Assembly (NCBI GenBank): GCA_008638375.1
Contig: CM018041.1
Coordinates: 1,736,001-1,800,000 of the forward strand
DNA length: 64,000 nt
From: Nyssa sinensis
Taxonomy: Eukaryota > Streptophyta > Magnoliopsida > Cornales > Nyssaceae
Direction of reading: 5' to 3'
In this document: positions 1-64,000 of the stretch, in pieces
How the letters are laid out: each line of letters starts with the position of its first letter
How positions within the stretch are numbered: the stretch's first letter is position 1
The notes under the pieces: model-generated
Seen by the model: the letters and a program-made list of their open reading frames with translations, nothing else
What the model was told of the DNA's origin: nothing
The model's database searches: none
Position numbers and translations under genes: made by a program

Positions 1-237
1 ATGAAGAGCTGCCTGAACCTTGGAAGTTTCTTCCTATGCAATCATAGAGAACTGAGAATACCCAACCATTAAGTCCAAAAAAAAAAAATTGTTTTGTTTC
101 ATTGCTTACCTTTAACTTTGTCTAAATCGCTACTTAATTGCTGCTAAAATCTAAGGTGGTTTCGACTTTTGACTTTTGTTTTCTTTCTTGTTAAATTAAT
201 GCAAATAATTTCATTTCGAGTTGATCAAAGCTGCCAG

Positions 238-488
238 AAGTGATCTTATACGGCTTATGAAAATGACTTTTTCATACAATCAACTAACAAAATTTAAGTA
301 TTCAAAGAATGTGAGAACTCTATTTTCATACTTCATCATCAGTTTTTTTTAAAATACTCCTCATAAGTGATCTTATACGGCGTATGAAAATGACTTTTTC
401 ATACAATCAACTAACAAAATTTAAGTATTCAAAGAATGTGAGAACTCTATTTTCATACTTCATCAGTTTTTTTTGAAATACTCCTCAT
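238..488. repeat. two-copy tandem duplication, ~125-bp unit
   Basis: Unit 1 (238-364) and unit 2 (365-488) are nearly identical, both starting AAGTGATCTTATACGG and ending ACTCCTCAT. They differ by a few bases and a 3-base deletion. The unit is AT-rich and non-coding. The high similarity indicates a recent duplication, probably inside the long intron or flank of the DMR6-like gene. Confidence 0.85.
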
Positions 489-1734
489 AAGTGAAAACTT
501 ATCCTCATTTGTGGTTCAGCCAAGCAATAGAAGATTGTGATTGGTGGAGGTGATTTCGGGTTTCAAAAAAATCAAAAACAAACAAAATTTCTAAATATCA
601 AGTGTCAAGTTCAAAGTAATACAATGCAATTTAAGTAAATGACAAAAATGATGAATAAGGATTAGACTCGGTTAAAATTTTGAAGTGACTTAAAATCTTG
701 GGTAAAAAATGAAATAATAGGTAAACAGTTGACTAAACCAAAACTTTGAATTGGACTAATTTTAAAAGTGCTAAAATTTTACATTATATTTGTTTTAAAA
801 GGGTCGCTCTAGCCTAGCCTAGTCCCTGTAAACCTTCCGCCTTTAAATCTAAGATCATGTTTGGTACGTATAAATAGAATAGTTATTCTATAAAATGAAA
901 AAGAAAATAAAATAGAAATGGCATAGAATAAAATAAAGATTATTTTTTTAGGTCAAAGAAATGCTTGGAATGAATCCTAAGAGGGTGGGCGAGTAAGCAA
1001 TAAACATCAATTAAGGGGTTTACTCTTGAGGTCGTCAGGTCGAAATTCAAAGAATGTTATTTTCTCTTGGGGTTAGTCCATACGAAATGCTACCTCGACT
1101 TTAAGCAGAACTTTCGTAAGTAGACAGTGAAATTGGTCCCTCAGATTAGTCAACCCAAAAAATCAAATACCGAATTATAAAAAAAATATACTTGTAATGA
1201 TTTTTAATGAAATATTCATTTCATAAAATAATAATTTATAATCATATCAAATCAAGTTAAGAAATAAAAAGTTAAAATTAATATTTCTAAAAACCTTATT
1301 TTAACACCAAACATGGTGTAAGTACCTAAATAGCCTCGTGTTTGGAATTTGTAAAACTTGTATGCCAAGATATAAACGAAATACAGTAAGAAGAAAAAAA
1401 AAACTTTAAGTTTTGTATCTATTTATTTCACCTGATCACGACAAAATTGACAATTGTAATTACTTGTCACAAATTCGTACGAACTCTTTGCAAACGACAA
1501 GATCTATTCCTTTAAAAAAGGTAAAATTATGTCGCGAGATCAGTTACTTTAATGTCATTAATTTTTAACTTTTTAAAGATTGATAACAACCTTTTCATAA
1601 ATTAAAAATTTTATAAAATAGTGTTACACAATATTATAGAATGATAATTTTATTTAATAATTAATTTAAAAATAAAAGTCGAATTTTATTTAAAAAATAA
1701 ATAAATTTCAATTATCCTAGTGCTACTTATGCTA

Positions 1735-2030
1735 CACTTTTACGCGCATCGTAAGTTCTCTAACCCAATATTGTTCGTTTTGGGACTGGGCGGCCCGCAC
1801 AGCTTTGTTCCTCGTTTCTATATACGGTGCCAAACTGATGCTACTACTTTTTTGCGCACCTGTAGGCTCCCTAACCCAATATTGTCTGCTTTGGGCCTGG
1901 GCGGCCCGCACGGCTTTGTTCCTCTCCCTCGGCGAGAGAAAATGTCCTTGTACTAAGAAGACAGCAGCTTGGGTCTTATAAGCGATATCCAGTACTCGAC
2001 TCTTAACCGACGTGGGAGAAAGTGGACACA
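1735..2030. repeat. GC-rich repeat block with ~111-bp internal period
   Basis: An island of higher GC in AT-rich DNA. The segment containing CTAACCCAATATTG and GGGCGGCCCGCAC occurs twice, about 111 bases apart (near 1760 and 1872). It is followed by a stretch ending TTAACCGACGTGGGAG, a style of sequence common near plant retroelement LTR ends. Both strands have short open frames, but they lack any recognisable domain and follow the repeat period, so I treat them as chance. Probably a retroelement remnant. Confidence 0.5.
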
Positions 2031-2451
2031 TCAGCTACTATAAACTCAAATTAACTATTTAATAATTTTTACATTAAATTTTTATTTATTCTAATTATTT
2101 TATCTTTAAAAATAACTCTTCTCATGTAACTTTGACTTTAGTAATATTATTCATTTCAACTTGGCAAGAGATCAGTCACTAGGTGAATTTCAATTCTACT
2201 ACGTAACAATACTACACCTCAAAAATTCTCAGGCTGTATGTGACTGCATATTTATCTTGTAGGAATTTTTTTATTCATCAGATTCTGTAGTGGATAAAAT
2301 ATGAATTCAAACTATGCATAATTGGAAAGAAAATGATTTTAAAAAATGATATAAAGATTATGAGAGAGAGAGAGAGAGAGAGTTACACCTCATCAATTAG
2401 TCCCATCACGTGACCCGTAACTTGAGAGGGAAGAGAGAGACAGAGACTTAC

Positions 2452-2715
2452 TTGAAGGTAGAGGGATTGGAGGGCCACTCGGGCACATACTGCTCCAAAG
2501 GATAACAATGGAGTCTGAGGTAGTCTCTCCAATTGTGAACCAGCTCCTTCTTCACATTAAAACTAGTGGACAGTCTCATCGTCTTTGATGGGTCATCAGA
2601 GTACAACTTCATCTTCTCTTCTACGGGCAAACTGAAGAAATCCTTTGCCACCTCTAGCATTTTCTCTACTACTTCGGTGCATACGCCATGGTTTATCACC
2701 TGGTCCACACACGCG

Positions 2716-2749
<34 letters not shown>

Positions 2750-3062
2750 ACCATATATTTAGTACTGAAACTTCACCATCATACATATAGTAATCTAACA
2801 TGTGTGTAAATTCATATGCAAATGCATGCAAAGGTAAGAATGATAATGGAATAAAATCAAACACCTGGAAGAAGCCAAATTCCCTACAGGCATCGCCTAT
2901 TTGTTGGGCTATGAGGTCCCTGTCACTGCAACCCAAGTCTATTACGGGAACGTTTTCACAGTCTGCAATCTCAGAGAGTTTTGGTCTTTCGGACTCGGGC
3001 CGGACATAACTTTCCGGTATGCTCGAATAACGGATTCCGGTGGAAATGACCTTTGTATCCAT
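2452..3062 (-). CDS. DMR6-like 2-oxoglutarate/Fe(II) oxygenase, 5' exons only
   Basis: Two exons of a plant 2-oxoglutarate-dependent dioxygenase of the DMR6/DLO clade, known for salicylic-acid hydroxylation and suppression of defence. Exon 1 (3062-2865, start ATG at 3062) carries the N-terminal DIOX_N region and ends in FGFFQ. The intron (2864-2700) starts GT, ends CAG and contains a CA/TA microsatellite. Exon 2 (2699-2452) reads VINHGV, then EEKMKLYSDDP, LSTSFNVKKE and NWRDYLRLHCYP, all close to Arabidopsis DMR6, and ends at a GTAAGT donor after PSNPSTF. Both intron positions are usual for the family. The catalytic half, with the HxD...H iron site and RxS motif, is not visible in the remaining 2.45 kb to the left edge. 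Either intron 2 is long or the gene is truncated. Family call is strong; substrate is inferred. Confidence 0.85.
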
Positions 3063-3949
3063 GATTTCCGGTAACCCAAGGGGGGACAGTGGGAGAAAAG
3101 ACTAGAGTCAATTATAGGGTTTTCAGCTCTTCTAGGATTAAGCTAAGGCTGAGGCAACTTCGAGGAAGGCTATCATATATGTATCCGAATATGTGTTTTG
3201 TCGGGTTGACGTAGTAAACCCAAGTCTTCCACCCACTATTCCTCTGTTACTTGTTACTGTGAAATTGGGGTGTCACACTCGCACCATTGCCATAATGCTA
3301 AAGAACTTAAATATGTTGAGTATTTTGATAAAAGAAAAATAAAAGAAAATTTTTTATTTTTTTATTTTTTCAGTTTCACAATTTTATTATTAACCATTAA
3401 TGCTGTCATCAATCACTACGGTTCATCCGTTAAGTCTTCTATATGTATAAATGATTCTGTTTGAGCTCCTTTCTACCTAAGCTTTCCATGTTTTCTTTCA
3501 ATTTCTATACCTTCATAGAGATTCCTTTATGAATGGGATCAAAGTTATGAAAAGCCACCTATAACAAGATTAGAGTTCACAGTTTCAAGTTCTTGGCTTT
3601 TGCAAACCTTATTGCAAGTGCCATCTCATTATTGGTGGTTTTTCATAATTTTATGGGCAACTTCGAGAAAAACAGTTGTTTAGCTTTCTTATATGGACCT
3701 TAAGGAGGCCTGGCATACGAGGAGTCGAGAATTGTGTTTAATTTTGGAGCCGTTGTAGTCCGCTCACGTACGGGAAGCTCGGCTGTTTTAAGACACTGAT
3801 TTTATTTCTTTATTCGATTCTTATTTTATTTATTGTATTTAATTGTTGAGTTATATCTATTTATTTAAAATAAAAATACATAAATTAAAGAGATTTTTTT
3901 TTCTAACAACTTACATACACAATATATATATATATATATCATCTATCTA

Positions 3950-4335
3950 TGAAACACGGACATTTTATTTTGGTTCACGTATCCGTATCGGATATGTGTC
4001 GAACACCGACACTCTCGGACACTTCTCGGACACGTGTCCGAACACTTGAATCATGAAGGTTGATGATAAAATTAAGAAGTTCTTTATTTTTTATTTAATA
4101 ATTTTAATATTTTAATAATATTTTTAAAATTTTTATGTTTTTATGTCAATTTTAATTAAAATAACATTAAAATTTTATTATATGATCATATAAAAATATA
4201 AAAGATTTATATATATATATATATATATATTCAATGTGTCTCTAATGTGTCCACGTTTTACTTTTTTGAAAACTAATTTATCTGCATGTATATGTCTTGT
4301 CGTATCCGTCTCTCGTGTCCTTATTCGTTCTTTTT
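3950..4335. repeat. dispersed ~370-bp repeat, copy 1
   Basis: Begins near ATTTTATTTTGGTTCACGTA, continues through a CGGACACTTCTCGGACACGT core and an AT-rich middle, and ends near GTCGTATCCGTCTCTCGTGT. A second collinear copy occurs at 55035-55402. The termini are rich in CGTATCCGT/CGGACAC motifs and the middle is AT-rich, as in a MITE-like non-autonomous element. The family was not identified. Confidence 0.6.
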
Positions 4336-4914
4336 AGATAGATATTTAGATATATATATATATATATTCTAAAAAGGTGATAAATTTTTAAAACATCAAT
4401 ATCATGTCCAGCACTGTAGGTATTAACTTTTTTTTTATTTTCATAATCATATCCTTGGAAATTTTTTTTTTTTATATAGTTTTTAGGATAACTTTTAATT
4501 GAATGTGATAATGTTATTTTTGTTTGTATGTGACAATTTTTTTGTCTGGTTAGAGAGTACGTAGAGTCCGGTTCACCCCGGCCGGAAAGGGAAAGGGGAC
4601 GGAGTATTTTACAGTATAATTGAAGAAATTAAGGTAAAGCTAACGTATGGCTTAGACTTTTTTATCCATGCATGTTTTTTTTTCCAGTACTTTTGATCCT
4701 TGTATTGTTTTTCTTTCAATATTCAATCTATTGTTGGTCCAATAGTAAAAATTCCAACTAACAACCCACTCTTCCAATCCCATGGCGGTAGTTGAGTAGT
4801 AATGAATCATATAATAAGTATCTCTAAAAATACCGGTGATGAATTTAATATCCCTCAAAAGTAATGTTACTTTTTGGATTTATCCTTTGTAGATTTAATT
4901 AATATATATATAGG

Positions 4915-5240
4915 TACAAGGCCGGTTCAAGCATAAAGCTAACAAAGCAATCGCTTTAGGCCCCACTTAAAAAGAAGGTCTCAAATTTTAGGTATTTATA
5001 GTATAATGAAATTAGACATCTAAGATTAATAAAATTCTAACGGTATAAAAATATCCCAAAATCGCTTTAGACCTCACCTAAAGAGAAGATCCCAAATTTT
5101 TGGTATCTATAGTATAATGAAATTAAAAGTCTAATATTAATAAAAGTTTAACTCTACAAAAATGTCCCAAATTATATATATTTATAATATAATAAAACTA
5201 GAAGTTTAAGGTAAATAAAAATCTAACTCTATAAAAAAGG
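4915..5240. repeat. decayed tandem repeat, ~120-bp units
   Basis: Successive diverged units contain ATCGCTTTAG, a GTATTTATAGTATAATGAAA-like stretch and TCTAACTCTA-like ends, at roughly 4948, 5063 and 5165, closing with GGCCCCATAAAG. Non-coding; probably an old transposon remnant. Confidence 0.5.
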
Positions 5241-8200
5241 CCCCATAAAGAATATATGAAAATAATTTAATTCTAGAATTTTATTCGTATTATAATTAAT
5301 TTTTTTTATTGTTGTCTATTAAGATAAAAAAAATTATGTAAAATATTTATTAGTAGAGTTTTGTTCAATGCATAAATCTCTCTTGTTGAAAAATAAATAA
5401 ATTTTGTATTACAAAAATTAAAATAATATATATATAAAAGAAACAAAGTAAAAATTTATATTAATATAAAAAAAGTCTTATTAAGAGTTGTTACTTTCTC
5501 GCTTTCAGCTTCCAACTATATTGAGCCGGCATGTAAAAATGGTTTAAAAATGGTTTACATGTTCTTCTAAGTTTTATTTGATTATGCGATTAAATGTTGT
5601 GGTCGATAAAAAGGTTTCTTTTGTCAAAAAGAGAAAAGAGAAAGAAAAGAAAAAAAAAAAGAAAGCCGTCTCTTCCCCCAATGGCTAGATTCTCAGTGGG
5701 ATTGAAGCCACCTTCCCGTAATTTTGTCCATGCGTGTTGATATGACGAACAAAAGTTGCTGCACTACTTGTAAACATATATAGCATACAGAATATCAAAA
5801 GTTTTGGTATATAAATAATATAATACAGTTACTTAAACATTATATATTGTAGTTTGATTAAAGATGTATTACGTTACAGATCAGCTCACGTATATTTCCA
5901 TGGATAACCCACTCAGATTGTTAGATTTCAATAAATTCTGTGGGCTAGGTTGATGATGAGACATTAGACAATGATAATGTTGTATGTGGTTCTAGTGATA
6001 ATGGTATCTTATCTTAGGATTAACGTGTTTTCTGGGTTTGTAATTTTATGCATAATTTTGGTATGGAGAAGGGCCACCACCATCGAATGACTAGGGCACA
6101 CCACTAAGTGGGCCTATAGTACGAGTGGAGAAATTATTTAATGGGATTGTTATTTCACGTCAATATCTGATATCGAGTGATGATATATTTCACTAAATTT
6201 TAAGTTTCTCTAATATTTGAAATAAATGAATATCCTATGAATTTTGCAAGATGGTAGACTTTGGTGAAGTGATTGTTACACTGTATCTAATGATGATATA
6301 GAATGACTGACACACTGAATGATTAATTTTATCCCGTGGATTAATGTTTCAACAATTGCCATTTTCGACTTTGTGATTATGATCTATATTTGATTAAACT
6401 TGATTACTGCACTAAATACTTTTGAAATGACTGATTAAGTACTTAATTGATAATATGATATTTGGAATGAAATTTTTTACATTGTATTTATTGACTATAA
6501 TTTTTTTATTAAATACGGTGACTACAATTTTTATTATAAATATCTTAATTTGATAACTGTTAAATAATTTTCAGTTATTTGTTTAAATACTTAATTTAAA
6601 TAATAACTTTTTTATAATTATTTAACTCAAATTATATATATATATATATATATTTTTGCCGTTAATCATACGTTCAATCATTACATTCATGCTTATATAT
6701 ACACACATGCACATGGCATATTGTACTTAGTCATCCTTTGGATGGAATCCTAGAAAGCGTAGAACATGGGTCATTTCTACTTTTTAAGTTATGTTTGAGT
6801 GAGAGATTTGAGAAGGAATTCCAATTTTTTTTTAAAATAATAATAAATTAAAGTACCTATTTTAATTAAATTGCACATGTGACCCAGTTATAACTTCAGA
6901 GCTAGGAATTAATTTGTTAACTCGGACATCTGACTCTAACAGTTTCCGAGGAAATGATACCATAGTTTTACTTTGATTAATTCATTCTCTAATCAATTAG
7001 TCCGAAAATTAGATATCATAAGTTTAGTGGATTAAATTTAAAATTCTTATATTTACGACATGTCTTTTAAATTAACTCACTCACCACTCGAACTTTTACA
7101 CGCACAAACTTAAAAAAAATGTAAATTTCAAAAAAAAATATTTGTTGCGCGATTCCAGATATTACAATTTTTGAATATATTTTTATTACCTAATTTTTTT
7201 TTAATAGTAGACCAAATTTTTGTGTAACGATAAGATTATTTCTATCATATGATTCGTTCGGGACATTTCGATAGGACAAATGGAGAGTCTTTATTGAAAG
7301 CAATGTCAAATGATTTTTCCACATCTAATATCGTGTTAATAATGTTATGTTAACTTCACCATCCTAATCTTTGAAAAAGACAAATCCTTTTTTATTCTCT
7401 CTCTCTAGGAGAGAAGTTAAGAGCTATATATGGTCACCAATTTTTGCTCCTCTAACCACGCATGTGAATGTGGACCGAAAAATTATTAAATAATTCTGTT
7501 ACAATAATCTTTAACAGTTAAATAATAGATCGGTAGTATATTTATAATATCTTATTATTGATTTGATTATTCAACTCACTCTTGATACTATCATTTCAAA
7601 AGAATACTGAATAATTGATGCGTGAATGTCATGTTTCAGGCGTGGAAGACGCCCTTATCACTGCTCATGGATCGTTGTCTAACAGAGTACCACTCAGAGA
7701 AGAACATGATGAATCGATGATCACTGATGACTTGACTTCGTCAAAAAAATCCAGACGTGCTGTTCGGGCGAGTCAATGGGTCAGATTTTACGGCAGTTAT
7801 TGTGGCTTTTATTGGGTGGTGGTGCCCAGTCTACAGGCCCTTGCGTGGCTAGATTGGGGCCTGCCTTTGAATGTTCCACGCATCTTATCACTAGAGAACT
7901 TCTAATGAAGGTGTTATTTGATATATCATATTCAAAATTTGATACATGTGCAAAAGTTGCTATTTCAATAGCAGATGTCATTTTGTCACATTCATAGAAT
8001 ACAGTTAGTAGTTCTATTATCTGTTACTATTTTTAATGAATTGTGCTCCACTTACATTTCTGTCATGATGGTTACTTTTCAAATGAAGAACTGGTACATG
8101 GCAGAATCAAATGAAGAACCAGTACGTGGAGGAAGAATTGCAGTTCGAAAGGAAATATAATTGTTCCGCTAAAGACGATACTTAGTATTGAAATAAAGCT

Positions 8201-10205
8201 TGTCAAAATCTAATACTATTGTACTTAACAATGTTAAAATATAGATTTGATATGAATAAAATAACATTTAGCATTAGAGAAACTCTTTGTTGCCAAATTT
8301 TAAACAACTACCAGCATATTCAAAAATTATGTTTTTATTCAGTTCACCTCTATTTTATAAAAACTGAAAAATTGTGGAGGAGAAATTTATAATTTCTAAA
8401 AAATTATATAGAAATTAGGTGTAAAATATTAAATATTTAAAATTTGGAGATGGCATGGCCACCCTTAGCCCCTCCTTATATTTGCTTTTGGCCGAGTTGG
8501 TCACCATGTCCTCTTCAGCAACGGAAGATTAGAGTTTAAGTTTTACTATCCTCATTAGGAGATGTGAGTATTATTTTTCACCCACTCATGGGTTAGGTTG
8601 GTTCCTTATTTTCACTTGGTCATGGATAGGATTGATATATCTGTCCAAGATTCATTATTGAGAGGCTCTTGTCAGTTGATTACACGATTCTTCGATCCTA
8701 AGGTCCAATAAAAATAGCAATATTATCCATAGGTCCTAGCTTAAACAAAATTATCTAGATGTCTTTCAATTTTTTGTCACTAAAATACTACTCAATGTAT
8801 AAAGTTTTCATGTCCTGAATAAGGGAGTGTTGCAAAATATTTTTTTCAAATTTCAAAATTCAATAATTTATAAAATTATAATTTATTTTTAATAAATTCA
8901 TATATTTGAACTCTAAAATATATCAAACAAGATCTATGTTGCACATGAAATTTTGAAGAAAAAAATCATTTTTAAAAAAAGTAAAATTTCAATTAGTTGA
9001 AAAGTAGTAAAATTTCATAGTTTATTGTAAAATTTTGTTGTTTTTATAAAAACTTTCAATTGTTGCAAGTTTTATTCAAAATTGGGTCACATTCTTTATG
9101 CACAAAGAGACTTTCAAAGTGTTGAAAAATTGTCAAAAAAATCATTATTTTTTGAAGCACAGTAATTAAAATTTCACTAACTGTGAAAACAGTAAAATCT
9201 TACTATTTTTTGAAAATATACTGAAATTTGTTAAACCATTAAATTAAACACCAAAAAAAAATAATCACTAGCATCATCATATGACATCTTCAGTTTTTTA
9301 ATGCCTTGGGATTTGGAAGTTCTCAACCAGGGCTCCTCAAAACTACTATGAAAATAACTTTGAAAACTATTAGATCCGGTTAAAAAAGAACTTGGGTAGA
9401 AGTCCTGCAAATAGCTGTAATCATATTGATTGATATATTCTTTCCTTCCCTTGATGTTTCCTCATATATTCTTTTTCCATCCAATATCTTTTACAATCAA
9501 ACAATTAAAAGTAAAATCTCTCTACTTTCTTGTATTTGAGAATTTAGTAATGACTTAACTAATGAAGTGTTAGAAGTGACTAGGGAAGAAACTATAGAGG
9601 GCAATGGGAGAGACTAGAAGTTGTCCCTCTATTTTTTATTATTATATACTTTTCAAAAAATATATTTCAAATAAACCTCTTTAATTTATTTTTTTTTCCT
9701 TCAACTAAATTTTATAATTTTACTATTATTTTAATTTTAATATAATTTCTCAAATTTTAAAAAAATATTTCGTCCTTCTTTTTTTCCTCAGTAATAGATT
9801 CTTGAAAAACAATAACTAGTGGTTCCGTGGTTAAGTTTCACACTATCATTTTCAAGTATATTTGTTTCAAATTACGGAAAAAAAATATTTTTCTTAACTC
9901 TAAGGTGGTAGTTTAGTGACAAGAAGAATGGAGGTAAGTGTCGTACAAATATAAGTCTCTAATTAAACTTTTATTAGGTGCAAATTCCTTTGAAATCACC
10001 CATAGCAAGATATGAGTTTTGTTTTGAAAAAACTTGTGAAAATAAAAAAGTTTATTCATTGACAAAACTGAAATAATAGAATGTTTTGATATAAAAGAAA
10101 AAAATATTATGATAAGAATAGTCACAAAAATGATATTTTTACGACCTGATTAGTCTACGCAATAATATATTACATGGACCATTCAGATTATCAAAATACC
10201 AACAC

Positions 10206-10500
10206 CACGCCTGTCCAAAGTCATCCCAAAGAAAGAAAAAAAAAAATCCTGAGTAGGTGAGATGTAATGAGTGCACTACATGTATTGGAGATGAAGTGGC
10301 ATCATTAAAGAAGCTGGAGTTAGTAAATTGCACGGATCAACTAGCTTACAAAAAAATATCACCTGCGAGAAGGTCCAAAGTGATCACGAAGAAAAAAGAA
10401 ATCCTGACTATGAGAGATCTAACAAGGGCACTACATGTGTTGGAGATGGAGTGACGTCATTGATGAAGATGGGATTAGCACGTCATTGCCATGACGAGGG
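10206..10500. repeat. imperfect tandem duplication, ~160-bp unit
   Basis: Two diverged units share TCCAAAGT..AAAGAAA..AATCCTGA, then GCACTACATGT.TTGGAGATG and TCATT.A.GAAG (around 10206-10362 and 10367-10500). No gene is supported. Confidence 0.55.
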
Positions 10501-11548
10501 TATGACGCTTGACTTCACGCGCGGCAGAGTCTAAGAGCGCCGACAGAAGAAAACAAAAGAAAAGCCACTCATGCATGAACGAGGATTGATAGATTCTGTT
10601 CCACTCAGAGAATTTATTCACCGCCACCAGCCGACAAGGAGGACACTAAAATCGCTCCAAGACATCCAGCTTAGCCTGCATTTTGGATTGGGTGGTGCTT
10701 GAAAGTCTTATTGAATCTTTCAACTTCTGCTACCACGTGATTCTTATTCTTCAAACTAAGCCGCTGGATCTACCAAACAAAACAAACAACAAATGATCAA
10801 GAAGCGAAATGCCTTACGAAAATTTCAGATTTGTTTCATAAATTGTCTTCTAGCTGTCATCGCCATCATCCAACAGTATGTTTAATGGAGGAGTGTCTTT
10901 TGCTTTGTCGTCACTGCTATCTTTATTTACAATAATTCTTCAAATATATATAATAAGTGAGAGTTGTTACGAATAAAATGACATTTTTGTCCCTTGCTTT
11001 CAGAAGTGATTCTTGCAAATATTTTCTATTGGTCGAAAGCTGACTCCACTACTTTTAGATCCTTATCCAAAGGTAGTGCATATATTGATATTAAGATCCT
11101 GTTAGTGCTTTTATAAGCACTTAATTTTAGTAGTTTAGTTCGTACTATAATTACATGATTATTTTAATTTAACCTTTTTTTTTTTTGAAAGAAAAACAAT
11201 GAAAATTTATTATATAGTAGAAGAGCCTCTCAGCAACCAATATACATGACATATATATATATTATTCTAAGATATTAGATTGTATATTTGTGTGGGATTT
11301 ATGTACGTTCCATTCCATCAAAATATAGAATAATCCTCGATCATTGTTTATCCTTACATAAATTATTGATCCTCATCATCATTAATTAATTAACGAGTTT
11401 TTGGTTGAAAATGAAGATCGAAATCATTAAACCCATAACTAGGTTCAATCCTTGGTGTTACAACTTCTAGAGTTATGATGCACTGACCTTGCTTTAATAT
11501 CATTGTCTCAAGTTTGAACTTATCTTAAAATGATTAATCTTCACAAAT

Positions 11549-13084
11549 CACTACAAGACAAAGTATTTATTCCGACTCCAGATAAGGTCGGAAATAATCT
11601 ATTTAGCGTCAAAAATATACATTTCCGACTATCGAACACAACGGTCGGTATTAAAATAGTCAAAAAAAAATTACCGACGTAAAACTCATGGCATCGGAAA
11701 TATTAACATACTGCCGACGCATTTAAATGTCGGTAAAACATTATTTTTTACCATATAAACAGTCGTCAAAACATTATTTCCGACCATAAAATGAATCGGT
11801 TTAAATATAATTTTCCGACTATAAAAGTCTCACTGCCAAATCATAATCGGAAATAGGCATCAATAATGAAAGTCGATAACAAGTCCATCAAACATCAGGC
11901 TGAAGAAAACTCAAAGCTAGTGAATGTAAGACTAAGTTGAAGCCTGTCACCAGGCTTAAGTCCAAACAGAATCAACAGATATTGAGGCTAAAACTTAAAC
12001 CATGTTAACAATTAGCTGCTGGACATGCCTGACAATGATGAACTTTAAAAGGTCACATAACAATTCAGAACTTCAATTTCAAAAGGAGCAAGTTCTCTGT
12101 AGAACACTTCTCAGGAATCCAATTAGGACTTATCCATCCTGTCAAAAGAATTTCGAACAGATAGCAAATTCTAAATGTTTATTTTTTTCAATCTATAAAT
12201 GTGCAGACATTTTTAAATATTTGCATTGACAACAAAAAAACATGAAATCCATATGGAGCTGCAATATATTGACATTCTAGAATCAGTGTTTACATCTATA
12301 TTGACAAAAAAATGATCAACAGCAGAGTCATGATTCTTGACATCCAAAGCCCACAGTTATTTACATCTATGTATATACATAATCCACCGAGTTGCTATTG
12401 ATGCAAACGGATCCAAGAAATATAAGATTTCAATTTCACAGAGAGAGAAAGAACCATTTAAAAACTTAAATAAAATAAACAGATAAAAAAATGTATGAAG
12501 AGCAATTTTTTTGTGCAGCTGGTTCAGATCTAGCTCTTTGGATCCTTCTTCGTACAGCTGGTTCAGAGGAAGATCAGAGAGAGGCGCGCGAAAGCGAGAG
12601 ATCGATCTGAGAGCGACGCGCAAAAGAGAGCGATCGAGATGAGAGAGATCGATCTGATCGAGAGAGGGAAAGAGTTTTAGTTTTTGCGCCAAAAGAAGGA
12701 TAATGTCTACAATATTTTTATAGTTCTGACGCACTAAAACGTCGGCACAAGTAGCCTTCATTTTTCCAACGCATTACAACGTCAGAAATAGTAACGCGCA
12801 TTCCAAAGCTCGGTACATAGTTCACTAAAACGACATTATTTTAAATAATAACTTATTATCGACGCATAAAGGCGTAAGAAAAAATAACTATTTCCAACAC
12901 TAAGTTTTGTCGTCAGTATTTCTTCTATTTTTTCGACGATTTTTATTGTCGGTAAAAAATAGAGTAGGTATTTGTCATTAAAACCCGACATTAACATTTG
13001 TTTGTCGAAGATACTTATTTTACTAACGCTTTTTATTCTGACGACTTGAGTTTGCGTCGATAAAATGTGCAGATTGTTGTAGTG
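11549..13084. mobile_element. non-autonomous CACTA (En/Spm-like) transposon
   Basis: The 1536-bp element starts CACTACAAG and ends TTGTTGTAGTG, the terminal motif of the CACTA superfamily, and is flanked by a 3-bp target duplication AAT (11546-11548 and 13085-13087). Both subterminal regions are dense in short repeats of the TTCCGAC / GTCGGAAA type, as expected for CACTA transposase binding sites. No transposase is recognisable. A minus-strand open frame inside (12761-12357) lies in a CpG-rich GATCGATC segment and has no family resemblance. The element therefore depends on a transposase supplied elsewhere. Confidence 0.85.
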
Positions 13085-13087
13085 AAT

Positions 13088-16000
13088 ATTATTCGAACCC
13101 GTTAATCTTATAAATTCAAGTGACAACTCTTAATCAATACGAGATGTAAAAGTACATGTGTAATCAATAATAAAGGTCACATGAGGGCTAGAGTACCAAA
13201 TTTAGTTTTTTACTATTATATTTATGAAAATAATTAAAATTGAGATTAAGAGTTGTCCCCTCAAAATCTTTTACATTTTTACAAAAGTCTCCTTTGTTTT
13301 TATTTTTGCATAATCATCCAAACATTATCCATATTAAAAAAAAAAAAAACTCCCGTTTTAATTTTTAACTCATAATGGTGTATAGACAACGCTGGAGCAA
13401 GTTTCGATTTTTGGTTTTTCTGCTAGACACCTAGCTTTATGCAGTGGGCTTGGGGTGACGCATTTATCCACTGGCTATGGGTGGTAGTGTATCGACTGGC
13501 CCACCTAGCTCAGCCCAAGAATACTACCAAAAAATGTGTTTATTCAGAAGCTGGGCCTACAAACAAAGTGTAAGGGGAAGACAGCATGGGAGATGGGAGA
13601 GACTATAGCCATGCATATGTAATTTTGACATCTCACATAAATAAAGTCATAGTAGTACTTTAATTATGTAAGTTTATACATCATTCTGCTAATCATGTAG
13701 CTCATGAGTTGGTCGCTATGTAAGACATGTTGATTCTATTTATGTATAGTTAAAAGATTCTGTTTCTTTTATTGTAAGATTCTTCTAATATGATTATTAT
13801 TGCTTTTATTTTCAAAAATAAAAATATATTAATTTAATATAAAATATATGATACATGTCAAAATACGAGATGTATGATTAGTGGCATAAGTCATTCATTT
13901 ACCTATTATCATGTAAAAATATATACATTAAATTATCTTTAAATAAAATTAACAAATATTAAATAATACATTATTTTTTGCTTTAATCAAGGTGACATTG
14001 GTTGCCGACATATGGGCTTCTCATCTGTGACTCAAGACCAACTCATTAACTTATCTTATTTTTTGAAAGTTTAAAATTCACCTCACTCTTTTTTTCTCCC
14101 AAAATTTTAATGGAGTCAATTTAGAAAAATAGTTCAAAAATTTTATTACATAATATATATATAGTATATATGTATATATTTTTTAAAGTCAACAGTTTTT
14201 TTTCATTCAAGGATTGACTTGTGCTTACCACTTTAATTAGTAGTGTAATTCGGGTGGACCAGACTCAAGTTGAGGAATGTCCTGGCCCAGCTCAAGCTCA
14301 GAGATAACCAATCCGAGCTCGACTTTGAGCCCGAGTCACCCAACCCAAACACGTCCTGAACTACAATTCACAAGTTTTGAGTTTGGTCCGAACTCGACAA
14401 AGTGGGGCAACTATAAATGCAAATCAAAGCAAAGAAGCCAAAATTATATGAATTACATCAATAGATTCAACAGATTGGTGCCATAAGATATCATGTTAAA
14501 GAGGCAGTTTATTAGCACATATTGAAGTAAAACCCTAGAACAAAAATTACTCAAAAATATAACCTAAAACAAGGACATGATAATGATAAATTAATGTAAA
14601 AGATGCAAAATAATATTTCCATACCTTGTTCTTCACAGCTGAAGAAATCACAAATTGCAATGACTTGTCAGATAATGGCTTCCTGTTAATGCTGGTCGCT
14701 TCTTATTGCTTTGGCTGCTCTCTGCATTTTGATTGGAGGAGAGATGATTGTTAATGCACCAAGTGCTTATATAAATAATGCATGAAGGCTCAACATGTAC
14801 ATGAAGGTAGACAATAACACATATGGTAAAATAGCATTAAAAGAACAAATTACTTTTACTATTACCTATCCCATTTAAGAATTTATTGCATGTAATAGAC
14901 AAAGATATTTAATCTTGTAGTAATCTTAATGTAAATATAGTAAATGTAGATTGACTTCTTTATAATATAATCTTGTAGATTGAGTTGTTAGAGTGACTGA
15001 TGAGTTCGTTAACACAAAAAATTAGTGCAAACTTTAGTGTTGTGACAATAGTTTAAGCTTGATTTAATTAAAGCTTGACAAGTTTTAATCTAACTTAACT
15101 GATTAAATAACATTTTAAGCTTGATTCATTTATATTTTACAAAATATTTTAAACAAGCAAACCGTGTATATCATATATAAAGTACTTAACTCAATTTTTT
15201 ATATTAGATTTTAATATTTTTAGCATGATTAATGAAAATTAGTGGTCATAAATTTCTAATTTACTTTAAATATTTTTGTTTAAATTTTCTCCTAATTTAT
15301 ATATTAGCTTTATGTTACAAGACAATGGCTACTTTAAAATAATTTACTTACATAAATTTCATGAAGGATTAAACTTGATTTATTAAATAATCGAGCTTAG
15401 TGGTTTATTGGATGAGATTATTAAAGAAAAATCATTCAAGATCCATGTGCTTATCATTCCGGTGCTTATAATCGAGCGCATGTTTGGATGGGTGTTTTCG
15501 TTTTCAAAATGGGCATTTTGAGATTTAAATTAAGTTTTTTAATATTTACATATTTATTTCGATATTTTTAAAGTGTTCAAACATCTATTTAAAAAAAAGT
15601 AATAGTGAAAGGCTTTTTTTTTTTAAATTTTCGGTTTGAAAATGTTCGTGTTGTATTAATATAACACATTCAGTATATTTAATAATTCATTCAAACAATA
15701 CATATTATTATTTAAGCCCATTCAAATATATTCATCCAAATACTCACACTTTAATTTAATTTGTGTTTTTTTCAAACAATATTTTTTTTTTCAATTAAAA
15801 TAAAATCATAATTTTTTTTTATCAAAATATATAATGTGTGTTTTTTACACATTAAATAGGTAAGTTGTTACGTTTGAATTATGTATATTTTTATATCTTA
15901 AATTTTGAAAAGAAAATGGTCATTTGAATTATTATTTTTTTTGGTAATTTTGTTGACAATATTATAAATTTCACTAAACACAAGAGACCAGTTGGGGGAT

Positions 16001-16140
16001 TGGAAGACTTTCTTGAGATAATTTGTTCATAATTCTAGAATTCATCTTAATGAGTTGAGTCAAAGCTGTTAACGTCTCCCCCTCCTTCCCCACCTTCCTG
16101 GAATTTGGTCCTCCCATCTTCAGAACAAAAGCCCTTTACA
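13088..16140. other. gene-free stretch upstream of TTG1
   Basis: AT-rich intergenic DNA with no supported gene. The short open frame near 14277 has no recognisable domain. The last few hundred bases should hold the TTG1 promoter; no single element there can be called with confidence. Confidence 0.5.
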
Positions 16141-16176
16141 AGAAGCATCTCCTCTTTCCAGAATACAGAGGAAAAA

Positions 16177-16185
16177 AAACCCTAA
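16177..16185 (+). promoter_or_regulatory. telo-box-like motif in TTG1 leader
   Basis: AAACCCTAA lies 36 bases before the TTG1 start codon, inside the probable 5' leader. Telo boxes (AAACCCTAA) are known in plant promoters and leaders, where they bind telomere-repeat-binding factors and can recruit Polycomb. A role here is inference. Confidence 0.4.
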
Positions 16186-16220
16186 TTTCTGCTGATTTTC
16201 AAATCCACAGATCTGCCGAT

Positions 16221-17243
16221 ATGGAGAATTCAACCCAAGAATCCCACCTCAGACCCGACAATTCCGTCACATACGACTCCCCCTACTCACTCTACGCCAT
16301 GGCCTTCTCTTCCTCAACCCGAACACCTCACCAACGCATCGCCCTCGGCAGCTTCATCGAAGAGTACAACAACCGCGTTGACGTTGTTTCTTTGGACGAA
16401 GAAACCCTTTCTATCAAGGCCAATCCCAGCCTCTCGTTCGAGCACCCTTATCCTGCCACCAAGCTCATGTTCCACCCCAACCCCGCCGCTTCCCACCGCA
16501 AGTCCTCTGACCTTCTCGCCTCCTCTGGAGACTACCTCCGTCTCTGGGAAGTCCGCGATAACTCCATCGAGCCCCTCTCTGTCCTCAACAACAGCAAAAC
16601 CAGCGAGTTCTGCGCTCCTTTGACTTCCTTCGACTGGAACGAGGTCGACACTCGGAGAATTGGGACGTCCAGCATCGACACGACCTGCACGATTTGGGAT
16701 ATCGAAAGAGGGGTCGTCGAGACGCAGTTGATTGCGCATGATAAGGAAGTCTACGACATTGCTTGGGGAGAAGCTGGGATTTTTGCTTCTGTTTCGGCCG
16801 ATGGATCTGTTAGGATCTTCGATTTGCGAGACAAAGAACACTCCACAATTATATATGAGAGTCCGCAACCGGACACTCCGTTGCTTAGGTTGGCTTGGAA
16901 CAAGCAGGATTTGAGGTACATGGCGACAATTTTGATGGACAGTAATAAGATTGTGATCTTGGATATTCGTTCGCCCACAATGCCAGTCGCAGAGTTGGAG
17001 AGGCATCGGGCCAGCGTGAATGCAATTGCCTGGGCTCCGCAGAGCCCTCGCCATATTTGTTCTGCAGGGGATGATACTCAGGCGCTCATTTGGGATTTGC
17101 CCACGGTTGCGGGTCCTAATGGCATTGACCCTATGTCTATGTACTCAGCTGGGTCTGAAATTAACCAGCTCCAGTGGTCAGCGGCACAGCCTGACTGGAT
17201 TGCAATTGCATTTTCCAACAAAATGCAGCTTCTAAAAGTCTGA
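16221..17243 (+). CDS. TTG1: TRANSPARENT TESTA GLABRA 1, WD40 scaffold protein
   Basis: Intact 340-residue single-exon frame. It matches TTG1 over its whole length, and TTG1 is 341 residues in Arabidopsis. Conserved blocks include [67 protein letters not shown] and [17 protein letters not shown]. About four to five WD40 blades are visible, with WD/FD-type ends near residues 110, 160, 200, 250 and 290. The protein is the scaffold of the MYB-bHLH-WD40 complex, which controls anthocyanins, proanthocyanidins, trichomes, root hairs and seed-coat mucilage. The start is supported by the N-terminal match ([15 protein letters not shown]). Immediately after the stop the sequence reads G|GTATGAG, a good splice donor, so an intron in the 3' UTR is likely. 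Confidence 0.98.
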
Positions 17244-17707
17244 GGTATGAGCACATTTTTCTCTTGTTTGATAGGATGTTTATGATATTAATTGCATTAA
17301 AACCTAAATGAGCTCTTAACAGAAATTAGAACAATCACTGTTTTAAATGTGTTTGATTTGGACAACCTTTGATATATTTCGTGAAATTACAACTTATTGC
17401 TGAACTATTGCAGTTAGTTTCATACTAGGAATTACAATCTTTGATATATTTCATGAAATTACCGCTACATAATTATACTGGTCACCTCATGGTGAACTGC
17501 TTGTCTAGATACTGGTTCTATATTAGTTATCTTGCTAACAAGCTGTGTTATTGTACTTGATTGGGTTGTGAATTGTTGGAAGTTGGAACAGCTGAAGGCG
17601 ACAAGTGATTTTTTCAATTGCTACATGCTTACATTATTGACTCCTTAGTTTCTACATTTCTTATGATGAACTTGCTGGGACTGTTCAGGAAGAGATTCCA
17701 TGGCATA

Positions 17708-17710
<3 letters not shown>

Positions 17711-17755
<45 letters not shown>
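17711..17755. repeat. (GA)n microsatellite
   Basis: Uninterrupted GA dinucleotide run of 45 bases, about 470 bases after the TTG1 stop codon. Confidence 0.95.
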
Positions 17756-17759
<4 letters not shown>

Positions 17760-18925
17760 AGGGAGATAAAGCTAGACAGTAAAATTCAAAGTGGGATTAT
17801 GGTGAGATGCTTTGGAAAGTGAAGGCTTTAAAAGAACAAGGACCAAGTCTAAATATAAGCAATCTAACTTTATTGCACAGGGAATCGAAATGTGGAGTAT
17901 TATTTAACCAAAAGTGACCATTTGTTGTAGTCTAATTGAAGAAAATTAATAAGACAGCTTTAATCGCCTGTGCTTTACAGTAAGAGTGACAGGTAGTAGG
18001 TGGAAAAGAAACATCAGAGAATGAACATAGCTTTGTTAGTATTGTAGTGGAGAATATGAAGCGAAGGCATTTTCCAGAAGCTAGAGGTTTGACAAAATGT
18101 TTTATTATGTTGGATATCACAAAAGGTAAGGTCAAGGATTTGAGTTTAGCAAAGAAACTTTGTGACAATTGGGGCATGTCAATTCACTAACAGTTGAGTG
18201 AGGCACTTTATTTGTGCGTATAGCTGTTGTATAGCAGTTAGATTGTTCTAATTTATTAATATAATGGGTAATACAAAGGATATGCCTTCTGTGGTTTCAG
18301 TACAAAAGTATTTTTGATTAAAAAAAATATCCTTATTGAAAACAAGAAAGGGAGGCGTTGAACAAAATGAAGGCAATTGTAAAAGGATGTTATCTTAGAT
18401 GGGTTGGCCCTGTGCAATAAAGAAAAATGTTGGCACTAGTAAGGCGTATTGATAGGGTTGATCTGATTCATTGAATACTTGTATATTCATCAAGTACAAG
18501 AGGAAGGCCAAAGATATGCATAACCAACCTCTCTTGCCCCAATGGCCACTTACATATAAAAAGAAAAAGCATACATAACCAGTAACCTCTGTTAGTTAGA
18601 ATGTCAGGCCTTGTTTAGTTGAGATGGGTGGATCAGGTGGCAAAGGTCTACAAAGCAACGTTGTAGTTGACTATCCTTGTTTTTTGTTTAGTTGGTATTT
18701 GTGAATGTGTATCCCACAGGTCCATGGATCAATTAGAACATATAAAAATTCATATAAAAAAAGAATAACGGAATGAGTTCTTGAAATTCTTTGCAGTCTC
18801 CTTAAAAGCAGGGGAACTCTGTGACTTAATTGATCCGCGTAATACACGTGCGGACGCATGTGTTGCATGGACCAATTAGGTTGCAGAGATCCCACCTCTG
18901 CGACTGACCAAGGTGGTGCTCAAAT

Positions 18926-19260
18926 AAAAATGCAAAAGTTGTGAGAAATGGCTCCAAATTATTAGCACTAAGACAAATGCACTCAAAAAAGAATTCATAA
19001 CTTTTAATAAAGTGGGTCAACATCTGCAATAAATGACTTAAGGAGTGCCTGAAATTGTTCCCAATCTCCTCAAATGCAAAATTTATTTTACAAACTTAAC
19101 CAAATAATCCATTTTCTAAAACAATTCCTACATATGAAAACAAAAATAAAAATGCAAAAACTGTGAGAAACGACTTTCAGTAATTAGCACTAAAACAAAG
19201 GCATCCAAATAAGGAGTTTTCAATTTTTAATAAAGTAGACCACCATCTACAATAAATGAT
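18926..19260. repeat. diverged tandem duplication, ~220-bp period
   Basis: AAAATGCAAAA..TGTGAGAAA, then ATTAGCACTAA.ACAAA and TTTTAATAAAGT occur near 18930-19035 and again near 19150-19258. The second copy leads directly into the inverted repeat at 19214-19298. Confidence 0.65.
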
Positions 19261-19298
19261 AGCAGTTGGTGGTCTACTTTATTGAAAGTTGAAAACTC
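19214..19298. repeat. near-perfect inverted repeat (hairpin), 32-bp arms
   Basis: Arm 1 (19214-19245) and arm 2 (19267-19298) are reverse complements at 30 of 32 positions by eye, with a 21-base loop. The inner stem is AAAGTAGACCACCA / TGGTGGTCTACTTT. A transcript would fold into a long stem. Arm 1 also belongs to the adjacent tandem duplication, so the hairpin probably arose by inverted duplication. No small RNA is known from this sequence alone. Confidence 0.8.
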
Positions 19299-19738
19299 TT
19301 TCTTTCGAGGCTTGTCCTATTTATTTCATGCGAAGTCGTGTATAGATGTTAGTTGGATATATTGTATAACTGCCAGGTTAGTCTGATAATCTTAATATGT
19401 GAGATGACCATGCCAATTGCCAAGTCTTAGGGAGAGCCTTGGTAAGCATGGACTAGGTCCTCTCATAGGGAGAGAAAAAAGTCTAGTGGTAAGGTAATAT
19501 GGAAGAATTCCATAGCCATAAACATCAAATTCTAACATGTGGTATGTTTTTCATATTAAAGAATTACCATGACATCATTTATGCCATATGTCAGAACTTG
19601 ATATGCATGAGTGTAGAGTTCTTTCATACCATCAAACCACTTGAAGTTTTCTCCATAGGGAGAACCTTGGAAAGCATCGACCAGGTCCTCTCAATGTGTT
19701 GTCGTGTGTCAGTGTTTCCTGGTTTGGTCATTACGTTA

Positions 19739-20343
19739 GAGGTGTCAATTTATAATACGACACGATAACACGACACGGAGTTAGCGGATTTGGGTCACAA
19801 ACGGGTTGATACAATTATTAAATAGGTCGGGTTAGGGTTAACATGCGGATTGACACGGTTAACACGAATAAATATGAATAATTAGAAATATTTTGTATTA
19901 TAAGTATTAGTATATATAATAATTAATTTTTTTTACAAGTATGGAAAAAAGTTAATATTATTTCATATTAATCTTTTTTATTACTAAATCTATATTTTAA
20001 TTTAATGAAAATATAAAAAATACATTAAAAGGAGGAGAATAACTTAACAAGTATATTTATTAAATAAGTTATACGTGTTAAATGTGTCAAAACGAGTTAT
20101 ATGTGTTAATCGTGTCGATTTTAATACGATCTAGTTATTAAATGGGTTAAACGAGTCGTGTCGTGTTACTTAACACGGCCGATTTATTAAACGGGTTACA
20201 CGAGTTGTGTCATGTTACACGTATAATAAACGTATCGTGTTAAAGTTGAGAAACTTGACACGATTAGTTAATTGTGTCGTGTTCGGGTTGACTCATATAA
20301 TCGAATACCCATACTTCGACACAACACGACACAATTGACACCC
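19739..20343. mobile_element. hAT-like non-autonomous element
   Basis: A 605-bp block starts GAGGTGTCAATTT and ends AATTGACACCC, giving short terminal inverted repeats (GGTGTCAATT). It is flanked by 8-bp near-identical repeats TTACGTTA (19731-19738) and TTACATTA (20344-20351), as in hAT target duplications. The ends are rich in ACACGACACG and CGTGTCGTGT motifs and the middle is AT-rich. There is no coding capacity. Confidence 0.7.
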
Positions 20344-22311
20344 TTACATTACATTAAACCATGATACCTATGTAATATTATGCAATTCAAACACGGTTTA
20401 GCTAATCGTGGTTGAATTAAGAGTTGCTAATATATCTATATGAGATGTTATTTTTGTCCCCAATATATGTCTTTTTTTACTACTTCTAGGGTTTAAGCTA
20501 ATTCAAGTCATGTAGATTTTGGAAATTGACTAGGTTCTGGATGTTTTCAATTGTTGTCACTGAACTAATTTATTATATACTGGAAATATATGTCAGCCTC
20601 TTGTTTTTGTTTTAATTATTTTTTTCATCTAAGATTGAAAAAAGAAGTTTGTGAATTCTAATTTTAGTCTGGGAAATAAGATCAAGAAGAAGTTGAGAAT
20701 TTACAACATAACATAGCTAATGCTTGGTCTTCAACTCCGACACAGTTATTTGTTATGTGTCCTTTTAGTGCCTACTTCATCTAAGACCTTTCTAATATAT
20801 GCTGACATTCAATGAGGTTTTTAAAATTTTTAATTTTTTTTTGGGGATTTACAGTGCAATTCTTTGCATGTATCTGCAAGTCAGGCAATATCTTGCAGGA
20901 ATCATCGATATGAAGATTTGTGTTTAGTTCTCTGACTCTACATTCTTCGTTAACCATTTACATGCGATTTTTGAGTGGTAGACATGTTTCTCTCCAATTT
21001 GGTCAGCCTTGTGGATGCTTCATTTTGTATCTTGACAGCATTACTTGTGGTTCTGTCAATTAATTAGTTTATATGCTTCCTATTAAACTGATTCCACCCC
21101 CTCTCCCCTAAATTTTTTGTTATCGTATTCCTAATTTGCATATGCAATTGCTCTCTGCATTATTTAAATGAGACATTGTGAGTCATTCTTATTAGAATAT
21201 AAATTATGACCAATAACTCCAACTTTGTCCTGGTTCTACCATCATAGGGTGTCTTTTACGTCCATTTGGTAATTTGTATTATATATGCCTTGTAACTTAG
21301 GAGCAAAGGGTTTCTGAGTGAAAGTCGTGAAGGATTTTGGAATCTTTTGTTTCTCTAGTTTCTTCTCTCTCTTTTCTTTGGTGCATTGAGGAAATGCATG
21401 AACTTGTGATAATGATTTAGTGCCATTTACTCAGTCAGAAAACTAATTTTAGGGCTGTAACTGGTTTGGGCATATCCTTTTTCTAGATTGGTTGTGCCTG
21501 CTTTTCACCCACTAGTGGTTGTAAATTGCAGTGAGAGACTGTAGTTGTAACTTGGTAGTAATACTGGGGAGTCAAATATGTTTATCACGAGAGGAATGGC
21601 TAGTAACCTTTTTGTTTTTTCCTCCCCTCTAGGCAAGTGAAACAGTAGGTTGAGCACTAGTGTATGCCCTCTAGTCCAGTAAAAGAATAGCTTAAGCACT
21701 GGTGTATTGCATAATTCATTTTGTTTGAGTGTAGGAAACATGCAAATATTTTTTGGTCTTCACTCTTAAAGGTTCAAAAGATGGGGTTTGTTAGGTCCCT
21801 GTTTTGAAATACCTTATGGGATTTATCCATGGTCAGATTGCTTGTCCATACATGTGTGTATCTATGTATGTACAAATTGATTAGTAGGTTGCTGATCAAT
21901 ATAACTTTGGATGTGTTTCTATTGAAAATCTCTTAGACTTCTTAATTTGATTATACTAGTTGTCCTGCAGTGTTATGGTTGATCATACGTGTTTGTTATC
22001 TTGTAGATTCCCAAATGATAACATGATGAGGAAGCTGTTTAACCTATTGCCTTGATCTTGGTTTTGTGCTTGCTTGGAAAGCAGTACAGTTAACTAGATG
22101 GAAACGATCCCCAGATGCCAGTGAGGAGTATTGTGGTCCCCTATTCAAAGAGTGGGTGCAGGTATCTTTTTTATGTTTAGTTGTACTACGGTCATAAATG
22201 TATTGCAAATTCCAATCTATTAGTTTGGAGTCTACTTCATTTAATGTATACTTTGAACGTAGTAGGTTGTGAATTATTGACTGCTGCACATTAAATTCAG
22301 TCCAATATGAT

Positions 22312-22498
22312 GCTGCTTTATGATTGTAAAAAGATTCAAACCTGTTTGACTTTCCTCCTCTTCGTGTGGAAATGTTGAATATGTCTCTTAAATAGCCACT
22401 TATGTTGCTGCTTTTTGATTGTAACAAGATTCAAACCTGTTTGATTTTCCTCCTCTTTGTGTGGAAATGTTGAATATGTCTCTTAAATAGCCACTTAG
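22312..22498. repeat. two-copy tandem duplication, ~92-bp unit
   Basis: Two adjacent near-identical units (about 22312-22406 and 22407-22498) contain GATTCAAACCTGTTTGA, TGTGGAAATGTTGAATATG and TCTCTTAAATAGCCACTTA. Non-coding. Confidence 0.8.
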
Positions 22499-22524
22499 TT
22501 GCATGACACAGATGTTTGCTAGTG

Positions 22525-22692
22525 CTCAACAAGTATCGCTACACTTGGGATGAAAACATGCTGTGCCGACTGCTGATGAAAGTGACATTATAAGATTTAA
22601 GATGATAGCCTGGTTGTTGCATTGCAAAGGAGTTTAGTTGATGTCAACAAAGTATCTGTGCTCTTAGGCTGAAAACATGCTGTGCCGACTGG
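22525..22692. repeat. short direct repeat, ~120-bp period
   Basis: GAAAACATGCTGTGCCGACTG occurs near 22552 and again near 22672, each preceded by a related CAACAA.GTATC stretch. It suggests a diverged duplication and explains the chance start codon at 22677. Confidence 0.65.
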
Positions 22693-24230
22693 TGAGTGTT
22701 TTCCTGATACTGTATCCAGGATCATCTTTTTATCTAATCCCAAATGCAGCTTTCATCTGGGTCATTTCCAAGCAGAAAACCATTGTTTGGAAGCTACATA
22801 AGGAAAACAATGATACTAGGATATTGATATTTGTTTATCATAAAGCTCTTATGTCTTCTATAGGAGAAGGTGAAAATCTTGGGGCTTGTGGGCTCCCATT
22901 GCACCCTTCCTCGCAAGTTACAACCCATGTGTCCCAAAGAATTAAGATGCCCCTGCTGTACGTTTTACTTCCCTATTCTACCAACTCACCAATCTACCAG
23001 CCCACCTGGTTCCTCACAATCTCAGGAGTCATTTCCTCCATTTCGGTCCCATGGGGACAAACCACCAAAGGCTTCCATTCCTTCAAAACACCCATTTACT
23101 GGGGAGATATAGTAAGAGGGTGAATCAGTTGACCTGCTTATTTCTCCAATGCTTGTTTGCGAGGGGGGTGTGGTGTCTTATGCTTTGCGCTTCTTGAATG
23201 TAGTTGGGTCATGCCTCTCTCGGTGTGAGATTTTTTGAAAGGGTCGCTTGAATGTTTAGTAGAAGGAAGAGGAAAAAAAAACATATAGAGGATGGTGCCT
23301 TGCTTATTTTGGTATCTTTGGAGGGAAAGGAATTGTGTATCTTAAAAGTAGAGTTGATGGGAATTTCTAGATTTAAAGATAGTTGTTTGAAAACTTTATC
23401 TTTTTGGTGTATAGAATCATATCTTCAGTGCGTATATAGTTTTGTAGATTTTTTTAGAAAACTTGAGACTTTAATCATACCTCCTTTGGGCGCCATTAAT
23501 ACAATACAATACTCTTACTTGGTAAAAAAAATAAAATAAAATCTTGGGGCCTGTGTATGAAGGAAGATTCATTTGGGATCTTTTAGTATTTCATCTCAAC
23601 GATTGAAGGGATTTTCTCTTCCCCATCATTTGATCTTTTAGATTCGAGAGGGGCTGCCCCCAATTTTTTTTAATCTTTTTATAAGAGTGCCCCCTTGATT
23701 TTCAACTTTTATATTTTTGCCCGTGTCAATAGCCTACATCTGCCATTGGCTTTAGCTAATTCGAATCTTAGCTCAATGTTACACATCCCTTGAATTGGCT
23801 GCCTTCGCTCTACGATAGTTTTAATCAATTTTCATGCGCAATGCTTTTTAAACATAGTTTTTGATGTGAGGAAGTTATTGTAAAAAATAGTCCTATAAAA
23901 TCTTTAAATTTTAGATGAGCGGGTGATTACGGTCATAAAAATAACCAGTTTGATAATGTTGTTGTTTTCAGTTTTATTTTTTCAAAACAGAAACAGAAAA
24001 ACTGTATTTGATTGCTCATTTTTATTTTTATTTTCTTGAAAATGTTTTTAAATTTTAGCTAAAAGTTAGAAGCGAACAAAAAAAAATATTTCCGAAATTT
24101 TTTAAAATGAAAATTTAAAACGGGAGGACCGCATGCACTCCCAACTTTAATGAGATTGGGACTCCATAAATTTTAGTCTTTTGGCTTTTTAAAAGAAAAC
24201 CTTTTTTAATCTTTCTAATACGCTATCCGT

Positions 24231-24363
24231 CTCTCTTCTCATCGATCGGCACCCTACCCTCCAAAGTCCAACCTACCACCCATTGATTAAGTATGGTCTC
24301 TCCTCTCATTGATCGGCGCCCTCCCCTCCAAAGTCCAACCTGCCACCCATTGATTAGGAATGC
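24231..24363. repeat. two-copy tandem duplication, ~67-bp unit
   Basis: Units at about 24231-24297 and 24298-24363 share GATCGGC.CCCT, CCTCCAAAGTCCAACCT and CCACCCATTGATTA. Non-coding. Confidence 0.8.
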
Positions 24364-24833
24364 CCCATTCTTAAGAACTTGTTTCATAACAAAATTCAGG
24401 ATTTGCTCTTTCTTCTTTTGGGCAGTAAGATTGCATTGGTACCCTTGATCCATCCCGCAATAGTAAGAAATTTATATATGACTATATATATCTATCTGTG
24501 TATTGACAGGAATTTTCACACATTACTATATATTATGTGTGTTTAATGACTCTACGAAACGATAGTCTTGGGTAAAGAAAGGAGATTAATTAGGTTTTGA
24601 TTGCTTGAATACCTCTTGTTGACAAAAAAAATAATTTCACACTCAAGTTTTAATAAGCGGTGGTTCAATCTGAACATGCACATTTATGTATTGTGTGAAT
24701 ATTTGTTTATATTTGACTTTTTTTTTTCTTGCCCTTTTAAAGGAGTATTAAGGATTTAGGATATGTGAACAGTGAGAATTTGGGAATGTCCACTCTTTTC
24801 GTTTTTTTTCCTACCTTTTATTTTTTACAATGT

Positions 24834-24864
<31 letters not shown>

Positions 24865-25959
24865 GGGCCTAGTAAATCAAGCACATATGTTATTTTATTA
24901 TTATATAAAATTTCTTATTTTTAATTTGGACAAGTGTTCGTCATAATTAACTAGCTAGTGGTGAATGTGTGTTCTTAATAAATAAATAAATTATTGGGTA
25001 TGTTAATGAATGATATTTGAAGAGTTAATATTGTTTATAATACAATTTTGTGTTGAAAATGTATTTTATAAAATTTAGGTTTGATGTTGCATTCGTAATA
25101 AAATATGTTTCATGTTTTGGTTTTTGTTTTTGTTTTTATTTTTAAATAGCTTTGTTGTACCAAACTCTTTTTCTGTTTTTGTTTGTATAGAAACAATAAT
25201 ACTCTTTGTTCTAAATTTCACATCTCAAATGATGTAAATATATTATAATTTTTTTTAATAATCTATTGTAATATTATTTGGGATATAAGTTTTGGTACAA
25301 AAATTTAAAACATCTAGAGTTGATTTTATAAAAAATAAAAGATAAATTAAATTAATTTTTTTTTAATTTTTAAATAATTACACTAACTTCCTAGTGAGTT
25401 TTTAAAATTATACTTATTTAATTAGACTTTCTCCCAACAACAATTGGACTTTAACAAATGTCGGTTGGTTCTCTACTGACTTTTATCCATTCTGGCTCTT
25501 CCTTAACTTGGTTATGGTTGGGTTGCATGTCAAAGATGGACCCGTGTTGGATGTTTTGGGCACCAACCATTTAATAGTGTTGGGCCCACGCATGAATTAG
25601 GTTTCACTAAATATTTTGATGGAAATTGTGAAAATAAATAAATAAGGAAGAGAAGTCGTGTCTATTTTTTTCACAAAGCTAATATTTACAACGTATTAAA
25701 TTTTATAAAAATTATACAAATTTATAAAATAATATTTTTATACTTACTAGTAGATTCAAGAGGGACTAAGGAGATCATGGCTTCCTAATTTTTTTTTTTT
25801 ATAAATTTTCATTTGAATTTGCTTAAATTTTAATACATGGAACTTTGCTGTCGATGCTGTACTAACTTATGTACTTTATATATATATGTGTGTGTGTGTT
25901 TTTGTGATATTCTTCTCTCCTTCCGTACCTTCTCTCTGTCTTCAATCAACCTCCTCTCA

Positions 25960-26505
25960 ATGGTGTTTCCTTGTTTTAGTATTACCATTCACAAACTTGT
26001 ACTAAGCTTTTGCAGCTTTATATTATCCCTCGTGGAAGACATTTTCATGGTCGTCCTAAACTCTTGCATCCCTCTACCCAACACAGCATATCTGTCTGAA
26101 GAAGAAGATACCGATGATTGCGCAGTAGAATATCGGCCATCTCCTTCGTTGGTACCAGTACCTGTCCATTTCATAGTCGAATCGATCCAGGAGCGACTCC
26201 CAGTAATTCCATATATTTGCATGCTTCAAAGTTTGGGAACAGGTAAATTAAATTCAGATTGTGCTGTGTGCTTGAAGAGCTTGAAGGCAAATGATGAGGT
26301 TAGAGAGCTTCAAAATTGTACTCATGCATTTCACAAAGAGTGTCTTGATGCTTGGATTAAACAAGGCCAGATAACTTGCCCTTTGTGTAGATCTAAAGTT
26401 GTGTTGCCTGATCAAGGAGAAAAATTGAAGTGTGGAGAAGATCCCTGGAGGATAGAGAGAGTGATTTATTTGTTTGGTGAGGATTATGTTATGGGTACCT
26501 CTTGA
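25960..26505 (+). CDS. RING-H2 zinc finger protein, copy A (intact)
   Basis: 181-residue protein, probably a RING-H2 E3 ubiquitin ligase of the small BRH1/RHA1-like kind. I start it at the ATG at 25960 because the paralogue at 38404 begins at the same place (MGFPCF versus MVFPCF); the 41 codons upstream are low-complexity. The first ~45 residues are hydrophobic and could anchor to membrane. Next come an acidic linker (EEEDTDDC) and the shared motif RPSPSLVPVPVHFI. The RING-H2 finger reads CAVC, then CTHAFHKEC, then CPLC, with all eight zinc ligands present. The C-terminus PWRIERVIYLFGEDYVM is shared with copy D. It belongs to a local cluster of two intact and three broken copies. Substrate unknown. 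Confidence 0.88.
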   Translation: MVFPCFSITIHKLVLSFCSFILSLVEDIFMVVLNSCIPLPNTAYLSEEEDTDDCAVEYRPSPSLVPVPVHFIVESIQERLPVIPYICMLQSLGTGKLNSDCAVCLKSLKANDEVRELQNCTHAFHKECLDAWIKQGQITCPLCRSKVVLPDQGEKLKCGEDPWRIERVIYLFGEDYVMGTS

Positions 26506-27820
26506 TTTTGATGTCTACCATCCAGACCTGTAAGCAAACAAGATAGAGGTAGAATGTCCACAATATGTATATATATGTGTGTCTGTGTGTGTCATTTCTC
26601 TTTTGAATGCTCAAATATATGTTTCTTTGGCTCTTCATCTGCTGTAGAGCTGCATTTTAGTACTGTTTGATTCTGATGAAGCCCAGTGATACAACGGAAA
26701 CTAGGGATAAGTAAAGGCCAATAAGGATTCCATGCAAATTAAGCAGGAGATTGATTCTTAATCCAATCCTATAATATGTGAAGACCACCAAAAAGCAACC
26801 ATTTATAATTACTATAGAAATGTGTCTCATACAATGTTGTGAAGGATCTCTTCTGATCAAGGATGTCAAAGAGATTGCCTGTTCACAAGTATGGATTAAA
26901 AAGAATCAATTACACTGACCACTGAGAAAAACTGCATGTTGTCATGGATATTGAGCTGAGTTACTAAGTTACCCCTTACCAGAATCATTTTTGCAGTTTA
27001 TTATTAACTTCAACACTAAGTTGGAAGCCACACTTGAGAGTTGCATATGACTAACTGAGTGTTCATACTAATGAAAAGATCAAGAGTATCGTTTTAGTCT
27101 AAGACCCAAGTAAATTCACCCATGAAAATGATTTTTTTGGGGGGGGGGGGGGGGGGTCTGCAACCACTACACCAGTTTATGTCAGAAAAAGATAGTTTTT
27201 TTTAAGTAGTCAAAGTTAAAAGAATAGGACATTTACAAATTATTGGCAGAGACGAGACCACTAAAATAGAATAGACTATCAATAAAAGGTGGAGAAGATA
27301 AATTGTCTTCTCCACCATCTCAACAGTCAAAGTTGGCAAGTAATACTATTTTTATTTTGAGATTTTATCAAAAGTTTTGAACTTTTATAAATTAGTCCAT
27401 ATGACTCGTTTAAGAAATTTAATATTTTAAATTCAATTTTCTTAATATATTGAATTTATATAATTTATAGGTGATTACATTTAATCAAAAAATAATAATT
27501 TTATGAGTCCGTGATTACTATAATTTTAATAATATAAAAAATTGTACAAAATACTAACTCATAAAATAATATCTCAAATATTGAAGTTCGTAAACGCAGC
27601 TTTGTATACTTTTCTAAATCACAACTATAAATAGATGACTAATTACTTCAAAATCAGAATTTTCTTAGTATACTTTTATTTCAATTTTTTTTTTAATGTC
27701 AAATGAAGAAATCAATTGGCCATAACCCTCCTTGAGTCGCCGGTGGACCCTCCTTTGATTACGTGAAAGTAACTTTCCCGTTGAATACTCAAAATTTAAA
27801 TGTGATATCACTCCATAAAA
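26506..27820. other. intergenic, shared duplication flanks
   Basis: Downstream of copy A, 26515-26660 is collinear with 30175-30330 downstream of broken copy C, so the duplication covered the 3' UTR. From about 27595 the sequence matches the region upstream of copy D (about 38035-38280), marking the duplicated promoter of broken copy B. A run of 18 G bases lies at 27139-27156. No other gene is seen. Confidence 0.65.
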
Positions 27821-27828
27821 CTTTTACA

Positions 27829-28857
27829 CAATGTTTTCAAAACCAGACCGGACCGGACGGTTCGACCGGTTGAACCGTCGACCGGTCCAAGGAACGGTCC
27901 GGTCGAACCCGAGAAACCGTTTCAACCTCAAAACCGGTCTTAAAAGGCAAAACCGTCCGAACCGGGCGGTTCAACCGGTGAACTGGTCGACCCGTCACTG
28001 GGTCACTGGTTCGGACCGGTTCAGAGATTCTCGTCTCTCTGTCTCTCCAAAAATAGTTGCAAACTCTTGCTTCAGAGATTCTCGTCTCCTCTCTCTAAAA
28101 ATTATGGCTCTCACAAACAGCAGCTCAGCTCTCTCCTCCAATTCTCTCCTCAAACCCCAACCCTTAACAACTTAGTCCAAACCCATTTCTTTCTCTCACC
28201 TCCCCACCAATTCTAACCCTAAACCAAGACCAATCAACCCCATCTCAGCTGTTCATGCCGCCGATCACTCTGCCAACAAGTCATCCAACTTTACCCTGAC
28301 CGCCAACACCACTCCTCCCAGATGGACTCTTGATAATTGGAAATCAAAGCTGGCCCTCCAACTTCTGGAATACCCTGACCAGGTCTAGCTCGACTCTGTC
28401 CTCAAAACCCTGGCATTGTTCCCGCCGATTGTCTTCGCTGGAGAGGCTCGAAGCCTCGAAGACCGACTGGCTCAGGCCGCCGTCGGGGATGCTTTTCTTT
28501 TGCAGGGAGGCGATTGGGCCGAGAGCTTCAACGAATTCAATGCCAACAACATTAAGGACACCTTTCGGGTCCTCCTTCAAATTGGTGTTGTCCTCATGTT
28601 CGGTGGACAAATGCCTGTTATCAAGGTCCTACGCTCTTTCTCTTTGTTTGTTATCTTCCATTTGGCCTTCTTTTTTTTGTGATTTAGAGGAAAAAATATT
28701 TTTTAAATTTAAAATATTAATAATATATATCATTAAATTTATTAATTACATAATTATGACATCACGGTTTGATTCCGGTTGACCCGACGATTAAACCGGT
28801 AAACCGTAATCCGGACAATTTTTCGGTTCGATGAACGGTCCGGTTTTGAAAACATTG
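27829..28857. mobile_element. hAT-like element carrying a DAHP synthase fragment
   Basis: A 1029-bp element with terminal inverted repeats CAATGTTTTCAAAACC at both ends (the right end reads as its reverse complement). The subterminal DNA is rich in CCGGACCGG, CGGTTCGA and AACCGG. It is flanked by 8-bp near-identical repeats CTTTTACA (27821-27828) and CCTTTACA (28858-28865), the size typical of hAT target duplications. The paralogous locus upstream of copy D (about 38265-38290) runs straight through this point without the element and so acts as an empty site. The interior carries no transposase but a captured piece of plastid DAHP synthase. Confidence 0.85.
28104..28625 (+). pseudogene. captured fragment of plastid type-II DAHP synthase
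   Basis: From ATG at 28104 one reading frame gives a plastid transit-peptide-like start (MALTNSSSALSSNSLL), then [34 protein letters not shown] and [15 protein letters not shown], ending [10 protein letters not shown] at a GT splice-donor position (28626). This is the N-terminal part of plant 3-deoxy-D-arabino-heptulosonate 7-phosphate synthase, the entry enzyme of the shikimate pathway. The frame has stops at 28173 and 28383. The conserved metal-binding Cys of GGDCAESF is replaced by Trp. The rest of the enzyme is absent, so this is a non-functional captured exon. Confidence 0.9.
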
Positions 28858-28896
28858 CCTTTACATCACTAGACTTTTGCTTCCTGTCGTACACTA

Positions 28897-28898
<2 letters not shown>

Positions 28899-28942
<44 letters not shown>
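28899..28942. repeat. (TA)n microsatellite
   Basis: TA run of about 44 bases just upstream of broken RING copy B. Confidence 0.95.
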
Positions 28943-28943
<1 letters not shown>

Positions 28944-29011
28944 CCCCAATGTACAGAAAACGACACACTTCTCTCCATTTCTCTCTCCTGCCACCGTTGG
29001 CTTCACTTTTC

Positions 29012-29179
29012 ATGGGTTTCACTTGTTTTACCATTGCTATTTCAAAGCTCGTATCGCTAACCCTACAAGCCCGTCTATCAGACCTCCACAAAGCAATTCT
29101 AATGGTGTTACACTCTCATCTCTCCCTACTGATCAGCAAAACATATTCATTTCATGAACAGAAAACCCGTGATATCTGA
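29012..29179 (+). pseudogene. RING-H2 copy B, N-terminal fragment only
   Basis: Starts MGFTCFTIAISKLV and ends ISKTYSFHEQKTRDI followed by stop. This matches residues 1-55 of intact copy D (38404), including the SKTYSFHEQKT stretch. At the point where copy D continues into SPEYHPSPSLVP, this copy runs into a repeat (29180 onward) with no RING domain. The upstream promoter region is also D-like but interrupted by the hAT-like element at 27829-28857. Confidence 0.85.
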
Positions 29180-29706
29180 TGTAGAACAAGTGACAGAGAC
29201 TTTTGAAGCACAATAAAAACGTTTCAAGACTCGTTCTAAAAAAAAGTATTAGTAAGCATAGAGTTTGTCTTTTAGGAACGGAGACCCTATTTTGACTCAA
29301 AACGACGAGACGGACAATACTCATAACTTTGCCATGACCCAACAACTTCGTTTGGGCCTTCAATTTCACTTTTTTTTTTTCATTTATAGTAATTTTATTT
29401 TGCACAATTACTTTGTTTAGGAAAATCCAAATTAACTTTTACTTGTGGTTATAATTTCCTACTATCATAAGATTTTTAGTTTTCTAAAAAGCCCAAATTT
29501 TTATTAATTTCAATTTTTTTCCCCTTTTTACAATTATTATAGGTTTCTAATTGTAATAGGATTAATATAAGGAATTAAAAAATTTCTATTCAGATTACTA
29601 GTAGTCTTAACCTATATAAATTATGTAAGTTAGTCTTTATTTTTCAGATAATCAATATTATATTTCTATTTAAAAATTTAAGGTTTGTTCTTTTTATATA
29701 AGAAGT
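29180..29706. repeat. LTR-like repeat between broken RING halves, copy 1
   Basis: Diverged but collinear with 43650-44130. Both contain ACAAGT...AACGTTT/AAACTGTTTTAAG, a TTTAGG(C)CTTC-like stretch, TATAGTAATTTT, GTTTA.GAAAAT, and TTCTTAACCTATA.AAAT near the right end. In both places it lies immediately 5' of a C-terminal RING fragment. The layout resembles a solo LTR, but its exact ends and target duplication could not be fixed. Confidence 0.5.
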
Positions 29707-29717
29707 CCCGTGTGTTA

Positions 29718-30125
29718 GTCGTCTTAAGCTTTTGCATCCCTCTACCCAACACGGCATATCAATATGAAGAAGAAGAAGATACAGATGACTGTGCAGTAGA
29801 ATATCGGCCATCTCCTTCGTTGGTACCAGTCCCTGTCCATTTCATATTCGAATCGATCAAGGAGAAACTCCCAGTAATTCAATATAATTGCATGCTTAAA
29901 TGTTTAGGAACAGGCAAAGTAAATTCCATTTGTGCCGTATGCTTGAAGGCAAATGATGAGGTTAGAGAGCTTCAAAATTGTACTCATTCATTTCATGGAG
30001 AGTCTCTTGATGCTTGGATTAAACAAGGCCAGTTAACTTGCCCTTTGTGTAGATCTAAAGTTGTGTTGCCTGATCAAGCAGAAAATTTGAAGTGTGGAGG
30101 AGATCCCTGGAGGAGAGAAGAGTGA
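29718..30125 (+). pseudogene. RING-H2 copy C, C-terminal fragment with lesions
   Basis: Very similar to intact copy A from CIPLPNTAY onward (EYRPSPSLVPVPVHFI, RELQNCTHSFH, CPLCRSKVVLPDQ), but with three defects. It lacks the first ~45 codons. A 9-base deletion removes KSL between the first and second zinc-ligand pairs. The RING ligand Cys in HKEC is Ser (HGES). A 1-base deletion near 30115 shifts the frame, so it ends PWRREE instead of PWRIERVIYLFGEDY. Similarity to copy A continues past the stop to about 30330. Copies B and C together look like a chimera of two different paralogues joined at the repeat. Confidence 0.85.
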
Positions 30126-30226
30126 TTTATTTGTTTGGTGAGGATTATGTTATGGGTACCTCTTGATTTATATGTTTACCATCCAGACCTGTAAGCAAAC
30201 AAGATAGAGGTAGAATGTCCACAAAA

Positions 30227-30266
<40 letters not shown>

Positions 30267-30380
30267 TACTTCCCTTTTGAATGCTCAACTATATGTTTCT
30301 TTGACTCTTCATCTGCTGCAGAGCTGCATTGCCAGTTCATGTCTGAATAAGAGATACTCTTCGGTTCTGTTACAGCGGGA

Positions 30381-30566
30381 AACAGTGTGCTCTTCGAACA
30401 ACATTTGTCATATTTAGTATATCTCATTAAAAAAATTGAATCAAATTATACGTTATATAATATTATTAAAATAACAATGTGCTTTTCGAATAACACTTTG
30501 TCATATTTAGTATATCTCATTAAAAAAATTGAATCAAATTATACATTATACAATATTATTAAAAAA
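30381..30566. repeat. two-copy tandem duplication, ~92-bp unit
   Basis: Units 30381-30472 and 30473-30566 share AACA.TGTGCT.TTCGAA, TCATATTTAGTATATCTC and TTGAATCAAATTATAC with few differences. Non-coding. Confidence 0.85.
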
Positions 30567-30648
30567 AGGTACATTGTCATGTCAACAGCCAAATTTTGGT
30601 TCCTCATATTTCATCCATGAAACCAGAGCTTCAACCATTATTGGTTCT

Positions 30649-31375
30649 TGATACGCCAAAAAATACCCCACCACTATGGGGACGACACGAGTACTGAGCA
30701 TCCAGAGCTCGTTAGAGCTTGCGCCTCAAGAGGTGGCAAAGACATGCCTCCAGAGGTGGCAGAGATGTACCTCTAGAGCTGAGCCAGAATCTCCATCCAG
30801 AGCTCACCAGAGCCAACGCCTCTAGAGGTGGCAAAGACATGCCTCCAGAGGTGGCAAAGACGTGCCTCCAGAGACGGCAGAGCCAAGCCCCCAGAGGTAG
30901 GCCTCCAGAGGTAAGCCTTCAGAGGTGTGTACTACAGACCTCGTAGTAAGAAGGAGTTCCGAACTGGTCATCGCCTATCATAAACTTCCGACCTCGAAAC
31001 AAGGAAGCATGACGCAATATGGAAACTGTCACCGTCTGACAAACAGTGAACTTTAGCCCTGCTTTGCAGGGCTTTTAGCCTTGCAAAGCGGCACAACAAG
31101 TGGAAAATGACGTAGATGGACATCATGAAATGCCCACCGCTTGATGACAGCTAATGAAAGAGTTCATCAGCTTATAAATATCACCTTCAAGGTACGCATA
31201 AGATATAGATATTCTTTTACATAGAATTATCTTCCATAAAAACTCTGACCATGGACTAACTTCCTCATCGGAGTGGCTACCGCCGGAGCCATCCCGACGG
31301 CCCTCTAACTCTCTTTTTTCAGAGTTTATAGTGACGAGGAACGGATCTCCGGCAAGTCAGAAAAATGCAGCATCA
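30649..31375 (+). repeat. 5' LTR (727 bp)
   Basis: Begins TGATACGCCAAAAAATACCC and ends AATGCAGCATCA. It contains CCTCCAGAGGTGGCAAAGAC minisatellite units (one more than the 3' LTR) and a TATAAATA box at 31173-31180, likely part of the promoter. It also carries an extra hairpin-like CCCTGCTTTGCAGGG segment near 31060 that the 3' LTR lacks. Confidence 0.93.
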
Positions 31376-31378
31376 GCT

Positions 31379-31396
31379 TGGCGCCGTCTGTGGGAA
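31379..31396 (+). other. primer-binding site
   Basis: TGGCGCCGTCTGTGGGAA lies three bases inside the left LTR boundary. TGGCGCCGT is complementary to the 3' end of plant tRNA-Asp, used by many Ty3/gypsy-type elements; the tRNA assignment is inferred. Confidence 0.8.
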
Positions 31397-31769
31397 ACGA
31401 CAGTCAAATCTGCTTCGTTTCCTAAATTTTTCTCTATATTACTTGATGATGATTATTTAAGTTCTTTCAAATTCATTCTAACCCGTGAATATTATTGCAG
31501 AGAAATCCCATAGTGTTTTCTTCTGCAGGGTTCTACACCTGAATCGAGATCAAACTCTCTCTCTCTCACACTAAAAATTCGATAGATCTCCATATTGGCT
31601 TTCTCTAAAATATCTATACGATATATCTCTCTCTCTAAAAAACATAACATAAAAACCCTCTTGTTATTTTTCTTTTCTCCAGAGACGTTGCCCCAACTGT
31701 GCAATTGAATCAAAATTAATGCCTTGCAGTGCTAGATCTTGAGCTGCTAATCGAAAAATAACGACAATT

Positions 31770-31951
31770 ATAGGGCGTTGCTGTTTTACAGGTGGCTCGC
31801 CGATCTGTTCCCTCAATCGATGCTGGGCGTCGTGGAGAATGAGCCGAGGGAGGATGGGAACGGCATGCTTATGCTCATCAATTTATCAAAGCTAAACCCT
31901 TTGTATTTGGATATGAATAGGATTCATCCCTGTTTCCATCCTGAAGGCAAG
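31770..31951 (+). pseudogene. captured XRN 5'-3' exoribonuclease fragment
   Basis: After an apparent decayed MGV start, the frame reads [26 protein letters not shown] and [15 protein letters not shown]. These are the N-terminal signature of XRN2/3/4-type exoribonucleases ([34 protein letters not shown]). The catalytic acidic residues of XRN lie further on and are absent. The piece corresponds to the first exon region of a plant XRN gene; the sequence after GK is unrelated. Confidence 0.88.
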
Positions 31952-31975
31952 GAAAAGACTGGCAAATAATGAAAT

Positions 31976-32340
31976 CTGACCAACTTGAGATTCGCTTCTC
32001 TCGGACGGTCCTATCAAAAGGGGTTTCATTCTACAAATCTCTAGAAGCCCTGGACAATGGAGTTTTGCTAATTCATCTGGCCATTGCCTTATTTGCGCTT
32101 GAAGCAATTGAAAGTAGCAGTCAGAGAATCGGCTGGATCTATGCTGTTTCTCTCTTTTGCTCGACATCCCGTGATGTACAAATTGGGTGTTTCATATGCA
32201 CGCAATCCAGCTCCTCGAGAAGCTGATTTTGATCTGAGAAACATCCAAGAAACTTACAAATTCTTGCAGTCTCTCTCATATATCTTACCGTCGCAAATGA
32301 CGGCACGATCACGATCCCTCTCTTTGGTCCTCTTCTGAGT
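31976..32340 (+). pseudogene. probable captured host sequence, unidentified
   Basis: A stretch with coding-like composition between the XRN and L39 pieces. One frame reads LKQLKVAVRESAGSMLFLSF and then FDLRNIQETYKFLQSLSYIL; an overlapping frame is also open. I do not recognise a family. Its place among identified gene fragments suggests another captured exon or exons. Confidence 0.35.
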
Positions 32341-32397
32341 GCCATGGATTTTGGTGCAACGCTGTTTTGGTTCTATTCGTACTGTACCTGGCTTTTT

Positions 32398-32530
32398 ATG
32401 CCAAGAAGAACCTCAAGAAGAAACTGGCCCAGAAGGTGAAATAGAACTGCCTTGTCCCCATTGGATCCGTGTGAGGACCAGCAACCCCAACGAACAAAAA
32501 TAAAAATTCGGGGACCAGGACACATGTTGG
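32398..32530 (+). pseudogene. captured ribosomal protein L39 (eL39) copy
   Basis: From ATG at 32398 the sequence follows RPL39: MP, then LKKKLAQKV (family IKKKLAKKM), then PHWIRVRTSNP (family PHWIRMRTDNT), then a diverged tail ending RTHVGL (family RRTKLGF). It has a deletion near the start, an in-frame TAG at 32442 and a 1-base deletion near 32460. Because eL39 is only 51 residues, the fragment spans nearly the whole coding sequence. It is non-functional. Confidence 0.72.
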
Positions 32531-32656
32531 GCTAGCCGTATGCTTCTCTACTCCAAAGTGAAAAACTGGCCTTTGGGTCTTGCTACTCTGAGATTTTTGT
32601 TCAATCTCTGCTTTGTTTATATAGAGACCTATATTTCTCATTCTTATAGACCGTTA

Positions 32657-32965
32657 ATGGATCCTCAACCAGAACCAGTGAGTTACGTATGTGAAGCTTG
32701 CGGTGACTTTTATGGTGCAGGTCCGTACAGATCCGTAAAAGGGCTTAGCACGAGACCTGCGGCTAGTTCCGATGAAATCCAATCACGGATTGATCTGATG
32801 CATACGGACTTGGCTGAAGAATTTATTAAGATTGAATACATATTCGAACAATGGCAGGCGAGGAGAAACACAATAAATCTTTTGCAAGAACAGCCACCTA
32901 GCCAATTTTCAAGCTGTTGTAGAAGGCATGAGCTCTGCACAGAGATCCAAGCTGATAGTCACTAG
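32657..32965 (+). CDS. chimeric frame: RPB12 start fused to Bet1-like SNARE
   Basis: An open frame from ATG at 32657 encodes about 102 residues. It begins MDPQPEPVSYVCEACG, the N-terminus of plant RNA polymerase subunit RPB12/RPABC4 (MDPQPEP.SYVCGDCG). It continues in frame with GAGPYRSVKGLSTRPAASSD and IQSRIDLMHTDL, which resembles the N-terminal part of plant Bet1-like Qc-SNAREs (YRSREGLSTR..SSEEIQLRIDPMH.DL). The tail is unrecognised. Neither the RPB12 zinc ribbon nor the SNARE/transmembrane part is complete. The frame is also open upstream to 32540. Whether it is expressed is unknown; it may simply be a captured fusion. Confidence 0.6.
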   Translation: MDPQPEPVSYVCEACGDFYGAGPYRSVKGLSTRPAASSDEIQSRIDLMHTDLAEEFIKIEYIFEQWQARRNTINLLQEQPPSQFSSCCRRHELCTEIQADSH

Positions 32966-33775
32966 CTTGTGAATACATAAAGTTCAGATAGTAGATCCCT
33001 GGAGTAGTATTACTATTGAGGGAGAGATTCCCATGGTACCAGGAAGGCATGATAACAAAACTTGATTTCAGATCAGAACTTCATCTCTATAGATCTCAAG
33101 AAGCTCAGTCACGAGCTAGTTTTAATCATGCAGAAAACCAGCCGTTATGATAAAACGCATCATCTGCCTCCATCCAACAACGATATAAAGTTCATCACTA
33201 AATGCCTCTTCAACACCACAGAACAGACTTTGAAAGAGACCTTGCTTGCGGTCACAGGGTGTTGAGAAGCTTCTTAGATGATAAAGAAATTGTGATGAAG
33301 GCTGAACTGTTCCAGCAAGTTCTCTACACTTCGGCTCTGGCAAGTATACTGCACACTTCAGAACTGGCTCTCCAAACACTGGCTCCTCCAGAGCTCATCA
33401 AGAGCTCCTCCAGAGCTAGCTCCTCAAGCATTAGCTAACATCGCCTCGAGGGCACGATGGAGTTGTGTAGATAGAGATAATGAATTGTGATTGTATACCT
33501 CCAAATCTTTTTCTTAAAGAAAAAGTAATTACCAGTGGTTTTTTCTATAACCAGTGAACTCTCGGAAGATGGCTGCAGATTTCTCTGAGTGGCAGTCCCT
33601 GCTATAGGCCATCATCGCAGTCACTGCTACCATCCTCATCGTGGGGACATCTTCCACAGAATGAATCTAAACTCTTGTAGTGATTCCCATCTTGAGAGAT
33701 TGCTACTGCAGTATCTCAATTTGCAAAGCTGTTCTGTTACATTACTACTCATGAGCCTCAAAAACTGACATACAG
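32966..33775 (+). other. unidentified internal segment of the LTR element
   Basis: Contains several short open frames (33062-33265 and 33202-33438) and a short ATG frame at 33568 (MAADFSEWQSLL, then stop) followed by a hydrophobic stretch. No family is recognised. CCAGAGCT-type repeats related to those in the LTR occur at 33340-33430. Confidence 0.4.
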
Positions 33776-33940
33776 TATTATCTAGCAATTCCAGTGTTTA
33801 TTGTTGGACCGATCAAGTTTTTGGAGAGGAGTTGGTTTCACTAGAAGGCAAGCATGGATCAATTTCGAAAGTCTGTGCTCCGTGGTCTTGACCCCGGACC
33901 TAATTATTCCAAATTCATGGATGAGTACAGTTCGAAATAG
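33776..33940 (+). pseudogene. captured DUF4220-family fragment
   Basis: The frame reads YYLAIPVFIVGPIKFLERSW, an in-frame TAG, then KASMDQFRKSVLR and DPGPNYSKFMDEYSSK, stop. This matches the plant DUF4220/DUF594 membrane-protein signature (IxGIIKYGERTW..ASLD.FR.SML, then DPGPNYAKFMEEY). Only this short piece is present, with one nonsense codon. Confidence 0.72.
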
Positions 33941-34090
33941 CTGACCCATCCAGATCTGGCACGTCAAGAGCTGAACCCGTCCAGCGCTGATACCTCTGAC
34001 CCATCCAGAGCTGGTACCTCAAGAGCTGACCCCTCCAGAGTTGGTTTAAAAAAAAAATAGCTGACCCCTCCAGACGAAAATGACCTATAC
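33941..34090. repeat. CCAGAGCT(GG)-type minisatellite inside the element
   Basis: Repeats of GCTGACCC.TCCAGAG and CCAGAGCTGGTACCTCAAGA. The same CCAGAGCT / CCTCCAGAG words recur in both LTRs, linking this block to the LTR-derived repeat. Confidence 0.6.
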
Positions 34091-34924
34091 AGGTATCTAT
34101 CTATTATTGAAGATGAAAGCTTTTGAAATATCACAGCCTGCACTTGATCCCATTAAATCAGGGGTGCATCATCAAATTACTGTACGTAGGAGGCAATCAA
34201 GAGTGCACAAAGCTTATCTACTCTGTTAAGAGATCAGCAGTGCTTCCATATAGATCGGTGCTTGCGCAGTTTGGTGCTTTTATAAATTCTATGTGGAGCA
34301 ACACATCTTACAAACTTATGGACCTTTGGCACGCGTTCAAGAGTGTTGTGGCAGTAGTCATGACTACTGCACAGGTTTTCACTGCTGTGGTGTCATGTGC
34401 AAAGGCTGTTATGCTAATTCATGTTTCCTGATCTATTGAGTATTAAAACTAGGGATGAAGTTGATCCGTTGTGTGGTTTTGTGCCGCTTGTTAATAACGG
34501 TGGGTGTGTACAAAAAAAAAAAAAAAAAAATCACGGTATATATTTTGGTAAGGGAGACAATTATGGATACAAAATGGTGGTTGCACTATCAAGAACGAGC
34601 AAATAACACTTCCGTTTTTTGCTGTTCACGCATATGGTGGTGTTGGGTATATTGAACACAGTTGGAATGTGCGTGGACCATGCTTGTGCTTGTGGCTTTA
34701 TAGAAAAGAAAAAGAGAGAAAACAAATATAAGGACGGGGCGGTCAGTGCTGCTGCTACGTGCTGACATTATTGGGACGTATAGTATATTTTGCGCGAAGA
34801 AGAGTCTAACAAAAGTGATTGTCTTCTCTGCTTCTACGTACACATCGTCAGCTTTGAAATTTATACCAATAGAGTTCATTAGCATTGCTTGCATGCTGAC
34901 AAAAAAAAAAAAGGAGTTTTGGAA

Positions 34925-35050
34925 TTATTGCAGATTAATGGCTGCTATAGTATGGTCTCTTTGCCAGAGGATGGGATTGGAAGATTGAGCTCCCTTCAGA
35001 ATTTGGTCGTTGAGCGCTGTCATAATATCATTTCTTTATCAAGAGGGATT
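34925..35050 (+). pseudogene. captured leucine-rich repeat (NLR-type) fragment
   Basis: After a possible splice acceptor (TTATTGCAG at 34925-34933) the frame reads LLQINGCYSMVSLPEDGIGR, then LSSLQNLVVERCHNIISLS. The spacing of L..L.I..C..L.SLP and SLQ.L.V..C matches LRR units of CC-NBS-LRR disease-resistance proteins. Only about two repeats are present, with no NB-ARC domain. Confidence 0.6.
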
Positions 35051-35099
35051 TCTATCTATCAGCAGATCTTGTTTTTCATCGATTGGGAGTCAGATGTTA

Positions 35100-35560
35100 G
35101 TTAAATCCCAATCAGGTGTATCAAAGTGGCGTACGGAGTGGCTACTTTGATCTAGGTGATGCTAACAGTGTCTGCTTGTAGCATTGTCTTGCCACTTCTG
35201 AAGATTATCTCAAATGGGTATATAATTCTCTAGAAGGATATATTCACCTGTCAATGGCCCAGTGGGTTCATAAGAATGATGATTATTTTGACTTCCTCAC
35301 ACCGGATATCAGAAATGCTTCTTTGCTTCAAGGGTCATGTTAATCTGTCCTTTATCCAAACATGGAGGATGCTGCGAAAGGAAATTATCGTTCTTGATAA
35401 GGGAAAGAGTCAGCTTCTGAAAGCAACTGAACTGCAGTCCAGTGATGAGCTTTCGGCCGTTGAGAATTTCAACAAGATCTACATTATTGATGATGGTGAA
35501 TTTGGTGATGTTGTCACAGGTTTCCGCTATTCTGTACCCAAATAGGGAGTTCTGAGACTC
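35100..35560 (+). pseudogene. probable captured host sequence, unidentified
   Basis: Coding-like stretch in shifting frames. One frame reads EDYLKWVYNSLEGYIHLSMA and NDDYFDFLTPDIRNASLL; another, after 35380, reads LDKGKSQLLKATELQSSDEL then IYIIDDGEFGDVV. I do not recognise the family. The frame changes suggest a decayed captured gene. Confidence 0.35.
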
Positions 35561-35683
35561 CTAAAAAACTAGTCTAGATGCCAGAATGTTTCTGTGTGTT
35601 GAAATATCTAACCTGCTATATATGGTGATTGGTAAAAGACTACAATCACAGGTCTGTAGACCTGGTCCATCTCGAATGACCCT

Positions 35684-35970
35684 TACAAGCATAAGTGCTG
35701 TAGGTATGGTCCCAAGTCAAAAGGCCCCTACAAGCATAAGTGCTGTAGGTATGGTCCCAATTCAAAAGGCCCCTACCAGCCTAAGTGTTGTAGGTATGGT
35801 CCCAATTCAAAAGGCCCCTACCAGCATAAGTGCTGTAGGTATGGTCCCAATAAAAAATGCCCCTCCAAGCCAAGTATTGTAGGCATGGTCTCAATTCATT
35901 GTACAGGTCTCCAAACCTGGTACATTTAACAAAGGCTCCTACAAGCCAAAAGTTGTAGGTATGATCTCAA
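35684..35970 (+). repeat. 45-bp Cys-rich minisatellite
   Basis: Four clean 45-bp units (35684-35728, 35729-35773, 35774-35818, 35819-35863) are followed by decayed units to about 35970. The unit length is a multiple of three and two frames are open through the clean units. One frame gives repeated YKHKCCRYGPNSKGP, the other TSISAVGMVPIQKAP. It lies just before the polypurine tract of the LTR element. Confidence 0.88.
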
Positions 35971-36126
35971 AATTTAATGCACAGACCCACGGGTCTGGTC
36001 CATTTTTCTCACTCTACTGACATTGTTTCATTATGCAAGTATTGTAGGTCGGTATCTTATGAAATCACCAAATACGCGTGACCCTTCAGAAATTCTAACC
36101 TCATTTCTACATGGATCCCACAAAAC

Positions 36127-36147
36127 TGAGGCTCGGGGGGGAGTAGC
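36127..36147 (+). other. polypurine tract
   Basis: GAGGCTCGGGGGGGAG directly precedes the 3' LTR, the normal position for the plus-strand primer of an LTR retrotransposon. Confidence 0.8.
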
Positions 36148-36817
36148 TGATACGCTAAAAAATACCCCACCACTATGGGGACGACACGTGTACTGAGCAT
36201 CCAGAGCTCGTTAGAGCTTGCGCCTCAAGAGGTGGCAAAGACATGCCTCCAAAGGTGGCAGAGATGTACCTCTAGAGCTGAGCCAGAATCTCTATCCAGA
36301 GCTCACCAGAGCCAGCGCCTCCAGAGGTGGCAAAGACGTGCCTCCAGAGACGGCAGAGCCAAGCCTCCAGAGGTAAGCCTTCAGAGGTGTGTACTACAGA
36401 CCTCGTAGTAAGAAGGGGTTCCGAACTGGTCACCGCCTATCATAGACTTCCGACCTCGAAACAAGGAAGCATGACGCAATATGGAAACTGTCACCGTTTG
36501 ACAAACAGTGAACTTTAGCCCTGCAAAGCGGCACAACAAGTGAAAAAAATGACGTAGATGGACATCATGAAATGCCCACCGCTTGATGACAGCTAATGAA
36601 AGAGTTCATCAGCTTACAAATATCACCTTCAAGGTACGCATAAGATATAGATATTCTTTTACATAGAATTATCTTCCATAAAAACTCTGACCATGGACTA
36701 ACTTCCTCATCGGAGTGGCTACCGCCGGAGCCATCCCGGCGGTCCTCTAACTCTCTTTTTTCAGAGTTCATAGTGACGAGGAACGGATCTCCGGCAAGTC
36801 AAAAAAATGCAGCATCA
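36148..36817 (+). repeat. 3' LTR (670 bp)
   Basis: Begins TGATACGCTAAAAAATACCC and ends ATGCAGCATCA, followed by the target duplication GTTCT. It is shorter than the 5' LTR by one ~23-bp minisatellite unit, a ~14-bp segment and a ~22-bp segment. The TATA box of the 5' copy is TACAAATA here. Confidence 0.93.
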
Positions 36818-36822
36818 GTTCT

Positions 36823-38280
36823 GATCACAGACAAGAAATGGATAGGCATGCATATACTTGCGTCTAGCTTCCCAAAGCCCAATCTATCCATTTTTTACAG
36901 CCCTAGTTAGAACAGAAAGAGATATGTGCTAAGGTTCTGCAACAATGAATGAAATCTCACGGATGTTCATAAAGGCATTGTAGGTACAAGGCAGAGCCAG
37001 AATTTTTTTTTTGGAGAGGACTAGAATTTCTTTTAGAAAAAAATTATGCAAAGTTTTTTTTTTCTCAAAATTAGAAGTAAAATTCACAGACACACGCATG
37101 TGTTTATACGTGTGTGTGTGTATATATATTGCGAAATTTATCTCGCCCATTCATGTACCTAGTTTGGCAATGAGGTGACATGAGTATGAAAAACAACTTA
37201 ATTATGGAGTAGATGAGTTGGCTGATGTGACCCGCTAATATTTCAAGTTAAATTTTCCTAATCTACCCGTATAGTTAAAAGGTAATTGCTTTCAATAAGA
37301 AAAAGTAATTTTTTGAGCTGCCAGACACAGACTGTGATGATTTTTATAATTTTAATTTTATGGTGATTCAACACGAATTTAGTAAAATATTAAAATTATA
37401 AAAATATCATGTCATGTCACGAATTTATAAAATACTCTTTTAGTCGAAAGTATATTTTTAATACAACATATCACGATTTAAATATTGACATATATAAATG
37501 GTAATTTAATCCGTTTTGTTAAAAATTTGTCAATTCAGTTTTAATGGAACGGATTTGAAAAAAAAAATTCTTCCGCATTAAAACTTAGAACAGGTTTGGA
37601 GAAAAGACATTCCGTCTCGTTTCGATTATATAAAATAAAATGATAAAAAAATTTTATGTTACATAATTAATGTTTATAATAATATTTTTTAGTCAATCAT
37701 TAAAAATTTATACAAATTTAATAGAGTTGTATGTTTGAAAAAAAAATAATGTTATTTTAATTCTCTATTAACATATATATATATATATATATTTCTTATT
37801 TTAACACATAATATTTTGTTAAAAAATATTAATTTAATAAAATAAATAAATAACTAAAATTTTAAAATAAATAGAAAGCCGCCTCCTTTTTATCATAAGT
37901 TTTCGCAGGCGGAGTTGGGGCCGTTGCCATCCCTATTGACTATTTTCTTTTCGTGGTTTTTTATCTTTGATTTCAAGGAGAGCACAAGAGCAGATTTGTT
38001 AACTAATTAAATAGGGTGGTTTGTAACTGCATTTAAATCACAACTAAATAGAAAGCTAATTAATTCAGAATCAGAATTTTCTTAGTATGCTTTTCTTTCA
38101 ATTTTTTTTTTAATGTAAACCTAAAATATAGAAGGGTGAAGTTTGAATGAGTCTACATATAGAATGAAGATATCATTTTATATGCATAACCCTCCTTAAG
38201 TCGCCTTAAGTCGCTGGTGGGCCTTCATCATTTTGACTGCCTGAAAATGACAACTTGATATCACTCCGTCAGACCTTTTC
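36823..38280. other. AT-rich intergenic and promoter region of copy D
   Basis: No gene. The right part (about 38035-38290) matches the region upstream of broken copy B and represents the uninterrupted, empty-site form of that promoter. Confidence 0.6.
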
Positions 38281-38403
38281 ACTAGACTTTTGTTCCCTGC
38301 CGTGGACTATATACATAGATACACACATGAGTTGCAGCTCCAACGCACAGAACTACACTCTTCTCTCCATTTCTCTCTCCTGCTAACTTCGGCTTCAATT
38401 TTC

Positions 38404-38955
38404 ATGGGTTTCCCTTGTTTTACCATTACTATTTCAAAGCTCCTACCATTAACCCTACAAACCGTTCTATCAGACCTTCAAAAAGCCATTCTGATGGTGT
38501 TACACTCTCGTCTCTTCCTACTGATCAGCAAAACATATTCATTTCATGAACAGAAAACCCATGATATCTCACCGGAATATCACCCTTCTCCTTCTCTGGT
38601 TCCAATCCCTGTCAATTTTATAAACGAATCGATCAAAGAACGGCTTCGAGTAATCGAATACAGTTGCTTTCTGGAGAAGTCGTCGCGGGCGCGTAAACAA
38701 GATGAGCAACGCTGTGCGGTGTGCTTGAATTGCATGCAGGCAAGCAATGAGGTGAGAGAGCTTCGCAATTGTTGTCATGTGTTTCACAGAGACTGCCTTG
38801 ATGCATGGATTGATAAGGGTCATGTAACTTGCCCTCTCTGTAGATCTAAGCTATTTCATGATCAAGGAGGAGAGGAGTTAAGCCGCGGAGGAGATCCATG
38901 GAGAGTGGAGAGGATGGTTTATTTGTTTGGCGAGGATTATGTGATGAGTGCTTGA
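38404..38955 (+). CDS. RING-H2 zinc finger protein, copy D (intact)
   Basis: 183-residue RING-H2 protein, probably an E3 ubiquitin ligase, paralogue of copy A. It starts at MGFPCFTITISKLL (38404), shared with broken copy B; the upstream in-frame codons are leader-like CTCTCT-rich sequence. The hydrophobic N-terminus is followed by SKTYSFHEQKTHDI, then YHPSPSLVPIPVNFI. The RING-H2 finger reads CAVC, then CCHVFHRDC, then CPLC, with a complete set of zinc ligands. It ends PWRVERMVYLFGEDYVMSA. The leader and N-terminus differ from copy A, so the cluster has at least two subtypes. Regulation and targets unknown. Confidence 0.9.
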   Translation: MGFPCFTITISKLLPLTLQTVLSDLQKAILMVLHSRLFLLISKTYSFHEQKTHDISPEYHPSPSLVPIPVNFINESIKERLRVIEYSCFLEKSSRARKQDEQRCAVCLNCMQASNEVRELRNCCHVFHRDCLDAWIDKGHVTCPLCRSKLFHDQGGEELSRGGDPWRVERMVYLFGEDYVMSA

Positions 38956-41900
38956 TTAATTAACTTTTATTTCTAGCAGGCAAATTAACCTTTGGCTTTG
39001 TGGAAGACTAATGTTTGGTTATATATGTATTTGTTTACGTATGATGCATATATATTTATACTAGAATAGAACTTATGTGAGTGTTATGATAACAAATTCT
39101 ACAACTATGAAATTATATGTCCACCAATATATACACAAACATGTGTCATGAGTTACTATGAAATGATACGTGATAATCTAATCATAATTTTCTTCTCAAT
39201 TATTATTAATTTTATTGAGTTTTTGAGTCACAAGTTAGATGGTCAAAAATGAATTTGAAAGTAGCAAAAATTTGTTAAAAAAAATAATATTTAATGTACA
39301 GTGATTAAAAACATACTAAGTTTAAAATTGTAAAATTTTATAATTTACAAAATGTTAAAATTTTATTATTCCACTACTTCATCATTTTTTTGTCATTAAA
39401 ATCTTACAATTCTCAAACTTTTGAAGCTTCATGAATTATAAATTCACGCAGCTCACAAGAATTTCTTCGTGAATAAATTCTACAAGAATGCGAATCTATT
39501 AAAATCCTGAAACATGCCTCTCACACATGTCTCATGAAATTTGAAAATTTATAATTTGATTGGCATATATATTATACATACATATATAATATTGTTACAT
39601 AAATTGTTTGTGATAATTAGATCGTAAATTTTCAACTTTTAAAACTGACTGTAACACTTCTTTTATGGCCAATTAGTATATGAGCTTTAAGAGTTAATAC
39701 CGGAGTGAAGGAGGCTATTGTACGGCTGATCTTGAAATTGAGATTAGGGCTGCTCCTTAGGTAAAAAACATAAAGGGTAAATTGCATTGAACTTATATGA
39801 GATTTTTAAAATTATACTGATTTCTCACGTTTTACTTGATAATATACAGGTATCATTTTTTAGTTAATTTATTTCTTTAAAATAACAAAATTACTATTTT
39901 CATGCTTTTTTAATTTTTAAATTTTTTACGATTTTTTCTTTTATTTTTCAAATAAATATTGATAGAAACTTTAAATTTATTTTTAAATAAAATTTTAAAA
40001 AAAATCTTTAAAAAAGTTATAAAATATTGATAAAAAATATAAAAATAAATAACTTTGTTATTCTTAAAAAAAATAAGTAACGAAAATGATCAATATAATT
40101 GTAGAAGTCTCAAAAGAAATTTATGTACTTTATCTAAATATAAAAAAAAAAATGAAACACAGACCCAACAATAATTTAACATGTTGTTGAATGACTTAAT
40201 ACCAATTAATTAAATAATTATATATATATATATATATATATTGCATACATGTGCAGGAAGATTCCTCGTATATGTTTCTATTCTGCCCGTGATCATTGAA
40301 AAAAGAAAAAAGTTGAAATAATGTGCCCGTGACTCTTTTTCTTTCTGTTCTTTTCAACTGGAAACTGTTACTATATATGGCTAAATGAAATTTGTTCTCA
40401 CGTACAATACTAAATAAGAATCGTAAGTTTTTGGTAAGGAAAAAAATGCTAGAAATAGTTTGCAGATGAATGATGATAAATCTCAGCAAAGTATACTATG
40501 GCCAATCAAATTCGAAAGCAGTAGTCTCACCATTGGTTTGAAAGTTTCGGTGAGAAAATAATATATTTATTTTTATCTTATTTAATAATTTATGGGACAA
40601 AAAAATAATATTATTATTTTTTATTTGAATGATTAATAGGAACCGAGAAGAAAATATATATATATATATAATATAATATTATATGACAATTTTATTCATT
40701 TTTTTATGTTTAAAATTTTTAATTATTTTATTTATGGGTATTTTTTATATTTAAAAAAAAACTATTAAAACATTTTATTTTTTCTCTAAATCTCTCAACT
40801 TTTAAAGAAATTAGAAAAATAGATTAAAACCTTCAAATTTTCTTTCTTACTCCCTCCTCTCTCTTTTTTCTTTCTATTAGAAATTTTCAAACAAAAGATT
40901 TAATTATCTCCCCATCTTAATCTCTTCAATTCTCTCCCTCCAAAAAAGTTATTAGAATCATTTTTTGCCCTTTTCTTTCTGAATAAAATAGAGAAAGAAG
41001 GCTCACCTCTTATTATGGGAATTGTACACAGAATTATAAATGGAGAGAGGTAAAAATAAAAATAAATAAATATAAAAGTGAAAGTATATAAATAAATGAA
41101 AAGACAATTGTGAAGACTAATATTATTACTTTAATCATAATTTCCTTCTTTTTGACAGGTGATATATATATATATATATTTATTTATAAAGAAGATTAGA
41201 AACTAATAAAATAATATTATTATAAATACAAATTTGTATAAAAACACATATAAAATTATATATATATATGTTTAATTATTTAAATATATTTAAGTTTATA
41301 TACATATAAAAATATTTAAGACGGGAATAATCATGATTTGATGTTTGTATAATTTAAATATATAATTAAATCAAATCAAATCAAGTGGGAGGAGGTGTGA
41401 CTGAGACCTAAAATTGTGCCAAATTATAATCATCGATCTCGTAAATGTCCCATCTCATTTAATCAAATGTAAATCAACACGCTAATTTATGTATATTGAA
41501 TTCAATTTCTTCTCAAAATGTCAGATTAAAAATGGAACAGAGCATTTTAGACAGGAAAAGCAATAAGTAGCAGGGCGGTTGGGCGGTATATATTTGTCGG
41601 AGCTTGATTTTAGTGTACCCTACGTTACCTAACAATGCATTGCCTTGATCGCCACGTGATTAATGATTTTTGAAAATAATTTCATCTTTAATTATTGCTT
41701 CTATTATTGATTCACGTTGATTGTACTTAAAAGAGTAATTTTCTATTGTAATTTTGTCAAGTGATAATCAACATGGTGATGATTTAATTAGGGGTCAAAT
41801 TGAAACATGCGACTTGTTGGATGGAATTTGATCAACAAAGCTGGTTAACATAGAGGGTAAAAAATTAAAATTAATAATTTGAAGGAGTCTTTTATAAAAT

Positions 41901-42178
41901 TAAAATTAAAATAAAATAATTTGGGGATAATTTTAATTCATTTAAAAAAAAAAAGCAGATAAATATCAAATTTTAAAAAGTCATGACTACCTCTAACCCT
42001 TCTTATATATTTAGTTATCTTATAATTAATTAATATGAGAGGTTAAAAATTCATTAATTATTAGTATGATTAATTATCAAGTTTTTTCTTATTTTCATTA
42101 ACTAATAATTGTTTCTTATATGTAAATAATTTTTAATACAAAATAGTTCCTTATATATAATTTTTTAATGAGTTTTTA

Positions 42179-42219
<41 letters not shown>

Positions 42220-43300
42220 GAATATTTAACTTGTGGCATGAAAAATTTTTAATATCCATTTCAACTAAAGAAATTGTATTTTCTGATGTTATAATTTTTT
42301 TCATTTACAATATTTTTTTATTTCAATTATATAGAATTAATTGATATAGTTACTGAGACATTTTATAAATAGGATATATATAAATACATATATAACTATT
42401 TTATCTCTCTAATAATTAATATTATAAAACAATTTGTAAAAAATTATTAATTGTTAAGTAATAGAATTAAGTTGGTTCCTTAACAATTTATTAATTATTA
42501 ACTTATTAAATAAGAAGAATTTTTTTTTTTATTCAGGCACGTGTTATAATCTTAATATAATCGAGTATGTAACACATATTCGTGATGTACCTATCTAATT
42601 TTAACTATAAAAAAATACATTTGCATTACATATGTGACAAATTTAATTAAAACTCGTATTCGAACAGAAGGAGATTCCTCCCACCTAATTTAAAACTAAG
42701 TTTGTCCTAACAAACTTAGGTTTCAAATTTGCATATAAATATTTGTTCCAAATTAGGTATGTGAAAATCTCTATCATTTAAATACATTTCTTAATTATAA
42801 AAACTAGAAATAAGAAACTTAATCTTAAAAGCATCTAATGAGTAAAATATCATGTTTAGTGCCCTAGTTGATTTAGTATGATGCACCTAATTGGTTTCCT
42901 CAAATTTATTATGTATTTATTATCATTGTTATGATCGCTTCACAATTAATTATATACGTACACTAGAGAGAAAGTAAAGAAACACTGACTGGACACTTTG
43001 AATTATTATACATCTACATTTATATCATCTTCTAGATAAATTTAAGACAGTCCCCCAACCCAACTAACTATCACATTTCGTAATTAATAATAGAAGCGGT
43101 TCGGAGGCAACTCTTTATCACTCAGTCAGATCATCAACTTTTCTATTCTTTTTTGTTCTTAAGCTAGCTCATCTGCAAATCTTCATATGTCAATATCAGT
43201 AAGACCGCGCACTACCACAACTACTAGCCCCTTCCAAGTTCATGCTTACATTAGCATTCTTTGTATTAAAGTTTTTCAAGAAAGAGTTGTCTTGTCGTAT
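38956..43300. other. AT-rich gene-free stretch
   Basis: Over 4 kb of very AT-rich DNA with TA microsatellites (for example 42183-42211). No coding, RNA or well-bounded mobile feature is visible. Confidence 0.6.
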
Positions 43301-43301
43301 G

Positions 43302-43632
43302 ATGGAGACTCAATTCTAAATTAACCCGATCCTTAAAATTCAAGTATTAAAGAGAGAGAGGGTCCTTATATATAGACTAGAGAGGCGATGTGGGACAATT
43401 CAACACGCCTCCTGGACCATATTGCCCGCAGAAGGAAGGCAGGTGAGCGACTCCGTGCAGCTAACCCAAAGTTAGAGCTCTGGCCTGACTCGGATACCAA
43501 GTTAAAAAATGGAGGCCCAACTCTAAATTAGCTCGATCTTTAAAACTCAGATGTTAAAAAGATGGAGAGAGGACCTTTAGATATAGACTAGAGGAGTTAA
43601 AGACGGACGATGTGGAACAATCCAACAACGTA
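43302..43632. repeat. direct repeat pair around a GC-richer core
   Basis: GGAGACTCAATTCTAAATTA.CC near 43302 and GGAGGCCCAACTCTAAATTA.CT near 43512 begin two related ~100-bp segments. Each continues through GATC.TTAAAA.TCA and TATAGACTAGAG to GATGTGG.ACAA. The core between them is retroelement-like (CTCGGATACCAAG). Likely a decayed non-autonomous element. Confidence 0.5.
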
Positions 43633-43649
43633 AAACAAGTTGTTAAAAC

Positions 43650-44130
43650 ATATAAATAACAATGAAACTGTTTTAAGTAAAAATAATAGTAGACTCAGAA
43701 TTGATCAATCAAGTTTTTGAAAACGAATACTTATCTTGACCCTCATGGCTTTGTTTCAGCCAAAAGCCTTTGTTTAGGCTTCCAATGAGTTTTCTTTCTT
43801 CTATTTATAGTAATTTTTATATTTGTAATTATTTGTTTAAGAAAATTTGAATTAACTCCTTGTTGCGGGCCATATTTTTCTTGTTTGATTTAGTTTGTAA
43901 TTTTTCAGAAACTTTCAATTTTTATTCTTTCCAATTTTTTCCTATTTTTCAGAATTTTCTAATTTCTTAATTATAATAGGTATAGCATACGACATTAGTA
44001 AATTCTTATTCGAATTAATAATATTCTTAACCTATAAATATAAAATAAATAGTACTTATTATTTAATTTATCAATAATATTTTAATTTTAAAATTTGACA
44101 ATTTTTTTTTTTTTGATAAATAAGCACGTT
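43650..44130. repeat. LTR-like repeat next to broken RING copy E, copy 2
   Basis: Diverged second copy of the repeat at 29180-29706, in the same orientation and again immediately 5' of a C-terminal RING fragment. Confidence 0.5.
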
Positions 44131-44203
44131 GTTTCTTGGTTACTGAGAAATTTTACTTTTTCAAAGAATCCCTCTAAAGATCATTCAGCTTGAGATTGAC
44201 CAT

Positions 44204-44496
44204 TGTTAGAAGTATATTAGGGTTACCTATTTATTATTGTGATACCATGGTTAGGGTTAGCCTGCCACATATATATTATTGTGTAATGCTAGTGGGATTA
44301 GGGTTTTATAGTTTGTTTCCTTTTATTTTTACTTTCCTTGTTCAGCCTCATAACTATCCTATATAAGAGCTTTTTTGTATAGTTTTATGAAGGAATTCAG
44401 TCCAATACAATATAGTCGTTTGAGTTTTTCCTTCTTTCCCTTTTCTCTTTCTTTTCTGTTTCTGGTCTCTTTTATGTTATTCCACCAAATCTAACA
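44204..44496 (+). mobile_element. solo LTR (Copia-like), 293 bp
   Basis: Starts TGTTAGA and ends TCTAACA, a 7-base inverted terminus with TG...CA. It is flanked by a perfect 5-bp target duplication ACCAT (44199-44203 and 44497-44501). It contains a CCTATATAAGAG promoter-like box near 44353 and CT-rich sequence near the 3' end, as in Copia-type LTRs. It lies at the left edge of the recognisable RING reading frame of copy E. No internal region or second LTR remains, consistent with LTR-LTR recombination. Confidence 0.88.
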
Positions 44497-44497
44497 A

Positions 44498-44821
44498 CCA
44501 TCCCCATTATTAGTTCTTGTACCGATCACAAGCTTTATTGAAGTTCAGTTAATAAATAAGAAGCTTCCAGCCATAGAATTCGGCATGTTTCTTGAAAGCT
44601 TTGACATGCGGGAAGAAGAGCATATGGAATGTGCTATATGCCTGTGCAGCCTGGAGAGGGGCCATGAAACCAGAGAGCTTTCCAATTGTTGTCATGTGTT
44701 TCACAGGCGTTGCCTGGATCAGTGGGTTGATAAGGGTCAGGTGACATGCCCCTCATTATGGGAAGGATGGAAAGGGTGGAGGAGATCCATGGACGGAGAG
44801 GATTGTTTACCTCTTTTGTGA
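44498..44821 (+). pseudogene. RING-H2 copy E, broken C-terminal fragment
   Basis: The frame reads PSPLLVLVPITSFIEVQLI, KKLPAIEFGMFLES, CAICLCSLERG, RELSNCCHVFHRRCLDQW and VDKGQVTCP, matching the middle and RING region of copies A and D. After TCP the final Cys pair (CPLC) is destroyed by a deletion and frameshift: the text jumps to a shifted version of the GGDPWR region and stops. The 5' half is missing, replaced by the solo LTR and the repeat at 43650-44130. Without the last zinc ligands it cannot form a normal RING. Confidence 0.82.
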
Positions 44822-45950
44822 GGATTCCGCACTGGCTATGTGATAATGGTGGTTTTTTGGGTCTTCTTTAGTCAAAATTGTTTAAAGACTCTGGGCTGTG
44901 AAGACTCTCAAATGCAATCTTGAATCTTCTGTTGTAATATGTCAAATGCTGCTGCATCCATGTATAGCTTTGCGGAGGCATAAATTAGGAAAATGATATC
45001 CACTCAATCTAGTGTCATTTGTGTGTCATAGTTGAGGACTAGGATTGTTACTCCCAGTGTTATTAAATCCGGTCCATCGGCAAGCCAACTTGATGAACTG
45101 TTGAATCAATAAATATATCAATCCAATTCTATAATTGAATCACTTAAAAACTGAGAATCGATAAACCGAACAAATTTGTATGAACCGAATGAATTGTAAA
45201 TAATTACACAAAATGACTTAATAACTAAACTTTTCACATTCTCTCCGTTTAAGCTCATGTCCTTTTCAAACTTTTTATATAATATGTCATTTTCAATGAA
45301 CTTGAGAAGTGATTCAGAGATTCACAATTGGAGAAAATCTAATCAAAATCGTCCAAGACTCCTCCTGGTGATTTAGATTCACACCTTGAGAAAATATGTA
45401 TTAAATATTGTCCTGAGCCGATCGCAATTTTTTGGCAATTTAAGCAGGTCAAGTCAAGATTGAGGATTGTCCAGGCTTAGTCTATAATGTGGGATAGTTA
45501 GACCGAGCCTGAGCTTAACCCCGATGAAGTCAACTTGAGCCCAGTCCAAGATAAATTCGACTAATGTTAGATTTTTTTTTGAATTGTCTGAAAATACGAG
45601 TTCGTTCGGATTAGGCTCGAGTTTAATTCGAGTTTGGACGCAGATTAGAGTTTAGTTCAGGTTTTGTTTGGGATCAGGTTCGGATTTTGCTCAATAACAC
45701 TAAAATCATGTCTTATATATCAATTAATTAACAACCAAGATCTATTTAGAAATTTAAAATTTAATGATACGTATTAATTAACGCTATAAAAAATATATAT
45801 TATATATATACAACTCATGCTGGACTCGAATTTTCGAGGCCCAACCCATCAACAAATTGCGCTCACTAGTAATTGTTCATGTATGTCCGGACAATATAAA
45901 ATTATTGTCGAAGTTCGTAATTTTTTGGGTCGGACTCAATTGGTCCGAGT
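44822..45950. other. gene-free stretch
   Basis: No gene. It includes old repeat-like text (TCCGGTCC near 45070 and GGCTCGAGTTTAATTCGAG near 45617) suggestive of decayed elements without clear ends. Confidence 0.45.
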
Positions 45951-45956
45951 TGCAGC

Positions 45957-46195
45957 AGTGACTCCTAGTGGCTCATGCCACGCTTGCCCTTCGTCTCCTT
46001 TACTTCTTGGGGGTTCAAGCCCGGTACAGGAACGTTCACAACCTATGGCTCGAGCTCTCTGAGGGAGAATGCTCACTCGCCCACACTACACCTCCAGTTC
46101 AAACCGGAGGTCGTGATCGTCTGAGTTATCGCCAAAGAAGGCCGAGCTCTTGTCTAATCGCACCAAGAATTATCGGATGAGACCGTTCGGAACTT
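45957..46195 (+). mobile_element. possible tRNA-derived SINE
   Basis: Contains CTAGTGGCTCATGCC followed about 40 bases later by GGGGGTTCAAGCCC, which resemble RNA polymerase III A and B boxes in the spacing of plant SINEs. The 3' end and target duplications could not be fixed. Confidence 0.4.
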
Positions 46196-46199
46196 GTTC

Positions 46200-46565
46200 C
46201 GGCGGTTGTCTGAAAAAATGAGGCCGGAGAGACTGTAGAAGCTGCCGTTACTAGGGCGGCGAAAGAAGAGCTAGGATCAAAATTATGGGCTTCTTCTGGT
46301 CGTCGTGATTATAGGGGCATTGCGAGGATCGTGCCAAATTCGAAGATTCGTACCCAGGTTTGCCCGCTTGTTACGTGTTGCATTCAGTGGAAGCGCAGAT
46401 GGATGGTTATCCCAACGGTGAATTTTGTACTGAAGTTGGGGGGGGGGGGGGGGGGAGGTGTGCGTATGAGGATTCTGTTGAAAGGAAATTTGCCGACAAT
46501 GCGGTTTCTTGTAAAAAGCATTACTGGAAGTGGATTGATTCTGATTCAGTTTGGTTTTGATATGG
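46200..46565 (+). pseudogene. decayed Nudix-like protein fragment
   Basis: One frame gives EAGETVEAAVTRAAKEELGS, similar to a Nudix box (G...E...REXXEELG). A second frame further on reads EDSYPGLPACYVLHSVEAQM and then GYPNGEFCTE. After a run of 18 G (46438-46455) it reads YEDSVERKFADNAVSCKKHY. The pieces read like consecutive parts of one plant protein broken by frameshifts, with no introns visible, so a retro-copy or old exon is possible. The exact family is uncertain. Confidence 0.42.
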
Positions 46566-49500
46566 GTGGTGAGTTTTAGTTCTTCTTTCCACTTTATAGG
46601 TCTTACAAATTTTTTAAATTTCTATACTCATGATACAGTAATTTTTTTTTGGGGTTTAGGCCGGATATTTTGACCACGTGAACACATATCCTTACATTAA
46701 TCATATTTTCATTTTGATGTTGAACAACAGAATTGGTTGATTCAAGTTCGGATTTGTAGTATGTATACATAGTTGCTTTTGTTTAATAGCTGATATAATG
46801 TGTATTATGTATACATAGTTGCTTTTGTTTAATAGCTGATATATATATATATATATATATATTTTAATTCTAGCTTGAGTTATGATTCTGATATTACACG
46901 CAGACAGAGAGAGAGAGAGAGAGAGAGAGTCATCAATGTAGTGATTGTATAATAGCTCCCAGGGAACCATTGTTTCTCGTCTTGAGAAATTCATTATAAT
47001 TGGAATTATGTGTTGGATTGTGGGCAAGCATAGAGCACTGGATTTGCACCACAAAAAGTAAATAAATAATTTTTTTTATCAGTAATAAGTTGTATTATAA
47101 ACAAAGCTCCTGAGAAGGACAACAAATAAGTAAAAAAAAAGAGGGACAGGCTACAAAAATTAAGGCCTAAATTCTCCCAAAAAATCTATCAATCTATGTA
47201 AATACATTGAAAATTCTTCCTTGGTCCAAAAAAGAAAGAAAGAAGAGAGTTGTTATAAATAAATAAATATCAGGTTGTTGGAATGCGCAAATTGATTATT
47301 GTTTGGATGGATTTTTAAGATAGGTGGTTAAAACTTAAAAGTACGTGCCAAACTTGGTGACTTCACTGACACCTTATCACTACCCAGTGAAATGATTGGC
47401 GATGACAAGCAATAATCTAATCCACCGAGGTAAACGAAGGGTATTGGTGGGTTGCCACAAAATTTCAATGCCTCCCCATACAAGGACCAACCTTTGGTCC
47501 CCTGCTCCTCTAAGAAAATTTTCCCATTTTCCCATCAAAGGATCCTCAGGAAGGACAAGGGAGAAGATCAGAGATCTCTACCTTAAATATGTATGAAAAA
47601 TGTGCTGAAGGTGATGGTAGTTTTTCCGAACTTTGCACAACAATTACAGGTTACTAGATCAAATTGGCAGTTGTTTGAAGGTGAGAGTAACTTATCCAGA
47701 ATTTGCAGAGCTATTGATTGGTATTGGCTGCTAGATCAAATAATTTGAGTTATTAAGAAGCCAACATTTTGTTGTTGTGAGGGAGTATATATTGAATCAT
47801 GATTATGGCTGCCATTGACTTCAGGAAGAAGATTTGTGTACGTAGCTATGGGAATTTTGTAGAGGAAAATTGCATGGAAAATCTTGAGAATCTAGTAGCA
47901 TCTGTTTGTGGTTGTTGGGCAGATTTGTGTTGCATAAATCTAATTATTATGCTTACTATTAGATGAATAGGTGGACATTGCTAGATTATGCTGGGTAAGA
48001 ATAATGCCAGCCAAGAGCTGGATGTTTGGTGTATTCTCATATTTATTATTCAGTCTCAAATTAGTAGGAATATCTAGTTTGATTCAAACCCTGAACCAGG
48101 ACCTTGTGCAGATCAATCTAAGCTTCTGCAGTGCTTGCTGTGTTTAAGCAACAGGTTTTGTTCCTTATGTTTCATGTGTTCTTTATATAAGACTTTAGTT
48201 TGATGCTTTAGTTTGATGCTTCAGTTTTAGGTTAGGAGCAGTTTATTGCTTCTAGTTTTTCTAGTATTTTTTTCAGATTAAAGGTATTGTTGAAGGTTTC
48301 TTTTCCACTTTTTTAACCATTATATCTTCCTAAATCTTTAGTTGATTACTTGACTGTGCAGGAGTTCATTTATACTTCAGATAATGTGGGGGAATTTGTT
48401 AAAACTTTGGTGTAGAAGGGGTCTGTTCATATTGTCAAGTATCAATTTATGTATCGAAAATGTCAATAGTAGTAGAGGAGTAATGGGGTAAGATTTATTT
48501 TCACATTAACATAGTGGCTAAGGATTGTCCCATACATGAGGCTCCTGCCACTAAGGGGTTTAGGTAGGATTAGATGAATGTAACTTATAAACTTTTTTCT
48601 CCACAGAGCTTCCAAATAACATAGTAGTTAAAAAATAAAAATATAATAATTAAATTAAATAAAAGAAATTTGAACCACAATGAGTCGGTAGCTTTAAACT
48701 CTTTTCTCCATGGAGCTTCCAAATACGTCAAAGTCGTAACTAATTTGGTGTGTAAGGACTTCTAGTTCTATATGATCTTCTCTTCAAGCTGTGCAATTAT
48801 TTTTAATAACCTTTTCTGGCATGCCAGAGATAGAAAAAGTGATGGAAAGGCTTGAACACCCGATTCGGCTAACCTATAGGATAAATCACCCTCTATGCTA
48901 ACTACTTGAAGTTCTGGAACCCTCTTCTTGCACTCTTGATTCCGACACCCTGATCTATGTGGCTACAACATATTTTGTTCAGTCTTCCTCAACCTGCCTT
49001 CTGTGGGCTTCTGTATTCCTTTGGTAGCTAAACCTTGGTTTCATTGCTTTCTCCAAATGTGCAATAGGATGCCTCCAAGGATATGATTGTACTGAGATCT
49101 GCTATAACAGTGTCTACTTCACAATGTACTGAAATTTGCTGTAACGGTTTCAAGACCATCATGTTTCTGCATAAGGGCATGACAATCTTGCACCATAATG
49201 TTCTCTGTTGAGACCTCAATGGGAAGCAAAACTGAAGGAAATAATAGCTTCTCATAATTTTTCCCAGAGTTTCTTAGGTAGAAAATAATCACCTTTCTCT
49301 ATGGTGTTTTCACTAACATTCAATCTTCTGACAAGGATTTTCTTCTTCTGGACTTAACTGTGAGTAATTTTGGCTTCTTACTCTTTGTCAATACAAAATT
49401 CCAAATTATGACTTTGTATGAGACAATTTCTGGAAAACCTTTGAATCCTCATCTAATTGCTACCGTTTTCTTCTCAAGGGCATGTATTATGAAGATATTC

Positions 49501-52190
49501 TCCACTGGAAATCATCCTCAGTTAGATCCCTATTGTTTAATGACTCTTTTATAGCTTCTGATCTTCACTCTGTGGTTTAAGCATTCTTCAAAAAAGTGTT
49601 GAAGCTTTCAAAGTTACCTGCTTTATGCAAGACCTTATGATCAGACACATTATGAGACGCCTCACTTCTAACATTTACCCTTACATAAGCAATCGATCGT
49701 GATTGTCAATCCGTCAAAGCCACAACTTCTGAAAAAGTGAAACTTTTCATTACTTTTGTAGTTAAATACAAGAAATCTCTGGATGAAATCTAGAATGTTC
49801 ATAAACAGGGGAAACACTGCAGTTAATAGATATTATCAATTAGCTTTTTTTTGTTGGGTCACGTTAATTTCTATATTGCTATTGAAGGTGACAGCAGGGG
49901 AGAGAGTGCAGCAAAGAAAAGGCTAGCTCAAAAAGCCTTTGCTACCATTATGAGATGGATGTATACACTGGCTTCTGCTGTTGATTGGGACTGCCACTAT
50001 CCTAGGATGAAAACAAAATAGCACATAACTTTTAGCATCTTTAGAATGGGAAAGAAATATGTGATTGTGGTTAATCTGATTATCTTACATGTTTGGGAAT
50101 CACCTTTTTGTATAACAACAAACAAGTTAGTATGCTTGAGAGCACTTTGTTAGTTAAATGCTTTTGAGAGTGCCATAGTCCTGGCTTCAGCTTTAACACA
50201 TTTTTCATTTGTTAGATTATGTTATTTCATTTTTCATTGTTGGTTTTACTGTTATACTATGAGTTTGGGCCAACAGAAAATGGAATATAACTAATATCTT
50301 ATACTAGCAGATTAGTGGATATAATATCTCTAAATGTGTGTGATATATAGATATGTCCTACACTCTTCAAGGTCAAGGGCTTGCCTCTAATTTCAGAATA
50401 AACAAATGTTCTCCCAAGAAAGAAGGAGATGAAGAACTTGTAATGCTTTTTGCTGAATATTTGCTTTGAACTTTCAACATTTGAGGACTAGATGTGTTCA
50501 AACCGCCGCCTCCATCCTTTTGCTTCAGAAGTCCTACAAAACAAAAAGGCTATGAAGTTGAGCCTAGAGATTCCTTAAAGCGTTTTCCCCCTCCCCTTTT
50601 CTATGAAGAGGAACCCGCAGCACCGGTTTTTTTTTCTTCTATGCAAGTAAACCTCTCCCTTTAGATCCTCATAAAACATCACCACCACTCCGCGCACTCC
50701 AATCTGGAATAATAGTATGAGAAATTCTCACATCTCTACCTATTGTTCTTCTGTATTATTGTTGTTGTTTTTGTGACTACTAATAATAGTGACAATACTT
50801 AGATGTAAACTTGGAGTTAATGAGAACTTTCTGGCGATTATCTTTAATTTGTAGGGATATGCATGTTAGGTAGGAACTCACTGGCTTTTGGAAACTATAA
50901 AAAGGCTTTTGGCTTTTGAAATATATGGCACTGGTTTTTTCTTTCTTTCTTCTTTTCTTTCTTCCTCCCTTTTCCAAAGTTTGAAGAGAATGGTAAGGGA
51001 ACTGTTTTTGTCAGTATTATAATTCTTGCTTTATCCTCCTCTATGGATATCTCCAAATGATGGCTGTGTGCAGATATCCAACCTGCTGTGGTCCCCAACT
51101 TGGGATGTGGTCTGTAAATTGTAGTACCTTCAATCTGTGAATTAAAAAAGAAAAAAAAAAAAGGAACAGAAAAGAAAAGAAATGAAGGGAAAGGAAAAAG
51201 AACTCATTATTTAAGTGGTAAAATAAATCTTTAGAAGGAAAATGTCTCTTGTCCGTTTGGGAGTTGAATCATCTCATTCAAGGGGGTACAACTGGGTGGG
51301 GTTTGTTGGAACTAAAATCACAAGCTAAATTAGTATTATTGAAAGCTTTTTTGTTTATAACCCAAATTAAGTATTTAAAACCTGAAAATTTTCATTGATT
51401 TTTTATTAAGTGCATTTAATTATGCAACATTAATTACCAGTTAAATGAAAAAAAATTACTTAAAAAGGTTCTAAATTTTGAGAGGACTTAGCTTATCAAT
51501 TAGTGAGTTGTTGTTTTAAAATTTGATGTCAATTTATAAGGTTATCCTTAATTTTCAGGTTCAAAATTTAATGCTGAAATCTTCAGGGTTAATTCAGAGT
51601 TTTTTCCTTTGATTGTCAGTAGTGAGAACTGAACTACCAATACCACGATCGCATCCCGTATACTTTCAAACTTGTTTAGGAAAAACAAAAGTTGGTGGGG
51701 GAAAAGTAAAAGGAAAAAGAAAAAGTGAAAATGAAAATGATTGTGTTTGCCTCAGATAAAGGCAATTTTCATCTCCCAAAATCAGCATGCCATTCAACTG
51801 TTACAACCAATATCCTGCATGGTGGCCCAAAGGAAATGGCAAGGGGTTGATGTGGGATGAATTGTAAATTTGGTCGTCTCAGGTTCGACTTTTACAAAAG
51901 TGATGAAAATATTCTGGATGACTCGTGATTAGAAGGATTCTTGGTTTAAAAAGGAAAAAAGAAAAAGACAACAGTCACAATCAATTTTCATCCCAAGCGG
52001 ATAAATATATGATTTTTTTTTCAACTCAAGGGAATTATATATGTTTTTGCTTTGTCTATTTTTAATTGACTTCCAGGGTTATTCAAAATAGAGTGAGCTT
52101 AGAGGGGGATTCAGATTTCTAAGAAACCATCAATAAGACATAATACCTCCTTCAAAGTTTAGTTTTCATATGACTCCTGCATACGAGGAG
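46566..52190. other. gene-poor stretch with weak coding-like patches
   Basis: No gene can be supported. Weak patches are a 56-codon ATG frame at 47799-47969 (MIMAAIDFRKKICV...) and an open frame at about 49889-50021 (GESAAKKRLAQKAFATIMRW). On the minus strand near 49130-49235 one frame reads MVQDCHALMQKHDGLETVTA. None matches a family I know. Also present are TA and GA microsatellites near 46842 and 46908, a ~45-bp duplication at 46757-46845 and a diverged duplication at 47605-47750. Confidence 0.45.
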
Positions 52191-52194
52191 AAGT

Positions 52195-52450
52195 TATTCT
52201 TTCCGTCCCAAAATGAAAGTCTCATTTAAGAATTCTAACTTTTTAAGTAGTATTATTTTATTATTTTGAAACTATTTAAATTTTTCATATTATCCTCATT
52301 TAATTGTAAATTCATGTTCACATTAGGATGTAATAAAGGATAGTTTTGAAAATTCATATATTAAAAGTACGTTGACTTTTCAAATGAGACTCTTAAATGG
52401 AACAGTTCAAAATAGAATAAAAGACTCTTAAAATAGAACGGGAAGAAGTA
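52195..52450. mobile_element. Stowaway-like MITE
   Basis: Left end TA + TTCTTTCCGTCCCAAAAT and right end AACGGGAAGAAG + TA form imperfect terminal inverted repeats of the CTCCGTCCC type, flanked by TA, as in Tc1/mariner-derived Stowaway MITEs. The interior AAAGTCTCATTT and AAATGAGACTCTT is also inverted. 256 bp, non-coding. Confidence 0.65.
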
Positions 52451-53096
52451 TTCCATAAGCCTAGTTAACTGTAAGTCTTACAGTGAACCTTACAAAATAC
52501 TGAAATTATAGTAAGTCATTATAAGTGACGGAATTTATATCTAGTATTTACTGCTTAACTCTTTCCTGCACCAGATCAAAATACAGGGTCGGGGGGTGGG
52601 CCGAGAGTTCCATTGGCCCTCTAATTATGAAAGAAGAGATTGACATGGAAATCGAAGATTCCTTGGCCACAAGAAAGCAAACCCTTTCCTGCCTTTCTAT
52701 TTCTCTCTTTTCACCTTGGAATTGGAATCTCTCATCTCTCTCTCATAAGCCTTGCAAACAACCAAAGAGGCAAAGGCAAAAATTTTCCTCCTCATCTCAT
52801 CTTTTCACTCTCAGAAACCCACTACAAAGGCACTATAATTCTCCTTTTCACACTCTACGCATCTCTTGTATGTAAAGCAAAGAAAACAACTTAGTGCAGA
52901 ATGATAAAAGAAAAGAAGATAAGATAAGCAACCCAAGCTAGCTTTTCATTATCATTATAATTGTAACTTCCAGTTGTACCATTCATCACTAATTTACAAA
53001 CACTTAACAATCAAACCTTGATTAACAGCAATCCAGCCAAAATTACAAGTCAAACAAAGAGCTTACTAAATGCTGAACACATTACTTAATCTTCGT

Positions 53097-53730
53097 TCAA
53101 ACTGAAGTAGAACACTCTGTCCCTTGTTTGGAACTCAATGGACCAGATGGGATGCTTGGTCCGAAAGGCATAACAGCAATACAATTAACATTAATTCTGT
53201 ACCTTCCGGAAACCCAAGTCCCCACCTTCCATCGAAGCCTTCCGTTCACTTTCAGACTCAAAACCAGTTTTCCGGCCGTCTGGTCACGTCCCACTTCATA
53301 ACCAAAAGACGGGGCCACTGGTAGGCCAGCTCCGACCAAGGAGGCCGTTAGAAGATTGCTATCTTCATGACCTTGATAAAAAGGAGGAAGAGGAGTATAA
53401 ACTGTTATCTGCTGACCCTTGTAAGAGGCATAAGTTTGGAGCTCGTCGTAGTATATGCCAACCTTCTTATTTGGGTTCTTGGAGAGTAAAGTTAGTTGGA
53501 TGGAGGAGTTGAGAAGGTGAGGACCTGAGAGGTTGAGTTGGTAGATATCGGCTTCTTTGAGGGAGAAGTCAGGCTTGGTGGGATGTAGGATAAGCCAAAC
53601 AAGGAGGATGAGTGATAGAATTGAGAGGAGAAAGGTAGAGAAGGTGTAGAATAGCTTCTTGTAAAGCTTGTCAATAGTTCAATCCTTGCTTGGCGCAGTG
53701 TTTGGGAGATCTTGTGAGGGCTTGAGACAT
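53097..53730 (-). pseudogene. NDR1/HIN1-like (NHL, LEA_2) gene with one-base frameshift
   Basis: Single-exon gene for an NHL membrane protein of about 210 residues. It starts at ATG 53730 (MSQALTRSPKHCAKQGLN). After one extra base at about 53676 the frame resumes DKLYKKLFYTFSTFLL, followed by a transmembrane stretch LSILSLILLVWLIL. The NHL signature NPNKKVGIYYDEL is present, then YQGHEDSNLL and a LEA_2 domain ending WVSGRYRINVNCIAV and a short C-tail. The family acts at the plasma membrane in defence and stress. As written, translation would stop after about 19 codons, and no later ATG gives the domain. Either a true null allele or an assembly error; apart from this base the frame is clean. 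Confidence 0.87.
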
Positions 53731-54915
53731 TTGCAGTAAGCAGGGAGAGAGAGAGAGGGGAAGAGAGAAAGAGAGAGTTTTACAAGGGTAAGGAAAGGGA
53801 GATGATGGGGTTAATAAAGAGAGCGATGGAAAGCTGAAAGCAGCAATTATTTTGCTATTGTTGCTTTTGACTAGCAGCTCCTCCTGATGGTGGAACTGGA
53901 AGGTGGCTTCGGGAATGGGAGATTTACCTATTAATTTTTTGAATGTGCCTTTAAATTTTGGGGATTAACTTTCTTAATATCCTGTAATTTTATGGTGGGC
54001 CCACTAAACATGCATCTTAACCATTGGATTAGTAGGCCACGTTCCTTGTGGATGTAACACTTCTGATAAAGCAAAAACTCAACCAGGAACAAGGATGGAG
54101 GACAAGGTTAATCTTTTTTAAAAAGCAAAAGAGCTTGTTAGACAATATTTGTTTAATTGTTTGCAAATGCAAAAGTTTATGTAATTGCGTAGACTTCAAG
54201 AAACAAAAAGTTAAATTTATTTGATTATTTGTATATACACGTTTGCGTGTAACACCTGGCGAAGCTGCTGACTAGTTTATTAGCTTATTACAACACTTGC
54301 AAGCTAGTTTTTGTTAGTATTGTTGAGTTCATTTTTTAACAACTTAAATTGTTAGAAACAATTTAATATGATATCACTTCAAATCTCTCTCATGTTTGCA
54401 CTCACTCATGAGTTCACTCTCGTTGCACTTAGTTAGTATTTGATGTGCAAGTCCATAGTTGAATATGGAGGCCCAATGACATCATATATTGATTTATACA
54501 ATACCCTTATTCCCACTAGATTGCATATATATAATGAGAAGGGAAAGAAAACTTAGAATTTTAGCCATGGCGCTAAGCAGAAGATGGTATTGTGGGTTAT
54601 ACTCTTTATGGTTAGGTGTGGTGATAAACAGCTGACTCCCATATTAGGGACATTTTCCATCATGAATATGCATTATATTTTGCTATCTGCAGGCTTTAGA
54701 GGTATATGCTTTTATACGTTTTTATATTTCGGACCATCATTTTTTATGAAAGAGTGATTCGGGGATATCTATCTGAGCCAGAATCAGATGGAAATCACTT
54801 TTAGAATTATTGATAGGAAAGTTGAGGCTTTTTAAAGTGCCTCATAGATAGAGTAGTCAATAGCCTTTTGTATTGATTGGAGATGAGAAAGGAATGGTGT
54901 AATGTTTGAACAGCA

Positions 54916-54917
<2 letters not shown>

Positions 54918-54954
<37 letters not shown>
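54918..54954. repeat. (CT)n microsatellite
   Basis: Uninterrupted CT run of about 37 bases in intergenic DNA. Confidence 0.95.
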
Positions 54955-54956
<2 letters not shown>

Positions 54957-55034
54957 CCCAACCTTCTTTTGGTAAAACAGTTTTAAAACTAAGCATATAG
55001 AAAATTACTAGTGTAACAATTTATGAATTACGTA

Positions 55035-55402
55035 CATTTTATTTTGGTTAATGTATTTGTGTCGAACACTGTGTCAAATACCGATACTTTCGGACACTTC
55101 TCGAACATGTGTCTAGACATTTAAATCATAAATGTTAATGATTATATGAAGAAATTCTTTAATTTTTATTTAATGACTTTATTATTTTAATATATCTTAA
55201 TAATATTTTTAAAATTTGTGCGTTTTATGCTAATTTTAATTAAAATAACATTAAATTTTTATTATATTAGCATATAAAAAATATAAAAAAATTATATATA
55301 TTCAACGTGTTCCTAACGTGTCCGTATCTTATATTTTTGAGAAATAATATATCTGCGTGTCAGTGTCATGTCGTATCCGTGTCCCGTGTCCGTATCTGTG
55401 TA
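55035..55402. repeat. dispersed ~370-bp repeat, copy 2
   Basis: Collinear with 3950-4335: ATTTTATTTTGGTTAATGTA, TTTCGGACACTTCTCGAACA, an AT-rich middle, TCAACGTGTTCCTAACGTGT, and GTCGTATCCGTGTCCCGTGT at the end. Diverged but clearly the same family. Confidence 0.6.
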
Positions 55403-57879
55403 TATATATATATAAAAAAAAAAAAATTATATGAAGTGAAAATTTTGAAGTTGTGGGTCCATTTTTTTTTCACTCAGCTGTGCACAAAAGGAGTTCAAAA
55501 GAGGAGAAAGACATGGAGAATCAATCTTTAAAATTGACATTTTGGCAGTCCCGGCCCTGAGAATCCTCTAATCTCCTTCCCAGGCCTTTAGTTAATGAAT
55601 CTCATATAGCTGTTACTTTTAGGTTAAGGAAATAATATAAAATGGTAGGAGATTGTTAGGCTGAGGCGCCAATAATGTCGTGCCATGTTCGTTCGTTGCT
55701 TGCTGAATCTCAGCCGGTCGATTTGATTGCTCTCTGTCATTTGATGATCTAACTTGTGCACGTTGTGTTTGATAAAGCTATGGGACCCTTCCTGTGGGGA
55801 TCTTCAGAAGAATATTATGGTGTGGGAAGAAAAGTCAGTTTGAAATTAAGGGTTGTTCATTGTTTTCACTTTTGAAACTTTATTTTTTCAGTTATTGAGC
55901 CCTTCAATCAGGAGAAAGTTGGTATACCCCATCTTTTTAAGTGATTTCACATCTCATCTTTCCTTCTTCTTTTTTTTTTGTTTTAAACTTTACTTATTTC
56001 TTTGCTTGCTTTGGGACCCTGTACAGTTGCATATGTCTAAAGATAGCAACAAAGTAAAAAAGATCTAGGGCTTTTTTATTATTGAATTTTTAACTCTGTG
56101 TGTGTGTGACAATCCGTGGACCGGCATGATAAAGATGGTCTCTTTACTTGTAGTTAGGTGGTGGTTGTTTTCAAGTCCTAGAGAAAAAAGGTTTGGGAAG
56201 AGTTTTTCTTGTAATTCGTGTCTTATTTGTGTCATTTTAAGTGGTTGGTTGCAGAGGTAACACTATTACAGACTAGCCTCGATTTTCTGTGATTAAGAAA
56301 ATTATCCCGTGACAATAATAATAAGATATGGTATATTTTTGGTCACTTGGTGGATTGAGTTTCATAATGTCTACTGACTAGCACGGTGAATCTAGGTTTA
56401 AGCACTTGTCTTGTTCAAAAATAGTTATCTATGGAGAGCACGCAAGTGGTGATAATGTTGACATTGCTGATTGTTGGCCCATCCTAATCCGGTCGCATTC
56501 AAAGCCAATATTGTTGTTCACTATCTATAATCGTCCACTAATTGCCACGTGCACTAGATTTGTACCCAATTATATGAAACAAAATATTAGACAATCAAGA
56601 AATTACATTTTAATAAAATAAAATAGATGTGTGATAAGACCCATAAAAAAAAAGAAGAGAAAATAAAAAATGAATACTTGTGAGATGGTATAAAAAAAAA
56701 AATTGATTAAAATGACATGATTATATATAAAAAAGATTAATTAATGTATCAATACAAAAAAAAAAAATCCAATAAGATTCATATTAAGGATCATGCTAGA
56801 GGATGGGAGCGATTAAAATTAATTTTAATAAATATAGTTAAAAAAATATAATAATATATAATTTAATTAAAAAAATATTTTTAAATAAAGAAGAATGTCA
56901 GCACAGGATTCATATTGTTGAGTTGATTAGACTTTTTGCAGAAGTGTATCTGAATTTAAGTTTGATTATGTCAATTGCATAAAGAGCAGAAAAAACATTA
57001 AAAAAAAAAGAAGAAGAAGAAGCCTTCACACAAGATTCAAAGCCTAAAAAGAACTTGGTGGGCCATTATTGAGTACTGTATTTTTAGTATGGCAGCATTA
57101 TTCAAAGTTGCAGAGGAAAAGCTCAAATCAACTTTCGATGCCACTGCAACTGCAAGCATTACAGCTGTGCAACACCCGTGAAATGAATTGTTTTGAAGCC
57201 ATTGTAGTTTCTAATACTTGCATCTTTGGCCCCTCCTTACTTCACAAGAACAAACAACACAACACCTTGTACCAGATTTTAATGTCACGTCACATCCTTC
57301 AACTTTTGGGATAAAAGGTGTAAAGTGCCCTGAAACACTAGCAAAACTACACCACCCTTTCGGAGTCCTGTTCCTATTACCAGTCAAAGAGCATAGCAAA
57401 ATGGTGGGGAAGAAGTTTTGCTTTTTCAATTCTGGGAGGAAAATATTTCTCTCACTTGGCATCGTTTGTTTCATAAGAAAATGAAGAGGGCTTTAATCTA
57501 ATCAATGGCTTAAGTTGAATGACCCATAGAGAGTAACCTAGCTAAGAAAGACTCTATATATTTATGAACTGAAGAAGAAAAAAAAAATAGCTCAAGCAGC
57601 CCCCCTTACAAGATGTAAAAAATTATAGGAGTAATTTACAATACATACATAATAATCCAGTCAATATGGGGGAGATAAACAGGCTAGTTCATCTTATCAT
57701 CTTTGAATTTGTTTGTACTTTCCATCAAGAATATAAGAGGTTGAAAGAATCTGTAACAATCAATCTAATATCTCTTGAGTTACAGTTGAGTCTGTCTCTC
57801 CTCAATTCAATAGAAGTTGTCTAATAGCTAACCATCAACAGAATTGCCACAGTGGTCACCCTTTTCCAAGGCGGAACGA

Positions 57880-60800
57880 TCAGTATGCGCATTGACGAAC
57901 AAACTGTCCCTTCACTCGAGGACGCTGCTCGGCAAGTTTTTTTCGGCTTTTGTACCGTACCTGTGAACAAATTCCATATTAACATCTTATAGCGTACAAA
58001 CAAAACTGCATATAATCTACAATTGTGACAATGTTATTTTACTTCGCACATCTTTCACTAGAATATTGATGATGGCAGTGTGAGAGATTTATGAGTCATC
58101 AGGATAGGGAACAACTTCCATTCCCAGTTTGATGTTCATATAAATATCCTAGTTCTACAGAATGAAAGAATTGAACTAACTTCTAAAATATGGGGAGGGA
58201 GGTTCCCTGCAAACCAGCCACTTCTCTACATCTCATTCATCTCACATCCCAAATCAACATGACAATTGCAATAATTCATGTCCCATCTAACAAAGTTTTT
58301 AGCCAGATTTCATTTTTAGCTGAAACAATGGGAGGCTCCATAACGAGGAGGGGGAAAAAAAGGTTGAACAAAGGAAAACAATAGCCAAACCCTCTTCTGT
58401 GCATGTGTTATATTATAAAGCTTGATTATCTACATAGGATCCCACAGTTGCTCTGATAATTTTTTTGGGGCAGTCCCAGTGCACTGCAAAGTCTGATGAT
58501 TCTTTCCAATTTAATAACATAAAAGGTAATTTTGGTACCATCAGAAGTCACTGCCAAGGAAACCTCTGGATCATTTTTTAATCAAAAGCTAGGTGGTCAC
58601 ACCCCCCATGGAACTCTAAACTAAATTTCATCCAAATTTCTTTCAAACTCACTGATTAAATTCAAAATAAAACCAATTAAATTTGAATTCTAACTTTTAA
58701 GATTGGATTACTTACCTTAATTGCGAGAAATCTAAATCTCTTGAATTCCTACACTCTAAAACCTCATTTTCCTACACTCTCTTCTCTTTTCTCTCTCTTC
58801 CTCTCCATTTCCTTTTTTCCCCCTCTTGTGATCCCTAAGTTTCTAAGTAAAAAATGAGACTTGCAGATTGGCATTTTTTTTCAGATACACATGGCTGATC
58901 AGTTGATTCAGTTCATCTATGAATAGATCGTTTCATGGGGACCCCCTCCCCCTTTCCGTCAGCCAATCGGTCAACTCTTGCGACAGAACCATCCCTTATT
59001 TAAATTCTTCATTTACTTACGATGTTATACATAAATCAGGAAGTACTCCATTTTGAATTCAATAAAAATAATTAGAAAAATAAATTTCAAAGGAATAGAA
59101 AGTTAACTCTCCTTTTGAAGAACAAAAAATTTGTTTTTATGCTCAACATGCCTTTCCCAACTTCCAAATACTGAAAAATTTATCAGGCTTTGAGAGATTA
59201 AAAATTCTTTAATGTCAAGAACACAAACTCTAAATACCGGTAAAATAAAAGCCTCATACGTTGGGTTTTCTCGATAGCTACTATCATTTGACATCAACTT
59301 GATAGCGCCTTGGTCAAACTTCTATGCTTGATGGTCATATTGACTTTTTAAGGTCCTCATGCCCAATTTGCATTTAATTATCACATGACAATTTCCAATC
59401 ACTCGTAAGGTCCCTTTTTGAAAACAAATTTCCAAAGTCAAAATTGGGTGACTTAAAGTCAGTCATGCTCTTGAACCAAACCAAATACAATTAGTTTAAC
59501 TGTCGACTCGAAACTAACTTAAAACCTACTCTCCTATTATCATTCATATTATCTGGGGTTCATTTGGGAAGTTAAGTCGTATAAGAATTAAGCTAACTAG
59601 AAGAAACTACGTTTATGACTCTTAAATCATCAAACAAATAAGCTACACAGTTACAAAAAATTACATATAACACAATAAGCAATCATATCAATGACCCTAG
59701 GCGATTGGGGTATTACACATGTAGAACCCGTAATAGCTTGTGTTCAGAAACCTAGGCGCAAAAGTGGTGTAGAAGATTGAAGAGCTGTGCATTAGTATCA
59801 ATGAAAGATGATTATGATTATGATAATGGCGTACCTTCTTCTCATAGCATCTTTCTTTCCGCTTCAAGCGGAATTTTGTTAGAGCTGCTTCTCTTTGGAT
59901 AGACTGGTGAGACTTTCCCTCATTAATGAGAGAACATTCTTCATTCCCACTCTCCATAGAAGCTCTGACAATAGGAACTGGATTGACATTGCTATTGCTT
60001 CCACAATGGATGCTGTTAATATGAATTGCAGCACCATTACAGAAACTGCTACTTGCACTCTGATCAATGGCAGAAGAAAAATGTCCTCGATCCTCCAAAG
60101 TTCCCAATTTCTGTCGTTGCCTTTGCTCAAGTTGGTTGGTGAAATTTTTAGTATTTTGATCATGCAGGTCATTTAGCTGTTGAATGTTTTTAGTTTCAGG
60201 GGTTGGAAAGATGAAATGGATTTACTTGGAAGGAGGGTTCCTGATGACCAGGTGAACCTGGACTCTGCAATGGAGTCATGCCTGATTGTTTACAGAATAT
60301 CGGATGCATGGCAGAACTATAGGCAACACAGAGGTTCTCAAACCTTACACCTCCCGCTGCAACTGGGACTGGAAATACTCTCTGTTGAGGACAAGGAAAT
60401 GCAATTTCAGCATGTCCAGATTTTGCAGTATCGAGAGGGAGAATACTTTTCTGAGTGAGTGTGGGACAAAAAGTATTAGAGTTATAATCAAGGGTGTGAT
60501 TGGATACTTGTTTATCAGAAGTAGTTCCATAATCTTTATGTTGATTACAAACACTAGCTGATGCAGAATGTGATGCCGGCAATGCCCTGTTAATGTACCT
60601 ACAAGTAGGATCTTTGACTTGATTAGGAAGCCAGTTCAAATAAGGAAAATAAAGTTTGAGAATTAATCTTCTAAGAACATTGAAGCATGATAAATTGCAC
60701 GGTATATAATGTTGGCGAATTGATTTTTTGAGGTAATCACTGAAAAGTGAATACTCAAAGCACTTAACAATTTAAAATTTTATGCCCAAGTAATATATTT

Positions 60801-63256
60801 TCCAACAGGAACTAAAAATTATCAGTCCTATGAAAAGAGAAAAGAGTAATAATTAAAGTATCATTATATATATATATATATATATATATTCTTAATAAGA
60901 AGGACAAAACAGGAATACAGGCAGAACAAGGTACAGGGGTGACAACATGGAATTTAATGAAACTAGGCAAAACATGCAGACAGTTGCCCAACAAATCTTT
61001 AACCTAATTCTACAGTAATAACCAAACTAATTACATACATATTACAAAAGGAAAAAGAAAAAGAGAATCTAGGATTGGAAATAGAAACTCACCATGAGAA
61101 GGCTGAGGCATCAGAGTGGTTGAGCGTACGCCTTTCATCAGAAACTTTATCCACAGAACCACTAGGATGAGATCTTCTCAAGGAAAGATTCAGTAATGGT
61201 GAAGAATCAAACTTGTTCATGCCATTATTTGAACCAGAGCTTCTGTAACTGCATTTTGAGTAATCATCAAATGCTCCAATCAAGTCAATGGCTTCACTAG
61301 AAGAGTTCCCATGAGCTTGATTGTTATCACAAGCCCCACTGATGATATTAGCATGTCCCCTTTGAGTTCCAGGTTCTTCTCTCTCAGTCATTGTATTGGC
61401 ATCTTTGTAAGCAGCTGCCACTGATCCTAATTCAATAAATGTATCTTCAAATTGTTATCCAACTGATAAGGCAGAAGGGGGTCTACGAAGACAAAGAATT
61501 AGCCAAATTAACAAAATGACAGTGTTTTACCCCCTGCTTCACCATTATGCGCCAGCAATTTTCTATGACATACTTCATGCTTCTGCAATTTCATGCCACT
61601 GGCTGGAGATTTGCTACATTTGAGCTGTGAGGAGTTCTGCATATTTTCCATGCATGCTCTCTCTGCTTCCAAATCTGGCTTTGTACAAGAGCTCTGCACA
61701 AGAGACAAGAAACACCCAGCCTCAACATGAAAATTGTGTTTGAACTGAAAAATAAATTACGTTTACCTACGGGCGCCTAGTAGATTCCAAATAATACATA
61801 CGCAAAATATTTGTAGCACAATATGGAGAAAGCCTCAAGCAATTTAATGTCAGTTAAAGGGCATTAGCATGCAATATGTAAAAGAAACAATTCCAATATG
61901 GTTTTACATACTGTATGAAATAACTTTCTTGTCTAGTTCTCCAAAGCACTTGCAAACAATTATGTTACCACCTCCAAAAATTGCTGGATGGTACCAGAAT
62001 CGAATTCTCAAGTATCCAGACCTTTCAACCCACTAGAAAATCCATGGTCTGGTCCACCATTTTGCAAAAGAAAGTTGAGTGCAGGCGACCTTATATAACT
62101 GATTAAGCACCTAGGCCTATAATCTAAAACAAAACTGCTTTACACACACAACACAAAAGAAAAAATCAACATTCTCGTGTTTTCAAATGTTTTTAGACAT
62201 GTTATCTTATCAGGTCAGTGGGCTGGGTTCTGTTTGATGCAATCATAAATAGGCTGGTTCCACTTAAGGACTAACCCTGAATTATAGATGAGGCAGTTTC
62301 ACTGTTTCAGTAGGCCAGTTTTGGCCCAGTTTCCATCTCACCCACTTCCAACTCTAGTTCAAATGCTATAGGAAAATCAAAACAAATTCTTTTCATTTGA
62401 TAGGGGTTATTTTATCACAAAAACAAATTTGGCTAATCAGTTAAAGAATGTATTTGATTGCCTTGCATGAAGTAACAGAGGAGACTCTAGTTCAACTGCT
62501 ACATGGCACATTTTCTAGTAGAGACATTATAGTAATGTTAGTGATGCATTTTCTGCCTCAAACAGAAAGTCTAGTGAATAAGAAACACTACCTGAGCATC
62601 ACAACCTTTCTCAATGTGTTCTCTATTTCTCTGAATGCAAGCCATATAACCACTTGAGTGATTACTAGCTACATTGTTTTCAGCAGTAGCTTCAACCTTT
62701 TGTTGTGCAACACTCTCATCTTGGCGCACATTTCCACCAGCAGTTGACTGGTAAGACAATATGAAAAACCAAAGACTGTATCAGAGTTAAATTTTAAGTT
62801 AGCAAGACACAATGAAAGTGTTACATGTTGGAGATAAGGATTAGCATACAGTCTTTCTCCTCCAAACATGCTGCCACAAATTTCTCAGCTCATTTTTCCT
62901 TAAAGGCTTGACAAGAAAGTCAGCAGCACCTCTCAACATGCATTTATAAACCATGTTAACTGAATCATGTGAGGACATCACTGCACAATGAGGAAAAAAA
63001 ACATTAAATCTTTAAGCAAAACAAAATAATCAGATAAGTGAAAATTCAAATCAATGTGATGTACATCCTGAAGTTTGCATTGATTATTTCATACTTATAA
63101 CAGGAATATTTTTGCAGATCTCATGCTCCGTGATCAAGGGAAGAAGGGCAAATCCAGATATTGATGGCAGCTCCACTTCTGTCAATATGAGGTCTATGTT
63201 ATGGGGTCTTCCCCTCACTAACTCCCATGCCTTCAAGCCATCAGGAACCGCAGCAA
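57880..63256 (-). CDS. PRR5: PRR5-type pseudo-response regulator (circadian clock), 5' end outside window
   Basis: Seven minus-strand exons joined by GT-AG introns in consistent phase: 63256-63095, 62980-62850, 62747-62592, 61693-61531, 61420-61093, 60598-59835, 57960-57880. Exons 1-2 encode the second half of the pseudo-receiver ([59 protein letters not shown]). The phospho-acceptor Asp is Glu (LTEVELP), as in PRRs. Exon 5 has an EAR-type LNLSLRRS motif, which in PRR5/7/9 recruits TOPLESS repressors. The last two exons encode the CCT domain ([20 protein letters not shown], then [20 protein letters not shown]) and stop at 57880. An extra C at about 60200-60203 shifts the frame in exon 6 upstream of the CCT region. 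First exon(s) lie beyond the right edge. PRR5 is favoured over PRR9 by the C-terminal region. Confidence 0.9.
60864..60890. repeat. (TA)n microsatellite in PRR intron
   Basis: Short TA run in the intron between the fifth and sixth visible PRR exons. Confidence 0.9.
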
Positions 63257-64000
63257 CTGCTCAAACAGAGAAGGAAAATCATTTGCAGTTCCAACTTCCA
63301 AGAGTGATATATCTAAATGAAAGAAGTTGAAAGAAGGTGGATTAAAGCAACTAACAAGTAAAACTAGCCATATACATAGACAAAACTAAAGGTTGGGAGT
63401 TTCAAGTCGCCACGAGCTATGTTGGGAAGAGGAATTTTCCAAAATTCATGTGTGTACACCAAGGCCTTTAACTAGTGTTGATCCTGGCATTGTGGGGTGC
63501 CAAGAGGGGCAGATTAGATAAGACCTAACACTTGGTATTATTTGCACAAAGTGGCCGTCTTCATACTCAAACTTGCATTCTCACAGTTAATAGCCTGAAC
63601 TTTTGCCATTGCACCAAGCAATAGCCCCTCTTCATGTGTGTACACAAAAAGAGAGAAAAAAATCCTTAATCACAGCTAATAAGTACTGAACAAATAAACA
63701 CATGTTTAACCATTGATGCACCCTCAGGTGAGAGTCAATAAATAAAAGTACTTACTAACTCACCAAGGCCTTCACCTGACTATATGTAGTCGGCTACATG
63801 AAGCAAAAACAATGGCAGTAGGTGTGAGTTAATACAAGTTGCAGTGCCACAAATAAGGCCAAAAAAGACACGCATCCTGTTAAAAAAATTAGACTAAACA
63901 TCATGCTTTAACCAAAAATATGACATTTTTTAAACAAGCCAAAAGTGGCAGAGCTAAATAAATGCCAACTTCCTTGAATGAGGAATAGGTAATTCTGATT
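63257..64000 (-). other. probable PRR intron to window edge
   Basis: The receiver-domain exon at 63256 begins at a CAG acceptor in phase with an upstream exon that must encode the first half of the receiver. No such exon is recognisable before 64000, so this is intron containing the SINE-like insertion. Confidence 0.6.
63460..63630 (-). mobile_element. SINE-like insertion in PRR intron
   Basis: A 171-bp block flanked by a perfect 15-bp direct repeat TTCATGTGTGTACAC (63445-63459 and 63631-63645). Read on the minus strand it starts GAGGGGCTATTGCTTGGTGC and continues AATGGCAAAAGTTCAGG, like the head of a common plant tRNA-derived SINE family (TTGGTGCAATGGCAAAGTT). The second box and 3' tail are degenerate. 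The long target duplication supports retroposition. It sits in the intron 5' of the first visible PRR exon. Confidence 0.75.

Follow-up and report, generated by a model that had tools for sequence, protein, structure and literature searches.

How an LTR retrotransposon in which no retroelement protein is found could come to carry pieces of many unrelated host genes is the question raised by a locus of Nyssa sinensis, which lies in a window of 64,000 nucleotides (the whole stretch of DNA analysed). Positions 30649-36817 form a complete LTR retrotransposon of 6.2 kb, with an interior of about 4.8 kb (Table 1). Both LTRs have TGATAC...GCATCA termini, with the TSD GTTCT outside each; the lengths, TG...CA ends and duplication given in the original prediction were recovered with exact borders. 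Over 668 aligned columns the LTRs show 15 substitutions (K2P 0.0229), and their alignment has four gaps, three of them 14-23 nt long and the fourth 2 nt. By eye, a PBS-like sequence, TGGCGCCGTCTGTGGGAA, begins 3 nt past the 5' LTR, and a PPT-like G-run, CGGGGGGGAG, lies directly upstream of the 3' LTR, near which a 45-bp tandem array occupies 35680-35898.

The interior had been predicted to lack gag-pol. Of the 110 ORFs of at least 35 aa in the element and at its borders, 40 from the interior were scanned with Pfam, and none matched a gag, protease, RT, RNase H or integrase family, which rules out an intact gag-pol among the ORFs scanned and separates the element from autonomous ones, which code for gag-pol. 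Three host families passed the Pfam cut-off, namely XRN_N, ETR1_N and DUF707, and Rfam at gathering scores gave no match. TRIMs are very small elements with a size limit, which 6.2 kb exceeds. LARDs have a large non-coding interior that is conserved within the family; here, most of the interior varies among family members.

Table 1. Features of the element in window coordinates, with the evidence for each.
Feature	Position	Strand	Evidence or remark
5' LTR	30649..31375	+	727 bp; 23-bp-type repeats inside
PBS-like site and leader (backbone)	31376..31641	+	common to LTR family
XRN 5'-3' exoribonuclease, 5' UTR and exon 1	31642..31951	+	Pfam XRN_N E 2.6e-6; PDB XRN2
Backbone block	31952..32172	+	also in family members without XRN
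Tmemb_40 (transmembrane-40) fragment	32230..32423	+	source-like L064 (C14), 78%
RPL39 fragment	32415..32492	+	source genes found
RPB12 exon 1 and first six bases of exon 2	32569..32702	+	PDB match E 0.055 (weak); source gene
Bet1-like SNARE fragment	32700..32830	+	source gene C16:14343855-14344233
Piece of a source gene without name	32817..33306	+	also at C3:52375665-52376179, 90%
LTR-like short repeats (CCAGAGCT..), amid cargo pieces	33307..33426	+	repeat families D7, D9
Two segments of C1:64377791-64378811 locus	33427..33558	-	88-89%; source without tool-given name
Piece matching C13:6780312, C7, C19	33564..33668	+	90% (C13); source without tool-given name
MA3-domain gene fragment	33662..33728	+	source locus L074 (C4), 88%; Pfam MA3 9e-9 on same L074 ORF
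DUF4220 gene fragment	33769..33937	+	95% to C1:895819
LTR-like tandem repeats, amid cargo pieces	33938..34073	+	repeat analysis
DUF707 exon	34093..34210	+	Pfam 1.4e-8; source loci C11, C17
Ethylene receptor (ETR1/ERS-type) fragment	34211..34455	+	Pfam ETR1_N 7.9e-9; source-like gene L059, 89%
Foldback-type repeat from C9:17.07 Mb	34518..34912	.	second half inverted relative to source
NLR-type LRR fragment	34913..35047	+	C11:37838317 92%, C2:22461308 91%
Exon fragment, presumed choline-transporter-like gene	35048..35361	+	source-like L057 (C10), 86%
Unnamed pieces	35362..35560	+	relatives comparison
Family 3' region	35561..36147	+	45-bp tandem repeats, PPT-like G-run
3' LTR	36148..36817	+	670 bp

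Short pieces follow one another through the interior, and for about 11 of them the host gene of origin can be named (XRN, Tmemb_40, RPL39, RPB12, a Bet1-like SNARE, MA3, DUF4220, DUF707, an ethylene receptor, an NLR-type LRR and a choline-transporter-like gene), with three further sources without a name. A search of the same genome located source or source-like loci elsewhere for the cargo, and all the fragments named at the outset (XRN, RPL39, RPB12, Bet1-like, DUF4220 and LRR) were traced, so that the earlier count of at least six genes was sound as to the fragments and too low as to the number. The match to the best source locus is weakest for XRN (source-like genes L065 and L066) and Tmemb_40, at 76-78% identity, and strongest for DUF4220, at 95%; where identity is low, the locus found may be a paralogue and not the actual parent. 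The XRN piece stops at the exon-1 donor of its source-like genes and sits inserted between two backbone blocks, and the Bet1-like piece, whose homologue P0025 carries the name t-SNARE, is fused directly behind RPB12. The sequence at 34074-34092 may be the exon preceding that of DUF707.

Several assignments draw on source loci or relatives. The Tmemb_40 locus matches its Pfam family at 1.7e-22, backed by homologues; an assignment of the piece at 32.2-32.4 kb to DUF4220 was accordingly rejected. Similarly, an F-box/LRR origin of the MA3 piece was discarded, the ORF of the source locus matching Pfam MA3. The RPL39 piece of the window has no Pfam match and its copies in relatives match the curated family, while the LRR profile match is weak in the window (E 0.016) and reaches 8.9e-6 in a relative, just under Pfam's cut-off. 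The choline-transporter-like exon had no match in a PDB search, and the name given to its source-like gene L057 is our assumption. Neither the C1:64.38 Mb nor the C13:6.78 Mb source matched a Pfam family above cut-off; they may be HUA2-like and NO VEIN-like, respectively. The prediction that all pieces share one orientation appears to hold for most of them and not for all: relative to the longest ORFs of the source locus, whose coding strand is presumed, the segment at 33427-33558 runs antisense, and 34518-34912 has one half inverted against its source. Simple minus-strand switching would not be expected to yield pieces in either arrangement.

Did the cargo enter as RNA? Introns inside captured spans of known source structure provide the test, and all seven testable parental introns are absent, two from the window's element and five from relatives. 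The former are the 206-nt intron of RPB12, judged from six bases of exon 2 here and from more, indeed far more, of that exon in relatives, and the 251-nt intron of the Bet1-like parent. Two C18 relatives, which hold further exons of the choline-transporter-like gene, lack its introns of 321 and ~530 nt, and relative E1 lacks DUF3675 introns of 768, 94 and 500 nt.

Other genomic copies occupy at least 40 places among the matches listed in LTR and leader searches. Seven dated LTR pairs diverge by 0.4-3.7% (K2P 0.004-0.037), and five of them have exact 5-bp TSDs. The leader, one short block and the 3' repeats are widely shared, the remainder being variable; the cargo of relatives differs yet overlaps, and its order varies too. 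When eight relatives were compared block by block, the nearest one shifted along the element: E2 is nearest for the leader, the backbone block, Tmemb_40 and RPL39 (XRN being a tie with E1), E1 for 34081-35560 (96-98%), and the C3:26.36 Mb relative for DUF4220 (95.7%) and the 3' repeats (96.1%). As many parts are common to the family, they were not collected by the window copy alone, and judging from these alignments, cargo blocks were probably reshuffled between members.

The mode of joining can be read where both templates are known, as at eight joints whose microhomology was taken from the alignments. The Tmemb_40/RPL39 joint, present in the same form in three of three relatives examined, has 9 nt of microhomology, ATCAAGAAG, in an AAGAAG-rich stretch with other 9-nt matches, and the 3' joint of DUF4220 to the adjoining repeat has 10 nt, AGTTCAAAAA, including an A run. 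Among random joints of eight source loci, 9 nt or more occurs in 8.5e-5 and 5 nt or more in 0.7%. The Bet1 joint to the next piece has 5 nt; the remaining five of the eight have at most 3 nt, within reach of chance (RPB12-Bet1 3, XRN left 3, XRN right 2, DUF707/ETR 2 and, in relatives only, RPB12/Bet1 5' UTR 1 nt).

At the right-hand XRN joint, to the backbone, and at the DUF707/ETR joint, an exact host exon end is followed by sequence that elsewhere follows an AG, and for these two splicing is at least as good a fit as template switching. Intron-bearing genomic or pre-mRNA pieces might thus have entered the element, whose transcripts were then spliced, fusing host exons to downstream acceptors, before reverse transcription fixed the product. 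XRN exon 1 stops at the donor GGCAAG/GTATGA and the backbone joined to it elsewhere follows ..CTCTCTCTAAAAATAG; the DUF707 exon stops at CACAG/GTTAGT (CACAA in the window, CACAG in relatives), and the ETR piece begins right past the AG of ..TTTTTCCATCCCACTAG in its source-like gene. Relatives add to this picture, in that RPL39 of E3 stops at most 1 nt from its exon-2 end, C18b and the C17:5.96 Mb relative have longer ETR pieces extending past the joint AG, and two C18 relatives have extra sequence, starting GTAATAAG and ending in AGCAG, between the pieces at 35362-35560, where the window's element runs continuous. However, no member combines the DUF707 intron with a longer ETR piece among the relative stretches compared, two exact exon ends in nine pieces of known source could be partly luck, both of these joints also share AG, and the joints with 9-10 nt of microhomology fall within exons. 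A spliced intron of ~100 nt had also been considered at the RPB12/Bet1 joint and was rejected, since relatives have there more of RPB12 exon 2 and Bet1 5' UTR, a stretch that the window lost at a GCG match and not at GT-AG. Assembly driven by splicing is thus a possible account, and one that we hold to be the less probable.

Each fragment might instead have been inserted separately as DNA by other mobile elements or processes, such as LINE retroposition, Helitrons, Pack-MULEs or repair filler DNA. Relative E1 offers a case of the kind, an antisense DUF3675 cDNA between two copies of the 13-bp direct repeat ATCCAAGAAACTT, which is single and uninterrupted in the window's element, in E2 and at the Tmemb_40 source locus; its orientation and repeat indicate a separate insertion by another mechanism. 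The piece at 34518-34912 also derives from a foldback-type repeat. Against this, no flanking direct repeats beyond chance surround the 16 window pieces tested, the longest being a poly-A run of 9 nt, a length reached in 1% of random placements, and the next 7 nt (6.6%), so that individual transposon insertions, which would have overturned the original prediction, were set aside for these pieces, and the missing introns argue against the copying of genomic DNA by Helitrons or Pack-MULEs. We regard this origin as improbable. That the cargo is a chimeric gene maintained by selection is more improbable by far: the longest interior ORF (32504-32965, 153 aa) does span RPB12, Bet1-like and the next piece, but one interior frame has 54 stops, E3 and the C17:5.96 Mb relative have ATA in place of the RPB12 start codon, and cargo order differs among relatives. 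These sequences gave no evidence of a selected chimeric protein.

We therefore favor, as the likely explanation, a stepwise capture at the RNA level in which reverse transcriptase switches templates, with reshuffling in the family and splicing as a likely second route. The original prediction of repeated capture by template switching survives as to the RNA level, to which the missing introns, the two joints of 9-10 nt and the mosaic point; the exon-exact joints and the E1 insertion indicate that switching alone does not give a full account. The wide range of source identities fits a stepwise process. Under stepwise capture, the element would use another element's proteins in trans, and its RNA would be packaged together with host mRNAs and sister-element RNAs. 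During reverse transcription, template switches, sometimes at short matching stretches, would sew fragments of spliced mRNA into the new copy and swap blocks between sisters, and splicing of element RNA between rounds would probably trim pieces and create some exon-exact joints. New copies would insert with 5-bp duplications, cargo accumulating and being reshuffled over many rounds. The helper, the co-packaging, the order of capture and splicing as a maker of joints are what we infer; several relatives were inserted independently. A bolder and rather unlikely extension is that of a "Pack-LTR", a dedicated gene-capturing lineage in which TCCAGAGCTGG-type repeats between cargo (33307-33426 and 33938-34073) and the 3' array serve as landing sites for template switches, and whose members recombine, splice and top up fragments of the host transcriptome. 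If true, such a family would be a natural exon-shuffling machine.

Among known systems, maize Bs1, an LTR element with segments of three unrelated host genes according to PMC13317346, is the closest in kind, and here too the borders of an intact LTR pair enclose host segments, whose sources lie elsewhere in the genome and whose parental introns, where testable, are missing. The window's element differs in its ~11 nameable sources in 4.8 kb, in a family with differing cargo, and in that no gag was found. Bs1 retains part of gag. Spliced mRNA inside LTR elements is also described for retroduplicated genes of pepper, tomato, potato and rice, with cases of two or three genes in a single element, and most retroduplicated NLRs of pepper lie in elements without gag/pol, according to PMC5664825. 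For rice, section 6 of PMC3726574 counts 1,343 proteins across 1,318 elements, or roughly a single gene in each, and its abstract gives 672 captured genes in rice and 1,343 in sorghum. Unlike such genes, the cargo here chains many short fragments. In Triticeae, chimeric copies of Veju and BARE-1/BARE-2 are ascribed to abnormal template switching (PMC13317346; PMC1950507); those fuse retroelement to retroelement or unknown DNA, in contrast to the many host mRNAs joined here.

As to lineage, the family appears non-autonomous, Ty3/gypsy-like and Retand/Tat-looking, which makes it a candidate for that lineage. About half of published Retand/Tat elements have tandem repeats ahead of the 3' LTR, a common and not universal trait that the element shares, and its LTRs fall within their range of 315-1,194 bp; on our interpretation of the table, the published cluster "Nyssa sinensis 1" numbers 15 copies, with LTRs of 627 bp and two tandem arrays (PMC11963269). 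In contrast to autonomous Retand/Tat elements, the interior is host cargo and no pol was found. Pack-MULEs, gene-carrying Helitrons and CACTAs are likewise described as transposon families with gene-fragment cargo; they are DNA transposons without LTRs. They capture at the DNA level and usually keep introns, whereas here introns are absent and LTR borders present.

Among the open-licence PMC papers surveyed, most of them by title and abstract opening, none was seen to describe an LTR element holding more than three captured genes. Within that scope, what is new relative to Bs1-type transduction is the presence of ~11 nameable sources in one 6.2-kb element, with blocks shared and swapped among dated relatives. 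How LTR elements capture host mRNAs is an open question that can now be read joint by joint, and the joints may show which are template switches and which splice products, in what order pieces arrived, and whether the source genes are influenced by cargo RNA. Among LTR elements the family corresponds to what Pack-MULEs and gene-carrying Helitrons are among DNA transposons, and it may serve in Nyssa sinensis as a natural workshop in which gene parts are shuffled.

The window element, an LTR retrotransposon whose interior is a chain of host-gene fragments, was found to be structurally complete, as originally predicted, with both LTRs, their terminal motifs and the flanking target duplication in place (see the table). 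Between its two LTRs there are 15 differences over 668 aligned positions, along with gaps of 23, 14, 22 and 2 nt, and insertion is dated to about 0.9 million years (K 0.0229, with the rate of 1.3e-8 used in PMC5664825). The predicted lack of gag-pol was also upheld, as Pfam found no retroelement domain in 40 scanned interior ORFs (out of 110 recorded within the element and at its edges); XRN_N, ETR1_N and DUF707 scored above the curated cut-off in the interior ORFs. The element lies between the second and third of three consecutive RING-H2 finger reading frames, about 0.5 kb past the second, and a tandem duplication directly precedes its 5′ LTR. The window also holds ordinary host genes.

Coordinates of the window element, its relatives and neighbouring features; seven LTR pairs, including that of the window element, were dated by K2P (C numbers, contigs of the same genome; L numbers, loci on them)
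Feature	Location	LTR K2P	Details
Window element	window 30649-36817	0.0229	LTRs 727 and 670 bp, TG..CA ends; GTTCT exact, on both sides
E1	C10:33.22 Mb	0.0040	duplication AATAA exact
E2	C15:31.23 Mb	0.0287	duplication TTAGT exact
E3	C4:2.35 Mb	0.0117	duplication TGAAG exact
C3 member	C3:7.48 Mb	0.0374	GTTAC once LTR end is moved two bases
C9 member	C9:5.62 Mb	0.0043	no exact 5-bp duplication
C5 member	C5:46.26 Mb	0.0099	duplication ATATT exact
DUF3675 piece in E1	C10:33227809-33228485 (L032)		677 bp, antisense; reading frame E 8.6e-30
Foldback-type repeat	window 34518-34912		source C9:17068426-17070030 (L076)
Added C18 sequence	C18:2026940-2027730 (L055), C18:8819083-8819775 (L048)		
Three LTRs on C7	C7:44836170-44847008 (L009, L010, L011)		
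ZF-HD dimerisation gene	C13:11968211-11968873 (L060:2701-3363)		E 2.1e-53
Tandem duplication	window 30381-30564		93 bp, 93% match
RING-H2 frames	window 25834-26505, 29682-30125, 38251-38955		+ strand
WD40 protein	window 16059-17243		
LEA_2-type protein	window 53097-53678		- strand
Dioxygenase N-terminal exon	window 2448-3101		- strand

Source searches and the family count were run against the same genome (1.00 Gb in 211 contigs), in which the window is C19:1736001-1800000, and sources were traced by searching with the interior, then aligning the pieces to source loci. The chain runs from a leader through XRN 5′ UTR and exon 1, a backbone block shared widely within the family, Tmemb_40, RPL39, RPB12, a SNARE, an unnamed 490-bp piece, LTR-like repeats, a C1-locus piece, a C13-locus piece, an MA3-domain gene and DUF4220 to LTR-like repeats, DUF707, an ethylene receptor, a foldback-type repeat, an LRR piece, a transporter-like exon, unnamed pieces and 45-bp tandem repeats. 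Host-gene cargo was thus confirmed by genome search and alignment, the proposed “at least six” sources rising to 11 that can be named, with support of differing strength. The proposed common orientation does not seem to hold for the C1-locus piece, which is probably antisense, or for the foldback-type repeat: compared with the chromosomal source, its second half runs the opposite way, which suggests a strand switch. Curated Pfam matches on the piece, source locus or a relative identify seven sources (XRN, Tmemb_40, RPL39, MA3, DUF4220, DUF707 and ETR); those of the LRR piece are below cut-off. RPB12 was identified by a weak PDB match (E 0.055) and exact exon structure, and the SNARE by a homologue carrying that name; we take it to be Bet1-like, and the transporter-like exon is presumably choline-transporter-like. 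Because their identity is just 76-78%, the best XRN and Tmemb_40 loci may be paralogues of the true parents.

When captured spans with known source structure were checked for parental introns, all seven were missing, two from the window element and five from relatives. The window element lacks the RPB12 intron (206 nt, GT..AG), with six exon 2 bases left there and more in relatives, and the Bet1-like intron (251 nt, GT..AG). Two C18 relatives lack choline-transporter-like introns of 321 and ~530 nt, and E1 lacks the DUF3675 introns (768, 94 and 500 nt).

Microhomology at the joints was read by eye from alignments, except at the DUF4220 joint. The Tmemb_40/RPL39 joint, found in the window element, E1, E2 and E3, falls on ATCAAGAAG (9 nt), an in-register match with rival 9-nt matches close by; random joints reach this length at 8.5e-5. 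The joint from DUF4220 to an LTR-like repeat spans AGTTCAAAAA, as judged from the source gene and the unbroken repeat of E1, and six further joints show 1-5 nt, mostly explicable by chance. The DUF707 exon, like exon 1 of XRN, stops at its own donor and continues into sequence that follows AG in the other template; from their sequence, these two joints look like splicing products. At two C18 loci, sequence is added where the window element is unbroken (35361 and 35456), with splice-like ends ..CTTCTTAG / ATGGAGG and CTTTCGG / GTAATAAG, the donor side of that matching 35361 not being GT.

The fragments were less probably inserted by later transposons with their own target duplications, a reading opposed to the originally predicted repeated capture by template switching. 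At the 16 window-element pieces tested, no flanking direct repeats beyond chance were found. In E1, a DUF3675 piece splits the Tmemb_40 piece between two copies of ATCCAAGAAACTT, a 13-bp direct repeat that is single and unbroken in the window element, E2 and the Tmemb_40 source locus. This piece is a spliced cDNA with no clear poly(A), and we infer that it came by target-duplicating insertion, as with LINE-type retroposition. Portions of the DUF3675 and Tmemb_40 block are present, inverted, in six other family members. The E1 insertion counts against one single mechanism for the family's cargo, to which template switching and splicing likely both contributed.

In the LTR search, 40 of 1,301 candidates contributed 61 matching stretches, which fall at 29 distinct places; other searches add 11 through leader and LTR matches, making at least 40 family places. 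Exact 5-bp target duplications flank five of the seven dated members. Among 132 scanned of 257 selected non-backbone ORFs in the analysed parts of the relatives (Pfam, E<=0.001), no gag, RT or integrase families were found, and 13 host-type families were: RPL39, glycosyl hydrolase 1, DUF3730, three LRR families, DUF707, DUF3675, ETR1_N, protein kinase, ribosomal S13 N-terminal, glycosyl transferase 4 and DUF4220. Some matches lie below Pfam's own cut-offs, and because the borders of some relatives are estimates, some of these could be flanking genes rather than cargo. A ZF-HD gene immediately beyond a C13 member is probably a flanking gene. On C7, three LTRs of similar score, ~5.0 kb apart, are apparently two tandem members with a common middle LTR, like the complex elements of PMC1950507.

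Compared with eight relatives, gaps left out, the window element has no single closest kin. E2 is nearest for the leader (97.3%), backbone block (95.7%), Tmemb_40 (96.4%), RPL39 (95.2%) and, narrowly, the 5′ LTR (93.7%); E1 is nearest for window 34081-35560 (96-98%), and the two tie for XRN (E1 94.8, E2 94.5). DUF4220 (95.7%) and the 3′ repeats (96.1%) are nearest C3:26.36 Mb, and the 3′ LTR C3:7.48 Mb (94.8%).

The nearest named case is maize Bs1, with three genes according to PMC13317346. PMC5664825 reports two or three genes inside single LTR elements of its six genomes, and section 6 of PMC3726574 counts 1,343 rice proteins in 1,318 elements, its abstract giving other totals. The 3′ tandem array is Retand/Tat-like, and a published N. 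sinensis Retand cluster (‘Nyssa sinensis 1’; 15 copies, 627-bp LTRs and two tandem arrays, as a table in PMC11963269 reads) is a candidate helper. We class the family as non-autonomous and gene-transducing, with a possible kinship to Retand/Tat through its 3′ repeats. Each part of the mechanism is already known individually; what stands out is how extensive and how legible the record of capture is, and we regard the family as new relative to the Bs1 kind in source number, family-wide reshuffling and the likely combination of template switching with splicing.
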